The notes under the pieces were generated by a model, which saw nothing but the letters and a program-made list of their open reading frames with translations, was not told the DNA's origin and did not search any database. A DNA stretch of 64,000 nucleotides, taken from contig DVOQ01000016.1 of assembly GCA_018713485.1 (NCBI GenBank), positions 1-64,000 on the forward strand, in the 5' to 3' direction. The DNA is from Candidatus Avisuccinivibrio pullicola (lineage in GTDB: Bacteria > Pseudomonadota > Gammaproteobacteria > Enterobacterales > Succinivibrionaceae). Shown here in pieces: positions 1 through 64,000 of the stretch (position 1 is the stretch's first letter; each line of letters starts with the position of its first letter). A program made the position numbers and the translations under genes.

Positions 1-85
1 AAATACAGGATATCAGATACGGAAAAGGTCACCTGCCTTATCGGGTGACCTTATGCTTACTTTAAGGCTATATTGCTGAGTGATG

Positions 86-106
86 AAAAACCCCGCCTTG
101 GCGGGG
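86..106 (-). terminator. intrinsic terminator downstream of nagA
   Basis: CCCCGCC-TT-GGCGGGG stem (91-106); followed by TTTTT when read on the minus strand. Confidence 0.7.
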
Positions 107-126
107 TGAGATATATGACATGGAGA

Positions 127-1260
127 TTAGAGGGAAATTAAGGAAGTGAGGACCCTGCCCCTTAAGATCACGGCTTTGAGATTTAAGGAAGCGTCCACGA
201 GATTGAAGGAGGCGATCTTGCCCTCACCGAGGGTGCCGTAATCCTTAAGGACGCCGATGGAACGGGCGGGATTGTAGGTCGCGGCCCGCACTGCGGTTTC
301 GGGGCTAAGACCCATCACCTGATGGGCAATGCGCATGCAGGAGAAGAGATCGGTGGCCGAGCCTGCAATGGTGCCGTTATCAAGAAGCGCCCTGCGATCG
401 GTCACGGTCACTCTCTGACCTCCGAGGGAATACCCCCCGTTTTCTAAACCGCAGGCCATCATGGAGTCGGAGATGAGGATCATACGCTCCTCACCAAAGA
501 GCCTGAAGGCCGCTCTCACCGCGGCGGGATGGATGTGAATGCCGTCGCAGATGAGTTCCGCCTCGCACCAGGGCGCATCGGAGCCGGCGGCGATGGGCCC
601 CGGGTCACGGTGGTGAAGCGGGGGCATGGCGTTATAGAGATGGGTTAAATGGGCAGCTCCCTTAGCGATGGCCTCACGGGCCACCTCGTAGCTTGCACAG
701 GTATGGGCGATGGAGGGCAGCACCTCGTCCTTTAAGGCGGCGATAACTTCCATGGCCCCGGGTTCCTCGGGCGCGATGGCCATGATTTTAATGAGGCCCT
801 GAGCGGCTCTCTGGGCGTCTTTATAGAAGTTAAGATCGGGGGCGTGTACGTAAACGGGGTTCTGCGCGCCAACCTTTTTGGGAGAGACGAAGGGGCCTTC
901 CATGTATATGCCCACCAGCGAGGCTTCGTGTTGCTGAGGCTTAAAGGCCGCGCCGTTGGCGCAGGCTTTAAGAATATCCTCCTTACTCATGGTCATGGTG
1001 GCAGGGCAGATGGCGGTGACGCCCGCTGAAGCCTCGTAGGAGGCAATGGCGCTCAGCGCCTCCGGTGTCCCTTCCATGAAATCGTGGCCGTTAGCGCCGT
1101 GAAAGTGAATGTCGATAAGCCCCGGAATGGCGTAAAGTCCCTGACCGTCAAGAACCTCGTTATCTACGGATACAGCGGAGAGACGTTCGCCTGCCGTGCA
1201 GATCTCCCCGTCATGGAACTTAAAATCGCTGCCAAAGACCTTAAGATTGTGAATGCGCAT
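127..1260 (-). CDS. nagA: N-acetylglucosamine-6-phosphate deacetylase
   Basis: 377 aa; amidohydrolase motifs PGLIDIHFHGANGHDF, GIYMEGPFVSP, THLYNAMPPLHHRDPGPIAAG, ISDSMMACG. Confidence 0.93.
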   Translation of the reverse strand: MRIHNLKVFGSDFKFHDGEICTAGERLSAVSVDNEVLDGQGLYAIPGLIDIHFHGANGHDFMEGTPEALSAIASYEASAGVTAICPATMTMSKEDILKACANGAAFKPQQHEASLVGIYMEGPFVSPKKVGAQNPVYVHAPDLNFYKDAQRAAQGLIKIMAIAPEEPGAMEVIAALKDEVLPSIAHTCASYEVAREAIAKGAAHLTHLYNAMPPLHHRDPGPIAAGSDAPWCEAELICDGIHIHPAAVRAAFRLFGEERMILISDSMMACGLENGGYSLGGQRVTVTDRRALLDNGTIAGSATDLFSCMRIAHQVMGLSPETAVRAATYNPARSIGVLKDYGTLGEGKIASFNLVDASLNLKAVILRGRVLTSLISL

Positions 1261-1272
1261 AAACTGTCTCTC

Positions 1273-1764
1273 TTAACTGTGACGCTTAAGATAATTGTAC
1301 AGAGCTCCGAGCATGCCGGCCTCGTTTTTAAGCGCGGCAAACTCAAGGCGGGTCTTTTCATACACGTGAGGTCTCAGCCTTTCCTGCAGCGCCTTTTCAA
1401 GGCGCGGGCGTAAGTAGGCGCTGCGGGCCATGATCCCGCCGCCTAAAATCACCGCTTCGGGATTTACGACCGTGACCACGTTGCAGATCCCGTCACTTAA
1501 ATGCTCCACTAAGGCGTCGGGCAGGGCGTAAACGATCTCTCCCGTGGCAGGGGACACCATGCCGGCCGTGGAGATGGCAACGCCTTCAAGAGCACTGTCA
1601 CGGGAGAGGGCGTCTGTAACGAGCGCACGGACTTTGGACACGATACTGGGCCCGCCGTGCTCTTTAGCCTCGGTCTTCATTTCACCGCGGCTTGAGAAAA
1701 CGCCTTCGCTGGAGCATAAGCCGTATTTGATCGCGGTACCGCCGATATCAATGAGTAAAAACAT
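1273..1764 (-). pseudogene. ROK family sugar kinase with large internal in-frame deletion
   Basis: N-terminal DIGGTAIKYGL and STAGMVSPATGEI joined directly to C-terminal GICNVVTVVNPEAVILGGGIM; central ROK segment (Zn-binding Cys cluster and ExGH region) absent; 163 aa versus about 300 expected. Confidence 0.7.
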
Positions 1765-1835
1765 GTAAGGACATCTCCTGATAACCTGAAAGCAGGGCCG
1801 TAGCCCTGCTCAAATGAGGTTGCGAAATTAAAACC

Positions 1836-1978
1836 TTACTCGGATTTGGCCGTCGCGTAGGTGGAGCCTGCGCGGGCGACGAATTCCTTTCCGGTAACGG
1901 CGTGCTGAATCTTTGATACAATCACGCCGACCACGGTGGTTGCGAGAATAGCAATTAAGTCGTAAGCCGGCAAAAATC
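1836..1978 (-). pseudogene. C-terminal fragment of a membrane transporter (possibly amino-sugar permease/PTS)
   Basis: Minus-strand frame reads ...[46 protein letters not shown], with no upstream continuation. Confidence 0.45.
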
Positions 1979-2399
1979 CCGATGCCGAAGCCGAATGCGC
2001 GCTATAACCGCGTCATTGAGGAGCTGGGCGGTATCGATCTGCAGCTGTTAGGCATTGGACGCAACGGCCATATCGGCTTTAATGAGCCCGGCGCTGCTTT
2101 TGAGAAGTACACGCACTGCGTCGATCTCACCGCGAGCACTATTGAGGCCAATCAGCGCTTCTTCGCCTCGGCCGATGACGTGCCGCGTCAGGCCTACACC
2201 ATGGGTATTTGCTCCATTATGCACGTGCGCAAGGTGCTGCTCATCGCCTCCGGTGAGGATAAGGCCGAGGCGGTGTATCAGTCCTTTTCGGTCCGGTGAC
2301 CCCCAATGTACCGGCCCCGGTGCTGCAGCTGCACCAGGACGTGGTTTAGTGGCGGATGATGCCGCTTTAGCCAAAGTTACGGAAAAAGGTCTGCTTTAG
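1979..2399 (+). pseudogene. nagB: glucosamine-6-phosphate deaminase remnant, N-terminally truncated and frameshifted
   Basis: PDAEAECA / [30 protein letters not shown]...KAEAVYQ / [19 protein letters not shown] / ADDAALAKVTEKGLL occur in successive frames. Confidence 0.85.
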
Positions 2400-2461
2400 G
2401 CTGATTTGCCTTAAATACAAGGTACAATGGCGGTAATGACCGCCAGATTAAAAAGGCGCGT

Positions 2462-2971
2462 GTGCTTACCCCCCATGCGCCTTTGACGTATATATGTAAG
2501 GAGAACCAGGTGATCAACCGTAAAGCGCCCTTAGAGGGTGAGTCCTTTTTAGCTGCCATCAGGGAGGAGCTGCGCAGGGACGCGCAGGCCCGTTATCTGC
2601 ACCGTGTCGCCCTTGTGAGCCTGATGGTGGGAGGGCTTAATGTCAATACCTTAAGTGAGGTCAGCGGCATCAGCCGTAACACGCTCTCAGCGTGGCTGAC
2701 GCGGGCCATGGAAGAGGGGCTCGAGGGACTGCGCCCCAAAAAACAGCAGGGCCGCCCCTCACGGCTGTCACCTGAGCAGTTAAACTCCCTTAAGGAAGTG
2801 CTCGACAATGATCCTCTGCTTTACGGTTTCAGTGCCTGGGACGGGCCGTCGCTGGCCGCTTTCATTGAAAAGCGCTTTGGCGTGGGCTTTTCAGTGCGCC
2901 AGTGCCAGAGACTGTTCCGCCGTCTTACCCAGGGGCGTGTAAGAGCGGTGAGAACAGTGTGTAAAGCCTGA
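2462..2971 (+). CDS. orphan helix-turn-helix / winged-helix protein (IS630-type N-terminal DNA-binding region)
   Basis: 169 aa; NVNTLSEVSGISRNTLSAWLTRAMEEGLEGLRPKKQQGRPSRLSPEQ... then FSVRQCQRLFRRL winged-helix segment; no catalytic DDE domain. Confidence 0.55.
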   Translation: MLTPHAPLTYICKENQVINRKAPLEGESFLAAIREELRRDAQARYLHRVALVSLMVGGLNVNTLSEVSGISRNTLSAWLTRAMEEGLEGLRPKKQQGRPSRLSPEQLNSLKEVLDNDPLLYGFSAWDGPSLAAFIEKRFGVGFSVRQCQRLFRRLTQGRVRAVRTVCKA

Positions 2972-3223
2972 TTAAATAAGGCTTTAGCGACACTTTTGAT
3001 TTGCAAAACGGGGGGGCGGTAGTATACTGCACTCCGCTATCTGAAGTAGACAAATTGTCATCCTGTATGAAAATTTTCTTCTTTAATAACAACCCTGTAA
3101 GGGGAAAAGGAGCGTGAGGGCATTTTCTCGGGGAAAGCTCCTCATGGCGTAAATGATTTACGTCCGGTAAGGGCTTTGCCTTGCGGCTCTGAGGTACATG
3201 CTGTAACACAAGAAGGTTCCACT

Positions 3224-3460
3224 ATGGCACAGGCTTCCGTTTCACAAGGCCAGGTACAGATTCTCGATACGTTAAGCCGCATCAGGGATGAGCTGCCCAC
3301 GGCGCTGAGACGTCTCGCCGCCTATATCCTCGAGCATCCCCGTGAAGAGGCGCATTCCAATCTCACCGATATCTCGCGTGACGCCGGCGTGGGCGATGAT
3401 TCCATTGTGCGTCTGGCCAAAAAGCTCGGCTTTACGGGCTATCACGATGTGAACTACCCA
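3224..3460 (+). pseudogene. RpiR/MurR-family regulator, HTH domain only, interrupted by IS200/IS605-type element
   Basis: ILDTLSRIRDELPTALRRLAAYILEHPREEAHSNLTDISRDAGVGDDSIVRLAKKLGFTGYHDV then the reading frame enters the IS end; SIS domain missing. Confidence 0.75.
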
Positions 3461-3488
3461 CAAGCGAGACGCTTGTTGGCTTCGTACT

Positions 3489-4769
3489 TCATTGAGGACT
3501 AGTCAGATTAGTCTGACTATATCTTCCTCTCCATACGCTTAACTTTGCTGCGTTCCTACAGCTAGTACTATGATAGTAACCTTTACTAAGCATCTCCAGT
3601 CCTGCAGCCTTTATGACTTTGGCAGCATTAACATCGCGCTGATGGACTGTATGACAGTTTGGGCATTCCCAAACCCGGATGCTTAGGTTTTTAACTTCTT
3701 TATTCTGATACCGGCAATGACTGCAAAGCTGAGAACTTGGCAGCCATCTGTCAACCCTGACGAGTATGCGCCCCAAAGCATATGCTTTATACTCAATACA
3801 GCGTCTTAGCTGATAGAAACCTGCATCAGCAATGGCTTTTGCAAGGTGATGATTTTTAAGCATACCCTTTACATGCAGATCTTCTATGATGATAATTTGG
3901 TTTTCATTTACAATCTTATTAGAAGTCTTTTGTGCCAGGTCATAGCGTTGATTTCTTACTCTTTCATGTTTTCTGGCAAGCTTTGCCTTCTCCTTTAAAT
4001 AGTTTTTGGAAAGCTGAACTCTGCATCCCTCAGGAGTGCGCTTTTTTGCCGCTTCATATTTGCGACTTAAGCTCTTCTGAGTTCTTTTAACTGATTTTTC
4101 ACTCTGATAAAGAGCCCTGACTGAATGGATGACAGTACCATCGGAGCAGACAACCGAATCCTTAATGCCTAAATCCAGGCCTGCTACCTTTTCGTTTTCC
4201 GGAAGCTCATCAATTTTAACTTCGCAGATTATTACTGCATAATAATCGCCAGTTGCATGGCGTACCACATGTGCTCCAATGATGCGACCCTGTACTGAGC
4301 GATGAATGACAGCCTTAACCGGACAGCCTTTCCTCTTATTGAAGTAAGGCAGCTCCACAATTCCATTCTCCTCATCCACCTTGATATTATTGTTAGTGAA
4401 ATTAGTGGTAAAGCTTTGTACAGAATCAGATTTCTTTCTAAAATGAGGCTGACCTCTTTTCCCTTCCAGAAAGGCGCTGTAAGCATCATGCAACTGATAG
4501 GCAGCGTGAGTAAAACAAAACTTATCAACGCTGCCCCGAAGAAATGGGTGCTGTTTCTTTAGCTTTCGGTTAACGTAATTATTTAAGTCTGTCTTTGACG
4601 GCAGTTTCTCACGATTATCAAGTTTCCTATCCACATAATCCTTAAGCTTATTGTAGACAAAGCGAGTCTGACCAAAGGCATTTGCTACCCCTTTAAGAAA
4701 AGGCTCAGACTGCGCCGTCTCCGGCACAATCCAATACTTATATGCTCTGATAAAGCAGCCTTCTTTCAT
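3489..4769 (-). CDS. tnpB: RNA-guided endonuclease TnpB (IS605 OrfB)
   Basis: 426 aa; RuvC-like AGLDLGIKD, IIIIEDL, HQRDVNAAKVI and zinc ribbon CSHC...CPNC all present. Confidence 0.92.
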   Translation of the reverse strand: MKEGCFIRAYKYWIVPETAQSEPFLKGVANAFGQTRFVYNKLKDYVDRKLDNREKLPSKTDLNNYVNRKLKKQHPFLRGSVDKFCFTHAAYQLHDAYSAFLEGKRGQPHFRKKSDSVQSFTTNFTNNNIKVDEENGIVELPYFNKRKGCPVKAVIHRSVQGRIIGAHVVRHATGDYYAVIICEVKIDELPENEKVAGLDLGIKDSVVCSDGTVIHSVRALYQSEKSVKRTQKSLSRKYEAAKKRTPEGCRVQLSKNYLKEKAKLARKHERVRNQRYDLAQKTSNKIVNENQIIIIEDLHVKGMLKNHHLAKAIADAGFYQLRRCIEYKAYALGRILVRVDRWLPSSQLCSHCRYQNKEVKNLSIRVWECPNCHTVHQRDVNAAKVIKAAGLEMLSKGYYHSTSCRNAAKLSVWRGRYSQTNLTSPQ

Positions 4770-4784
4770 GGTTAGCCCCGGTTC

Positions 4785-5180
4785 TCAATATACTCTTTTA
4801 AGAGTTTTTTCTGAAACACTGCCAGTTGAACAGACAAAACAGCCGTCAGTCCAAAACGTACGCTCTCTCCAGAAGTGCTGATTTAATCTGTCCGCAAACT
4901 CTGAACGCCACACATGATATGTAGTGTAAGCCTTAAGGGTTCTCACTAAACTGCTTACACTTAGCGCTGGAGGAAATTCCATCATATAGTGAATATGATC
5001 TTTATCTGTCTCCACATGCTTAATTGTAACATCATGGCGCGCACAAATGATCCGTGACAATTCTTTTATTTTATCTGAGAGACCGGGAAGTAAGAACAAC
5101 TGCTTCCTATACTTGCATACAAATATAATATGATACTGAAGCAGGTACTTATGGCGATTGCGTGAATTTCAGGTGCTCAT
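4785..5180 (-). pseudogene. tnpA: IS200-type Y1 transposase TnpA with premature TGA near the N-terminus
   Basis: Frame reads M-S-T-stop(5169-5171)-NSRNRHKYLLQYHIIFVCKYRKQLFLLPGLSDKIKELSR...KDHIHYMMEFPP...YVWRSEFADRL; body of TnpA intact; ORF track starts at 5099. Confidence 0.7.
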
Positions 5181-5241
5181 GTAATTATTATAGCGCCAGG
5201 CTCGCTAACCCAGAAGTTAAAACTCTGGGATTGCGCGAGCT

Positions 5242-5319
5242 AAACCTTATTTCAAGGCCGCCAAGACCAAGCAGATCACCATTGAGGCCATCGAGCGCAG
5301 CCTGGTCCCCGAGGATTAG
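5242..5319 (+). pseudogene. short C-terminal remnant flanking the IS, possibly of the interrupted RpiR-family regulator
   Basis: Open frame KPYFKAAKTKQITIEAIERSLVPED* immediately outside the IS end. Confidence 0.35.
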
Positions 5320-5421
5320 CTTTCCGCCGTAAGGCAGAGTCTGAAGAGAACCGAACCCCCATCTTGTCAAATTGTCCTGCAGGGGGGACAATGGGGGAGA
5401 TCTCTTAAGAGGATAGAAGCT

Positions 5422-6075
5422 ATGGATTTTGAGAAGCTGATGCAGGAGCGCTATACCTGCAAGCATTATGATGCGTCAAAGAAGATCCCCGCTGAGCTTA
5501 TCACAAGGCTTCTGCAGACGGTGCGGCTGACCCCGAGCGCCGTCAATTTGCAGCCGTGGTATTTCTTTGTGGCCGAAACGGATGCGGCCAAGGCCAAAAT
5601 CGCTCCCGGTGTCATGGAGATGAACGCGGAGCGTTTTGAAAAGTGCTCGCACGTTATCGTGCTCTGCGCCCGCACGGATGCTACGGAGGAGTACATCAGC
5701 AAGGTGGTGGACAAGGAAGACGCCGATGGCCGCTTTGGCCGCGTTCCTGGCGCCAGGGCAGGGCAGGATGCGGGGAAGAAGCGCTTTGCGGGGCTTCACG
5801 CGATTTCCCCGTCCGAGCTTATTGCCTGGAACTCGCGCAACGCTTATCTTGCCCTTGCGACCTTAATGTATGCCGCCGCCGACCTTGGCATTGACTCCAC
5901 TCCTCTTGAAGGAATTGTTCCGGCTGCCGTGGATCGCTGCCTGAATCTTTCCGAAAAGGGCCTCACCTGTCTGTGCATGGTGTGTTTAGGCTACTGGGCC
6001 GCTGACGATTCCAATGTGCTCTCGAACCGTCCTAAGTCCCGCTTAGCCCTTGAGGATATCGTTACGGAACTTTAG
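5422..6075 (+). CDS. nitroreductase family protein (NfsB-like)
   Basis: 217 aa; RYTCKHYDASKKIP, TPSAVNLQPWYFFVAE, GIDSTPLEGI, nitroreductase pattern. Confidence 0.85.
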   Translation: MDFEKLMQERYTCKHYDASKKIPAELITRLLQTVRLTPSAVNLQPWYFFVAETDAAKAKIAPGVMEMNAERFEKCSHVIVLCARTDATEEYISKVVDKEDADGRFGRVPGARAGQDAGKKRFAGLHAISPSELIAWNSRNAYLALATLMYAAADLGIDSTPLEGIVPAAVDRCLNLSEKGLTCLCMVCLGYWAADDSNVLSNRPKSRLALEDIVTEL

Positions 6076-6111
6076 ACCGTCCTGAGTACGGGCACAGTGA
6101 GCTGAAGAGTT

Positions 6112-7023
6112 ATGGCACGGCAGAACGTCTTTCCCCTGGAGCGGCTTGAGGATATCCGCAGGCGGCCGCGTGATTTTCGTCTCTTAGAGCGCATTCCCTT
6201 TGAGTATGCCCGCCTCGACGGGCATCTGCCTATCGTGCTCAATGAGCCGGAACCCGGGGAGAGAATTCATACCTTAGTGATCCTCGATACCGAGACGACG
6301 GGTTTAAAGCACAGTGAGGACGTCATCATTGAGCTCGGGCTTATCAAGGTGACCTTCGCCTATGACAGGCGTCTGGTGCTTTCCATCGATCGCATGTATG
6401 ACGGCTTTGAGGATCCGGGCCGGCCGCTTTCACGCGAGATCACCGATCTCACGGGGATCAGCGATGCCATGGTGTCAGGACAGCGCCTTGATGAGGACAG
6501 GGTCGGTCAGCTCATGGCAACCGATCCCTTAGTGGTGGCGCATAACGCGGCTTTTGACCGGCCTTTTTTTGAAAAGCGTTTCCCCTCGCTTGGCAATCTT
6601 GCCTGGGCGGATTCCTACAGCGGCGTGGACTGGAGGCGCATGGGCTACCGGCGCGCCAATTTAGAAGATCTGGCTTTTAGCGACGGATGGTTTTATGATG
6701 CGCACCGCGCTAATGACGATTGCCTGGCGCTCCTGTGGATGCTGTATACGCATCCGGGCGCCTTCGGGCAGCTGATTAACTCGGCGGTAGGGGAAAGTTA
6801 CCTCGTGAGGGCCTTACGCACGCCCTTCAGTGCTAAGGATGAGCTCAAGTCCCGCGGTTATTTCTTTGAAAGCCGCTATAAGGCGTGGAGCAGGAACTGC
6901 CGCACAGAGGAGGAAGTGCGTTCCGAGGAGGCTTTCCTGAACGGTCTGCGTGAGGATGCATTTTCGCCCATGGAGATCGTGAAGTTAAGCTTTAACGCCC
7001 GCAACCGTTTCAAGAGCGCGTAG
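6112..7023 (+). CDS. DEDD-type 3'-5' exonuclease (DnaQ-like)
   Basis: LVILDTETTGLKHSEDVIIELGLI, LVVAHNAAFDRPFFEKRF, HRANDDCLALLWML motifs. Confidence 0.82.
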   Translation: MARQNVFPLERLEDIRRRPRDFRLLERIPFEYARLDGHLPIVLNEPEPGERIHTLVILDTETTGLKHSEDVIIELGLIKVTFAYDRRLVLSIDRMYDGFEDPGRPLSREITDLTGISDAMVSGQRLDEDRVGQLMATDPLVVAHNAAFDRPFFEKRFPSLGNLAWADSYSGVDWRRMGYRRANLEDLAFSDGWFYDAHRANDDCLALLWMLYTHPGAFGQLINSAVGESYLVRALRTPFSAKDELKSRGYFFESRYKAWSRNCRTEEEVRSEEAFLNGLREDAFSPMEIVKLSFNARNRFKSA

Positions 7024-7050
7024 GAAAACTCTTTTTTTACAGGAGCTTGT

Positions 7051-8223
7051 ATGCAGACACCAGGCGCCAGTCGCCCTGGCAGCGTGCTCACCTACGTGAT
7101 ACTGTGCACGCTCATTCCGTTCTCGGGATCGCTCGTCTATCCCGTGTTAAGCCTTTACGTGACCACGGAATTACTGTTTACACCGCTGGGCACGAGTCTT
7201 TTGTACATCCTTCTGCCGGTTACCACCGTCATCGTGGTGCAGGTGGTGGGGCGTATGTCCGATTACGGACTGCAGCGGCCGCTTATAGTTTCCGTCTCCT
7301 GCGTGGCGGGGATCTGCTCCGGGGCCTTTCTGATGCTCCGTCCCGAGCTTATCCTGATGTGTACGCTAGGCGTGCTTTTTCTGGCCTTAAGTTCAGTGGG
7401 CTTTCCGCAGATGTTCGCCTCAGCCCGCGAATTTTCCCTGCGGGGCATGCGCTCGTCCATCATGTTCACGACCTTCCTGCGCGCCCTGTGCTCACTTGCC
7501 TGGGTGATTGGACCGCCTGTCGCCTACTTTATCGCCACGGGGCATTCCTTTAATCTGCTCTTTATCTTGAGCGCCCTGATGTACGTCGTCTCGGGGCTTA
7601 TCGCCTTCTTCTTCCTCCCCCATATCCGCATCGAGCCCGTGGAGGGCGTGAGCGCTAAGGAAAATCCCTTAAAGAGTCTGCCGGTGCTGCTGCTCTTTAT
7701 TGCCTGCGCGGCTATGTTCACCGCCTTTAATTCCTATATTGTGACCATGCCGCTCTATATCACCGAGGAGCTTAAGCTCGACAAATCGCTCCCCGGCTAC
7801 ATGATGGGCCTGGCCGCTTTCCTTGAAATCCCCATCATGTTGCTGGCCGCAAAGGCGGCGCGGGTTACGGGTTTAAAGAGCATCGTGGTGACGGGCGGCG
7901 TGTGCCTTGTCCTGTTCCTTGTCTGCATGATCTTCGTGAAGGACGCGCGGCTCTTTTTAGCCCTGCAGATCCTAAGCGCGCTCTTTATCGGTCTCGTCGG
8001 TTCCATGGGTATGGTGTATTTCCAGGAGCTGCTGCCCACCATCCCGGGGCAGTCCACCTCGCTGTTTATCAATGCCGGTACGGCCGGGCAGATCGCAGGC
8101 GGTGCCCTCATCGCGCTCTCGGCCCTGGGTTCTTACCGTTATATCTTTATGGCAGGACTCGCTTTTGCCCTTGTAAGCCTTGTCGTGCTTATCTTCGTGA
8201 AAAAGCCTGCGTCCGTGCGCTAG
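7051..8223 (+). CDS. MFS transporter (sugar efflux SetA/SetB-like)
   Basis: 390 aa, about 12 hydrophobic segments, VGRMSDYGLQRPLI motif. Confidence 0.75.
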   Translation: MQTPGASRPGSVLTYVILCTLIPFSGSLVYPVLSLYVTTELLFTPLGTSLLYILLPVTTVIVVQVVGRMSDYGLQRPLIVSVSCVAGICSGAFLMLRPELILMCTLGVLFLALSSVGFPQMFASAREFSLRGMRSSIMFTTFLRALCSLAWVIGPPVAYFIATGHSFNLLFILSALMYVVSGLIAFFFLPHIRIEPVEGVSAKENPLKSLPVLLLFIACAAMFTAFNSYIVTMPLYITEELKLDKSLPGYMMGLAAFLEIPIMLLAAKAARVTGLKSIVVTGGVCLVLFLVCMIFVKDARLFLALQILSALFIGLVGSMGMVYFQELLPTIPGQSTSLFINAGTAGQIAGGALIALSALGSYRYIFMAGLAFALVSLVVLIFVKKPASVR

Positions 8224-8358
8224 AGGAGGGAATTTCTCTTTTCCTGAGGCAGGCGGGGCTGCGCGGTACGGGCTCTTTTGGTGCGGCGTGCCTTGCAATA
8301 GGGCGGGTGATACTCTATATTTAAGGGTTGATTTGAGGTACACCGCTTTGCTTAAGGA

Positions 8359-9579
8359 ATGATCATGGGTTCGGAAATCGCTTTTACCTATACTTTTGGC
8401 ATGCAGGAGACGGTCGCCATCGCTGTGTTGCTGCTGATGTTAGGCCGTCTCGTCAAACATTTCGTGGAACCCCTGAGGCGCTTCTACATTCCCGCCCCCG
8501 TGGTCGGAGGCATCATCTTCTCCTTCTTCACTCTCTTCGGTCACGAATTTCAGCTCTTTGAGTTTACCTTCGATCAGTCCCTTAAAAATCTGCTCATGCT
8601 CGCCTTCTTCACCACGGTGGGTTTTGCCGCTTCGTTCCGCATGCTGGTGCGCGGCGGTATCAGCGTGTCGATTTTCCTGTGCGTGGCCATTCTGCTTATC
8701 GTCACGCAAAACTGCGTGGGCGTGGGACTGTCGGTGCTCTTTGGCATGAATCCTCTCATGGGACTGGCCACCGGCTCCATCGCCCTGACCGGAGGTCATG
8801 GCACGGCGGCAGCCTTTGGCCCTGAGCTGGTCAAGGCCGGCATGGAGGCGGGGCTTTCGGTGTCCATCGCTGCGGCTACCTTTGGCCTTGTGGCCGGGTG
8901 CATGATTGGCGGTCCCGTGGGCAAGCGTCTTTTAAACCGCTACAACTTAAAGTGTCACACCTCCGACGCCACTGACAACAGCGAGATGGTGGAGGGCAAG
9001 CTTACCCACGAGCAGAAAAACATCGATGAAAATCTGCTCTTCAAGGCGGTGGGCTATATCATCATCTGCATGGGTATAGGGCATTTCATCATTCTGGGCT
9101 GTTCTTCCGTGGGGATCGTGCTTCCGGCCTATCTTGGCCCCATGATGGTTGCCGCTGCGGTGCGCAACTTCCTTGATTTCACGCACCGCCCCCTGCCGCT
9201 GCATTCCATTAACGTTGTGGGCAGCATCTCGCTGCAGCTCTTCCTCGCCATCGCTCTCATGACCTTAAATCTCTGGGAATTAGCCTCCCTGGCGGTGCCG
9301 CTCGTTACCATTCTCCTCGTGCAGACCGTGGTCATGGCTCTGTTTGCCTACTTCGTCACCTTCCGTATCATGGGACGTGATTATGATGCGGCGGTGATCG
9401 CTACCGGTCACTGCGGCTTTGGCCTCGGCGCCACTCCCAACGCCATGGCGAACATGGAGACCTTCACGGGAGCTAACGGCTATTCTCCCAAGGCATTCTT
9501 CGTAGTTCCCATCGTGGGCGCGCTCTTTATCGATTTCGTCAACGCTACTGTGCTGACCATCTTTATCAGCATCCTTTAA
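8359..9579 (+). CDS. gltS: sodium/glutamate symporter
   Basis: 406 aa; IPAPVVGGIIFS, TGSIALTGGHGTAAAFGPEL, ATGHCGFGLGATPNAMANM signature segments. Confidence 0.93.
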   Translation: MIMGSEIAFTYTFGMQETVAIAVLLLMLGRLVKHFVEPLRRFYIPAPVVGGIIFSFFTLFGHEFQLFEFTFDQSLKNLLMLAFFTTVGFAASFRMLVRGGISVSIFLCVAILLIVTQNCVGVGLSVLFGMNPLMGLATGSIALTGGHGTAAAFGPELVKAGMEAGLSVSIAAATFGLVAGCMIGGPVGKRLLNRYNLKCHTSDATDNSEMVEGKLTHEQKNIDENLLFKAVGYIIICMGIGHFIILGCSSVGIVLPAYLGPMMVAAAVRNFLDFTHRPLPLHSINVVGSISLQLFLAIALMTLNLWELASLAVPLVTILLVQTVVMALFAYFVTFRIMGRDYDAAVIATGHCGFGLGATPNAMANMETFTGANGYSPKAFFVVPIVGALFIDFVNATVLTIFISIL

Positions 9580-9583
9580 GCTA

Positions 9584-9604
9584 CGGGAGCCTGGCTCCCG
9601 TTTT
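9584..9604 (+). terminator. intrinsic terminator after gltS
   Basis: CGGGAGC-CTG-GCTCCCG followed by TTTT. Confidence 0.7.
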
Positions 9605-9704
9605 ACGCCGTGAGATTTCAGGCAGGGTTCCTTAAGGGGCTCTGTCTTAGAAAGGTTAAGAACTGAGAAGAGCAGGGCAGGACGTCTTGCTCAGGAAAAA
9701 GCAT

Positions 9705-9735
9705 GAAAAAAGGGAGCCAGTGCTCCCCTTTTTCT
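9705..9735 (-). terminator. bidirectional terminator downstream of ptsH
   Basis: AAAAAAGGGAGC-CAGT-GCTCCCCTTTTT. Confidence 0.75.
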
Positions 9736-9747
9736 TATCTGAGGCTA

Positions 9748-10008
9748 TTAAAGCAGCTTCTCTATGCTGCTCTTAAGACCCGTATAGGCGTCTAATTCAT
9801 CAGGTCCTTCGCAGGTGATGGTCACCTCCTGCTGATAGCGGATCCCTAGGCCCATCAGGGCAAAGATACCGCCCTTAAGGCTCACGGACTTGCCGTTGGT
9901 GCTTAAGGTGATATTGCTCTTAAACTTGGAGGCGGCGGCGATAAGCTGCCCTGCCGGACGGGCATGCACGCCGTCACGGTCTTTGATGGTATAGGTAAAT
10001 TGCTGCAT
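9748..10008 (-). CDS. ptsH: HPr family phosphocarrier protein
   Basis: 86 aa; DGVHARPAGQLIAAA His-phosphorylation motif. Confidence 0.9.
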   Translation of the reverse strand: MQQFTYTIKDRDGVHARPAGQLIAAASKFKSNITLSTNGKSVSLKGGIFALMGLGIRYQQEVTITCEGPDELDAYTGLKSSIEKLL

Positions 10009-10057
10009 ATACAGAACCCGGAAAAACTAAAGTTAATCTACGCAGGTAATTATACAC

Positions 10058-10399
10058 CTAAGCGCTGCGTCCGTTGGAGACTCCGTCCTGAGAGGACTCA
10101 CTGTCCCCGGGGACTTCTCCGGAGAGCAGGCGCTCCTTTAATTTCTGTCCCGATTTAAAGGTCGTGACGCGACGCGGGGAAATCATCACTTCCTTCCCCG
10201 TCTTGGGATTACGCCCCGGACGGGCGTTTTTCATCTTGAGCTCGAAATTACCAAAGCCTGTGAGTTTGACGGGATCGCCTAACTCCAGCGAGGTGGCAAT
10301 GGTCTCAAAGAAATCCTCAACGAACAGCAGCGCCTTGGACTTGGGAAAACCGTATTTCTCGATGAGCCTGTCGGCGATTTCTGCGCGCGTTAATGCCAT
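10058..10399 (-). CDS. ihfA: integration host factor subunit alpha
   Basis: [23 protein letters not shown]...[45 protein letters not shown]; start set at MALT. Confidence 0.93.
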
Positions 10400-10834
10400 G
10401 GTGTCTCTTTTCATCCATAATACCTATAGTACTCTTCAGGCCTCACCGCTCTCAGGGCGACACATTTTCCTGAGGGTTATTACCTGATCTTGACCGCTAG
10501 AGGGCCTTACATGAAAATCCACAGCCCTATTATAACGGAACGGCTTTAAGTGCATGGAGCTTTTTGGGCAAAAACAGGTGATTTTTCAGGATTTTTTGAG
10601 CAAGGGCGCATTTTTACGCGGCCAGGGGCGTTCTCCCCTGGAGAACTATGCACTTAAAGAGGGCCCCGAGGTTCTGAGAAGAACCGGCACGTGCCCGGAC
10701 AGGAAAACAGTTAGGTTAAGATTGCAAAAAGTCAATCTTTCGTTCTATTTTGCAAGGCAGCTTACATTTTTCAGATAATTTTCATGCATTCGGGGAACTT
10801 TGGTTTAAAGTGTATTAAAGTGTATTATTAATAC

Positions 10835-11251
10835 GTGGGTGTGCTTATTGCGCAGATCCCGCTGAGGACAGAGAGAATGGAAGTTGAAGAAATAGGCTGC
10901 GGCACGGAGCTTGATCTCAATGCCCTGCTGCAGGCTGATAGACCTTCTTCCTTTATCTTCAGGATGGGCTCGGGCGTGATGCATGAGGCGGGGATCGACA
11001 AGGGTGACTTTGTGGTCATACGCCGCGATCGCGAACCTGAGAACGGGGATCTGGTGGTGGTGAAGGCACCTGCGGGATTTTACCTGAGGCTGTGGCGGGA
11101 CGGCGAAAGACCTTCCCTGCTAGCCGGCATCAGCGGAGATGATCTGCTTCCAAAAATTCACGGGCACTGTCACGTTTTTGGGGTAGTAGCGGGAATTTTT
11201 CGACGCAGGTCACGCCGTAGCGGTAAAAAAACGGACGGGGTCTGCCGTTAA
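10835..11251 (+). CDS. UmuD-like S24 family protein with altered catalytic residues
   Basis: DLNALLQADRPSSFIFRMGSGVMHEAGIDKGDFVVIRRDREPENGDLVVVKAPAGFYLRLWRD...HVFGVV aligns with the C-terminal UmuD core; start may be ATG 10877. Confidence 0.75.
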   Translation: MGVLIAQIPLRTERMEVEEIGCGTELDLNALLQADRPSSFIFRMGSGVMHEAGIDKGDFVVIRRDREPENGDLVVVKAPAGFYLRLWRDGERPSLLAGISGDDLLPKIHGHCHVFGVVAGIFRRRSRRSGKKTDGVCR

Positions 11252-11353
11252 AAAGCAGACGTTGTCATAACAAGAACAACAACGTGACTCCCAAGAGGAC
11301 ATTTGGAGACTTTGCGGAGAAATCCGCAGAACTAAATTTAGAAAGGGGCCAGT

Positions 11354-13153
11354 ATGACTTTCTTCAGAAATCTCGGAATGCGCAAGAAGCTGCTCAGCGG
11401 CTTCGGTTTCGTGATCATCCTGTCGATCATCGTTTCCGCCATTGCCGCTACTAATATTTACACCTCCATGCAGGTGGAGCAGACTCTCAAACAGGCCTCT
11501 ACCGTAGAGACGACACGGACCCTGGCCTTATTTGAAAAATACAATGCCGTCCATAAGTGGCTGCATGATCTGCAGGTAGCCCCAACGCCGGCTCTCGTCA
11601 ATCAGGGCAAGAATTTAGTCAATGACCTGCGGGCAGGTGTGAACCAGAATGCTGAGTTCGTGCCGCAGTTCTTTATTGAGGACGTGCAGGCCGCCCGCTC
11701 CCACTGCGTCAAGCTCGTGGATGCCCTTGAAAAGAGTTCCTTCTATTCGCTCCTTGAAAAGGAAGACTATGAGGCTGCCGATAAGGTTTTCCTGAAGGAA
11801 ATCCTGCCGTACTCCTCGGCCGCGAACGCCGCCTTCTTCAGATTAGTGAAGGAGAGCAACGAGAATATCGCCACCAACATCGATGAGCTTGAAATGAGCT
11901 CAGCCTTCATCACCGTGCTGGCGGTGACGGGCGTGGGCGTGATCCTGGCCATTCTCCTTGCCTATTTCACCGCTAACTACATCGTGGGTCACACGGTCAG
12001 GCTTTCGCAGATCGCCGACCGTCTCAAGAACGGTAACTTCAACCTCGACATTGATAAGAAGAAGGTGCCGGGCGATGAAATCGGGCATATTTACCGCGAC
12101 TTCTATGAGATTGCCGTGACGCTCAATATGACCATCGCCAGGGTTATCGCCGTGTCCAACGCCCTTGAGGAATACTCCAAGGAACTCAATACCGCCTCGC
12201 AGTCCATTTCCGACGGCGCGCACGTGGCTGAGAGCCGTTCCATCACGGTGGCTGCGGCCTCTGACGAGATGGTTTCCACCACCACGGATATCGCCCGTAA
12301 CTGCCATACCGCGCAGGATACTTCCGAGCTGACCCGTCAGGAGACCTCTAACGGCGTGGATAAGGTGCGTACCACCGTAGCCCGCATTAAGGAGCAGAGC
12401 CTGCAGACCCAGGAAGACTCCGAGAAGGTGCTGCGTCTTGCCGAGCAGTCGCAGAAGATTGGCTCCATCGTGGGAACCATTGACGAGATCGCCGCGCAGA
12501 CTAACCTCCTCGCGCTGAACGCCGCCATTGAGGCGGCCCGCGCCGGTGAGGCCGGACGCGGCTTCGCCGTGGTCGCCGATGAGGTGCGTGCCCTCGCTTC
12601 CCGTACCTCGCAGTCCACGCAGGAAATTACCGCCATGGTCAAGTCGGTGCAGGATGACAGCCGCGAGGCTACCGAGTCCATGAAGGCCTCCGTGGAGCAG
12701 ATTGAGGATATGGCCTCCAAGGCCGGCGAGCTTGAGGAAACCCTCAACAACATCATGAACAGCGTGAATAACGTGAACTCGCAGATCATCCAGATCGCCA
12801 CCGCCGCCGAGCAGCAGACCACGGCCACTTCCGAGATCTCCACCAATATGCAGGGCATTACCGAAATGGCCCAGCAGTCGGTGGACGTGTCGGACAATGC
12901 CGCGGCCATCGCCCAGACCGCCGTGGAGCTCATCGAGACCCTGATGAAGGATCTGGATTTCTTCACCTTAAACGAGGCGCTGCTTGACCGCAAGGAGTTA
13001 GACAAGTTAGCTCATGCCGCTCCTGTGCCGCCTAAGAACATGGGGGTAGTGGACGAGAGCCCCGTCTCGGTGCCTGGCACTACCAAGGCTAATGCGGGCG
13101 AGAATGCTCCCGCTCCCGCAGCTGAGGAGACTCCCGCTCCCATGCCGGTTTAG
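11354..13153 (+). CDS. methyl-accepting chemotaxis protein
   Basis: 599 aa; N-terminal TM, periplasmic helical region, second TM, HAMP-like segment, signalling hairpin [43 protein letters not shown]. Confidence 0.95.
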
Positions 13154-13170
13154 GTTTGACTTTAACTAAT

Positions 13171-13437
13171 GCCGCGAAATTCCCCATGCGTGAGCGTGGG
13201 GATGAAAGCGGCAGGTGTCGCACATTTTGATCATGTAGAATGCCCTCTAAGAACTCAGGAACGAGTTTTTTGCTCCTACCTGATGGGGGCATTGTGGACA
13301 TGCCCGTAAGTACCCGGTAATGGGTGCTTACTAAAAGTGAGGCACCGACCTCACGAAACCTCGCACGGAAGTGCGTAGGTAGTTCATAGCTTAAGGACTC
13401 TGTCCTGCAAAGAAGGCGGTAACCCCGCCTTTTTTGT
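13171..13437 (+). ncRNA. candidate structured non-coding RNA with intrinsic terminator (possibly omegaRNA-like)
   Basis: Series of stems: GCCGC(13171)/GCGGC(13208) enclosing CCCCATGC-GTGA-GCGTGGGG; CATGT+AATGCCC/GGGCATT+ACATG (13232-13302); GTAAGTACCC/GGGTGCTTAC (13306-13331); GTGAGG/CCTCAC (13337-13354); ACCTCGCAC-GGAA-GTGCGTAGGT (13358-13380); AGGAC/GTCCT (13394-13406); AAGGCGG/CCGCCTT + T7. Confidence 0.7.
13413..13437 (+). terminator. intrinsic terminator of candidate ncRNA
   Basis: AAGGCGG-TAACC-CCGCCTTTTTTT. Confidence 0.8.
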
Positions 13438-13672
13438 TGCCCTTCTTTCATGCCTCTGAGAAACTGCATGCCGCACGCGTTTACACAGGAAAACGTCTTA
13501 CGTCATTTTTGAAGAGTAGTTAGTTTAACAGAGTATAGTTTTACCTCTTTTAAGACCGGGGCTCTTCAGGGATGATCTGCCCGTCAGGTGAACTAAAGCC
13601 TGTGCTGAGTGTGGCTTTTAACGCTGTTAAGATCAGAGGACAGAAAACTGTCCTCCTGCAGTAAGGTAAAAG

Positions 13673-14845
13673 ATGTTAAACGGAATCTCCGAGCGCGCCG
13701 CCCTGCTTGGTAATCGCGCCTCTTTTTTAATGGCAGGGCTTGGCATTGCAGCCTGGGCTCCCATGATCCCCTTCGTCAAGGAGCGTTTTGCCCTTGATGA
13801 GCATACCTTAGGTCTGCTCCTTCTCTGCGTGGGAGCGGGAGCCTTTTCCTTTATGCCGGTATGCTCGGTCATTGCCTATCGCCTCGGCTGCCGTTTAGCC
13901 TGCCGCCTGGCCGCCCTCGGCCTTGGCGCGATGCTCTGCGCCGTGGCGGTTATCGACAATGTTTATCTCATGGCCGCAGCCCTTTTTGTCATGGGCTGCT
14001 TCTCAGTAACTTTAGATGTGGTCTCCAATATCAACGCCGCGCAGCTTGAAATCGATATTGACCGCCCCATCATGTCGGGTATGCACGGACTGTACAGCGT
14101 GGGCGGTTTTATAGGCTCGCTGAGCTTTACCTTCCTGCTCTCGCATGAACTGTCGCTTATCAGTTCCGCTCTCATCATGGTGGCGGTTCTGGTTTTAAGT
14201 GCCGTGTTTCCCTTCCGGGGACTTTACGGTTCCATGAAAGCGGCGGAGGAAAACAGGGAAAGCTCTGAGGACAGACGCCGGGGAAAATCCGCGCTCTTCC
14301 ATCCCACGGTACTGCTTATCGGCGTACTCTGCTTTATCATGTTCATGACCGAGGGATCGATCCTTGACTGGTCGGGCGTGTTCCTCAACGAGAACCGTCA
14401 TCTCGATATCAGCATGGCCGGTTATGGCTACTCGGCCTTCGCCATTACCATGACCTTCTTCCGTTTAACTGGCGATCGCATTGTGCGCACCTTTGGCCGC
14501 CGTGCGGTACTGGTATCAGGAACGGTGTTCGTGGCCTTAGGTTACGGGCTGACGGTAAGCGTGCCCACAGTGTGGGCGGCGCTTCTTGGGTTTGCCCTGA
14601 TCGGAGTGGGGGCTTCTAACGTGGTACCGCAGTTAGTCTCGGTAGCCGCCGCGATTAAGGAAGTGCCGGTGCACGTCTCGGTATCGGTGGTAAATGCGGT
14701 GGGCTTTACGGGATCGCTGATAGGTCCTGCCCTGATTGGCTTTATCGCCCATCAGATCACTCTCCCCTATACCTTTATTCTGCAGGCCATTGCGGTGCTG
14801 TGCGTGGGGGCGATCTGCTTCAGGCTGCTTAAGGGCAGGCGCTAA
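13673..14845 (+). CDS. MFS transporter (YbjJ-like)
   Basis: 390 aa polytopic; MTEGSILDWSGVFLNE and FFRLTGDRIVRTFGRRAVL. Confidence 0.8.
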   Translation: MLNGISERAALLGNRASFLMAGLGIAAWAPMIPFVKERFALDEHTLGLLLLCVGAGAFSFMPVCSVIAYRLGCRLACRLAALGLGAMLCAVAVIDNVYLMAAALFVMGCFSVTLDVVSNINAAQLEIDIDRPIMSGMHGLYSVGGFIGSLSFTFLLSHELSLISSALIMVAVLVLSAVFPFRGLYGSMKAAEENRESSEDRRRGKSALFHPTVLLIGVLCFIMFMTEGSILDWSGVFLNENRHLDISMAGYGYSAFAITMTFFRLTGDRIVRTFGRRAVLVSGTVFVALGYGLTVSVPTVWAALLGFALIGVGASNVVPQLVSVAAAIKEVPVHVSVSVVNAVGFTGSLIGPALIGFIAHQITLPYTFILQAIAVLCVGAICFRLLKGRR

Positions 14846-14906
14846 GTCTGTCGCCAGCGCGGTCAGTTAAGTTACAATAGTGCCATTCAAATTTAAGGAA
14901 AAAAGA

Positions 14907-15914
14907 ATGGCACTTAAGTTAGCTCTTTACGGATACGACACGGATTTAGGCAAGCTCGTCATTGAGACTTTAGAAGACAGTACCCTGAAGGTAGACGCGT
15001 TTTACCCCTTAACCCCGCTTTCAGGCGAATTTGACGCCATTAAGTTACATGGGCGTAACTTTCTGATTGGAAACATTGAGGATTTTGATTTTTCCACGGT
15101 AGATGTGGCGCTCTTTCTTACGACGAAGGACGAGACGCAGCGCCTCAGTACCAAAGCCCGCGAAGCAGGAGCGATCGTTATCGATCTGAGCCATCTCTAC
15201 TCAGGGGATGGCAAGGTGCCGCTGATTTTACCTGAAATCAATCCTGAGGACGTGGTCAGGGCCGTGGAGACGCGTCTGGCCGTCCCCGCCTCCTCGGTCA
15301 GCACCGCCTTAACCCTCGTGCTCCATACCCTGCATGATGCCTATGAGGTTAAGCAGGCCGTGGCGACGGTGTTAGAGTCCGTTTCCGAGCACGGACGTTT
15401 CGGTACCGAGACTCTGGCACGGGAAACGGCTTTCCTTTTAAACGGCAGGGCCTTAGAGGAAAGCGGCTTTGAGGCGCAGGTGGCCTTTAATTTACATACG
15501 CGCATCGGCAAGAGTGACGCGCAGGGCGAAGCCTTCGAGGAAAAGGTGATTAAAAGCGAGGTGACACGTCTTTTAGGCGGATTTTCGCAGGGCCTCAGTG
15601 TCACGGCGCTCATGGTTCCGGTCTTTTTCGGGCATACCTTATGCCTGCACGTAACCTTAGGGGAGAACGTTTCCTTAGAGGATCTGAAGACGACCCTGGA
15701 GGAGAGTGAGCATTTAGAGCTGCTTGATGACAGCGATGAACTCATCACCCCCGTCACGCATTCCGTTAGTGCCGAACGCATTCTCGTCACGCGCGTGAGG
15801 ATGTGCGGGCCGCGCAGCTGTGATCTCATGGTGCTCTTTGATAACGCCCGCCGCGGCGAAGCTGTCAACTGCGTGGCGCTGCTGAAGCTTATTGCCGCTT
15901 ATCTGAAAAAGTAG
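14907..15914 (+). CDS. usg: USG-1 / aspartate-semialdehyde dehydrogenase-like protein
   Basis: MALKLALYGYDTDLGKLVIETLED...; ASADH-like fold; located directly upstream of fimV; catalytic Cys position reads AVPASSVST. Confidence 0.75.
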   Translation: MALKLALYGYDTDLGKLVIETLEDSTLKVDAFYPLTPLSGEFDAIKLHGRNFLIGNIEDFDFSTVDVALFLTTKDETQRLSTKAREAGAIVIDLSHLYSGDGKVPLILPEINPEDVVRAVETRLAVPASSVSTALTLVLHTLHDAYEVKQAVATVLESVSEHGRFGTETLARETAFLLNGRALEESGFEAQVAFNLHTRIGKSDAQGEAFEEKVIKSEVTRLLGGFSQGLSVTALMVPVFFGHTLCLHVTLGENVSLEDLKTTLEESEHLELLDDSDELITPVTHSVSAERILVTRVRMCGPRSCDLMVLFDNARRGEAVNCVALLKLIAAYLKK

Positions 15915-15972
15915 CACGCTTTTTGCATAAGATGGGGTGGCGGGCTGTGCCGCCGCAAAAGAGAGGTGCCGT

Positions 15973-18900
15973 ATGCATAAACTCAAACTAAGTCTGCTCC
16001 TGCTTGGGCTGACGGCCGTACTTAACGTGCTGGCCGCGCCCGGGGATGGCACTTTTACCTTCCGCATTACGGGACCTGGCGGGGAAAATCAGATGCAGGA
16101 GACTGCGCTCGCCGCTTCTCAGGAGCGGGAGAGCCCCCGCGCCGCGGCACGCCAGACTACAGCGCCGACGGCAAATCCGCCCCGTGAGGAGGGCAGAACT
16201 GCGGTTTATGCGGCAAATCCTGCACGGAATGCAGAACCGGTCAGCCCCGGAACCCGCTATACCGTGCAGCGCAGCGACACCATCTGGTCCATTGCGCACC
16301 GCGTGCTGCCCACTGACGGCTCGGTCAATGAATTTCAGGCCGTAGCTGCCATCTACCGTCATAATCCTGACGCCTTTGGCAACGGCAACGTCAATAACCT
16401 GCGCACCGTGACCCTGACCATTCCGCCCTCTGACGACATGGCCCGTGAGGACACGGCCACGGGCTCCCGTCTGCTGCGTGAGGGTTCTTTAACCTTACCG
16501 CCCTTAACTGCCGCCTCTGAGGAAGCTTCCCCGCAGTCTGGAAGCTCTGCACAGCCTGAGGCGCAGGGTACGGCACAAGCTGCGTCATCTGTTCTTACGG
16601 ACGGCACGGAACCTGCTGCCATGCCCCGTGAATACGTGGCCCGTGAAACCATGGCACGTGAAGGGGAGCGCAATCTGCTTGCGGCCACGGCCGGAGAGCG
16701 GCAGCAGGAAAATGCACTGCTGCCCGTCGCGGAGGCTGACGTTTCCACGGCTGACGGGGAGAGACGCAATGCGGAGGACAGCGCCTTATCTGAAAAGGCC
16801 CCTGCAGCCCCGGCCGAGCCTATCAGTGCCGAGAACATGGATTTTCAGGTGATCCGCGAGCTTATCGACTCGGCGAATAAGGCTATTGAGAAGACCGGCG
16901 CGGACGTGGAGAAAAAATTAGATACCGCGATTAAGCGCACGCAGACCGTGGCTGAGAATGCCGCAGCTTCCGTGGCCCGTGAGGAGGTTTCCGAGGTCAT
17001 GGCCCGCTATGAATCGCTGATCTCGGATTTACAGCAGTCCAACGCCGAACTGCGTGCCAATATTTCCAAATTAGGCCGGCAGATCGATCAGGTACGATCC
17101 ATCAGCATTGAAAACTCCGATAATCTCGCCGCCATGGAAGAGCGTCTGTTAGCTGCGGATACCGATACCTCCAATGCCTTTATCCCGCACGGACCCATGA
17201 TGTGGATGCTCCTCGGGGTCGGTATCATGGCCCTGACGCTCGCCGGTTCCTTATTCTTCTTCAAGCGCCGTCTGCGTCAGGACGCCGCCGGCTCGTCCTC
17301 GGAGGATGAGTTTGAGGACGATCTCTCCTCCACCGAGCTCATTTCCTCTACGGTAGCCTTAAGCGAAGAGGATCGCGAAAAGCTTAAGGAGCAGGAGGAG
17401 AATCCTGCCTCTGAGGAAAGTAAGGAGGGCGGTGAGGAAACGCAGAAGGCTCCCGAGACGCAGGGCTCTGAGGCAGAGCATGCGGAGGCCGCGGCAGAAG
17501 CTGAGGACGAGAGCGGCAAGCGCAGGATCCTTGATACGGACGAGGTGCAGATCCCCGAGAGCATGTTCAAGGAAAACGAGAATCTCGCCCGTAAGGCCCG
17601 TGAGGCGCAGCAGGCTAAGGAGGAGGCGGAGGCGCGTAAGGCCGCCGAGGCCGCACGCAAAGCCGAGGACGAGAAGCTCATGCAGGACTGGCAGGAGCAG
17701 AATAAGATTGCTCCCGAGGTCTCCGAGAGGATCCGCCGGAACGAGGAAGAGATCAAAAAGGCCTGGGAGGATGCCGCCCGCGAAAAGGAAGATGACAAGG
17801 CGACCCTCGATGCCTGGTCTGAGGCTTTAAAGGAGCAGGAGAATGCTGCCGCCTTGAAGGCAACGGAAGTGAAGCCCCCTGAGAACAGCGCGGTCTTAAA
17901 GGATGGCAGTGACGCCGAAAACCCGGATGAAGCTCTCGCCCGTCAGTGGGAAGAAGCCTTAAAGGCGCAGGAGTCAGGTAAGGATCAGAGCGGCTCCGGC
18001 ACGTCTGTCGCAGGGGCCGGAAAGGAAGATAAAGCCTTAAGCGCGGACGAGGAGTTAGCCCGTCAGTGGGAAGAGGCTTTAAAGGCTCAGGCAGAGCCGC
18101 ACCCAAAAAATGATGCACCGGATGATGTAGATATCGGTTCAGACGGTGCCTCCCGGGAAGGAGAGGGGGCCGATCCCTCGCTTAAATCTTCCCCTGACAC
18201 GACACTGCCTCAGGCGGCAGCAGATTTAGCCGCCGCCATGGCAAACGGCGCGGAGGAGAAAAAGGTAAGGCCGGATCTCCCCGTGCAGAAGCCTGCAGCT
18301 GTATTCGAGGAGAGTGCGGTGCAGGACACAGCAGCTCCTGCAGAGGAGAGCTCTCATGCTGAGGCGGATACGGAAAGTACTCCTTCACCGGCAGAAGCCC
18401 CGGAGGAACAGGCTTCAGAGAGTGATACTGCAACAGAGGCGGGCGTGGCGGATGGCCCATCCATCCTGCAGGATGACGCGGCCTTTGCCGATGCCATTTC
18501 GGCCCTCGTGCAGAGCAATTACGAATACTATCCCAGGGTTCATCATGAAAGCTTTGAGGAAAGTGATGAGACCGCAGTGCTGCCGCAGGACGGAGAGACT
18601 GAGGAAGAGGCGCTAAAGGAGAAGGCTGAGAGTTACGTTTATGCAGGTGAGCCTTCTTTGGAGGAGGATTACCGCACGCAGGTAATGCCTGCAGCTGAGA
18701 ACGGGGCTGCAGATACCCCAGAGCAGACTGAGGTTCAGGGCAATGCCATGGTTAAGGAGGACGCATCCTCTCCTGAGGGGCAGTTCCGGGCTCCCTTAGA
18801 AGACCCGTCCCCTAAGTTAACGGAAAAGGCCGATCCCGTCACCTTAGCGCAGCAGCGTGCCATGGCCATGCTTACCGGTTCTGATGAAGAGAATGACGCT

Positions 18901-19785
18901 GCCTCCTCTGAAGATCTGCCCTTTACGTGGATGGTGCCTCCTGAAGAGAACAGCGCTGCGTCAGCCGCGCCGACGGAGACTTCAGGCAGTGTTGCCGTGC
19001 AGGATCCCCTCACGGAGAGAGTTGCAGATGCTGCTTCTCAGGAAGAGGAGGCACAGGCTGCGGCGCCTTTAAGTGAGGAATTCCCGGCTGAAGAAGATGA
19101 GGAGCACTTTAAACGCCTCGCTGAGGATTTAAAGTCAGGAGCGGGAGATAATTTAAGCGGCCTTGAGGACAGTGAGCTTTTAAACATGCTCTCCCAGGGG
19201 GATGCGGGAAGTTCCGTACCGTCTTCAGAGCAGGGGATAGCCGCGCTGTCCTCTGCACAGCCTGAGGAACCGGATGACAGTGCGCTCTTAAAGATGCTGG
19301 ATGAGAGCGCTCAGGGTAGTGCCGCTGCTGTTGCAGGTGACAGCGCAGAGCCTGAGGGGACGGCTCCCGGGGATGCCTTATCGCCGGAGCTGAAGGAGGC
19401 CTTAGCCTCTTCGCACAGCACCGACAGCGGTTTGGACGACGCGTCTTTAATGGGGATGCTCGACAGAACGGGAGACACCTCGCTCAATCCTCAGGATGTC
19501 ACTACCGCGCCGCTTTCTGAAAGTGAGCTTGAGGAGATGCTCTCCCCTGAAAAGGCGCCCGCGGGGCAGGGCATGGAGAGTCCGGCAGAGACCGCTGCTG
19601 CCTCTTCCCTGACGCGCTCGCAGCGTGAAAAGCTCACCGCTGCACTTAACCTGGCGCTGCTTTACTTTGAAAGCGGCGACGAGGAAGAGGCCCTGAGCAC
19701 TTTAAGTGAGGTGGAAGAACGCGGTGACCGGGAATTAAAACAGCGCGTAAGGGAACTTAAGGAGCGTTATGCCGCTCACGCTTGA
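15973..19785 (+). CDS. fimV: FimV/HubP-family polar hub protein
   Basis: Signal peptide, LysM-like segment RYTVQRSDTIWSIAHRVLP, coiled coil, TM segment, long acidic cytoplasmic region, C-terminal TPR-like LNLALLYFESGDEEEALSTLSEVEERGD. Confidence 0.88.
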   Translation: MHKLKLSLLLLGLTAVLNVLAAPGDGTFTFRITGPGGENQMQETALAASQERESPRAAARQTTAPTANPPREEGRTAVYAANPARNAEPVSPGTRYTVQRSDTIWSIAHRVLPTDGSVNEFQAVAAIYRHNPDAFGNGNVNNLRTVTLTIPPSDDMAREDTATGSRLLREGSLTLPPLTAASEEASPQSGSSAQPEAQGTAQAASSVLTDGTEPAAMPREYVARETMAREGERNLLAATAGERQQENALLPVAEADVSTADGERRNAEDSALSEKAPAAPAEPISAENMDFQVIRELIDSANKAIEKTGADVEKKLDTAIKRTQTVAENAAASVAREEVSEVMARYESLISDLQQSNAELRANISKLGRQIDQVRSISIENSDNLAAMEERLLAADTDTSNAFIPHGPMMWMLLGVGIMALTLAGSLFFFKRRLRQDAAGSSSEDEFEDDLSSTELISSTVALSEEDREKLKEQEENPASEESKEGGEETQKAPETQGSEAEHAEAAAEAEDESGKRRILDTDEVQIPESMFKENENLARKAREAQQAKEEAEARKAAEAARKAEDEKLMQDWQEQNKIAPEVSERIRRNEEEIKKAWEDAAREKEDDKATLDAWSEALKEQENAAALKATEVKPPENSAVLKDGSDAENPDEALARQWEEALKAQESGKDQSGSGTSVAGAGKEDKALSADEELARQWEEALKAQAEPHPKNDAPDDVDIGSDGASREGEGADPSLKSSPDTTLPQAAADLAAAMANGAEEKKVRPDLPVQKPAAVFEESAVQDTAAPAEESSHAEADTESTPSPAEAPEEQASESDTATEAGVADGPSILQDDAAFADAISALVQSNYEYYPRVHHESFEESDETAVLPQDGETEEEALKEKAESYVYAGEPSLEEDYRTQVMPAAENGAADTPEQTEVQGNAMVKEDASSPEGQFRAPLEDPSPKLTEKADPVTLAQQRAMAMLTGSDEENDAASSEDLPFTWMVPPEENSAASAAPTETSGSVAVQDPLTERVADAASQEEEAQAAAPLSEEFPAEEDEEHFKRLAEDLKSGAGDNLSGLEDSELLNMLSQGDAGSSVPSSEQGIAALSSAQPEEPDDSALLKMLDESAQGSAAAVAGDSAEPEGTAPGDALSPELKEALASSHSTDSGLDDASLMGMLDRTGDTSLNPQDVTTAPLSESELEEMLSPEKAPAGQGMESPAETAAASSLTRSQREKLTAALNLALLYFESGDEEEALSTLSEVEERGDRELKQRVRELKERYAAHA

Positions 19786-20470
19786 TCCGCTTGACCGTAT
19801 CTTCCCGGCGCTGTGTGCGGGGGATTTTATGGCCCTGCCTGAAGGGCGTTATATGAACGTCAGGGTGTTTCACGCCTTTGAAAAACTCAGGGCGAGGGCC
19901 CTGCAGGCCGGCTTTTCGCTGGATGTGGCCTCGGCCTTCCGCGATTTTTCCTCGCAGAGCCGCATTCTCCTTGCCAAATTAGATGGCATCCGCCCCGTGC
20001 TCAATGAGCGCGAGGAGCCCATGGAGACAGGATCTCTCACCCTCGAAGAAAAAGTGGCGGCGATCGGGCGCTTTTCGGCGCTGCCCGGGCTCTCGCGCCA
20101 CCATTTAGGTACGGATCTCGATGTTTTTTCATTAAGCCTGCTCCCTCAGGGACAGAAGCTGCAGCTTACGGCCGCAGAATACGCGGAAGGGGCGTATTTT
20201 GCGCCTTTAAACGCTTTCTTAGAGGAAGAGCTGAGCGCGCACGGTTTTTACCGCCCCTATGACGGTACGGGAGCACTGGGCTTTGAACCCTGGCACATCT
20301 CCTTTAAAACCGAGGGCGGTAGACTTAGCGAGGGTTTTAAGCTTAAGGCCTGGGAGAACGTTATCAGAGAGCGCTTCCCCGCGATAGCCGCGGCGCTCAT
20401 CGCCTATGGCCGTAAGCATTACCGGGCATCCCTTGGACTTGAGACCTGCAATTTGCTAAGTCAGAGCTAA
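19769..20470 (+). CDS. M15-type D-alanyl-D-alanine carboxypeptidase family protein
   Basis: VASAFRDFSSQSRI, SRHHLGTDLDVF, GFEPWHISF metallopeptidase motifs; overlaps fimV end by 17 bp. Confidence 0.82.
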   Translation: MPLTLDPLDRIFPALCAGDFMALPEGRYMNVRVFHAFEKLRARALQAGFSLDVASAFRDFSSQSRILLAKLDGIRPVLNEREEPMETGSLTLEEKVAAIGRFSALPGLSRHHLGTDLDVFSLSLLPQGQKLQLTAAEYAEGAYFAPLNAFLEEELSAHGFYRPYDGTGALGFEPWHISFKTEGGRLSEGFKLKAWENVIRERFPAIAAALIAYGRKHYRASLGLETCNLLSQS

Positions 20471-20592
20471 ATTTTTAGATCTACACTGAAAATGTTTACC
20501 ATGACGCTTCAGGCTTTGAGTCTGAGTGTGATAAGGTAAGGAACATTAAGGCCGCATCTTTGCGGTGTCATTAATCAGTTAAGGAGCACAAG

Positions 20593-21180
20593 ATGAATCA
20601 GAGCAAAACCGTGATGGCGCTCGCTGCGGCCGCGTTAGTGGCCTCTTTATCGCTGACGGCTGAGGCCGCCCCCAAGGCAGATGTGGTTGCCGCCACTGGA
20701 GCCCCGCAGGGTTTTGACTATACCGCCCCCGACGCCCGTCCCGTGCCGCCGCGTCCTGGCTATGGCTATGGCCCCGGCATGAACCGTCATCATGACTGGG
20801 GCTGGCGCGGCTACGGCCACCACCATCGCGGCGGCTACTACGGCTGCCCTTGGTATAACGAGGGCCCCATGGTGATCCAGGGCAGAGGCGGTTCCCAGGT
20901 ATCCTTACCGGCTCCCATGCCGCTTGAGGACATTCTCGCCATGGACAGCAAGTATGCCGAGCGGGTCAAGGAGATTGACGAGCTGCGCGATCTGATTTTC
21001 GTGGAAAGTCAGGCTCTTGACGCCATGGTCAATAATCAGCGCAATACCGCCGAGGACGTGCGCCGTCAGGCCCGCATCGTCACCTCGCTGCGCCATCAGT
21101 TAGATGACCGTATCGCCGATCTCTATGCGGCTCTTGAGGACGACGGCTATCAGCTGCCGGCCCGTCTGCCCCGCCGCTAA
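20593..21180 (+). CDS. periplasmic ZraP/CpxP-like protein
   Basis: Signal peptide, His/Gly/Tyr-rich segment GYGYGPGMNRHHDWGWRGYGHHHRGGYYG, C-terminal helical region. Confidence 0.6.
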   Translation: MNQSKTVMALAAAALVASLSLTAEAAPKADVVAATGAPQGFDYTAPDARPVPPRPGYGYGPGMNRHHDWGWRGYGHHHRGGYYGCPWYNEGPMVIQGRGGSQVSLPAPMPLEDILAMDSKYAERVKEIDELRDLIFVESQALDAMVNNQRNTAEDVRRQARIVTSLRHQLDDRIADLYAALEDDGYQLPARLPRR

Positions 21181-21269
21181 GCCCAGCAGAGCGCTTAAAA
21201 GCGCTTAAATAAAAGTAAGAGGGCAGGCCATGAGTCTGCCCTTAACATATCTAAAATAAGGAGAAAGAG

Positions 21270-22214
21270 ATGACCGCAGTGGGAAAAACTCTTATCGTAG
21301 GTTCAGGTCCTGCCGGGCTTACCGCCGGTATTTACGCCGCCCGCGCGGGCTTAAATCCGCTCTTAATCGAGGGCGGGGAGCCTGGCGGTCAGCTGACGCA
21401 GACCCCGGAAATCGGCAACTGGCCGGGCGCCAAGGATCAGCCTTCAGGTTATGAGCTTATCGACAGCCTGACCGGGCACGCCAAAGCTCTCGGGGTGCGC
21501 TTTATCTCAGGCGAGGTAGTCAGCTGTTCCCTTCAGGATAAGGTCAAGAAACTTACCCTTGATAACGGTACCGTGCTGGAGGCGCTGACCGTCATCATCG
21601 CCACGGGTGCCCAGGCCCGCTATCTTAACGTTAAGGGCGAGGAACAGTACAAGGGGGCGGGCGTGTCGGCCTGTGCCACCTGCGACGGCTTTTTCTTTAA
21701 GGGCAAAGACGTGGCCGTGGTCGGAGGCGGATCGGCGGCCTTCGTGGAAGCTCTCTATCTCACCACGATCTGTAATAAGATCTATTTAGTGCATCGCCGC
21801 GAGGGTTTCCGTGCCGAGCAGGTTCTGATTGACAGGCTGCAGGCTAAGGCTGCGGAAGGCAAGGCGGAGTTCGTGCTTAATGCCACCGTGGATGAGGTCG
21901 TGGGCGATGGCACGAAGGTGACGGGCCTCGTGTTAAACGTTCAGGGAGAAAAACGTTCTCTTCAGGTGGACGGTGTCTTCGCCGCGGTAGGCCACACTCC
22001 GGCTACGGGCTTTTTAAGGGACAGCGGGGTGATCCTCGATGAGAGCGGCTATATCGTGCTTAAGGGCGGGGAAAGGGAAAGCGCCACTTCCGTGGCGGGC
22101 GTCTTTGCCGCCGGTGACTGCGCCGATAAGGTCTACCGTCAGGCCATCACCTCCGCCGGCACCGGCTGCAAGGCAGCGCTTGATGCCGAACATTATCTTT
22201 TAGAGAACTCCTGA
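21270..22214 (+). CDS. trxB: thioredoxin-disulfide reductase
   Basis: GSGPAGLTAGIYAARAGL, ACATCDGFFFKGKDVAVVGGGSAA, GVFAAGDCADKVYRQAITSAGTGC. Confidence 0.95.
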   Translation: MTAVGKTLIVGSGPAGLTAGIYAARAGLNPLLIEGGEPGGQLTQTPEIGNWPGAKDQPSGYELIDSLTGHAKALGVRFISGEVVSCSLQDKVKKLTLDNGTVLEALTVIIATGAQARYLNVKGEEQYKGAGVSACATCDGFFFKGKDVAVVGGGSAAFVEALYLTTICNKIYLVHRREGFRAEQVLIDRLQAKAAEGKAEFVLNATVDEVVGDGTKVTGLVLNVQGEKRSLQVDGVFAAVGHTPATGFLRDSGVILDESGYIVLKGGERESATSVAGVFAAGDCADKVYRQAITSAGTGCKAALDAEHYLLENS

Positions 22215-22255
22215 TAGACGGGCAGGGCCGCTATACCTGCGGCCCAGCTGCGGCG

Positions 22256-23398
22256 CTAGCCTATCAGCCTTTCCATGACCTTTACGTAGATCTCTCTGAG
22301 AGCTTCGAGCGAGCTTAGGGAGACATGTTCATTGATTTGATGAATGGTCCCTGACAGGGGGCCAAATTCCACCACGTCCACGCCTAAGGGGGCGATAAAA
22401 CGCCCGTCCGAGGTGCCGCCTGCGGTGGAGGGCACGGGCTTTTGCCCCGTCACCTCCTCAATGGCATTGCTCAGGGCCTCCCGCAGGGGACCGCCCGCGG
22501 TCACAAAGGGCAGACCGTTGAGGCGGAAGTTAAGCGAGGCCTCAATGCCAAGGCGCTTACAGAGCCCCTGGACATGCGCTTCCAGGCTTTCCCGGCTGTG
22601 CAGGGGATTGAAGCGGTAATTGCACAGGAACTCACAGCTGCCGGGTACCACGTTCTCCGCGCCCGTGCCGCCTTGGAAATTGGTCACCTGAAAGGAGGTG
22701 GGCGGGAAATCGTCCGTACCTTCATCCAGAGGCTCGTTCAGGGCCTCAATCAGCCGTGCCGCGGCATGCAGGGGATTGAGCACGCGCTCGGGGTAGGCGA
22801 CATGACCCTGACGTCCGTGTACGGTAACGAGAATGGAGAGCGAGCCGCGGCGGCCTGCCTTGAAGGTATCGCCAAAGACGCGCTCGGAGGAAGGCTCTCC
22901 TACGATGCAGTACGTGGGAGTGAGCCCCTGATCCTTCAGCCAGGGGGCCACGTCCCGGATCCCGCCTTTTCCGTCTCCCTCCTCATTGGAGGTCAGGAGC
23001 AGGCCTACGGTGCCCGCATGGTCAGGGTGGGAGCTTACATATTCGGCGAGGGCCACAGTCATGGCCGCGTCCGCGCCCTTCATGTCGGCTGTGCCGCGCC
23101 CTGTGAGACAGTCCTCACCGTCAAGACGGCGGATCTCCGCGCCAAAGGGCGGGAAATCCCAGTCCTTAAGCTCACCTGGCGGTACCACGTCGGTATGTCC
23201 CACAAACAGGAGGAAGGGTGTGCCGCTGCCGTGCAGGGCGATAAGATTGCTGCAGAGGCCCGGGCTGTGCCGGATAAGGGAAAAACCGCACTCCCCAAGC
23301 TCGCGGGCGACAAGTTCCATACATCCCCTGTCCTCAGGGGTCAGCGAGGGCCTCTGTACCAGGGCCGCGGCTAAAGCGGCAGTACGCGTAAGGGACAT
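22256..23398 (-). CDS. dapE: succinyl-diaminopimelate desuccinylase
   Basis: LLFVGHTDVVPPG, GRGTADMKGADAAM, TSNEEGDG, GGTSDGRFIAPLGVDVVEFGP. Confidence 0.93.
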   Translation of the reverse strand: MSLTRTAALAAALVQRPSLTPEDRGCMELVARELGECGFSLIRHSPGLCSNLIALHGSGTPFLLFVGHTDVVPPGELKDWDFPPFGAEIRRLDGEDCLTGRGTADMKGADAAMTVALAEYVSSHPDHAGTVGLLLTSNEEGDGKGGIRDVAPWLKDQGLTPTYCIVGEPSSERVFGDTFKAGRRGSLSILVTVHGRQGHVAYPERVLNPLHAAARLIEALNEPLDEGTDDFPPTSFQVTNFQGGTGAENVVPGSCEFLCNYRFNPLHSRESLEAHVQGLCKRLGIEASLNFRLNGLPFVTAGGPLREALSNAIEEVTGQKPVPSTAGGTSDGRFIAPLGVDVVEFGPLSGTIHQINEHVSLSSLEALREIYVKVMERLIG

Positions 23399-23399
23399 G

Positions 23400-24038
23400 C
23401 TAATCCTCGGTGGGGTACTGTAAGAAGAGCTTGCGCTCCAGCTTTAAGAAGAGCTGCGCGGGCGTGTCTTTCACGGCGGAAGCGTCTTCGCGGCCATAGC
23501 GCACCTTGTAGAGCAGTTCCCTTAAGTTATCATCGAGCAGGGACACGGCACCCTGATACTGACGGATGAAATCGGAAGCAAGCAGTCTGTCCCACGGGTA
23601 GACCGTGGAGATGGAGCGCATGATGAGCATGGACAGCGAATCAAGCAGGATGTAGCAGTCCTCGGCAAGGTAGTTAAGAAAGTGCGCGTAATCCTCAGGC
23701 TTCTGTGCCAGATCGTAAAGCGGCTTTTTCGGTCCTACGGCTCCGTCGGCATACACGGGATAAGCCGTGCCGTCAGTTTCCGTCTTTAAAAAGGAAGGTT
23801 CAATTTCCGCCTCCTTAGCGTGAGCGAGCACCTCGGTGATGAGCTCTTCTGAGCCTGCGATTAAGGGTTTGCCACCAAAGAGGGAGAGAGCTTCGGTGAC
23901 GTCGGCCGGACCGAAGGTATGTAATTCCTGATTGCCAACGCGTACCGCGAGAGTGGCTTTTACCTCATTTTCAGGCGGACGCATGACCTTGTGAGCGTCG
24001 GGCGGGCAGGTCGGATCGAGTCGTTCAATTTTAGACAT
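23400..24038 (-). CDS. hypothetical protein
   Basis: Open frame directly upstream of dapE; start at MSKIERLDP preceded by an AAGGAGCAT ribosome-binding site. Confidence 0.65.
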   Translation of the reverse strand: MSKIERLDPTCPPDAHKVMRPPENEVKATLAVRVGNQELHTFGPADVTEALSLFGGKPLIAGSEELITEVLAHAKEAEIEPSFLKTETDGTAYPVYADGAVGPKKPLYDLAQKPEDYAHFLNYLAEDCYILLDSLSMLIMRSISTVYPWDRLLASDFIRQYQGAVSLLDDNLRELLYKVRYGREDASAVKDTPAQLFLKLERKLFLQYPTED

Positions 24039-24241
24039 GGGATGCTCCTTGTAAAACTGTGCTGATTGTAGCAAAGCCGCTGCACTCTGGCACGTTGAAG
24101 CGCTGAACTGCGGCGGTTTAATGCGGTCTTCCTCAAACTGTGTCCTGCTGCAGCATTTCGGCACGGAACATGCATTAATTCACATTTTGTACTAACATAG
24201 GGGCTAAGACAGAGGTTACGGTAGATAAGGAAGACGACGGT

Positions 24242-25426
24242 ATGCAGGCAAGATACAGGGTTCAGTGGCTTAGGCGCATGCGGGGAGTACTGTTCCTCGC
24301 GGCGCTGTCCCTGTGCGCCCTGCCCCTGCTTAGTGCCTGCAGCGATGAGGGGGTGGTGGCCTCCCGCGTGAAAAAGGACAGCGTGGACGTGCGCACCGCC
24401 AAGGTTACGGTTACGGGAGCCACGGTGTCCCTCAGTCTGCCAGGCCGCGTGGTGGCCGTCAGAGAGGCGCAGATCCGCCCCCGCGTCTCAGGGATCATTC
24501 AGAAGCGCTTTTTCGAGCAGGGACAGATGGTACACCGGGGACAGCCTCTCTATGAAATTGAACCTGAACGCTATGCCTCACGCGTGAAGGCCGCTAAGGC
24601 CGAAGTGGAGCGGGCCGCGATAGCCCTTGAGATCGCAGAGCATGATTATGAGCGCTACCAGACCCTGCGTGAGCAGGACGCCATTTCCGAGGAGGAGCTT
24701 GAAGACCGGCGCCTTACCTATGTCCTGAATCAGGCTACGCTGCAAAGCGCGCAGAGTGCTCTTGATGAGGCGGAGCTGGATCTTGAGTATACGAAGGTCT
24801 TGTCGCCCCTTGATGGAAGTGTGGGGATCTCGCATGCCCCCGTAGGCTCCCTGGTGACGGCTGAGCAGTCCGATCCCCTCACCACGGTGGTCAATCTCGA
24901 CGAGGTTTTCATTGATGTCAACCTCAACGCGCGGCAATGGCTAAACTTACGGCGCATGCGCCTGTTCGGTACCTTAACGACCAGCGTGCATACTTCGGAG
25001 GTGATGTTAAGTGTCGAGGGAGTTCCCCTGGAGCAAAAGGGCCATCTCATCTCCGACGAACCCACGGTGGAAGAGAGTACCGGCACGGTGACGCTCCGGG
25101 CTATCATCACCAACGATCATCACTTTTTAATGCCAGGCATGACGGTGAGCGCACAGCTCATGCTAGGCGTCAATCCGCTCGCGAAAATCATTCCCGTCCG
25201 CGCCGTGCAGCGCGATCCCAAAGGACATACTTATGTCTTCGTGGTGAGTAGCGATAACCGTGTCGAGAGACGGCGGGTAACCTTAGGCATGCTCACGGAG
25301 CAGGGCTTTGAGGTAGCGGAAGGTTTAGAGGAGGGCGAGGAGATCGTCGTGGAGGGCCTGACGCTCTTAAAGGACGGCAGTCCCGTGCGTATCGTCAATC
25401 TCGTGGAAGAGGAAGGCGATGTTTAG
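24242..25426 (+). CDS. RND efflux periplasmic adaptor (AcrA-like lipoprotein)
   Basis: Lipobox LLSAC; IRPRVSGIIQKRFFEQGQMVHRGQPLYEIEPERY; HlyD/AcrA pattern. Confidence 0.93.
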   Translation: MQARYRVQWLRRMRGVLFLAALSLCALPLLSACSDEGVVASRVKKDSVDVRTAKVTVTGATVSLSLPGRVVAVREAQIRPRVSGIIQKRFFEQGQMVHRGQPLYEIEPERYASRVKAAKAEVERAAIALEIAEHDYERYQTLREQDAISEEELEDRRLTYVLNQATLQSAQSALDEAELDLEYTKVLSPLDGSVGISHAPVGSLVTAEQSDPLTTVVNLDEVFIDVNLNARQWLNLRRMRLFGTLTTSVHTSEVMLSVEGVPLEQKGHLISDEPTVEESTGTVTLRAIITNDHHFLMPGMTVSAQLMLGVNPLAKIIPVRAVQRDPKGHTYVFVVSSDNRVERRRVTLGMLTEQGFEVAEGLEEGEEIVVEGLTLLKDGSPVRIVNLVEEEGDV

Positions 25427-28400
25427 CCGCTTCTTTATCGCCCGTCCCGTCCTGACCGCCGTGGTGATCCTCATCACCCTGCTTTTAGGCCTGCTCTCCC
25501 TAATGCAGCTGGAGATCGCCCGCTACCCGAGCATTGCCCCGCCGGCGGTGAGTATTTCGCTCTCCTATCCCGGGGCCTCGGCCTCCACTCTGGAGCATAC
25601 CGTCTCCCAGGTAGTGGAGCAGCAGATGACGGGTCTTGATAACCTGCTTTATTTCCGTACGCGTGCCAATTCCGAAGGCCGCGTTTCCATGAACTTTTAC
25701 TTTGATCCCTCGGTCAATCCCGACGTGGCGCAGATGCAGGTGCAAAACCGCCTTGATACCATCATGTCCTCGCTGCCGGAGGCGGTGCAGCGCTCAGGGG
25801 CCAGGATCCGCAAGGTCTCGGATGACACTTTGCAGAATATTGCCTTTTACGCCACGGACGGCTCGCTCTCCCAGGAGGACGTGGCCGATTTTTTAGCCTC
25901 GGTGGTACAGGATCCCCTAAGCCGTTTAAACGGCGTAGGCCAGGTGACCCTGCGCGGCTCGCAGTACGCTATCCGCATCTGGCTTAATCATCCCCGTCTT
26001 TATGAGTACGCCTTAAATCCCTCCGACGTGGTGGCGGCCATTGAAAAGCAGAATCAGCAGGTGTCGGCCGGACAGTTAGGCGCGCTGCCTTCCGTGGAAA
26101 ATCAGCCGCTTAACATCAATGTTAAGTCGCGGCAGCTTTTAGAGACGGTCACGGACTTTGAGAACCTGCTTTTAAAGGTGGACAGCTCGGGGGCGGCAGT
26201 GTACTTAAAGGATGTCGCCACCGTGGAGATGGGGCGTGAGAATTACACGTACTTTGGCAATTACAACGGCCGGCCTATGGCTGCCCTGCAGATTGAGCTC
26301 TCCGAAGGAGCTAACGCCGTGACCACGGCCGGGGCCATCGAGGAACTGCTCAGGCGTCTGCGGCCGCTCTTTCCCGATAAGCTCACTTACGCTTACGCTT
26401 ACGATACCGTGCCCTTCGTCAAGGTCTCGCTTTACGAGGTGACGCAGACCTTAATCGAGGCTCTCCTCCTCGTTGCGCTGGTGCTCTATATCTTCCTGCG
26501 CTCCTTAAGAGCCATGCTTATCGTGGCCCTGACCGTGCCCGTGGTGCTCTCCGGCACGGTTTGCGTGCTCTTTTTCATGGGTTATTCCATCAATACCCTG
26601 ACCATGTTCGCCATGGTGCTTGCCATTGGCCTGCTAGTCGATGACGCCATCGTGGTGGTGGAAAACATCACCCGCCTCGTAAGCGAAGAAGGTCTTTCCG
26701 TGCCTGCGGCGGCGGTACGCAGTATGCAGGAGATCGCTCCCGCGCTCATCGGCGTGGGTTTGGTGATCGCCGCTGTTTTTACCCCGATGGGCTTTTTCCC
26801 GGGGGCCGTGGGTAATATCTACAAGCAGTTTTCCGTGACCATCGTCGCGGCCATGCTGCTTTCGGTGCTCACCGCCATCCTCGTAACGCCCAGTCTCTGC
26901 GCCCGGTTTTTAAAGGTAGCGGGCAAGGCGGATAAGCTCCCTGCGGATGGGGAATTTAAGGCAAGAAGCGTGTCCCGCTCTCCTTTCACGGCGCTCCTTA
27001 ATCTCTTTGACGGCGGTTTCAGGAAAAGCCGCGAGCTGACGCTTAAGGCTGCCGCCTGTGCGGTGGAGCATTTAAAGCTTTCCTTTTTGACGATCCTGCT
27101 CTGTACGGTACTTTGCGGAGGTCTTTACGTCCTCATCCCCTCATCCTTTCTGCCCGTTGAGGATCAGAGCGTGCTTTCCGCGCGCATCGTCATGCCGCCC
27201 GGCACCACGCAGGAGGTGACGGCGAAGGTGGCCCTCGATATTGAGGATTATTTCCGCACCTCTGAAAAGGAATACGTGGAAGGAGTGATGCTTTCCCTGG
27301 GCACCGGGGGCGGTTCGGCATCCGGTCAGGCCACGGCGCAGCTTAACATCCGTCTGAAGCACTGGGACGAGCGCGTCAGTGAGGAGAGCTCGGCGCAGGC
27401 TATCTTAAGGCGTGCCAAGGCCCGCTTTGATAATGTGCCGGACGCCAAGATCAATTTCTCGCTGCCGGCCTCGGTACGGGGACTGGGCTCATCTTCGGGC
27501 TTTGACGTCTACGTGCAGAACGTCAACGGCCATGATCACGCGCAGTTCCTAAGTGACGTGCAGGAGATCGTGCAGCGGGCCAATGACAGCGTGCGGCTTT
27601 TCAACGTGCGCTACGAGGTACAGGACGACGCTCCCGAGCTTATCGTCTCCATGGACGATCTCAAAGCCGGCCAGTACGGGGTGGATTTAGACACGCTCAA
27701 TGAGAACCTGGAGATCGCGTGGGGAGGTAAGTACGTCAATGATTTTGTCGATCGCGGACGCATCAAATCCGTTTACGTGCAGTCCGCGCCTGAGTTCCGC
27801 TCGCTGCCTTCCGATCTCAATTCCCTGTATTTAAGAAACGCTCAGGGACAAATGGTCAGCGCGGGAGCCATCGTTACTACCTCCTATGACTACGGCCCTA
27901 AGCAGTTAGAGCGCTTTAACGGCGTGGCGGCGATCGGCGTGACGGGCGATCCCGCCCCCGGAGTGAGTTCAGGTGAGGCGATGGCCGAAATTGCCCGCAT
28001 TATCAATGCCCATCCGGGCAATTACGGTTACGCCTGGTCGGGCAGTTCCTATCAGGAGCAGACCTCGGGACAGCTTTTGCCCCTGCTCTTTTCCGTTTCC
28101 GCGCTCATCGTGTTCCTGTGTCTTGCCGCTCTCTATGAATCGTGGTCCATCCCTCTGTCCGTGATTCTGATCCTGCCTCTTGGCGTGCTGGGCGCTCTGG
28201 GAGCCATTTACCTGCGCTCGCTGACCTTTGACGTGTATTTGCAGGTGGGACTTCTGACCACGGGAGGCCTTGCCGCCAAGAACGCCATTCTCATCGTGGA
28301 GTATGCCGCCTCTTTCCATCACTCGGGCATGAGTCTTAAGGACAGCGCGCTTCTCGCCTTAAGGCAGCGCTTCCGTCCCATCATCATGACTTCGGTGGCC

Positions 28401-28601
28401 TTTTTGCTGGGCGTTCTGCCGCTGGCCACCGCCACGGGCGCAGGAGCGGCCTCACAGCAGTCCATCGGCACGGGCGTGCTGGGAGGAACCCTTATGGCGA
28501 CGGTCTTAGGCGTTATTCTCGTACCCGCCTTCTTCGTGATGGTGGGGCGTCTCTTTGATAAATCAGCAGATGGGTCGGGTACAGCCTCTAAGGAGCTCTG
28601 A
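25419..28601 (+). CDS. RND efflux transporter permease (AcrB-like)
   Basis: 1060 aa; MFSRFFIARPVLTAVVILI, GLLVDDAIVVVENITR, LTTGGLAAKNAILIVEYA; overlaps the adaptor by 8 bp. Confidence 0.96.
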   Translation: MFSRFFIARPVLTAVVILITLLLGLLSLMQLEIARYPSIAPPAVSISLSYPGASASTLEHTVSQVVEQQMTGLDNLLYFRTRANSEGRVSMNFYFDPSVNPDVAQMQVQNRLDTIMSSLPEAVQRSGARIRKVSDDTLQNIAFYATDGSLSQEDVADFLASVVQDPLSRLNGVGQVTLRGSQYAIRIWLNHPRLYEYALNPSDVVAAIEKQNQQVSAGQLGALPSVENQPLNINVKSRQLLETVTDFENLLLKVDSSGAAVYLKDVATVEMGRENYTYFGNYNGRPMAALQIELSEGANAVTTAGAIEELLRRLRPLFPDKLTYAYAYDTVPFVKVSLYEVTQTLIEALLLVALVLYIFLRSLRAMLIVALTVPVVLSGTVCVLFFMGYSINTLTMFAMVLAIGLLVDDAIVVVENITRLVSEEGLSVPAAAVRSMQEIAPALIGVGLVIAAVFTPMGFFPGAVGNIYKQFSVTIVAAMLLSVLTAILVTPSLCARFLKVAGKADKLPADGEFKARSVSRSPFTALLNLFDGGFRKSRELTLKAAACAVEHLKLSFLTILLCTVLCGGLYVLIPSSFLPVEDQSVLSARIVMPPGTTQEVTAKVALDIEDYFRTSEKEYVEGVMLSLGTGGGSASGQATAQLNIRLKHWDERVSEESSAQAILRRAKARFDNVPDAKINFSLPASVRGLGSSSGFDVYVQNVNGHDHAQFLSDVQEIVQRANDSVRLFNVRYEVQDDAPELIVSMDDLKAGQYGVDLDTLNENLEIAWGGKYVNDFVDRGRIKSVYVQSAPEFRSLPSDLNSLYLRNAQGQMVSAGAIVTTSYDYGPKQLERFNGVAAIGVTGDPAPGVSSGEAMAEIARIINAHPGNYGYAWSGSSYQEQTSGQLLPLLFSVSALIVFLCLAALYESWSIPLSVILILPLGVLGALGAIYLRSLTFDVYLQVGLLTTGGLAAKNAILIVEYAASFHHSGMSLKDSALLALRQRFRPIIMTSVAFLLGVLPLATATGAGAASQQSIGTGVLGGTLMATVLGVILVPAFFVMVGRLFDKSADGSGTASKEL

Positions 28602-29131
28602 TGGTTCAGCATGTCATTGTGAAAGGTCCTTCCCCTGAGTATAAGCGGCTCTTTGACAGAGAGGCGCATCTGCTGCACGCCATTCTGGGAACGCATCTTA
28701 CGGGGATCTTCCATATCGGATCCACGGCGGTGCCGCATCTTTACGCCAAACCAGTTATCGACATCCTGATTGCCGTGGATACGCTTAAGGCTGCAGATGT
28801 GCGGCAGGGCATTTTTGAGAAGGCAGGTTACGAGTACCTGGGAGAGTTCGGGATCGAGGGGCGGCGCTATTTAAGAAAGGGCGGCGATGAGCGGACCCAT
28901 CAGGTACATATCTTTGACCGCGCTGATCGCCTGAATATTGATCGCCATTTAGCGGTGCGCGACTATCTCATCCGTCATCCCGAGATGCGTGACGCCTATG
29001 GTCTCCTGAAGTGCGATCTCGCCCTGCGCTTTCCTCTGGACATCGCCGCTTACTGCGAGGGCAAGGCGGAGTTTATGCAGGAGCTGGAAAAGAGGGCTCT
29101 GGAGGAATTCAGAGGCGGCTATAGTTATTAA
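28601..29131 (+). CDS. GrpB family protein (UPF0157)
   Basis: IFHIGSTAVPHLYAKPVIDILIAVD ... FRDYLIRHPEMRDAYGLLK. Confidence 0.85.
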   Translation: MVQHVIVKGPSPEYKRLFDREAHLLHAILGTHLTGIFHIGSTAVPHLYAKPVIDILIAVDTLKAADVRQGIFEKAGYEYLGEFGIEGRRYLRKGGDERTHQVHIFDRADRLNIDRHLAVRDYLIRHPEMRDAYGLLKCDLALRFPLDIAAYCEGKAEFMQELEKRALEEFRGGYSY

Positions 29132-29159
29132 GCTGACAGTACACACAGAGAGGACATCC

Positions 29160-29744
29160 ATGTTTAAGATTTTTCTGACCGTCACGGCCCTGATCCTTTG
29201 CCAGGGATTAGTACATGCCGCTCCGGCACAGTTAAACGCCCCTTCTGCCGGACGTCCGCTGCTTAAGGCCTTTACTTTTGGTAAGGGACAGTACAGTGCT
29301 TCCTTAAAGCGCCTGCAGACCACTGCCTGCAGACCCGTTAAGGCCGGCAGTGCGGTGCGTTTTGACGGCTCCTGTTTAGGACTTGCCGGAGATCCGGAGG
29401 TGGTGGCTGACGGCGTGCCCTCCTCGGATATCCTCTTTGATCTTACCCTGAGCTTTAAGGATGAGACGTTTTTTGAGGATTACGCTAAGGCACTTAAGGC
29501 CCGTTACGGAGAGCCCACGGGAGAGGTAAAGACCTACTTTGCAGGCGAGACTCTGGTGTGGCAGGGAGAGGAGCTCTTTGTTGAGCTCTCCGCTCCTTTT
29601 AATATCGGCGGGAAGATGACCTTGCGCTATGCCGATCCGGAGTTCACCGCTCTCTATGAGCAGATGCGCATGGCAAGACGGGAGCAGGGACGCAAAGACG
29701 CCGCGCCGGTAAATACCGGGGCGGCTCTTGAGGATCTGCTGTAA
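29160..29744 (+). CDS. secreted hypothetical protein
   Basis: N-terminal signal peptide MFKIFLTVTALILCQGLVHAAP; no recognised domain. Confidence 0.6.
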   Translation: MFKIFLTVTALILCQGLVHAAPAQLNAPSAGRPLLKAFTFGKGQYSASLKRLQTTACRPVKAGSAVRFDGSCLGLAGDPEVVADGVPSSDILFDLTLSFKDETFFEDYAKALKARYGEPTGEVKTYFAGETLVWQGEELFVELSAPFNIGGKMTLRYADPEFTALYEQMRMARREQGRKDAAPVNTGAALEDLL

Positions 29745-29809
29745 GGACGCACCTTGCGGGGCGCTCTTAAAGGTCAGGGAGGGGACAGGTCTGCCCCCTG
29801 GCCTTTAAG

Positions 29810-30040
29810 CTAACGGCGGCCGCGGCGCAGCATCATGCCCGCAGCGCCCATGGCACCAACCGTGCCCAGGGTCCTGCCGGTAAGCAGTTTGCGGGCAGAG
29901 TCGCTTTTGGCTACTTTGCCGATACTCTCCGCCAGTTCATCCAGACCTAAATTCTTTTCCTTGCAGTAGCGGTAGCCTAATACCCCCACCACCACGCCGG
30001 CGGCGAAGACGGCACCGTAAGTTAACAGGCTTTTATTCAC
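29810..30040 (-). CDS. small membrane protein in P-type ATPase cluster
   Basis: One Gly-rich TM (YGAVFAAGVVVGVLGYRYCKEK) and C-terminal Arg-rich tail MMLRRGRR. Confidence 0.65.
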   Translation of the reverse strand: MNKSLLTYGAVFAAGVVVGVLGYRYCKEKNLGLDELAESIGKVAKSDSARKLLTGRTLGTVGAMGAAGMMLRRGRR

Positions 30041-30048
30041 GTCTGCTC

Positions 30049-30327
30049 CTACTGGCCGTTTGCCGGGGTAGAGTAACGGGACTGATACTCGGCGATGAGA
30101 TCTTCAAGGCGCTCCTTCTGGGCCATGAGCTCCTCTAAACTGAGTTCGTCCTTAGCTCCCTCAGCGGGAGCGGCGGCTGCGCCTTCCTCAGCGGGACCGT
30201 CTTTAAAGAAACCGGCCTTATTGAGGCGTTCCCCGATTTCGTCTTTGTGCTCGTTATAGAACTTAAAGCCTAAGGCACCGACGGCGGCACCGGCTAAAAA
30301 ACCAATGAGCAGATTTTTGTCAAACAT
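30049..30327 (-). CDS. small YtxH-like membrane protein in P-type ATPase cluster
   Basis: IGFLAGAAVGALGFKFYNEHKDEIGERLNKAG then Ala-rich linker and coiled coil. Confidence 0.65.
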   Translation of the reverse strand: MFDKNLLIGFLAGAAVGALGFKFYNEHKDEIGERLNKAGFFKDGPAEEGAAAAPAEGAKDELSLEELMAQKERLEDLIAEYQSRYSTPANGQ

Positions 30328-30341
30328 GTATGGCTCCTTAA

Positions 30342-32486
30342 TTAACGGCGTGAGCGCACGTTTTTCGGTAACAGCACGCGCACGGAATTGGCAACCACCC
30401 CGAGGGTGGAGGCATTATGCACCACCGAGGCTACGAGCGGATTGATGACTCCGAGGGCTCCCAGGGTCATGGCCGCCGTATTGACGAGGATGGTGACGGT
30501 GAAATTCTGATGGACAAGACGCATGGTATCACGGCTTAATTCGATAAAGCGCGGCAGCTTTAAGGGATCTTCGGAGCTTATCGTGACGTCCGCCGTTTCC
30601 ATGGCGGTGTCGGTACAGCCCTTGCCCATGGCGACGCCGATGGAGGCGTAGGCGAGGGCGGGAGCATCGTTAATGCCGTCTCCGACCATGAGTACCGTAC
30701 CCACATCCTGTTTCTGCGAGACGATCTGTGCCTTATCCTCGGGCAGCACCTCGGCCTTGTAACCGTCGAGATTAAGCGACGAAGCGATGTCGCGGGCGGT
30801 CTTCTCGTTGTCTCCTGTCAGCATGATGATCTCCTCCACGCCTAAATGACGCAGACGGTTCACCGCGCGCTTGAACAGCGGACGTACCGGATCGGCCACC
30901 TCGATGATCCCGGCAAGGCGCCCCTGATGGGCAACATAGATAAGCGAACCGCTTTCGGCTTTACGCACCGGCGTAAGGTCAAGATCCGTGACCTGTCTTT
31001 CCTGCATAAACTTTAAGGAACCCACGAGAGTTAATCCGCCCTCGCAGCCCTCAAAGGGGCAGAGCTCCCCTTCCATGCCGCGGGCCATGACGGTGCGCGT
31101 GTCGTAATGGTTAGGCAGGGTGAGACCGCGCTCTCTGGCCTCATCGAGAATGGCCATGGCCATGGGATGGGTCGAATGCACCTCGGTGCCTCCGGCAAGC
31201 TTCAGCAGCAGTTCCTCGCTGTAGCCAGGCGCGCAGGTCAGGGAGGTGATCGCGGGACGGCCGCGTGTGATGGTGCCGGTCTTGTCAAGAATGACGGTAT
31301 CGATGGCCGCGGCACTCTCAATGAAGCTGCCGCCCTTGACTAAAATACCCTCGCGGGCGGCCCTGGAGATCGCCGCGGACATGGCCGTGGCGGTGGAGAG
31401 CTTTAAGCCGCACGAGAAATCAATAAAGAGCATGTTGAGTACGCGCTGCAGATCCCGCGTGGCGAGGTATACCGCGGCCGCGGCGATAAAGGACACGGGC
31501 ACGAGCGAGGTGGCCATGCGGTCGGCGTACTGCTGAATGGGCGCACGGCGGTTCTGCGCGTTCTCCACCATGTGCACGATGCGCGAGAGGGAGGTGTCAT
31601 CGCCGACGCGTTCGACCGTGACCTCGATTTCACCTAAACGGATGGTGCTGCCGGCGTAGACCTTATCTCCCACGCCCTTAGTGGCGGGCACCGACTCGCC
31701 GGTGATGGCAGCCTCGTCCACGGCCGCCTCTCCATGGCAGACCACGCCGTCAACGCAGATCTTCTCGCCGGTGTGCACGGCTACCTTCATGCCCACGCTG
31801 ACCTTTTCAATGGGGACGCGCACCTCGGTGCCGTCCTCACGGGTCACCCAGACTTCCTGCTCGTTAAGCCCCACCAGATCCTGAATGTTCTGACGGGCTT
31901 TCTGCGCGGCGAGAATGGTCAGGGTCTCGGCGAAATTGGAGAGGGCTAAAAGCGAGAGCGAGGACTCCGGCCTGCCTGCGGCAATGGAGGAGAGCACCGC
32001 CGTAACTGTCAGCGTATCGGCGTTCGGGCGTCGCTCTTTCACAGCTCCCATGAGACCTTCCTTCACTAGCCCTGCGCTCAGGCTGAGAACGCTCAGGTGG
32101 CGCAGCAGGGCTGTCGAGGCGTAAAGGGTGGGGTTCACGCGCTTCAGGAGGGCGAAGGCGACAAAGGCGGCGATGGAGGCCAGAGCCTGACGCTTGTGAC
32201 GGTCAAGCTGCGCCTTAACGTCGCCGGGCGTGGCACTTTCCTTCTTCCTTATCAGAGTGCCGGCACTGCTTACCGTCTCCATGGAGGAGGCAAAGAGGGC
32301 TCTGCCCAGGTTTCTGCTCACTAATAAAGTTGCCCTGAGGTAGCTTAAGCCGTTCACGGTAAGCTTTAATGACGTGCCTGCAATGCAGGCGGAAATCACG
32401 CCTTTCTCACGGCGCAGGCGCGCCTCCAGCAGAGCGCTTTGCGTATAGGAAGGAGCGCTCAGAAGCGGATAGGTAAAGTTTTGCAT
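30342..32486 (-). CDS. P1B-type heavy-metal-translocating ATPase (candidate P1B-6/FezB-like)
   Basis: 714 aa; TGESVPATKG, DKTGTITRGRPAI, STHPMA, GDGINDAPALA; TM metal-binding motif reads FSCGLKL instead of CPC/CPH; no N-terminal CxxC. Confidence 0.85.
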   Translation of the reverse strand: MQNFTYPLLSAPSYTQSALLEARLRREKGVISACIAGTSLKLTVNGLSYLRATLLVSRNLGRALFASSMETVSSAGTLIRKKESATPGDVKAQLDRHKRQALASIAAFVAFALLKRVNPTLYASTALLRHLSVLSLSAGLVKEGLMGAVKERRPNADTLTVTAVLSSIAAGRPESSLSLLALSNFAETLTILAAQKARQNIQDLVGLNEQEVWVTREDGTEVRVPIEKVSVGMKVAVHTGEKICVDGVVCHGEAAVDEAAITGESVPATKGVGDKVYAGSTIRLGEIEVTVERVGDDTSLSRIVHMVENAQNRRAPIQQYADRMATSLVPVSFIAAAAVYLATRDLQRVLNMLFIDFSCGLKLSTATAMSAAISRAAREGILVKGGSFIESAAAIDTVILDKTGTITRGRPAITSLTCAPGYSEELLLKLAGGTEVHSTHPMAMAILDEARERGLTLPNHYDTRTVMARGMEGELCPFEGCEGGLTLVGSLKFMQERQVTDLDLTPVRKAESGSLIYVAHQGRLAGIIEVADPVRPLFKRAVNRLRHLGVEEIIMLTGDNEKTARDIASSLNLDGYKAEVLPEDKAQIVSQKQDVGTVLMVGDGINDAPALAYASIGVAMGKGCTDTAMETADVTISSEDPLKLPRFIELSRDTMRLVHQNFTVTILVNTAAMTLGALGVINPLVASVVHNASTLGVVANSVRVLLPKNVRSRR

Positions 32487-32494
32487 ACAGCCTC

Positions 32495-33160
32495 TTAACG
32501 GTTTTTACCGTTATCCTGAAGGTTATCTTTTACTCCCTTAAGGGGATCGGGACGCGAGAAGAGCGAGGCCTTCACCGTGCCCTCGTTTAAAGTACGGAAT
32601 TTACGGTGGGTCTGACGCAGTAAGAGCGCCACGCCCCACCAGAAAAGCTGTGGTCCCGAGGGACGCTCTCCGCGCAGCACGCGGGAAACGCCGTAGGCGA
32701 TGAGAGCCAGTCCCGCGATACGGCTTACAAAGACCGGCTCGGAATGATTTAAAAAGGACGCCATGCCGTCTTTTAAGCGGCGGGCGCTGTCATTGAGGTT
32801 CTCACCCATCTCAATTAAGGAGCGGGGCAGGAGGCTTTCCTCCTGCTGCGCGTGACGTCCTGAGAGCTCGTGGGAGAGCGTGTCAAACAGCGCGTCCATG
32901 ACGCTTTCTTCCTGGGAATAGGTGACGGTAAGCGAGCCCGTGACGGGATTAGCGTTCACGGAAGAGATGAGAGGAAAATCGCGCAGGGCCCCGGTTACCG
33001 CCTCGCAGAGCGCCGGATCGCCTTTTAATGCCTGACAGGTATAGCGGCGGCGTCCTTTAATGCGGTGGGCGATGATGAGTACGTCAGGTGAGCCCTCAAA
33101 AAGCGAGCGCACGAAACCTCCGGCCTTAAGGCCCAGGGAAAAGGGAGTGAGTGCGGCCAT
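32495..33160 (-). CDS. HMA2-like domain membrane protein
   Basis: IIAHRIKGRRRYTCQALKGD and SSVNANPVTGSLTVTYSQ, followed by a TM segment; metal-binding CxxC absent. Confidence 0.65.
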   Translation of the reverse strand: MAALTPFSLGLKAGGFVRSLFEGSPDVLIIAHRIKGRRRYTCQALKGDPALCEAVTGALRDFPLISSVNANPVTGSLTVTYSQEESVMDALFDTLSHELSGRHAQQEESLLPRSLIEMGENLNDSARRLKDGMASFLNHSEPVFVSRIAGLALIAYGVSRVLRGERPSGPQLFWWGVALLLRQTHRKFRTLNEGTVKASLFSRPDPLKGVKDNLQDNGKNR

Positions 33161-33162
33161 GT

Positions 33163-33477
33163 TCAGTGTCCTTGTGCAAGATAGCGCTCCCTGGCCTTTT
33201 TAAGCATGAGCCCCGGCAGTGAGGCGGGGTCAAGGGCAGATAGCGCATAATAAACGGTGACAGATCCGGTTACGGGGTTAATGCTGAAGGATCTGACCGC
33301 CTTAAGCGAGCTTAAGGCTTCTTCAAGAGAGGCTCGGGTGTCTGCCTCATGCTTTAAACGCGGCCAGAGAAGGCGGATCCGGCAGGGATCCGTGTTCTCG
33401 ATAAGGTGCATGACGGTCATCTCGTTAAGAGCCGTCTCCGCCTTTAATTTAAGCCACGCATCCTGAAGCCACGCCAC
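33163..33477 (-). CDS. HMA2-like domain protein
   Basis: TDPCRIRLLWPRLKHE and RSFSINPVTGSVTVYYALS parallel the neighbouring gene. Confidence 0.6.
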   Translation of the reverse strand: MAWLQDAWLKLKAETALNEMTVMHLIENTDPCRIRLLWPRLKHEADTRASLEEALSSLKAVRSFSINPVTGSVTVYYALSALDPASLPGLMLKKARERYLAQGH

Positions 33478-33503
33478 GCTTAAGCTCCTTTAATTAGCCT
33501 TGA

Positions 33504-33523
33504 CTAACTTAAATTTAAGTTAG
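33504..33523. promoter_or_regulatory. perfect 20-bp palindrome upstream of P-type ATPase cluster
   Basis: CTAACTTAAATTTAAGTTAG, 27 bp upstream of the first gene of the minus-strand cluster. Confidence 0.65.
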
Positions 33524-33653
33524 CCTACAGTAACCTTGAAAGAATATTAAACCGCGTGCATTATAGCGCATTGCCGGAAGGGTGATGCAAGCGCCTTAAA
33601 AGTGCGCACCGCTTGGAAAAGTTAGGTTAGCTAAGGCTAATTCTACGCGGACT

Positions 33654-34808
33654 TTACTTTGAGCTCAGGGTGAACAGGGTGATCTCCCCCGAAGTGCCAA
33701 GACGCGGCACGTAGCCGCACCACAGGCCGCTGCCGTCACTGACATAGAGCAGGGTATGCCGAAGCTGATAGAGGCCTTCAACGAAACCTGAGTTGGCATT
33801 GGCTGTCACGCCCTTTAAATAGCTGATCTGACCGCCGTGCGTATGTCCCGAGAGAATGAGATCGGGAGCGTCCTCACGTGCGGCGTACTCAGCGGCATGG
33901 CGGGGCTGATGACTTAGGAGAATGGTAAAGTCAGCGTTCTGTGTGCCCTTAAGGGCCTGATCGGGACTGGGACCCTCAAAGCCGCGCGAGGGGGCGGAAT
34001 CATCAGGAAGTCCCGCCACGGCGAGCGTGGCTGCGCCCACCTTCAGGGTCACGTTATCGTTAAGGAGAAGTTTAAGGCCCTCCTTACGGTAATAATCCAT
34101 CCATTCCTTAAAATCGGTGATGTATTCATGGTTGCCGCTTACAAAATAGGTGCCTAAGGGGGCCTGAAGGTTCTTAAGGGGTTCGAGACTGTGCGCGCGG
34201 GCGGCTGGAGTGCCGTCGCTCTGATCGCCCGTGACGAGGATGAGATCGGGCTTTAAGGCATTCACCTTCTCAACGATGGCCGCTGTGCGTTTCTGAAGAA
34301 AGAGGGGGCTTGCATGTATGTCCGTCACCTGCACGACTTTAAGTCCTGAAAGCTCCTCGGGTAGTGCGGAGTAGCTTAAGGGAACGGCTTTGATTTCCGG
34401 CACTCTGACTCCCTCATAGGTGGCAAAGAGCGCAAGAGGTACGTAGATAAGAATGAAGAGACGCGTGAGACGGTGACGCCAGAGCTTAAAGGACTGCGAC
34501 TTGAAGCGGTTTCTGAAAAAACGGCTGAGGATGAGGGTCAGGGCATCGTAGGCGAGAGCCCAGGGCAGCACCAGCGTTCCCAGGACGACAGTGGCGGCAG
34601 TGATGAGAAGCGGGTAGTAAAGGGATCTGAAATCATAGTAGTTGCCAATGGACAGCAGCGCCTGATGCAGGGCACCGAGCAGGGCAGCGCCCAGACATAA
34701 AAGAAGCACATAGAGACGGGGTAAGCCGGCGCCTGCAGCCATACGGTGCACGCTGTAGCCTGCAATGAAGGCGGAAATCAGGACAATGGAAATAAAGATG
34801 ACGGTCAT
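33654..34808 (-). CDS. membrane-anchored metallophosphoesterase
   Basis: VVQVTDIHASPL, LVTGDQSDG, VSGNHEY, LSGHTHGGQI with N-terminal TM segments. Confidence 0.88.
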   Translation of the reverse strand: MTVIFISIVLISAFIAGYSVHRMAAGAGLPRLYVLLLCLGAALLGALHQALLSIGNYYDFRSLYYPLLITAATVVLGTLVLPWALAYDALTLILSRFFRNRFKSQSFKLWRHRLTRLFILIYVPLALFATYEGVRVPEIKAVPLSYSALPEELSGLKVVQVTDIHASPLFLQKRTAAIVEKVNALKPDLILVTGDQSDGTPAARAHSLEPLKNLQAPLGTYFVSGNHEYITDFKEWMDYYRKEGLKLLLNDNVTLKVGAATLAVAGLPDDSAPSRGFEGPSPDQALKGTQNADFTILLSHQPRHAAEYAAREDAPDLILSGHTHGGQISYLKGVTANANSGFVEGLYQLRHTLLYVSDGSGLWCGYVPRLGTSGEITLFTLSSK

Positions 34809-35170
34809 AGCTCTCTCCTTCGCCCGCTTAGTGTAAGACAGGGGCAGCCGTCCCTCAAGATCCTGGAAGGGATACTGCCCTCAGGGAGAGTTTTGGGCAA
34901 GAAAGTGCCTCAATCTGACAGAACGGGGGAGTTATGCAGAGGCAGGACCTCCTTTACGGAAGCAGAGTGCGTCACCTCAGTGCAGGGCGTAAAATCCTTA
35001 AGAAACTTAGTGACTTAGCCTGAGTCTTGTTTATAATAGGTCGTTACGCTGTCTGCACTGTGTGCAGAGCGTCAGTACGGATGCGCCCGGCCCTGCCTTT
35101 CCTGAAGAAGGTATGTGGTAAGGAGTGCTTCGTTTTATGCTTTTTTAGTCGGATGTTTGCAGGAGTTTCT

Positions 35171-36115
35171 ATGGAAACCCAGAAAGAAGAACAGCTTCAG
35201 GATACACAGGCCACAGCTGCTGTGGCTCCTGTGACCCCCGAAAATCCCGCGGCGGAAACCGAGGCGCAGCAGCCACAGCAGGATCCGCCTGGCGGAGTGC
35301 CGGGCAGCCGTTCCGAGCATATCAAGGCTGCTCTTGAGGTTTTATATCAGCGCTACCCCAAGTGCTTCTTCCGTGACGGTGATTTAAAGCCGCTTAAGGT
35401 CGGTATCTTAGAGGATCTCAAGAAGGCCGTCCCCGAAATGGAAGGCATGTCCATTTCCAAGCTGCGTGCCGCCGTGCGCATGTATACCACCCGTCTGCGC
35501 TATCTTTACAATGTGCAGGAAGGCGTGATGCGCATTGATCTTGACGGTAACGAGACCGAAGCCTGCACCGCAGAGCATCAGGCTTACGCCAAGGAAAAGT
35601 TCAACGAAATTAACACCAAGCGTAAGGAAAACCAGCTCAAAAAGCAGCAGATGCAGGAGCAGGGCCAGAAGCCTGGCCAGAGACCGGGCCGTAAGTTTAA
35701 CGGCAAGCCCGGCTTCAGAAAGGGTGGTAAGCCCGGCTTCCAGAACCGTCAGGGCGGCAAGCCCTTTAACCGTGAGGGCGGTTTCCAGCGCCGTGACGGT
35801 GCTCCCCGTCCTCAGGGACAGTTCCGTCAGGGACCGCGTCCCGAGGGCTTTAAGAAGTCTGCACCCAAGGTGGGGTTTGCCGGAGCCGCCGGTTCGCGAC
35901 TCAAGAAGGACTTCAAGGTACCGAGGATCACCATTAATGCCTCCAGTCACGCCTCCGAGCTGACGCAGGGTACAGAGGTGCTGGTGAAGACCCAGGCCGG
36001 GTTCTCCCGCGGTACCGTGAAGGAAAATGCCCAGGGCGGCGTGGTCACCGTTACCATGCAGAACGGCATGACACTGACCTTACCGGTCAGCCGCGTGTCC
36101 GTCGCCTCTAATTAA
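35171..36115 (+). CDS. proQ: RNA chaperone ProQ
   Basis: ProQ/FinO core LEVLYQRYPKCFFRDGDLKPLKVGILEDLKK...LRAAVRMYTTRLRYLYNV; RG-rich linker; C-terminal Tudor-like region; directly upstream of prc. Confidence 0.9.
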   Translation: METQKEEQLQDTQATAAVAPVTPENPAAETEAQQPQQDPPGGVPGSRSEHIKAALEVLYQRYPKCFFRDGDLKPLKVGILEDLKKAVPEMEGMSISKLRAAVRMYTTRLRYLYNVQEGVMRIDLDGNETEACTAEHQAYAKEKFNEINTKRKENQLKKQQMQEQGQKPGQRPGRKFNGKPGFRKGGKPGFQNRQGGKPFNREGGFQRRDGAPRPQGQFRQGPRPEGFKKSAPKVGFAGAAGSRLKKDFKVPRITINASSHASELTQGTEVLVKTQAGFSRGTVKENAQGGVVTVTMQNGMTLTLPVSRVSVASN

Positions 36116-36148
36116 TGCGCCTTTTAAAGGTCAGTTAAGGACAAGAAC

Positions 36149-38326
36149 GTGCGTGAGCTTTTAAAACTGGTTCTGATCGTACCCCTGTGCCTGATTTTCA
36201 CGGCAGAGGCTAAACTCACAGTTCCGGATGCCGAGGATGTGCCCGTGCTCACCTCGCAGAGCGTGCACTATACCGCCTGCTCGCGCACGGCCAATTATTT
36301 CTTAAGGGCGCACTACAAGCCCGTGGCAGTCAATGACGCTTTTGCCGATCACGTCCTTGACCGCTATCTTTACTTCATGGATTACAACCGCTCGCTGTAT
36401 ACGCAAAAGGAAGTGGACGCTATTCACACGCACCGCGATCGTATCCTGCGGGCCATTACCTACTGTGATCTGGCTTATCCCTTTGAGCTTTACAACGACA
36501 GCTTAAGACGCCGCTTCAATAAGTATTCCTTCTTTGTGGAGGCGGTGAAGGGAGATCTCGATCTCAGCACACATGAGCGTGTCGAATTTGACCGCCGCGA
36601 GGTGCCGTATCCTGCCTCTGAGGACGAGATTAGGGCCTTATGGCTAAGCGAAATCAAGAATGAATATGTAAATCAGCTCTTAAATGACAAGAGCCCTGCG
36701 GAGGCTAAGCAGCGCTTAAGACGCCGTTACGAGGCGGCCTTGGGCAAGTTAGTGCAGACTAAGTCCGAGGACGCCTTCTCGGCCTTTGAAAATGCCTTTG
36801 CCACCGCCATTGATCCGCATACCTCTTATTTAAGTCCCGATGACAGCGAGAACTTCAACGACGATATCAATCTCTCCCTGGAGGGAATCGGCGCGGTTCT
36901 CACTTCCGAAGACGAGTTCACGGTCATTAACAGCCTGCTGCCTGGATCGCCTGCCGAGCTTTCCAGAAAACTCAAGGCCAATGACCGCATCGTGGGCGTG
37001 ACTCAGGAGGATGGCACCTACGAGGACATCATCGGCTGGCGGCTTAGCGATGTAGTGAAGCGTATCAAGGGGCCCAAGGGATCTAAGGTGACTCTTGACA
37101 TCGAGCGTGAGGGAACGGGCGGCGCGGCCTCCCGCACCTTCCAGGTGACCCTGGTGCGTGACCGTATCCGTCTCCAGGATCGCGAGGCCAAGGGCGAGGT
37201 GAAGGAAGTCAATGGCCAGAAGGTCGGCGTGATCTCGATTAAGAGCTTCTACACCAACTTAAATCAGGATATCCGCCGCGAGATCACCAGGTTAAAGGAA
37301 GAGGACATTAAGGCCCTTGTTATCGATCTGCGCTCCAATGGCGGCGGTCTCCTTCCCGAGGCGACTCTGTCTACCGGACTTTTCATTAAAGACGGTCCGG
37401 TGGTGCAGGTGCGCGATACTGTGGGTAATGTCATTCCCCAGGTGGACTCGGACAGTGACGTGGCCTATGATGGCCCCTTAGTGGTGCTGATTAACCGACT
37501 TTCGGCTTCCAGTTCCGAGATCATGGCGGCGGCTCTGCGCGATTATGGCCGGGCGCTGATTGTCGGTGATACCTCCTTTGGCAAGGGTACGGTGCAGCAG
37601 AACCGTCCCCTGGCCCGCGTCTACGACTTTGACGGTTCGCAGTTAGGCTCCATTCATTACACCATCGCTAAGTTCTACCGCATTACCGGCGGATCGACGC
37701 AGTTAAAGGGCGTAACCCCGGATATCGCTTTCCCGGGGCTCGTGGATGACAGCGAAATCGGTGAAAGATCCGAACCCTTTGCGCTGGCCTGGGACAAGAT
37801 CAATCCCACGCCGTACACCGGTATTTACAATATTGACGCTTATGTGCCGGAACTGAAGCGCCGCCATGAGGAGCGCGTGGCGCATAACCTTGCCTTCTCC
37901 ATCATGCGCGAGGATATGGATCGCTATTTAAAGCAGAAGGCCGAAGGCTCCGTGACCGTCAACCTGAAGGAACGCGAGGCCCTAAAGAAGGAAGAGGACG
38001 CGCGTCACTTAAAGAACGTCAATGCCCGTTTAGAGGAGATGGGTGAGAAGCCGGTTAAAAAGGTCGGTGATTTACCCGAGGACTTCGAGTTCCCGGATGC
38101 CCTCTTAAATGAGGCTGTCAACATCGCTCTTGATTTTGCCTCGCTCATTGAAGAGCACGTCTATAAGGCCGAGGGCACCCCTGAGTTTACGCGCTTTTCC
38201 CTGACTCAGACGATGCTGCCGGATAAGGCCGAGGACGAGGTATTAGACACGGAAAGTCAGATCGTCTCCAAGGATCCGGATACCGGCAAGGCACCGGCGG
38301 AGGCGGTCGAAAGTCAGGTACAGTAG
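36149..38326 (+). CDS. prc: carboxy-terminal processing protease (tail-specific protease)
   Basis: 725 aa; PDZ segment, LVVLINRLSASSSEIMAAALRDYGRALIVGDTSFGKGTVQ catalytic Ser/Lys. Confidence 0.95.
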   Translation: MRELLKLVLIVPLCLIFTAEAKLTVPDAEDVPVLTSQSVHYTACSRTANYFLRAHYKPVAVNDAFADHVLDRYLYFMDYNRSLYTQKEVDAIHTHRDRILRAITYCDLAYPFELYNDSLRRRFNKYSFFVEAVKGDLDLSTHERVEFDRREVPYPASEDEIRALWLSEIKNEYVNQLLNDKSPAEAKQRLRRRYEAALGKLVQTKSEDAFSAFENAFATAIDPHTSYLSPDDSENFNDDINLSLEGIGAVLTSEDEFTVINSLLPGSPAELSRKLKANDRIVGVTQEDGTYEDIIGWRLSDVVKRIKGPKGSKVTLDIEREGTGGAASRTFQVTLVRDRIRLQDREAKGEVKEVNGQKVGVISIKSFYTNLNQDIRREITRLKEEDIKALVIDLRSNGGGLLPEATLSTGLFIKDGPVVQVRDTVGNVIPQVDSDSDVAYDGPLVVLINRLSASSSEIMAAALRDYGRALIVGDTSFGKGTVQQNRPLARVYDFDGSQLGSIHYTIAKFYRITGGSTQLKGVTPDIAFPGLVDDSEIGERSEPFALAWDKINPTPYTGIYNIDAYVPELKRRHEERVAHNLAFSIMREDMDRYLKQKAEGSVTVNLKEREALKKEEDARHLKNVNARLEEMGEKPVKKVGDLPEDFEFPDALLNEAVNIALDFASLIEEHVYKAEGTPEFTRFSLTQTMLPDKAEDEVLDTESQIVSKDPDTGKAPAEAVESQVQ

Positions 38327-38416
38327 GGATCTGACCGGCCGTGACAGAACAGGCTAAGGGGCGGCGCAGGCCGCCCTTTTGCTGAGAATAAAACCTAACG
38401 TAACCGGAGATAAGTA

Positions 38417-41044
38417 ATGGCAGGCTTTCAGGCACAGAAACGACTTGATTATCAGGAACCCCCCTTTACCGCTACGGACACGGAATTAGAGTTTTTCCTT
38501 TCCGATGAATATACGCGGGTGCGTCAGGTGACCCGCTATAAGCGTCTCACTAAAGACCGTAGCGTGCCTTTGCGCCTTGACGGTGAGGACATGGAGCTTA
38601 TTTCGGTGCGCCTCAACGGTCAGGAAGTGCGTCCGCAGGTGGATCCGAAAGGTCTGACGCTTGCTGGGGTGCCGGATGATTTCGAGCTGTCGCTTGAAAA
38701 TGTTATCGCCCCGGCCTCCAATACCACCCTGATGGGTCTCTATAAGTCCAATGGCGTGTTCTGCACTCAATGTGAGCCTGAGGGCTTCAGGCGCATAACG
38801 TATTTCCTGGACCGTCCGGATGTGCAGTGCCGCTATACCGTGACGATTCACGCCCCGGCCTACGGCTGCCCGGTGCTGCTTTCCAACGGCAATCTGATTA
38901 AGGAAGGCGAGGATCGTGACGGCTATTACTGCATGTGGCAGGATCCCTTCCCCAAGCCCTCCTATCTCTTTGCGCTGGTGGCAGGTCCCTTTGACATTCT
39001 CACCGACACCTATACCACGGGATCGGGCCGTAAGGTCAGCTGTCAGGTCTATGTAGACCGCGGCGCAGGTCCGCGCGGCAAATATGCCCTGGAGTCCATC
39101 AAGACGGCGATGCGCTTTGACGAGGAGCGCTTCGGGCTTGAATACGATCTCGACAATTTCAAGCTCGTGGCGGTAGATTTCTTCAATCAGGGGGCCATGG
39201 AGAATAAGTCGCTCAATATCTTTAACTCCAAGTTGGTGCTCGTGGATGCGGCCACGGCCACGGATAACGATTTCTATAACGTCGAGAGCGTGGTGGGGCA
39301 TGAATACTTCCACAACTGGACGGGCGACAGAGTGACGCTGCGCGACTGGTTCCAGCTTTCGCTTAAAGAGTCTTTAACCGTGTTCCGCGATGAGGAATTC
39401 TCCGCCACCACGGTAAGCCGGGCCTTAAGCCGTCTCAAGGCCGTCGAAGTCATCAAGGGACCGCAGTTTGCCGAGGATGCCTCGCCCATGGCCCATGCCG
39501 TGCGCCCTGACGAGGTCACCGAGATGAACAATTTCTACACCGTGACCATTTACGACAAGGGCGCCGAGGTCATCCGCATGATTCACACGCTGCTCGGTGA
39601 AAAGCTCTTTGTCAAAGGCATGCGCCATTACCTTAGTGTGCATGACGGTAAGTCCGCCACTATTGATGATTTCGTGAAGGCCATGGAAGAGGTTTCGGGA
39701 AAATCCTTAGAGAAATTCATGCGCTGGTATACCCAGGCGGGTACCCCGACCCTGAAGGCGCACTGGGAGCAGGAGGGCTCTGAGCTTACCCTGATGCTCT
39801 CCCAGAGCACCGGGCCCACCTTAAAACAGCCGGCCACGGAGCCCTTTGTCATTCCCGTGCGTCTGTCCTTTATGGATAAGTCAGGACAGAAGGTCACGCC
39901 TCCGGAGCTTGCCGGGAGCGGCGTCATTATCCTTGAAAATGAGAGTGCGGAGTATGTCTTTACGGGCCTGCCGCCAGAGGCTCTGCCGGTGCTCCTTGAG
40001 GATTTTTCAGCCCCGGTGCGCCTTGAGGCCCCGTACAGCGAGGAGGATTACAGCCACATTCTCGCTTTTGCCTCCGATCCCTACAGCCGTTATGCAGCCT
40101 GCGAAGGCCTTATCGAGCGTTATCTAAAGGATAATTTAGCGAAGGCGCAGCAGCATGAACCCTTGCCGGAGCCTCATGCCCTGAGCGCCGCTTTTGCTGC
40201 GGTGGCTGAAGGCTTTGAAAAGGAAGAGGATCCCCTGGTGACGGCGGAGCTTATCCGGGTGCCGCCGCTGGCCACGCTGATGCAGATGTTCCCCGTCATT
40301 GATCTTGATGCCCTGCATACGCTGCGTGAGCATCTGGAGACGCGTCTTGCCGTAAACCTGGAGGAGCACTTTGCCAGACTGTATGAAAAGACCCGCCTCA
40401 GGGGGGCCTACCGTTATCAGGTAAAGGATTATGCCTGCCGCAGCGCAGGTAATCTCGCTTTAAAGATGCTCGTCATAGCGATGTGCGCCACGGAGCGTAA
40501 AGCTCAGGCCGACGCACTGGTGCGCGGTCATTTTGAGAAGGCCAATAATATGACGGATTTCCTTGCCGCCATGACGCTGGCCATTCATCATGAACTGCCC
40601 TGCAGGGAAGCGGTTGTCAGTGAGTTTACCGTCCGCCACGGTGACGATCCTCTGGTCTACGACAATTATTTCCGCATCATGGGTCAGGCCGAGGGCGAAA
40701 GCGCCGTCTACGACGTGCGCCGCCTGATGCGCGATCCGCATTTTGATATCGGCAATCCCAACCGCCTGCGCGCCCTCGTGGGCTCCCTGGTGCTTAACAA
40801 TCCGTGGGCATTCTACCGTAAGGATGGCACCGGTATGCTGCTTGCCTACGACGTCATCAATGAGCTCAATAACGTCAATCCCATGATGGCCGCACGTATG
40901 GTGACTCCGCTTTTAAGCTTCCGCCGCTTTGATCCTGAGCGTCAGGCGCTGTGCCGTGAGTATTTAGACAAACTGCGTGCCCGTCCCGATCTGGCCCGTG
41001 ACGTCTATGAAAAGGTGGAGGCGGCTTTAAGCGAGAGGCAGTAA
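38417..41044 (+). CDS. pepN: aminopeptidase N
   Basis: 875 aa; NQGAMENKSLNIFN, VVGHEYFHNWTGDRVTLRDWFQLSLKE zinc motif. Confidence 0.96.
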   Translation: MAGFQAQKRLDYQEPPFTATDTELEFFLSDEYTRVRQVTRYKRLTKDRSVPLRLDGEDMELISVRLNGQEVRPQVDPKGLTLAGVPDDFELSLENVIAPASNTTLMGLYKSNGVFCTQCEPEGFRRITYFLDRPDVQCRYTVTIHAPAYGCPVLLSNGNLIKEGEDRDGYYCMWQDPFPKPSYLFALVAGPFDILTDTYTTGSGRKVSCQVYVDRGAGPRGKYALESIKTAMRFDEERFGLEYDLDNFKLVAVDFFNQGAMENKSLNIFNSKLVLVDAATATDNDFYNVESVVGHEYFHNWTGDRVTLRDWFQLSLKESLTVFRDEEFSATTVSRALSRLKAVEVIKGPQFAEDASPMAHAVRPDEVTEMNNFYTVTIYDKGAEVIRMIHTLLGEKLFVKGMRHYLSVHDGKSATIDDFVKAMEEVSGKSLEKFMRWYTQAGTPTLKAHWEQEGSELTLMLSQSTGPTLKQPATEPFVIPVRLSFMDKSGQKVTPPELAGSGVIILENESAEYVFTGLPPEALPVLLEDFSAPVRLEAPYSEEDYSHILAFASDPYSRYAACEGLIERYLKDNLAKAQQHEPLPEPHALSAAFAAVAEGFEKEEDPLVTAELIRVPPLATLMQMFPVIDLDALHTLREHLETRLAVNLEEHFARLYEKTRLRGAYRYQVKDYACRSAGNLALKMLVIAMCATERKAQADALVRGHFEKANNMTDFLAAMTLAIHHELPCREAVVSEFTVRHGDDPLVYDNYFRIMGQAEGESAVYDVRRLMRDPHFDIGNPNRLRALVGSLVLNNPWAFYRKDGTGMLLAYDVINELNNVNPMMAARMVTPLLSFRRFDPERQALCREYLDKLRARPDLARDVYEKVEAALSERQ

Positions 41045-41274
41045 TGTACGGCTTAAAGAAGTTTCATTTCGCGCTGCGTATCCCCAGAGAGGAGCTGATG
41101 CGGGTTTATACCGGCTCGGCTCAGCATCTGGTGGTACGCTGTGAAGAGGGAGTGACGCTGCAGCTTGATGCCAGTCACCTGCGCTCCTTCACTACGCTCT
41201 CGGGGATCTACGGCCGTTTTGAGCTGGTGGTTAACGCCGAGAACCGTTTCGTTTCCTTAAAACAGATAGGATAG
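41044..41274 (+). CDS. DUF2835 family protein
   Basis: 76 aa; located between pepN and pyrD; LRIPREELMRVYTGSAQHLVVRCEEGVTLQLDASHLRSFTTLSGIYGRFEL. Confidence 0.8.
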   Translation: MYGLKKFHFALRIPREELMRVYTGSAQHLVVRCEEGVTLQLDASHLRSFTTLSGIYGRFELVVNAENRFVSLKQIG

Positions 41275-41282
41275 ATAGAAAG

Positions 41283-42308
41283 ATGTCACTTTACGCGCTC
41301 TACCCATATCTCATCCGTCCCTTCGTGTTTATGCTCGATCCTGAGGACGCCCACACCATGACCATTAAGGCCGGACGTATGCTCTCCTCCCCGCTGTTAC
41401 GCCCGTTCTTCGGACAGTCAGTTCCCGACAGGCCCGTCGAGGTGATGGGGCTTAAATTCCGTCATCCCCTGGGGCTTGCTGCCGGCATGGATAAAAACGG
41501 TGACTGCATTGACTATTTGGGGGGCCTTGGCTTTTCGCATCTTGAATTAGGCACGGTTACCCCGCGTGCGCAAGAGGGCAATCCGCGTCCCCGCATGTTC
41601 CGTGTCAAAGAGGCCCGCGGTCTGATTAACCGCATGGGTTTTAATAATAAGGGTGTTGATTATCTGACCGTCAATCTCACGCGCCGCACCTATAAGGGGA
41701 TCATCGGCGTCTCGATCGGCAAGAACGAGACCACGCCGCTGGAAAACGCGGCTGATGACTATCTGTACTGTATGCGCAAGGTCTATGCGCATTGTGATTA
41801 CATCGCCGTCAACGTCTCCTGCCCTAATACGCCGGGGCTTACCGCTTTACAGGAGGCTGAACCTCTGGTGGCCTTAATCAGGACCTTAAAGGAAGAGCAG
41901 AAGAGTCTCAGCCGGAATACCGGCCGCTATGTGCCGCTTGTAGTCAAGATTTCCCCCGATCTGACTCCTGTGCAGTTAGAGGCGGTATGCGACGCCTGCG
42001 TGCGCCTGAGCGTCGATGGCATGAGCTGTACCAATACCACCACCGATCGCGAGGTCATTCATGGTCTGCCTCACGCAGGAGAGTGGGGAGGACTTTCGGG
42101 TGAACCGCTGAAGCAGCGCAGTACCGAGGTTCTGAAAAAGGTTGCGGAATATACGGCGGGTAAACTTCCTCTCATCGGGATTGGCGGGATAAGCGGCGCC
42201 GTGTCGGCCCGCGAGAAGCTCAATGCCGGCGCCAGCCTGCTGCAGCTCTATTCGGCCTTTGTCTATCAGGGACCGTCCATTATCGGCAAGGTAGTAAGTA
42301 ACCTCTAG
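41283..42308 (+). CDS. pyrD: quinone-dependent dihydroorotate dehydrogenase
   Basis: PLGLAAGMDKNGD, LELGTVTPRAQEGNPRPRMFR, NVSCPNTPGL, SCTNTTTDR. Confidence 0.96.
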   Translation: MSLYALYPYLIRPFVFMLDPEDAHTMTIKAGRMLSSPLLRPFFGQSVPDRPVEVMGLKFRHPLGLAAGMDKNGDCIDYLGGLGFSHLELGTVTPRAQEGNPRPRMFRVKEARGLINRMGFNNKGVDYLTVNLTRRTYKGIIGVSIGKNETTPLENAADDYLYCMRKVYAHCDYIAVNVSCPNTPGLTALQEAEPLVALIRTLKEEQKSLSRNTGRYVPLVVKISPDLTPVQLEAVCDACVRLSVDGMSCTNTTTDREVIHGLPHAGEWGGLSGEPLKQRSTEVLKKVAEYTAGKLPLIGIGGISGAVSAREKLNAGASLLQLYSAFVYQGPSIIGKVVSNL

Positions 42309-42317
42309 TTCCTTCCT

Positions 42318-42352
42318 CCGTGTCAGAGCGCCATGACTGTTCTCTGACACGG
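42318..42352. other. long perfect hairpin downstream of pyrD
   Basis: CCGTGTCAGAG-N13-CTCTGACACGG, 11-bp perfect stem. Confidence 0.6.
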
Positions 42353-43102
42353 CACTTCTCCATAATATTTTCTTCAGTACGGAAAAACGCGGATACAGGT
42401 GCCATACCTGTATACCGGGTGTCGTTTAGTTATACGTTACCGAGAATAAGAGCACTCTCATCTCATGAGGAGCTCAGGGAATGGGTAAACGGAGGAGGTA
42501 ATGCATAATTGAGAGGAAGAGGGAGTAATGTGAGAGGCTCTGTCCCCGGCTTTGAAAAAGACGTTGCGGTAGGGGAAGAGAGGTAAGCTGCGGCAGAAAA
42601 GAGAGCAGAGTGGCTAGCATAAAAAAGAACTGGCAGTTAAAAATGATAATATCTGTATACTTTGGTTAATTTACGTTTCTTAAACAATAGTATTTACAAT
42701 TAAAAGTATTAAACGGTAAACTCTCAATAAGCAGAAGAGAATAGGGAGCTAAATTCAGAAAGAACATAGTAATCAGGGGTATCGGAGGCTATGTCAAAAA
42801 GCTGACAAGTGTTCCGGACAGAGGGGGGGGATTCTTCTTAAGAAATACAGATTATTTAAGTATTTAAATGTGTAAGAGGCAGCCTGGCAGAGACAGTTAG
42901 GAAAAGGATTGAAAAACTGTGATAAAGATCGGATTGATATTTGAGTAAGTTGGCACGCAATTAGCAATGATTAACGTGTGTAAAGTAATCTTTACTAAAA
43001 ACCGGAGGTGGCTCACAAAAATAAGCAGAATAGCTTTTTACTTTTAAGCGCCGATTGGCTACAATAAACCTGAAATTAAATTACAAACAGGAAATCATTT
43101 CG

Positions 43103-43672
43103 GTGAAATTCACGTTAAGCGCCTCCTGGACATGGGATTACCACCCTATAGGAAACGCTGAGTATCTGGCCCTTAATCTGGTAAGCGATGAAGGAGAAAA
43201 GTTCTTCTTCAACACCTGCTACCGCAAAGAAGATCTGCTTTCTCTCCCGCAGACGGGTCAGGCCTTTACCGTGGAAGACGCCCTGTTACTTACGGATTTC
43301 CAGGACGGTTTGTATGACATCAACCTTCAGGATCGCTGGTGCATGCCGCTGGCCCTGACTGCTTTAGCCTGTGCCCGCTTTGTGCGTCTGCCCAATCCGA
43401 GCGGTGGCCGTATGTATCTCCCTTACGGCGGCCGGGAGGCAATTTACCGTGGGCAGGTAGTCTCTCTCTACGCCAAGGAAGGCGGGGTGGGTGATTTCAT
43501 CGTCCTCGATGATCTCCCTGACGGGGACGTTTACCGGTTGATGCTGCTGAATAATGAATGGGATCTCGGCCGCTATGTCTTAAAGCAGGGCATGATGGTG
43601 CGCGTTTCCTCAAGCGTGATTTGTCCGTACCGTTCCGTTGATATTTCAAGGAGAACAGTCCGTTACGCTTAG
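43103..43672 (+). CDS. zapC: ZapC-like cell division protein
   Basis: Position after pyrD; VKFTLSASWTWDYHPIGNAEYLALNL...FTVEDALLLTDFQ...LALTALACARFVR; GTG start proposed. Confidence 0.6.
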   Translation: MKFTLSASWTWDYHPIGNAEYLALNLVSDEGEKFFFNTCYRKEDLLSLPQTGQAFTVEDALLLTDFQDGLYDINLQDRWCMPLALTALACARFVRLPNPSGGRMYLPYGGREAIYRGQVVSLYAKEGGVGDFIVLDDLPDGDVYRLMLLNNEWDLGRYVLKQGMMVRVSSSVICPYRSVDISRRTVRYA

Positions 43673-43724
43673 TTCCTCTTTCTTTCCTAAGTTGCTGTAG
43701 TCTTAACGAAAGTTAGGATGGCTT

Positions 43725-43759
43725 ATCCCCTCAGTTGCTCCACGGAGGGGATTTTTTTT
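43725..43759 (+). terminator. intrinsic terminator after zapC
   Basis: TCCCCTC-N12-GAGGGGA followed by T8. Confidence 0.75.
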
Positions 43760-45334
43760 GCTTTGGCGTAAACCGGAGAGGTGGCCGTAAGGATTGGGGG
43801 ACCGGTGTGAACGGAGAGTGGGCGGGGCAGGAACGAGGGAAGTGAGTTACGCTTAGAGCAAGTCTATCAGATGTTACCTGAGGGCACGGGACGAGGACAG
43901 GGTTAAGCATCCTTGCTGAATAACATGCGATCTCCTGGTAGTCAGTACTTTTCAAGCTGTCTGTTGCAGGAAGCGAAACGTCTGCACCCGTGAGCAGGGA
44001 GAGCGCATTGAGGTACCGGCTGCCCCTGGAAAAACCGTGTAAGGCAGGGTTAAACGCGGATACTTAACGGATCATTCTGCGCCGCTGATGCTGTCAGTTA
44101 CGACAATGAAAGACGCAGGGCACTGTTCTGTAAATTGGAACGGTGTGGGCGAGCAGAAGAACTGAAAGACCGTTGAAACCCGCGAAAATGTTTAAACTTG
44201 CTGAAAATAATAACTCTAAATAACTCTAATTTTAATAAATTCACAATAAATCAATATCTTAATAAGAAATAAGCGCTGGGTTTATTTTTTTTGCTTTAAA
44301 ACGCATATGTAAATACGCTCTACAAAACTGTAACTAAAAACGTAAAATTTACAATAATGAAAGCAATTTACAGAAATTACTTTCAGGCAGAACTACAGCG
44401 AACTGAAAGCGGCAGTGCTTCGGTCAGAAATGAGCAAAAAGCCTCTATAATGTGTGTTAAGTAAATCTAATCCTTTCATTACATTTGTAAATTAAGCTCT
44501 TGCAGTTAATTGAACCCAGCCCGCTGCTCTGGAAATAGATTTTTCAAATACAGGCTATATTTAATAATAAATGATGTATATAAACATAGATTAAATTGAA
44601 CTTTTGTGTTAAAACTTAAAAACATGGTTTAAGTTTAGTAGTAAATACTTAGATAAAAAGTTCTTAACCTTTTTTGATCTCACTTGTCCCTATCCTCTCC
44701 CTCTTTTCCTTTTATGCCACCCACAGATAATTACCCCGTCTATATTCTGGTAAAGCTCTGGAATACCTTGTGATACCCTTCACTCCCTGGATTAAATCTT
44801 AACCGCTGCCTTTAAACCTATCAGTTAAGTGGCTGTGTATTAAGTAAAATGCCAAAAAGTGGGCTTATAACTTTAAGCCGGCATTTTTCTGTACCTATTC
44901 AGGTTAAAGCCTAAGAGTTAGGAAAGATCTTTAGCTCCCTTACTTTAAGTTTCCTGCTAATACTCATTACTGGGGTATTTAGCAGTTACGCCAAAGATGC
45001 AGTTTCCTTCCTAATATGCCCGGGATTTACGTCCCGCGGGGGGTGTTTAGTCAGCTTTCGTATGCAGAATTTCAGTTTAGCTCCTTTGTGACAGCGTATT
45101 TTAGAGGACGGTAGTTTTTTGAGTTCCGGTAAGCGCCCTTGCGCGTCCTGACTGAACCCTTCCGCACTCGGGATCTTACAGATCCTGAAGAAAATCAGTC
45201 TTAGGTCAAGGTTAGCGTTATTTTTTAAGATGCATAAATTTTCCGTATCCTAAGTTTTGCCTAATTGTGAGTCTCTAAACTGTAATCATCGCTTCAGTTA
45301 ACCGCACCATCATTTAACTTATGAGGATTGAGTT

Positions 45335-45730
45335 ATGAAAAAGTTAGCCTTAGTTTCCGTGATCGCCGTCGCCCTGACTTCCGCTGCAGTCATGGCCGCT
45401 CCCCAGGGTTTTGGCGGGGGTGCTCCCGCAGCCGCTCCCGGAGCTCCCGCTGGCTTTAACAACGCTGCCCCCAATACCATCGCCAGTGTGCTGGCCAGTG
45501 CCTATGACGATCAGGTGGTGACTTTAGAGGGCCGTCTTACCAATTACCTGGGTGAGGATCATTACGAGTTCACTGATGCGGCAGGTGATCGTATCGAGAT
45601 TGAGCTTGATGACGATCAGGACTGGAGCTTTATCTCCAAGGATATGCTGATCCGCATCACAGGTGACGTGGACAAGGATCTGCTCTCCACCACCATTGAC
45701 GTTAAGCGTGCCGAGCCCGTGCAGCCCTAA
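45335..45730 (+). CDS. YgiW/YdeI family OB-fold stress-tolerance protein
   Basis: Signal peptide then VTLEGRLTNYLGEDHYEFTDAAGDRIEIELDDD...DVDKDLLSTTIDVKR. Confidence 0.85.
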   Translation: MKKLALVSVIAVALTSAAVMAAPQGFGGGAPAAAPGAPAGFNNAAPNTIASVLASAYDDQVVTLEGRLTNYLGEDHYEFTDAAGDRIEIELDDDQDWSFISKDMLIRITGDVDKDLLSTTIDVKRAEPVQP

Positions 45731-45759
45731 GCCGTCTTAACTGTCGCTTTGCGTAAAAA

Positions 45760-45785
45760 AGGACCCCGCAGTTGCGGGGTCTTTG
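45760..45785 (+). terminator. intrinsic terminator between ygiW-like gene and alpha-2-macroglobulin gene
   Basis: GACCCCGCA-GT-TGCGGGGTC with flanking A6/T-rich tracts. Confidence 0.75.
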
Positions 45786-45811
45786 CTTTTTGAGGCTATC
45801 CTGCGTAGCAG

Positions 45812-48800
45812 TTACTGTTCGCTGATAAGCAACGTGTTCTGTGTGGCCGGAACGACCGAGCGTAGTCCGAGGTGGGTGCGGCTTAAGAGCAGACTCTCAG
45901 GCAGGGCGTAGTTGCCAGGAGAGGCGGCGCGCAGCACGTAGCACAGGGAGCCATTACGCAGCCACGAGGTCGTGGTCAGCAGACGGTCATCAACGTGGCT
46001 GGGATTTAAAAGCTGCGCCTGTGCAAACTTAGGCAGCGTCTGCTTGAGAGCGTGAGCGCCTAATTCTCCCTCATAGCTCATGCCCGAGGGCAGGAGCGAA
46101 GAGAGCAGGAGGTTTTCTCTGTCCGAGAGACGGTGGCTGAAGTCCTCGCGCACGATGAGCCTCTCGCCTACCCTGAGCGTCAGGGGCGGAGTCAGCTTCT
46201 CTCCCCGCGTATTGTAGTAGGTACGCGTGATCTGAAGCCTGGGATCGCTACCTGATGCAGGATCCTTAAGTTCGCCTACGGCGCCGATACTGATAAAGGC
46301 TGCCTCCCCGGTATCATTAACTAAGGTAACGTTTTCAGGCACGGTCGTTTCTCCGCCCTTCAGGAAATCGGTACTCTTTGTTACCGGAGGCGTGGAACTC
46401 AGGCTTAACAGCCCTGCCCGCTCGCTTAAGGGCAGGTAGTATTTACCGCTCAAGGCGGCACTTAAAGAGGAGGCCAGCGTGGCGGCGCTTTCCGTATCCT
46501 CAAGGGCCATCGCCGCACGCAGCAGGGCGATGATATCAAGGGCTTCGGTATTGAGCGGGCTTTCCTCATAAGGCTCCATGAGGTTGTAAAGCTCTCGGAT
46601 AGTTTCCTGAGAGGCATTCCCGGCATAAGCCTCGGAGAGGGTGGCGCGCAGTTCCTGATGCTGTTCATGCGCCTCCATGCCGCGTGCGAGTGCGAAACGG
46701 GCGCGATCAGGATCGCCTACGGCGAAGAAGACCTTGGTGAGCAGAGCGAGAGCCCGCACGTTTTCGGGAGTTTCCTCGTCCAGCATATAGCGCAGCGAAC
46801 TCAGATCGACGCTGTCTCCGGCTCTAAGCAGAAGCAGGGTCGCTCCGGCGCGCTCCAGGGCCGTACCATAGACGGCACTGCTCTGTAAGGCGTTTAATGC
46901 CTCATCCAGAGCCTCAAGACCTACGTCATAGCCCCGTTCCCTGGCTATGAGCAGTGTCTCGATGGCGTAATGGCTTACGCTGCGCTGATAGTCGCTCCAG
47001 CCATTACCAAAGTAGCCGCCTCCTAAGTTGCTAAGGCGCAGCAGATCGATGGCATCCTGGATTTCGCTGTCCGTACTCCCGGGCATACTCAGGAGAATAC
47101 GTACTTTAGCGGCCCGGTCCAGAACGGTCACCGGCTCAAAGTCCATTTCCTCAGGATCAGGATAGGTACAGGGCAGGGCACTTACCTCGCCGCGCAGAGC
47201 CTTCAGACTCTTAAACAGTGAACCTATCTCAAAGGTGGCGCTCTGTCCTGCTGTCACGTACTGAAGGGAGGTATACAAAGCCGGACTGAAGGCGCTTAAC
47301 ACCGGCAGCGTAAAGCTGCGGGCATAGCGGTAGTCTCCGGCCTGCGCCGTCACTTCCACCGTACCCTGTCCGACGCTTAAGGCCGTAAGATCAAGAGGCA
47401 GAGCTAACTTATGTCCATGTGAGAGTTCGAGTTTCTGCGTCAGATCGCAGCTCAGGGAGCCTTGGCACTTCACGCTGAGCTGAATCTGAGAGCTGCCTTT
47501 AAGATCAGTATTATCCAGGGATACCGAGGCGCGCAGGCGCTCGTTCTCGCGCAGATAGACCGGTAAGGAGGGCTGCACCACTAAGGGTTCACGTACCGTA
47601 AGCCTGCCTTCCTTCTTAACCAGGGTGTCTTTTCCTGAGAGCACCACGGCAAGGTGCATCTCACCGTTAAAGACAGGCAGGTCAAAGTTAAGCAGGGCCT
47701 TGCCGTCCTTCACGGGAGCGGTGGCGTGCAGCGCGATGGCTTCCGAAGAGAGGGCCGCCAGGGATTCGGCGCTTAGGGCCTTGCTCAATAGCGCCTCTTC
47801 CATGCCGCCATAACCCTGTCCCCTCGGACTTAAGGAACTCATGAGCAGACCATAGGAGTCGTAAAGCTTCAGGTTTAGAATCTGAGGATCATAAAGAGCC
47901 TTAAGGGGATCGGGATAGTTAAAGCCGCTTAAGGACAGAATGCCGCTATCCACGAGGAAAGCCTCTGCCTCCAGTCTTTCCTGAGAGCCTTCCACCGTTA
48001 CCGGAACCGTCAGGCTCTGACCGCCCTGTACTTGCGGGGGCAGATCCAGGGTTACCTCCGGATTGCGCTCTTCAAGAGCATAGGTGAGAGGCGCGACAGC
48101 GAGGAGACGGCGCGTCATAGGACTGTCTTTTGCGGAAGAGGGGTAGAGCGTCAGCAGAACGCCTGAGCGCGGGAAATACTCCTCGTGGTAGGGCAGGGTG
48201 AGATGATTGACGCCTTTTTGTACCCTGAGATTCTTAAGCGTCAGTACGCGATCGCGGCCCACGGCCAGCGTGGCCTCCCCCTTAAAGGGACTGTTAAAGG
48301 TCAGTTTCACGTCCTCTCCCTTAGCGTACACCTCCTTGGAGAGGGTAAGCGGCAGACGGTCCGGGTGGTTGGCATCAAGGTTACTGACAAAGCCCAGCGT
48401 GGTTTCAAAGGTGGTGACACTCTCGCCGCAGCTAAAGGTCACGAGATAGCTGCCGTCCTCGCCTGCGAAGGTCAGCGGCGTGACGCTTTTACCGTCTTTA
48501 AAGGTAAGTTTGCCGGCTGTCACGGGACGGTTGAGGCTCACCTCGCGGAAGGTCCAGCGCCCGTTCTGAAGCACGTACTGATAGTCCTTGAGGACGCGCT
48601 CAAGCGTGTAGGAGGCGCTGCCGTCTGCAGGACGTCCTGCGCTGTCAACGCAGATGGCCTCGAGATTTAACTTTCCGGGCTCCCCTTCAAGCAGCTTCAC
48701 GCCCACCATGGGGCCGGAGGCGGGTACGGTGTAGTCGGTACGGGCGATCGCTCTTTCACCGTTGACGTCATACACCTCGGCGTGCAACGTGGCACTCTGG

Positions 48801-50497
48801 GCATAAGGCACCCTGGTCAGTGTCATGGGCATGCGGCTGTATCCCAGGGCGTCGGTGCGTGCGGGGGACAGGGAGATAAGCCGCGTCAGAGCAGGGTTTA
48901 AGCGCGGATCGGGGCCGAAGGCATAATCCTTAAACTGCGGGTAGGGATGGCTCTCAGGACGCACCGTGAGCGTCGCGGCGGTCGTGAGCGCTGAGGCCGG
49001 GGCCCCGTAGTTATAGCGGGCACTTAAGGTAAAATTGTTATTGTCAGGGGAGGGATCGGGCACCAGGCTTACCGCAAGGCGCGAGGGCACAAAGCTCTGC
49101 ACGCTAAGTCCCGTATGACTTAAGACCGTGCCGCTTAGATCCTCAAGGCGTAAGGTCCAGTGTCCAAAGGGCGCGGCCTTAGGCAGCGTATAGACGGTGC
49201 TGTAGCGTCCCGTGCCGTTGTCTTTAAGTGTCAGTGAGGCAGTTTCCGTGCCGGAGGGGGACAGGACTTTCAGCACATATTCCCCGTCCGTGACCGCCGT
49301 GCCGTCCGTCTCCCTAAGATAGGCACTGTAGTAGATACTCTCACCCGGGCGATAGAGATCGCGATCGGTGAAGATGACGGGGAGCTGTCCTTCCACGGCC
49401 TGACCGGAGTGGAACTCCTCGATATACAGGGGCGAGGAGCTGAGATCGTAGGCAAAGAAATCCTCATCGCTACGGGCCACGAGGTATGCGGGACGATCAC
49501 CGCGTTCACCCTCAAGCAGGGTCTTATCAAAGAAAGCACGGCCTTCGCGGCTGCTCTGTGTCTCGCCTAACACGCCGCCGCTTTGTGAAATCAGGGTCAG
49601 GCTCACGTCTTTAAGTGCCCTGGCGTTTTTATAGGAGCGCACCGTGGCGTGCAGACCGTCGGTCCCGGAAAAGAGCGTCAGCGCCAGATCGGAAACCTCA
49701 ATGAGTTTGCCGTCAAGGGGCTTGCCTTCGTTAAAGGCGCGGTAGAGTGCGCCGTTGTCAATACCTTCCTCCAGATCGAGTTTTAAGGAGCTGTCCGCCA
49801 CTACCACGTAGTAGAGACCCGGCCTTATGTTTCTGTCCCCGGAAAGCCGGATTAGAGCCGTGGACTCCTGATTACGCTCTCCCTTAAAGCTGACTTCCGT
49901 CTGGCGGATCAGCGAGGCGTGATCGCGCAGGAGGGTAATTAACTGCGAGGCCTCGGAACTGCCGTTTAAATAGCGGCTTAAATCAATGGCCGTCAGATGC
50001 TGAGGATGCAGTCTGTAAACGTAGGCCCTGGCTCCGCTGACATTCAGGGCGCTGACGGCTACCCTGCCTTTGCGGGAGACAGGCAGCAGCTGGCCTTTTT
50101 CAAGGCGCAGCCGTGAAGGGGCGTCGGCTACCGTGAAATCATGCTGCTGCTCCGTCTCAAGGAGCGCTCCCGAGGCTCCTTTAAGTCCCGGCTTTAAGGT
50201 CAGGCTATAGCTCTTACCGTGCTGCAGGGGGCCTACGCACAGGGACTGTCCTGAAAGCGAGGCATTAACCGGCAGACTCTGAGACTGGCCCTGCAGATGC
50301 AGGCTCAGATAGTCCGGAACTTCGCTTACCGGCATAACCGCGAGGTTTTCGTTAAAGATAAGACAGTAGGTGGCAGGATCCTGATCGCTTCTGGCAAAGG
50401 AACGCGTGATGTCAAGCGGGGCTGAGTGCACCAGAGCAGGCAGGCATAGCAAAGCCGCGCTCAGGGCCAGTTTTCGGGACAGCACAGACGGGGCCAT
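45812..50497 (-). CDS. bacterial alpha-2-macroglobulin family protein (YfaS-like)
   Basis: 1561 aa, signal peptide, MG-domain repeats, FTDRDLYRPGESIYYSAYLR; no CxEQ thioester motif seen. Confidence 0.85.
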   Translation of the reverse strand: MAPSVLSRKLALSAALLCLPALVHSAPLDITRSFARSDQDPATYCLIFNENLAVMPVSEVPDYLSLHLQGQSQSLPVNASLSGQSLCVGPLQHGKSYSLTLKPGLKGASGALLETEQQHDFTVADAPSRLRLEKGQLLPVSRKGRVAVSALNVSGARAYVYRLHPQHLTAIDLSRYLNGSSEASQLITLLRDHASLIRQTEVSFKGERNQESTALIRLSGDRNIRPGLYYVVVADSSLKLDLEEGIDNGALYRAFNEGKPLDGKLIEVSDLALTLFSGTDGLHATVRSYKNARALKDVSLTLISQSGGVLGETQSSREGRAFFDKTLLEGERGDRPAYLVARSDEDFFAYDLSSSPLYIEEFHSGQAVEGQLPVIFTDRDLYRPGESIYYSAYLRETDGTAVTDGEYVLKVLSPSGTETASLTLKDNGTGRYSTVYTLPKAAPFGHWTLRLEDLSGTVLSHTGLSVQSFVPSRLAVSLVPDPSPDNNNFTLSARYNYGAPASALTTAATLTVRPESHPYPQFKDYAFGPDPRLNPALTRLISLSPARTDALGYSRMPMTLTRVPYAQSATLHAEVYDVNGERAIARTDYTVPASGPMVGVKLLEGEPGKLNLEAICVDSAGRPADGSASYTLERVLKDYQYVLQNGRWTFREVSLNRPVTAGKLTFKDGKSVTPLTFAGEDGSYLVTFSCGESVTTFETTLGFVSNLDANHPDRLPLTLSKEVYAKGEDVKLTFNSPFKGEATLAVGRDRVLTLKNLRVQKGVNHLTLPYHEEYFPRSGVLLTLYPSSAKDSPMTRRLLAVAPLTYALEERNPEVTLDLPPQVQGGQSLTVPVTVEGSQERLEAEAFLVDSGILSLSGFNYPDPLKALYDPQILNLKLYDSYGLLMSSLSPRGQGYGGMEEALLSKALSAESLAALSSEAIALHATAPVKDGKALLNFDLPVFNGEMHLAVVLSGKDTLVKKEGRLTVREPLVVQPSLPVYLRENERLRASVSLDNTDLKGSSQIQLSVKCQGSLSCDLTQKLELSHGHKLALPLDLTALSVGQGTVEVTAQAGDYRYARSFTLPVLSAFSPALYTSLQYVTAGQSATFEIGSLFKSLKALRGEVSALPCTYPDPEEMDFEPVTVLDRAAKVRILLSMPGSTDSEIQDAIDLLRLSNLGGGYFGNGWSDYQRSVSHYAIETLLIARERGYDVGLEALDEALNALQSSAVYGTALERAGATLLLLRAGDSVDLSSLRYMLDEETPENVRALALLTKVFFAVGDPDRARFALARGMEAHEQHQELRATLSEAYAGNASQETIRELYNLMEPYEESPLNTEALDIIALLRAAMALEDTESAATLASSLSAALSGKYYLPLSERAGLLSLSSTPPVTKSTDFLKGGETTVPENVTLVNDTGEAAFISIGAVGELKDPASGSDPRLQITRTYYNTRGEKLTPPLTLRVGERLIVREDFSHRLSDRENLLLSSLLPSGMSYEGELGAHALKQTLPKFAQAQLLNPSHVDDRLLTTTSWLRNGSLCYVLRAASPGNYALPESLLLSRTHLGLRSVVPATQNTLLISEQ

Positions 50498-50703
50498 ATG
50501 ACCTCCTTATATGAAGTGGCACTGAAAAGAGTATAGACGATCCCGTACAAAAAAATCTCCGTAAATCATGAAGTTGCGATCTGCCACACATGAGCGCGGC
50601 GCGTAAGCGTTTCCATGACGGAGATTGGTAGCGCAGGTATGATTTTATGGAAAAAGAAAGCGCCGGTGCGTGCTACAATGTGCGACCGCAGGAGAGGTAG
50701 ATC

Positions 50704-51075
50704 ATGGCAAAAACCGGTGTCGGCGGCTTAAGACGCATTTATAACGCTTTCTTCTATTCTTTAAAGGGCCTCAGGGCCGGCCTTAAATACGAGGCGGCCG
50801 TGCGCCAGGAACTCTGTTTAGCCGTGCTCATGACGGCCCTCGCCGCTGTCATTGCCGACAGTCTGACGCTCTTTCTGATCCTGTTCATCCTGCCCTGGCT
50901 GACGCTGGCCTTTGAGCTGGCCAATTCCGCCATTGAGGCGGTGGTTGACCGTATCGGCGATGAATATCATGAACTTTCGGGGCGTGCCAAGGATCTGGGT
51001 TCGGCCTGCGTCTTTGTGCTTTTGTGCCTTGATGTTATCGCCTACGCCGCGGCCTTATGGCGCTATTACAGCTAA
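50704..51075 (+). CDS. dgkA: diacylglycerol kinase
   Basis: FFYSLKGLRAGLKYEAAVRQE, FELANSAIEAVVDRIG. Confidence 0.93.
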   Translation: MAKTGVGGLRRIYNAFFYSLKGLRAGLKYEAAVRQELCLAVLMTALAAVIADSLTLFLILFILPWLTLAFELANSAIEAVVDRIGDEYHELSGRAKDLGSACVFVLLCLDVIAYAAALWRYYS

Positions 51076-51617
51076 TGCCGGATCCTTCCCTGCCCTCGCA
51101 GATCCTTAAGCGCGACGACAGCTATTACATGCGCCTTGCCATTGCGCAGGCCCACCGCGCCGAGGAGCTCAATGAAGTACCCGTGGGTGCGGTGCTCGTC
51201 GCTCCGTCCGGGGAGATCATCGCCTGTGCCTGCAATGAGACCATCTCGCGGCACGATCCTACCGCGCACGCCGAGATCCTCTGTCTCAGGGCAGCGGGAG
51301 CGCGTATTAACAATTACCGGCTGTTAGATCTCACCCTTTACGTGACGCTTGAGCCCTGCGTGATGTGCGCCATGGCGCTGATCCACGCCCGCATTGGACG
51401 TCTGGTCTTTGGCACCTGTGATTTAAAGACCGGGGCCTGCGGCTCGGTTTTTGACATACTCTCCGATCCGCGGCATAACCACCATCTCACGGTAACTCAG
51501 GGGGTTCTAAAAGAGGAATGCGCAAAACAGCTGTCCTCCTTCTTTGCCCGCCGGCGCGCCGAGATCCGTAAGGCGCGCGGGCTTAAAAAAGCCTCTGAGG
51601 GCGCAGCGGGCGTTTAA
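51057..51617 (+). CDS. tadA: tRNA-adenosine deaminase
   Basis: NEVPVGAVLV, PTAHAEILCLRAAG, TLEPCVMCAMALIHARI; overlaps dgkA; exact start uncertain. Confidence 0.93.
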   Translation: MALLQLMPDPSLPSQILKRDDSYYMRLAIAQAHRAEELNEVPVGAVLVAPSGEIIACACNETISRHDPTAHAEILCLRAAGARINNYRLLDLTLYVTLEPCVMCAMALIHARIGRLVFGTCDLKTGACGSVFDILSDPRHNHHLTVTQGVLKEECAKQLSSFFARRRAEIRKARGLKKASEGAAGV

Positions 51618-51779
51618 AGGACAGGTTTCTGATAAGGCCAGGGCCTTTCCTTTAGCGTGTGCACTTGCCGCGTGAGCTCACAAAAAAGCCTGATTTCACC
51701 GTGCTATAATCAAAAGAAAGCCCAAAAGTCCGATGCTTTTAGGCACATCCTCAGTTTAAGGTACATTAAGGAGAACCCG

Positions 51780-52994
51780 GTGAAAAATCGCAGTTCCATC
51801 CGCACGGAGATCAATCTCTTTTACCGTAATAAAGTCAATGGATGGCTCACCTCGCATGTTAAGGAGAAAAAGGATCCTCCGGCGGATTTTCCCGTGTCTC
51901 TGTACTTAGGCGCCCCCACGCTGGACGAGGAAGTGAAAAAGAATAAGGATGCCTTCCTGCGTTTCTGCAAGGACTGGCAGGAGCCGCTGATAGCCGGTCA
52001 CGTCGATTTCCTCGAAAAGAGCTACGACGGGATCGGCACGGTACAGGTGCCCATTCATCTCGTTTTTGACAAGCCCTCGGAGGTCGCTACCTGGGCCGGT
52101 AATCTCGTTGAGTACAATTCCGCCGTGGAGCGCCTCGATGTCATCGCCAAGGAACTGCCTGAGCTCGTGGACAGCGCCCTGAGCGTCATTTCGAGTATCT
52201 CCAACCTCGAGGCGAGCGATTTCTACCGCTTCACTCTCGTGTGCAAGTGGCTTCTGGATAACCGCAAGAGCCACGCGCTCATCCGCTCCATCCCCGTGCG
52301 CGGCGTGGATACGCGCTGGTTTGAGATTAACCGGCATCTGCTCCTTGATTTCCTGCGCGAAAAGCTCGACTTAAATCCCGTGCGCAAGGATCTGCTGCAG
52401 TTAGGTCTCATCCCGCCGCCTTCCCTCGTGACGCTGCGTGTCCTTGATCATGTACTGCGCGGCCGCGCCGGAGGCATGAGCTATTTCTCCACCACCTGCG
52501 CCGATCTGGAGAAACTGAATCTCAAGCCCATCCGGGTCATCTTCATGGATAATGTGCCCACTGTGCTGTCCCTGCCTGACATGCCGGGGACGGTGATCAT
52601 CATCACTCCCGTCACGGGACTTGAGGAGATCTGCAAGGTCTCGTGGGTGGCTAACGCCCGCTGCCAGTACTTTGGCTCCATCGATCTCAATTCCTTTGCC
52701 AAGCTCCACAATCTGCGTCTCTTCCTGCCTAAGATCGAGTCCGTGCTTATGGATGAGGAGACCTTCTTTGCGCACCGCGATCTGTGGACTTATGATGACG
52801 TGGGCACCTTCAGCGGCTATTTAGGGGCCTTAAACGAGCGCGAGGCCTGGTTCTACCGTGCTCTCGTCGACGGCTCTTACGGTTTTGGTGTCAGACTCTC
52901 CCAGGAGCGGCTGCCCCTTGACTGCGTCTTCAAGGCCCTGGGTATCAAGGGCGATGATTTAGACGACGCAGAGCCCGAGCCCCTCGAGCCTTAA
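51780..52994 (+). CDS. orphan JetD-like DUF3322/DUF2220 protein
   Basis: PVRGVDTRWFEINRHLLLDFL; RVIFMDNVPTVLSLPDMPGTVIIITP; CQYFGSIDLNSFAKLHNLRLFLPKIESVLMDEETFFAHRDLW; GTG start with AAGGAGAA upstream. Confidence 0.65.
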   Translation: MKNRSSIRTEINLFYRNKVNGWLTSHVKEKKDPPADFPVSLYLGAPTLDEEVKKNKDAFLRFCKDWQEPLIAGHVDFLEKSYDGIGTVQVPIHLVFDKPSEVATWAGNLVEYNSAVERLDVIAKELPELVDSALSVISSISNLEASDFYRFTLVCKWLLDNRKSHALIRSIPVRGVDTRWFEINRHLLLDFLREKLDLNPVRKDLLQLGLIPPPSLVTLRVLDHVLRGRAGGMSYFSTTCADLEKLNLKPIRVIFMDNVPTVLSLPDMPGTVIIITPVTGLEEICKVSWVANARCQYFGSIDLNSFAKLHNLRLFLPKIESVLMDEETFFAHRDLWTYDDVGTFSGYLGALNEREAWFYRALVDGSYGFGVRLSQERLPLDCVFKALGIKGDDLDDAEPEPLEP

Positions 52995-53132
52995 TCCGTC
53001 ATATCCGCGGAGGCGATAATCCCCGCGGGCTCTTATTTTCACCAGGCCTGCCTGTAAGTCATTCCCGGGTAGTGCGGTGTGCCGGGAAAGTCCCCGGTAT
53101 GAAGGCGGTTAATTTTCCTTAAGTTTTAGGAG

Positions 53133-53275
53133 CCGGGGCCGACATCTAAGGTGCAGGCGGAAAACGTCTGCCCCGGTCCTTAAAAAGGACTTACGGAAGT
53201 TACCTGTTGGCCAGTGAGCCGTCAGGAGAGAAGGAGACCCGAAGCCCCGTGCTTCGGGAAATCCTCCCTGAAAGA
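53133..53275 (+). other. structured intergenic region / possible 5' leader RNA
   Basis: CCGGGG/CCCCGG enclosing CAGGCG-GAAAA-like loop-CGTCTG; GTCCTT-AAA-AAGGAC; TCAGG..AGGA..CCCGAAGC-CCCGT-GCTTCGGG..TCCT..CCTGA. Confidence 0.5.
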
Positions 53276-53389
53276 CTAATCCTCCCCCTTCCCTCTGTAA
53301 AATTCCTGTAGTCCCCGGATGCTTTGCAGGTATAATCAGATACGGTTATACATTACACAGGTACTTGTTCCCATAAAGAAGAGGTCCGT

Positions 53390-54049
53390 ATGTTAAGGCC
53401 CGCACTCCTGTTTCTTACCGCTGCGCTGTCCCTTGCCGGAAGCGGCAGCGCTCTTGCCAATCCCTTTACATCTCTCTGGAATTCCCTCTTCGGGGACGGT
53501 CAGGTAACGACCGTTAAGGAAGCGGTACTGCCGCAGTATTCTAAAACCGTGACCCTGGGGGACGCCCTTGAAAACTACTCCGACTGCGCCGGGGACACGG
53601 TTGTCTGGCAGAGCCTTGAAGCCAGGGGGCGCAATCTCGTGGAATTTAGCTGCAGGCTGACTAAGTCGCCATCGGTCATAGCCTCTAACCGGGCAAATCC
53701 CCTCATGCTGGGGCTTCTCAAAGCCTCTTCCTTCTTTACGGGCCGCAAGGCCCCGGAGCTTTCAAGCGAGGCCATGCAGGCTTATTTCAAGTTTGAGCGC
53801 ATTACGCTTGCGGTGCGCTTTGCCATGAGCAAGCTTGACGAGAGCGCCTTTGAGACGGACTCCGTCCTGCTTAACGTCAATTTCTCTGACGGGCAGCGCG
53901 GACAGATCCGCCTTGACGGTGATCCCTTAAGACGCGTGTACGCCGACACGCCCATGACCGATTTTGATAATGCCGAGGACTTTGCCTCCTTTCTGCAGGA
54001 TTTAGTGGAGATCCACGACGCTGATGTTTCCTCAGGAGACACCATCTAA
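53390..54049 (+). CDS. secreted hypothetical protein
   Basis: Signal peptide MLRPALLFLTAALSLAGSGSALA; no recognised domain. Confidence 0.6.
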   Translation: MLRPALLFLTAALSLAGSGSALANPFTSLWNSLFGDGQVTTVKEAVLPQYSKTVTLGDALENYSDCAGDTVVWQSLEARGRNLVEFSCRLTKSPSVIASNRANPLMLGLLKASSFFTGRKAPELSSEAMQAYFKFERITLAVRFAMSKLDESAFETDSVLLNVNFSDGQRGQIRLDGDPLRRVYADTPMTDFDNAEDFASFLQDLVEIHDADVSSGDTI

Positions 54050-54069
54050 GCTCTGTACTTTCCTTTAGT

Positions 54070-54385
54070 CTCTCTCTCTTACGGAAACACGCTCCTTGAG
54101 GCGGTAAAGGAGGTGCACGCAGGCGGTATGCGTCTTCTGGAGATCACCTTTGATCAGGCCTCTCCCACGGCGCTTAAGGATACGGCCGACTTCATTGCCC
54201 TCGTGAAGTCAGCTCTCGGCGACAGTATGTGCGTGGAAGCCGGTACCGTCATGACTGTGGATCAGGCCCGTGCCGCAAAGGACGCCGGTGCCGATTTTGC
54301 GTTAGCCCCCAGTACCGATGTCAGGGTGATCCAAGAGATGAAAAAGCTGGGACTTATCGGAAACTGGCCGGTCTTGAGTCCCTGA
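54070..54385 (+). pseudogene. eda: KDPG/KHG aldolase remnant, truncated at both ends
   Basis: GNTLLEAVKEVHAGGMRLLEITFDQASPTALKDTADFI...CVEAGTVMTVDQARAAKDAGADFALAPSTDVRVIQEMKKLGLI then loss of homology; no start codon for the N-terminal strand. Confidence 0.75.
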
Positions 54386-54531
54386 CGCCAGACGGGGATG
54401 AGTGCTTCCTGAAGGGGATCCTGCCCCTTGCAGGAAACCTTTAGATGACGCGGGGCTCCGTCACGGGGCCCCGTCCTCCTGTTCCTGAAGTTAATCTCTC
54501 TCCTCTTTTTCCCGTTGGGGCGTGGCACACC

Positions 54532-55653
54532 TTAAAGCAGGGCGCGGTACACGGAGGCGATCTCCGCTGGGGTCAGGGTCACGTAACCGTTGGCAATAAG
54601 CAGATTCTGGCGGGTTAAGACCATGTCGGTGAAGGAAAGGATCTGCTCTTCGGTCATGCCGTAGGAAGAGAGTCTGCGGCGGGGCAGGAGGGCCTGACAG
54701 TAACCGTCGAGCTCGTCAAAGGCCTGCTCCTCGCTTCCCTGCATGGCGGAGGCGAGGACGCGCTTCACTTCCTTCAGGGGCCCGTCGGGGGCCTTCTTTT
54801 CGTAAAGGCGCAGTACTTCGCGGCAGACCAGGTAATTGGCCTCGCCGTGGGGGATGCGCAGACGGACGGATAAGGGATAGGAAAGAGCGTGGATGGCGGC
54901 ACAGCCTGCGTTGGCGTAACCTATCCCTCCCATGGTGCCGGCCATCTGAATGTCAGTAAGGGCGCCGTGCAGAGCGCTGATGCCGTCGCGGGCTATGCCC
55001 ATGAAGGCGCGGATGAGAACGCGCATGGCCTCAAGGGAGACGGTACGTGACAGGGGCGTGGACAGGGGAGAGAGATAGGACTCAAGGGCGTGAGTGAAGG
55101 CGTCTAACATGCTCGCGGCAAAGGGGGAGAAAGGCATATTTTCTAAAAGCGCGGGGCAGAGCAGGGCGCTGTCGGCATAGAGCAGATCATGCATGAGGAT
55201 AAGCTGCTGACCTAGATCCTCGATGTAGAGAGCCACGTAGGGGGTGACCTCGGAACCGGTACCGGGCGTAGTGGGCACTAGGATAAGCTCTCGGGACTTG
55301 CGCAGGAGATCCGGATTTTCAAAGAGATTTTTAACCGGCAGGGGACGCTCTAAAACGAGCAGTTTGGCCAGATCCAGCACCGCCCCTCCGCCCATGCCGA
55401 TGACACGGTCATAGGCCGTTCCGGCGTCGTCCACGGCCTGGAGCAGCGTTTTGTCGGTATTCGGTCCCTTGCCGTAGCGATCGCGGATGAGAATGCGGCA
55501 GGCGGCCGCCTCTTTGGAGAGGTAGTTCTGATAGACGCGCTCTTCGGTGACGATGAGATCGCGCGGGCCTAATTTTAAGGTGTCTAAAAGCAGGTTCACC
55601 GTCGGGCATTGCGCGACGGTGACGGGGGCGCAGAAAGCGTGACTTACGGACAT
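54532..55653 (-). CDS. iron-containing alcohol dehydrogenase (4-hydroxybutyrate dehydrogenase-like)
   Basis: VIGMGGGAVLDLAKLL, LVPTTPGTGSEVTPY, DAFTHALESYLSP, HALSYPLSVRLRIPHGEAN. Confidence 0.88.
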   Translation of the reverse strand: MSVSHAFCAPVTVAQCPTVNLLLDTLKLGPRDLIVTEERVYQNYLSKEAAACRILIRDRYGKGPNTDKTLLQAVDDAGTAYDRVIGMGGGAVLDLAKLLVLERPLPVKNLFENPDLLRKSRELILVPTTPGTGSEVTPYVALYIEDLGQQLILMHDLLYADSALLCPALLENMPFSPFAASMLDAFTHALESYLSPLSTPLSRTVSLEAMRVLIRAFMGIARDGISALHGALTDIQMAGTMGGIGYANAGCAAIHALSYPLSVRLRIPHGEANYLVCREVLRLYEKKAPDGPLKEVKRVLASAMQGSEEQAFDELDGYCQALLPRRRLSSYGMTEEQILSFTDMVLTRQNLLIANGYVTLTPAEIASVYRALL

Positions 55654-55837
55654 GGGACCCTCCTTAAGGACAACGGCTGAGCTTTTCCCCCAAGATATAG
55701 CAAAAATTACAGACGGTGTGAGAGGCGCGGCAAAAGATTTGATTATGAAGATAATTTTTCTTGATAGAGTTCACAAAACGGGGGAGAGCGGGGGCTTTTT
55801 GCTATAATGGCGCGAAATTTTAAGGAAGTGCCTGCCC

Positions 55838-58699
55838 ATGCTCAATTTCTTTGCCACCTGCCCCAAGGGGCTTGAAAATCTTCTCTTTAACGAATTAAAG
55901 GCCCTGGATCTCCCCGAGGTGCACGAGACCGTGGCCGGTGTGTCCTTTAAGGGTACCTTTGAGGCGGCGCTGCGCGTCTGTCTTTGTTCGCGCTTTGCTT
56001 CCCGCGTCATTCTCATTCTCTCGGTGTTTCACTGCGAGGACGATACCGATCTCTATATGGGAGCGGCGGGAGTTGCCTGGGAGGATTATTTCAACTCCGG
56101 GGTGACCATGTCCGTGGAGTTCGTGGGCGTCAATAAACAGTTGCGCAATACCCTTTACAGCGCGCAGAAGGTCAAGGACGGCGTCTGTGACCGTCTCCTG
56201 AAGGCCTTCGCCTACCGCCCGCGCGTGGAGCGCAAACAGCCTGAGGTGCGGGTATACGGCTATCTGCATGAGGATGAGGCGCGCCTGGGAATCGATCTCT
56301 CGGGGGAGGCGCTCTTAAAGCGCGAGTTTCACCGTAGGACCGGCATGGCCCCCCTTAAGGAAAATCTGGCCGCGGCGATGGTGGTCCGCTCGGGATACAG
56401 CGGGGAGAACTTCCTTGATCCCATGTGCGGCTCGGGCACGCTCTTAATCGAGGCGGCGCTCATCGCGACCGATACGGCCCCGGGGCTTCGGCGCCATCAC
56501 TTCGGCTTTCTTAAATTAAAGCTCTTTGATAAGGCGGTCTTTGAGGCCCTGGTGGAGGAATTAAAGGAGCGCTCGGCGCGGGGGATCGCGGCCTTTAAGG
56601 AAAAAGGCTATAAATTAGTGGGTTTTGACAGTGATCCCGCCAGCATAAGGCGCGCCACCGAAAACGTGCGCCACGCAGGTCTTGAGGAGGTGATCGCCTT
56701 TGAACACCGTCCCTTAAACGAGCTTGTCAATCCTTTCGCTGAAAGCCCCGGCAGGGTAACGGTGGTGACCAATCCCCCCTATGGCGAGCGCATGGGCAAT
56801 TTCCACGAGCTCATCGGCCTTTACACGCAGTTAGGACAAAAGGTGCGCACTCTGTTTAAGGGAGCGACCCTCGCGGTGATCTCCTCCTCTCAGGATCTGC
56901 TCTCCTGCCTGAGACTTAGCTATGAGAAGTCCTATAAGCTCTTTAACGGCGCGCTGCCCTGTCAGCTGCGCGTCTATGACATCCGCGACTCCGGGGAGAG
57001 TCAGGAGGAGGCGATTGCGCCTGACTTTGCCAACCGTCTCTTAAAGAACCTGAAGGTGCGCGACAAGTGGGCAGAGCGCGAGGGCTATGAGGCTTACCGC
57101 GTCTATGACGCCGATCTGCCTGACTATCAGGCTGCCATTGACCGCTACGGTCCTTACGTGGTGATTCAGGCCTACGCCGCACCTGAAAGCGTCCCGGAGC
57201 ATGTGGCCAGACAGCGCAGCATGGATCTCATCGCCGCCACCCTCGAGGTGATGGAAAAGCCAGGTTCCGAAATCGTGATTAAGGAACGCGCCCGTAAGAG
57301 CGGTACCTTACAGTATGAGAAGACGGATGAGGACAAGAGTCTGCACCGTACCCTGACCGTGCGCGAGGGAAGGGCACGCTTTGAGGTCAATATTGACGAT
57401 TATTTAGATACGGGCCTCTTCCTTGACTCACGTCCCATCAGGGAGCTCATCTTTAAGAAGGCGGAGGGAAAGAGCTTTTTAAATCTCTTTGCCTATACCG
57501 CCACCGCCTCGGTGATGGCGGCCTTAGGCGGTGCCTCACGCACGGTGAGTGTGGACATGAGCCGCACCTACCTCGACTGGGGCATGCGCAATTTCCGTTT
57601 AAACGAGATCGCTTTAAAGCAGCATGCCTTTATTCAGGCCGACTGCCTGGCGTGGCTCTCTCAGGAGCAGGGGGAGAGCTTTGATCTCATCTACGTCGAT
57701 CCGCCGACCTTCTCCAATTCCAAGCGCATGGAGAAAAGCTTTGAGGTGGGGCGCGATCAGGTGGCGCTGCTGTCCAATCTGACCCGCCATTTAAAGGACG
57801 GCGGCGAGATCATCTTCTGTACCAACAAGCGCCGCTTTAAGCTCGACAGTGAGGCTTTAAAGGACTATGGCCTGACGGCAGAGGATGTAAGCGAAAAAAC
57901 CATTCCCGAGGATTTTAAGCGCGATCCCGACATTCACTCCTGCTTTATCCTGACCTTTGACAGGAGCGCCTGCGTTAAGGAACCCGCCCCCATCGTGACT
58001 GCGAGGGCCACGCCGCGCTGGTCAGGCCGCCTTAACCCGGAGAACGCCTTTACACGGGTGGAGAAAAAGCCCCGCGGCACGTATGCCTACCGTAATCAGG
58101 GCACGGTGTCAGAAGGTGAGACCTGGTACCGTGATTCCTACCGCCGCCGTCGCACGGCAGGTGAGCAGGGCACTCCGGAGCCACGAAAGTCCCCCTTTGA
58201 GGCGGCAGGGCGCGTACAGGGGGAGAGCTCTCAGGGGCGCGGGCGGATCTGGGGACAGACGGGGGAGTCTTTCCACAGCGCGGTGAAAAGCAAGGCGGAT
58301 ATCCCATCTCAGGACAGAACATGGGGCGGTGAGGAGCGCGATTACGCAGCGCCCGTGGAGCGTCGTCCCCGCCGCTCTCAGGAGGAGATCCGCAATGTCC
58401 GTCCCTATAAGGCCGGTGAGGCCCGCGGCCGCGACGCGTTGCCCGAGGGCGTGGTCTTAGGGGAGTTAGGGCGTCCCGTAAGCCGCCCCGGGCGCAAAGG
58501 CGAGGGCTTTAAAGGCCGTAACCGTGACGGAGCCCCTTATGGCGGGAACCGTGGCTTCCGGGACGAAGGGGATTTCTCTGACGGAGAACGGAGGACGCGT
58601 CAGGGACGTCCTTTTAAGGAGAAGCGCGCTAAGGACGGAGAGGAGACGGGAAAACGTAAACCCCGCGTCTGGGGGCCTGACGGGGTGAAGGACTTATGA
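55838..58699 (+). CDS. rlmL: bifunctional 23S rRNA methyltransferase RlmKL with long C-terminal extension
   Basis: THUMP region, FLDPMCGSGTLLIEAAL, VTNPPYGERMG, second MTase FLNLFAYTATASVMAALGGA, IYVDPPTFSNSKRM; C-terminal ~240 aa basic low-complexity. Confidence 0.94.
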   Translation: MLNFFATCPKGLENLLFNELKALDLPEVHETVAGVSFKGTFEAALRVCLCSRFASRVILILSVFHCEDDTDLYMGAAGVAWEDYFNSGVTMSVEFVGVNKQLRNTLYSAQKVKDGVCDRLLKAFAYRPRVERKQPEVRVYGYLHEDEARLGIDLSGEALLKREFHRRTGMAPLKENLAAAMVVRSGYSGENFLDPMCGSGTLLIEAALIATDTAPGLRRHHFGFLKLKLFDKAVFEALVEELKERSARGIAAFKEKGYKLVGFDSDPASIRRATENVRHAGLEEVIAFEHRPLNELVNPFAESPGRVTVVTNPPYGERMGNFHELIGLYTQLGQKVRTLFKGATLAVISSSQDLLSCLRLSYEKSYKLFNGALPCQLRVYDIRDSGESQEEAIAPDFANRLLKNLKVRDKWAEREGYEAYRVYDADLPDYQAAIDRYGPYVVIQAYAAPESVPEHVARQRSMDLIAATLEVMEKPGSEIVIKERARKSGTLQYEKTDEDKSLHRTLTVREGRARFEVNIDDYLDTGLFLDSRPIRELIFKKAEGKSFLNLFAYTATASVMAALGGASRTVSVDMSRTYLDWGMRNFRLNEIALKQHAFIQADCLAWLSQEQGESFDLIYVDPPTFSNSKRMEKSFEVGRDQVALLSNLTRHLKDGGEIIFCTNKRRFKLDSEALKDYGLTAEDVSEKTIPEDFKRDPDIHSCFILTFDRSACVKEPAPIVTARATPRWSGRLNPENAFTRVEKKPRGTYAYRNQGTVSEGETWYRDSYRRRRTAGEQGTPEPRKSPFEAAGRVQGESSQGRGRIWGQTGESFHSAVKSKADIPSQDRTWGGEERDYAAPVERRPRRSQEEIRNVRPYKAGEARGRDALPEGVVLGELGRPVSRPGRKGEGFKGRNRDGAPYGGNRGFRDEGDFSDGERRTRQGRPFKEKRAKDGEETGKRKPRVWGPDGVKDL

Positions 58700-60645
58700 G
58701 TCTTATTACTCTCTTAGAGGCCTCATTGCGCTATGGCGATGAGCCCCTGCTCGAGAAGGCCGATTTTGCACTGGAAGAGGGACAGCGGATCTGTCTTTTA
58801 GGCCGCAACGGCGTAGGTAAGTCCACGCTCCTTAAGGTTCTGTCAGGTGAAACTGAACTTGACTCAGGACGCATCACGCGCCGTCAGGATCTAAGGGTGG
58901 TGCGCCTTGAGCAGGATCCGCCCCTTGATGCGGAGGGCACTGCCCTGTCCATGGCCGTCTCCCGGATCCCCCTGGTCGGTGAGGCGCTCTCCCAATACAC
59001 ATTAAGTACCGATGCTGCGGAGAAGGCTGCTTTAGCTTCCGTCATTGAAAGTCACGACGGATGGAGCGCGGAAAAGCGCGTGCGCAAGACGCTCTCGCAG
59101 ATGTCCATCGATCCCGGCACGCCCCTGAAGTCTCTTTCAGGTGGCTGGCGGCGCAAAGTGGCCCTCGCGCGCGCCTTAAGCTGCGAGCCTGAGGTGCTGC
59201 TTTTAGATGAACCCACCAATCACCTCGATATCGCGACCATCGCGTGGCTTGAGGACTTCATTCATGCCTTTAAGGGCACGCTGGTCTTCGTAAGTCACGA
59301 CCGTACCTTCGCCGATGACTGCGCCACGGTGATCGTGGAGCTGGACCGCGGTAAGCTTTACAGCTATGAGGGATCCTTTGATCACTATCTTAAAATGCGC
59401 GATGAACGCCTGCGCATGGAGACCCTGGAGCGGCGCGAATTTGACCGCGTGCTCTCGGAAGAGGAAGCGTGGATCCGCCGCGGCGTCAAGGCCCGTCTGG
59501 CCCGCAATGAGGGGCGGGTGCGCAATCTTGAGGAAATGCGCCGGCAGCGCCGCGAAAGACGCGACCGGGCCGGCAGGGTCATCATGCAGATCTCCGAGGC
59601 CGACAGGCCGGGCAACCTCATCTACGATATCCGTGACATTTCCCTGTCCTTCGGGGAGAAGACGGTGCTCCGGCCCTTTTCGGCCACGGTGATGCGCGGG
59701 GACAGGATCGGGATCGTGGGACCGAACGGCGCCGGCAAGACCTCGCTTATCCGCATGCTCCTCGGGGAGCTTAAGCCCTCGCATGGCTACATTCAGCGCG
59801 GCGTGGGCCTTGAGGTGCAGTACTTTGATCAGTATCACGAGCATTTAGAGCTCAATAAGCCGGTGGTGGACAATGTCGCCGAGGGGCGCCGTGACGTCAT
59901 CATCAACGGCAAGACCACCCACGTGCTCTTCTATTTAAAGGATTTCCTCTTCACGGCGCGCAGGGCCCGCTCGCCCGTCTCGGTGCTCTCCGGCGGCGAG
60001 AAGAACCGCCTTATGCTCGCCCGTCTCTTTGCACGTCCCTGCAATGTGCTCATTATGGACGAGCCCACCAACGATCTCGATCTGGAGACCCTGGAGCTTC
60101 TTGAGGAGCTCATCTCCACCTTCAGAGGCACGGTGCTGGTGATTTCCCATGACCGGCGCTTTATCGATAAGGTTGCCACCGAGACGTGGGTTTTTGACGG
60201 TCAGGGGAATATCGAGACCATTGTCGGCGGCTGGAGCGACGTGCAGCGCTATTATGCGCGCGTCGGCCGCGCCCCGGACGGATCGGTGGCAGCGCCTGCC
60301 GGTGAGGCGGATAAGGACAGCGTGCTTAAGGCCCATCAGGAGCGCAAGAAGGAAAACCGTGCCAGGGATCCCCGAAAACAGGGGCTTACTTACTCCGAGG
60401 CCCATGAACTTAAGGGCCTGCCTGCGAAACTTGAAGCGCTGGAAGGAAAAATGGCGGAATCTGACGCCGAGGTGGCTCAGCCTTCCTTCTATCAGCAGGA
60501 CGGGGAAAAGGTTAAGGAGCGTTTAGCCGCCCGTGAGTCCTTAGAGAAGGAAATCACGGAGCTGTATGCCCGCTGGGAGTTTTTAGAAGAGAAAAAAGCG
60601 AAGGCGGAGGCGCTTTTAAAAGCGGCTCAGAGCTCTGCGGATTAG
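58696..60645 (+). CDS. uup: ABC-F family ATPase Uup
   Basis: Two Walker A (GRNGVGKST, GPNGAGKTS), two LSGG-type signatures, C-terminal coiled coil; overlaps rlmKL by 4 bp. Confidence 0.94.
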   Translation: MSLITLLEASLRYGDEPLLEKADFALEEGQRICLLGRNGVGKSTLLKVLSGETELDSGRITRRQDLRVVRLEQDPPLDAEGTALSMAVSRIPLVGEALSQYTLSTDAAEKAALASVIESHDGWSAEKRVRKTLSQMSIDPGTPLKSLSGGWRRKVALARALSCEPEVLLLDEPTNHLDIATIAWLEDFIHAFKGTLVFVSHDRTFADDCATVIVELDRGKLYSYEGSFDHYLKMRDERLRMETLERREFDRVLSEEEAWIRRGVKARLARNEGRVRNLEEMRRQRRERRDRAGRVIMQISEADRPGNLIYDIRDISLSFGEKTVLRPFSATVMRGDRIGIVGPNGAGKTSLIRMLLGELKPSHGYIQRGVGLEVQYFDQYHEHLELNKPVVDNVAEGRRDVIINGKTTHVLFYLKDFLFTARRARSPVSVLSGGEKNRLMLARLFARPCNVLIMDEPTNDLDLETLELLEELISTFRGTVLVISHDRRFIDKVATETWVFDGQGNIETIVGGWSDVQRYYARVGRAPDGSVAAPAGEADKDSVLKAHQERKKENRARDPRKQGLTYSEAHELKGLPAKLEALEGKMAESDAEVAQPSFYQQDGEKVKERLAARESLEKEITELYARWEFLEEKKAKAEALLKAAQSSAD

Positions 60646-60677
60646 CCTCGCTTAAATTGTGAGTAAAGAGAGTTACG

Positions 60678-61589
60678 ATGCGCTATCATGACAGTACCAT
60701 TGATCTGCACACCCACACCACGGCCTCGGACGGGGCCTTTACCCCCGAGGCGCTCGTAGAGCGGGCGCGCTCTAAGGGCATTACCCACCTGGCCATCACC
60801 GATCACGATACCACCCTTGGCATAGCAAGAGCCATGGCCCGCGCTAAGCAGGACGATCTCCTGGGGCAGATACAGATTATCCCCGGGGTGGAAATTTCCA
60901 CCTCCTTTAAGACGGTGCAGATCCATATCGCCGGTCTCTTCATCGATCCTGACTGTGAGGTGATGAAGAGATTCGTGGAGAGGCAGTTATCCCTGCGCAA
61001 ATGGCGGGCCGAAGAGATGGGGCGTAAGCTTGAAGGAGCTGGCTTTCCCCATATCTACGAGGAGATCACGGAGGGGCTCCCCGAAGGCTCCATCGTCACC
61101 CGCGGCAATTTTGCCCGCTACATTTATGAAAAGGGCAAGGCTAAATCCTTTGAAGATGCCTTTAACCGCTATCTGCGCCGCGGGCGGGTGGGTTACGTCA
61201 ATTCACAGTGGATGGATATTCAGGAGGCCGTGGAGATTATTCATCAGGCTGGCGGAATCGCCGTCCTTGCCCATCCGCGCCGCTATGAGATCACCAACGG
61301 CAGGCTGCGCACGCTCATCACTTATTTCAGGGAGGCAGGCGGCGAGGCCATGGAGGTGGCGGCCTGTCAGATGAAACCTTCCGATCGCGACTTTATGGCC
61401 ACCCTGTGCGTGCAGTACGGGCTTTTAGGCTCGGCGGGATCGGATTTCCATCACGAGGGCTCCTTCAGGGAACTAGGCTGGAATCTTTCCATCCCCGGGA
61501 AGGTGACCCCCGTGTTTGAGGAGCCGCGCTTTAAAGGGCGTTTTGAGGTGATCCCCGGCATGAACAGCGGGCGCGGTACCGCCATCTAA
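60678..61589 (+). CDS. rnm: PHP domain phosphoesterase, YciV/RNase AM type
   Basis: DLHTHTTASDGAFTPEALVERA, AITDHDTT, IPGVEIST, LAHPRRYEIT, GSAGSDFHHEGSFRELG. Confidence 0.88.
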   Translation: MRYHDSTIDLHTHTTASDGAFTPEALVERARSKGITHLAITDHDTTLGIARAMARAKQDDLLGQIQIIPGVEISTSFKTVQIHIAGLFIDPDCEVMKRFVERQLSLRKWRAEEMGRKLEGAGFPHIYEEITEGLPEGSIVTRGNFARYIYEKGKAKSFEDAFNRYLRRGRVGYVNSQWMDIQEAVEIIHQAGGIAVLAHPRRYEITNGRLRTLITYFREAGGEAMEVAACQMKPSDRDFMATLCVQYGLLGSAGSDFHHEGSFRELGWNLSIPGKVTPVFEEPRFKGRFEVIPGMNSGRGTAI

Positions 61590-61613
61590 GCGCCGCTTTC
61601 TCAGAGATCAGAG

Positions 61614-62241
61614 CTACCAGCTGCCCCTGTGGATACGCGTCAGAGGATCGATGGCTTTCTGACGGGGCAGGAAAGCGTTGTCAGCCACGTAGCCTAAGGT
61701 CAGAAGACAGGTAAGCTCGTAGTGCTCAGGGGCGTTCACTAAAGCTTTGATGCGGGCGGCCTCGTCTCCCACGGGGATGTGAAACACGGCCCCGAGCCCT
61801 TCGGCCGTGGCGGAGAGCAGCATGTTCTCGATGGCGCACCAGGCGGAGGCGAAATAGTTAAGGGAGCTTAACTCCGCAGGCTTCAGGAGCGGCTACGTCA
61901 GCTGCCTGAAAAAGGGCAGGATCAGAAGGCCGCTCTGCAGGAGCATGCGCTGCTGCCTGGGCAGGGCATCGGCGAACATGGCTATCTTGTCAGGATCGCC
62001 TGATTCGTCCACCTCCGCCGCCAGATCCTTAAACTTTTCCATATTCGCCTTAAGCGGGGTCACTATTTCGGCTATCCTCATCCGGTCGCGGACAACGACA
62101 AATTCAAGCTGACGCAGATGATCGTTGGTCCGGGGCCTTAAAGGCTGCCCCGATCACCCGCGACAGGATGTCATCGCTGACCTCCCTGGCCGTGAAATCA
62201 CGGTAGGTGCGGCGTTTTTGCAGGGGCTCGTAAAAATCCAG
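61614..62241 (-). pseudogene. nitroreductase family pseudogene (frameshift + amber stop)
   Basis: DFYEPLQKRRTYRDFTAREVSDDILSRVIGAAFKAP / frameshift / TNDHLRQLEFVVVRDRMRIAEIVTPLK...LLILPFFRQLT-TAG-PLLKPAELSSLNYFASAWCAIENMLLSATAEGLGAVFHIPVGDEA...LLTLGYV. Confidence 0.85.
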
Positions 62242-62467
62242 CTTTCTTCTCCCTGTGAGCTGTCTGAACATTATATGCAGGGGCGCTGCGCGGTAAAAGG
62301 GAGCGCAGGGGCCGGGGAAAGACTGCCAGGGCGGAAAGGGGCCGATCTTTTTCTTGAATGCAAGGGACGCATCCTCTATAATGCGTCAGTTTATAAAGGG
62401 CCGCAAGCTATACGCGATGCCCGGTTTGGTTTCATTTGAAGGTTAAACTGCGACCTAGAGGTAGAAG

Positions 62468-63802
62468 ATGCAGGCAACAATTGAGAACGGCGCAGGTTTA
62501 AAGCGTACCCTGGCCGTGGTGTTTGATAAGGACACGGTCAATAAGGTTACTGACAAAGTGGTGGGCGAGTTAGCCCGTCAGGTGCGCGTCAACGGTTTCC
62601 GCAAGGGCCATGTGCCCCGTTCGCTCATTGAGAGAAATTACTGGGTGGACGTGGTGCTGCGCAGCATTGATAAGCTTTCCGAGGAGAACCTCGTCAAGGC
62701 TTTAGAGGAAACCGGTGCCACTCCCGTGGCCCGTCCCGAGGTTGAGATCAACGAGACTGCCGTTTCCTCCGCTTACCCCAAGGACAGCGAGTGGACCGTG
62801 CGTTACGGCTTCTACACCTTCCCGGCCGAGATTAATCCCGATTTTGCCAGCATCAAGGTTTCCCAGGTGCGTTCTTCCGTGAGCGATGCCGACGTGGATG
62901 CCATGGTCGAGCGTCTGCGCACGCAGCGCGGCGTGTGGGAGAACGTCGATGACCGCGTCTCCGAGAGCTCTGACCGTCTCAATATCGATTTCAAGGGTTT
63001 CGTGAATGACGAGCCTTTCGAGGGCGGTGAGGCCAAGGGTTTCTCCGTAACTCTTGATTCCGGTTCCATGATCCCCGGCTTCTGCGAGCAGTTAGTCGGT
63101 CACCGTGCCGGCGACGAGTTCACCATTGAGGTGACCTTCCCCGAGAATTATCCCGCAGAGAATTTAGCCGGCAAGGCCGCTAAGTTCGAGATCCGTGTCA
63201 ATTCCGTGGCCGTGCGCAGCCTCCCCGAGGTTAACGAAGAGTTCGTCAGGAGCTTCAATATCGGTGATGGCACCGTGGAGACCTTCCGCAATGAACTGCG
63301 CGCCAACATGGAGCGTGAGCAGACCCGCGTCAGCCGCACCCGCAATCACAATGCGCTCTTTGACGCTCTCATCGCCGCGGCCGGCAATTTCGACGTGCCC
63401 GAGCCCTGGATTGAGGACAACCGCGTCAACATGTGCCGCAGCGAGCAGCGCAACCGCGAGATGTACGGCATGAAGATCAAGGGCAAGTTAGAGGATGACG
63501 CTTCCTTATACCGTGAGGAAGCCGAGAACGTGACCCGCGTGCAGTGGATGGCCCACGAGCTCTCCCGTATTTTCGACCTTAAGGAGCCCTCCGAGGAGAG
63601 CATTGACGCCGAGCTGACCTTAAGAGCCGGTGCCTATGAGGATCCCGAGGAGGCCAAGGCCGAGATCCGTAAGGAAGAGCGTCTCTTCGCTACGGTCAAG
63701 AACGCCGCCATCGAAAACGAGATGGTAGCTAAGACCTTAGAGCGCGTGCAGGTTGAGTATAAGGACTTATCCTTCACCGAGTTAGTCAACACTCAGTACT
63801 AA
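62468..63802 (+). CDS. tig: trigger factor
   Basis: 444 aa; ribosome-binding VNGFRKGHVPRSLIE, PPIase-like domain, directly upstream of clpP-like start. Confidence 0.95.
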   Translation: MQATIENGAGLKRTLAVVFDKDTVNKVTDKVVGELARQVRVNGFRKGHVPRSLIERNYWVDVVLRSIDKLSEENLVKALEETGATPVARPEVEINETAVSSAYPKDSEWTVRYGFYTFPAEINPDFASIKVSQVRSSVSDADVDAMVERLRTQRGVWENVDDRVSESSDRLNIDFKGFVNDEPFEGGEAKGFSVTLDSGSMIPGFCEQLVGHRAGDEFTIEVTFPENYPAENLAGKAAKFEIRVNSVAVRSLPEVNEEFVRSFNIGDGTVETFRNELRANMEREQTRVSRTRNHNALFDALIAAAGNFDVPEPWIEDNRVNMCRSEQRNREMYGMKIKGKLEDDASLYREEAENVTRVQWMAHELSRIFDLKEPSEESIDAELTLRAGAYEDPEEAKAEIRKEERLFATVKNAAIENEMVAKTLERVQVEYKDLSFTELVNTQY

Positions 63803-63821
63803 TTCCGACTAAGGCTTAAGA

Positions 63822-63854
63822 CCCCGGCACGGCATGACCCTGCCGGGGTTTTTC
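63822..63854 (+). terminator. intrinsic terminator after tig
   Basis: CCCCGGCA-N11-TGCCGGGG followed by TTTTT. Confidence 0.75.
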
Positions 63855-63979
63855 GTATCCTGAAGAGGGATTTTTTGTAATACAGGTGTTAAAAGGTCTC
63901 TTTTTACGGCTGACGGTTAATGCTATATTAAGAGCCCCCGCCGTGGGGGCATACAGTTTTCAAGGAGCGAAGGATATTT

Positions 63980-64000
63980 ATGAGCAGTTTGGTACCCATG
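63980..64000 (+). CDS. clpP: start of a CDS running off the window, probably ClpP
   Basis: MSSLVPM with AAGGAGCGAAGG upstream, following tig; only 7 codons visible. Confidence 0.6.

What the first reader, a model, noticed from the sequence alone, without database searches (positions are those of the whole stretch)
51780..52994. Orphan JetD-like (Wadjet DUF3322/DUF2220) protein with no JetABC
The C-terminal half matches the DUF2220 Toprim pattern of JetD (FMDNVPTVLSLP ~ IVENxxTFLxLP; YFGSIDLNSFAKLHNLRLFLPKIESVLMDEETFFAH ~ YWGDIDxxGFxILxxLRxxxPxxxSLLMDxxTLxxH). The N-terminal half resembles DUF3322. Neighbours are tadA and a secreted protein; no SMC-like JetC, JetA or JetB is present in the window. 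Wadjet normally needs JetABCD to cleave plasmid DNA, so a solitary JetD-like protein implies a repurposed or remnant defence function, or partners in trans.
Basis: partly seen in the sequence, partly recalled or inferred. Interest (0 to 1): 0.78.

Follow-up and report, generated by a model that had tools for sequence, protein, structure and literature searches.

The report
Nuclease-dead orphan JetD kept as core gene
The gene encodes a relative of JetD, the DNA-cutting part of the Wadjet anti-plasmid machine, that has lost its cutting residues but is kept intact and under strong selection across a whole group of gut bacteria, even where the rest of the machine is missing, so a defence enzyme seems to have become a non-cutting housekeeping protein of unknown job.

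Summary
Window 51780-52994 encodes a 404-aa DUF3322 + JetD_C protein (Pfam 1e-24 and 5e-27; PADLOC JetD 3e-71). Its predicted fold (pLDDT 90) matches the solved MksG and JetD structures. No JetABC is in the window and no intact one was found in the genome; only a decayed jetC/jetD remnant lies between recF and gyrB.

This is not a one-off remnant. It belongs to a distinct orthologous group (monophyletic, support 1.0) present in 38 of 40 genomes of seven Succinivibrionaceae genera; the two exceptions also lack tadA in their assemblies. It was found nowhere else. It usually sits just downstream of tadA. All 38 have lost the metal-binding Asp essential in MksG (D279 to S/G/N), while 16 of 16 genuine family JetDs keep it; other catalytic residues are eroded too. 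Yet dN/dS is mostly 0.006-0.16, and the gene stays constrained in genomes without detectable JetABC, including two Succinivibrio dextrinosolvens isolates.

Best reading: a nuclease-dead, JetABC-independent, domesticated JetD/MksG paralogue. Its molecular function is inferred, not shown. Wadjet modulator and trans-acting JetABC partner are the main rivals.

The parts
51780..52994 (+). jetD* : nuclease-dead JetD/MksG-like protein, 404 aa, GTG start
   Evidence: Pfam PF11795 + PF09983, PADLOC JetD, AF2 model and PDB fold match, orthologues
51810..52355 (+). DUF3322 (CAP-like N-terminal) domain, residues 11-192
   Evidence: PF11795 E 9.6e-25
52404..52937 (+). JetD_C / Toprim domain, residues 209-386
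   Evidence: PF09983
52548..52550 (+). residue 257: Asp in place of the metal-binding Glu (MksG E236)
   Evidence: D in 30 and E in 8 of 38 orthologues; E in 16/16 JetD
52677..52679 (+). residue 300: Ser in place of the metal-binding Asp (MksG D279)
   Evidence: never Asp in 38 orthologues; Asp in 16/16 JetD; D279A impairs MksG (PMC10123090)
52899..52901 (+). residue 374: Ser in place of a proposed nucleophile Glu (MksG E349)
   Evidence: Glu in 2/38 orthologues, 16/16 JetD
52905..52907 (+). residue 376: retained Glu (MksG E351), invariant in orthologues and JetD
51057..51617 (+). tadA, tRNA adenosine deaminase; conserved upstream neighbour
   Evidence: Pfam deaminase; near the gene in 25 of the 38 loci by clustering, immediately upstream in 21, plus one in-frame TadA-JetD* reading frame
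50704..51075 (+). dgkA, diacylglycerol kinase; conserved next neighbour upstream
   Evidence: PF01219, 23 loci

Best explanation
jetD* is a domesticated, catalytically dead paralogue of the Wadjet nuclease JetD/MksG. Shown here: one monophyletic group of JetD-like proteins, typically encoded beside tadA, occurs throughout seven Succinivibrionaceae genera; it lost the essential Toprim metal ligand and most other cleavage residues, yet stayed intact and strongly constrained, and it persists in genomes with no detectable JetABC. Inferred from JetD/MksG structures: it forms a Toprim-mediated dimer with two CAP-like arms and acts by binding rather than cutting, engaging either DNA or, more likely given its acidic drift and loss of the conserved DNA-contact Lys, a protein partner. 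Its role would be a housekeeping, chromosome-related one that does not need the JetABC motor. The partner and the pathway are unknown.
For: Domain and fold: pLDDT 90; MksG 8b7f E 6e-33; 8b7f Foldseek 4e-23; JetD 7til 8e-17; topo VI-A 5e-4. Distinct orthologous group: 554-686 bits for sampled members against at most 158 bits for any other JetD in 395 genomes of the order; monophyletic, support 1.0, stem 1.4 substitutions per site. Core-gene distribution: 38/40 genomes in seven genera, 0/18 in the other seven; the two without it also lack a proper TadA match. Genera g1, g2 and g4 form supported clades. Catalytic loss: D279 position never Asp in 38, K166 position never Lys, E349 position Glu in 2, against 16/16 kept in JetD; D279A and E236A drastically impair MksG (PMC10123090). 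Selection: dN/dS 0.006-0.16 in nearly all of the 40 closest pairs, both domains; 0.026-0.054 among G030, G032 and G040, none of which has a JetA match. JetABC independence: carriers G030 (97% complete), G032 (99%) and G037 (96%) have no JetA and no SbcC_Walker_B match; contig names and lengths identify G030 and G032 as S. dextrinosolvens DSM 3072 and ACV-10. Acidic drift: core net charge -10 against -2, tails mean 62 aa against 4.
Against: No biochemical data. Invariant R169 and E376 (MksG R156, E351) are kept, so some DNA contact or chemistry could remain. Loss of nuclease activity is inferred from alignment. JetABC absence is by HMM in draft assemblies. Constraint in JetABC-less lineages could partly predate JetABC loss. 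The acidic surface is a composition average, not a mapped structure. The model is a monomer (pTM 0.62), so dimerisation is by homology only.
Confidence: 0.5

Rival explanations
1. Wadjet modulator: dead JetD* mixes with active JetD (Toprim heterodimers) or occupies the JetD site on JetABC, so it damps plasmid cleavage or protects the cell's own chromosome and plasmids.
For: Most carriers also have JetABC, and often a catalytic JetD. The Toprim dimer interface is the expected contact (PMC10586767). Catalytic residues are lost while the fold is kept.
Against: The gene is equally present and constrained where no JetABC or active JetD is found (G030, G032, G037, G038, G040, G041). It is far diverged from the JetD of its genus (28% identity to G018 JetD), which makes heterodimers less likely.
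Confidence: 0.2
2. Trans-acting partner of JetABC: a dispersed complex in which JetABC plus dead JetD* works as a chromosomal loop extruder (condensin) rather than a nuclease.
For: Genus g2 has JetABC operons with no jetD beside them, at a recurrent locus (L096, L097, L102). G003 and G010 (A. succiniciproducens DSM 6400) have JetABC and only the dead JetD. No canonical MukB was found in the family.
Against: Ten carriers lack JetA or have only fragments of it. Most g2 genomes also hold a catalytically intact JetD elsewhere, so their JetABC may use that one.
Confidence: 0.14
3. Still an active nuclease that uses an altered metal site (D257, D302, retained E376).
For: E351 and R156 equivalents are invariant. 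The Glu to Asp change at 257 is conservative, and the second acid of DxD is Asp or Glu in 34 of 38.
Against: The residue matching D279, whose Ala mutant is drastically impaired in MksG, is S, G or N in all 38. Y258 and E349 equivalents are also eroded.
Confidence: 0.08
4. RNA-linked role with TadA (operon partner in tRNA biology).
For: tadA adjacency in many loci, a TadA-JetD* continuous reading frame in L069, and a YciO/Sua5-like gene (my reading of the sequence) next downstream in 11 loci of genus g11.
Against: Gaps of 75-533 bp to tadA, linkage to tadA lost in genus g2 while the gene is kept, no RNA-binding signature.
Confidence: 0.06
5. Decaying remnant of a Wadjet operon with no function.
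For: The same genome has a truly decaying jetC/jetD remnant between recF and gyrB.
Against: 38/38 copies have intact reading frames, dN/dS far below 1, seven genera, linked to tadA.
Confidence: 0.02

Closest known systems
MksG of Corynebacterium glutamicum (MksBEFG, type I Wadjet)
   Same: Two-domain fold, best solved-structure match by sequence (6e-33) and fold (4e-23); R156 and E351 equivalents kept
   Different: MksG is an active Mn2+/Mg2+-dependent nuclease encoded with MksBEF; jetD* lacks the D279, E349, Y258 and K166 equivalents and has no MksBEF operon
JetD of Wadjet JetABCD (P. aeruginosa 7til, E. coli 8q72)
   Same: DUF3322 plus Toprim JetD_C architecture
   Different: JetD is the cleavage subunit fired by JetABC; jetD* is solitary, catalytically degenerate, core-genome and vertically inherited
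[quoted passage not shown]
   Same: A piece of a Wadjet system turned to a chromosomal, non-defence role (proposed)
   Different: Mirror image: there JetABC is kept and JetD lost; here JetD is kept without JetABC
Topoisomerase VI A subunit / Spo11
   Same: Toprim plus CAP-like arrangement (Foldseek E 5e-4)
   Different: JetD/MksG lack the catalytic-Tyr 5Y-CAP function, and the Toprim metal ligands are lost here

Membership tests
JetD / MksG protein family (DUF3322 + JetD_C fold) | DUF3322 and JetD_C domains, same fold as solved JetD/MksG | tested here: met
JetD / MksG nuclease | Toprim metal ligands (E236, D279 of MksG) present | tested here: not met
   D279 position is Ser here and never Asp in 38 orthologues; E236 position is Asp here
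JetD / MksG nuclease | DNA cleavage activity | not testable with these tools
   needs purified protein
Wadjet (JetABCD) system | jetABC in operon or nearby | tested here: not met
   none in the window or at the orthologous loci
Wadjet (JetABCD) system | JetABC elsewhere in the same genome | tested here: not met
   only a decayed remnant in this 82% complete genome; relatives vary
Wadjet (JetABCD) system | Plasmid restriction | not testable with these tools
   needs a transformation or conjugation assay

The most novel reading that the evidence does not exclude
A defence nuclease was domesticated once in an ancestor of seven Succinivibrionaceae genera: JetD lost cleavage chemistry, separated from its SMC motor and became a conserved, JetABC-independent core protein with a new chromosome-related or regulatory function.
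Probability: 0.55. Interest if true: 0.78.

Novelty: new variant of a known kind. Interest (0 to 1): 0.6.

Why it matters
JetD is studied only as the cutting arm of Wadjet. A JetD lineage that lost cutting and its motor but is under housekeeping-level constraint suggests that the effector can be exapted by itself, the reverse of the route proposed for MksBEF. It gives a direct test of what a JetD dimer can do without JetABC. It also warns that annotation pipelines call such genes Wadjet JetD (PADLOC does so here at 3e-71) although they are probably not anti-plasmid nucleases.

Tried and rejected
Dispersed ordinary Wadjet in this genome: rejected, no JetA; the only other JetD copy is frameshifted. 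Pseudogene or remnant for the window gene: rejected by dN/dS and intact frames. Recent mobile acquisition: not supported; no phage match, plasmid matches all at or below 35.4% identity and, where annotated, mostly ordinary JetD/DUF3322 proteins. A divergent MukB partner: the weak MukB hits with 1500-1650 aa frames that were examined proved to be JetC of type I Wadjet. Promoter/terminator scan: near chance level and uninformative. JetB IFDR motif check in operons with and without jetD: uninformative. NCBIfam: no model matched the protein or a genuine JetD. Literature: no paper found linking Succinivibrionaceae with Wadjet or MukB, nor describing an orphan JetD.

Full report
Observation. It scores 9.6e-25 to DUF3322 (residues 11-192), 4.9e-27 to JetD_C (209-386) and 2.8e-71 to PADLOC JetD. 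A profile of its orthologues finds MksG (8b7f, 6e-33) and two JetD structures in the PDB. An AlphaFold model built from 32 orthologues (mean pLDDT 90, pTM 0.62) matches MksG (Foldseek E 4e-23), P. aeruginosa JetD (8e-17) and topoisomerase VI-A (5e-4). The homology claim is beyond doubt.

Own genome. The window lies in a draft genome of 2.44 Mb, 82% complete. No JetA is detectable; the only SbcC_Walker_B protein is SbcC next to an SbcD-like gene; SMC_N over the cut-off gives RecF, a 566-aa RecN-like frame and one ABC protein in the window. A second JetD_C hit lies between recF and gyrB. There a fragment like the end of a TnpB-type protein (my reading of the translation, not tested), two joined pieces of JetC (residues 452-517 and 1105-1183 of the G018 protein) and a JetD split over two frames remain. 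This is a decayed Wadjet copy. In G018, the same genus, the same recF-gyrB interval holds an intact JetA-JetB-JetC without jetD. The window gene is a different protein: 24-28% identical to the JetDs of its genus.

Orthologues. JetD_C hits in 58 genomes of the family fall into two classes. In the alignment they separate cleanly: one class keeps VEN...GD-x-D, the other never has the first Asp of DxD. The second class is one orthologous group: 43-71% identical to the window protein, 554-686 bits with its own profile while the best other JetD among 395 genomes of the order gives 158 bits, and monophyletic with support 1.0 on a long stem of 1.4 substitutions per site. It occurs in 38 of 40 genomes of seven genera and in none of 18 genomes of the other seven. 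The two missing cases, G015 and G036, also lack a proper TadA match (only a weak match in a longer frame), so an assembly gap is likely. Three genera with several members form supported clades; g3 is a clade with weak support and g11 is interrupted only by the single g7 sequence. Named carriers include Anaerobiospirillum succiniciproducens DSM 6400, Succinivibrio dextrinosolvens DSM 3072 and ACV-10, and S. faecicola. Outside the family the pattern scan found only ordinary JetD-like proteins, mainly of Brevibacterium, with GDLD intact.

Locus. Clustering places tadA near the gene in 25 of the 38 loci, immediately upstream in 21, usually with dgkA before it. In one genome (L069) tadA and jetD* form a single open frame with a plausible ribosome site before the jetD* start. 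In genus g2 the gene is not beside tadA but is kept in all ten genomes. G026, of a genus without the gene, has the same macroglobulin-like, dgkA, tadA order with nothing JetD-like after tadA, consistent with insertion next to tadA in an ancestor, or with loss there. Downstream neighbours vary by genus.

Catalytic residues. Mutagenesis of MksG showed that E236A and D279A drastically impair nuclease activity, that Y258A reduces it strongly, and that E349/E351 are candidate nucleophiles; R156 and K166 were proposed DNA contacts (PMC10123090). On a joint alignment the D279 position is S/N/G in 38 of 38 jetD* and Asp in 16 of 16 JetD; the E236 position is Asp in 30 and Glu in 8; the Y258 position is eroded; the E349 position is Glu in 2 of 38 against 16 of 16; the K166 position is never Lys against 16 of 16. 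The R156 and E351 positions are invariant in both. The core is more acidic (net -10 against -2, mostly from the N-terminal domain) and many members carry acidic tails, up to 189 aa, that JetD lacks. Loss of cleavage is therefore strongly indicated but not measured.

Selection. Nei-Gojobori dN/dS in the 40 usable pairs with lowest dN is 0.006-0.16, with one at 0.216, and both domains are constrained. Among G030, G032 and G040, which have no JetA or SbcC_Walker_B match, it is 0.026-0.054. In all, nine carriers have no JetA and one (G016) has only fragments. G030 and G032 are isolates 97 and 99% complete. Constraint without JetABC is the main argument that the function does not need the Wadjet motor. 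The caveat is that drafts can hide genes and that JetABC may have been lost recently.

Mechanism. Shown: homology, distribution, catalytic erosion, constraint, dispensability of detectable JetABC. Inferred from established JetD/MksG structures: Toprim dimer with CAP-like arms (PMC10586767). My choice is a non-cutting dimer working by binding, more likely to a protein partner than as a general DNA binder, because the conserved DNA-contact Lys is gone and the protein has become acidic. I give this about 0.5. The modulator of Wadjet (0.2) and trans partner of JetABC (0.14) readings are alive because most carriers do have JetABC, and in genus g2 JetABC lacks its own adjacent jetD.

Known and new. 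[quoted passage not shown] this would be the reverse. I found no description of a solitary or catalytically dead JetD family in the papers held; subscription papers and preprints were not searchable. The protein is a member of the JetD fold family, but not of the JetD nucleases or the Wadjet system by the features tested.

Noticed in passing
L098:2549-8632 (G018) and L005:12030-14046 (own genome): A type I Wadjet JetABC operon without jetD is inserted between recF and gyrB in G018; the window's genome has a decayed jetC/jetD remnant at the same place.
   Followed up: partly
L096:4900-12101, L097:4253-11854, L102:3948-10997: Genus g2 (Anaerobiospirillum) has JetABC with unusually long JetC (about 1480-1610 aa) and no adjacent jetD, at a locus shared by the three examined; a catalytically intact JetD with a large insertion (690-1019 aa frames, L082, L083) lies elsewhere in most g2 genomes.
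   Followed up: partly
L080:2230-3417 (G012): A second kind of solitary JetD, catalytically intact by motif, in a 96% complete genome without detectable JetA.
   Followed up: no
family of 58 genomes: No canonical MukB (only weak hits, those examined being JetC) and no SMC hinge match in any genome of the family; the hinge model is weak in this order, so absence of a canonical condensin is a lead, not a result.
   Followed up: partly
L069 (G041), reverse strand, 675-aa frame: tadA and jetD* share one uninterrupted reading frame, with a ribosome-site-like GGAG before the jetD* GTG.
   Followed up: no
L084-L091: A second, divergent JetABCD lineage (JetA only about 23-25% identical to the other) is common in the family.
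   Followed up: no
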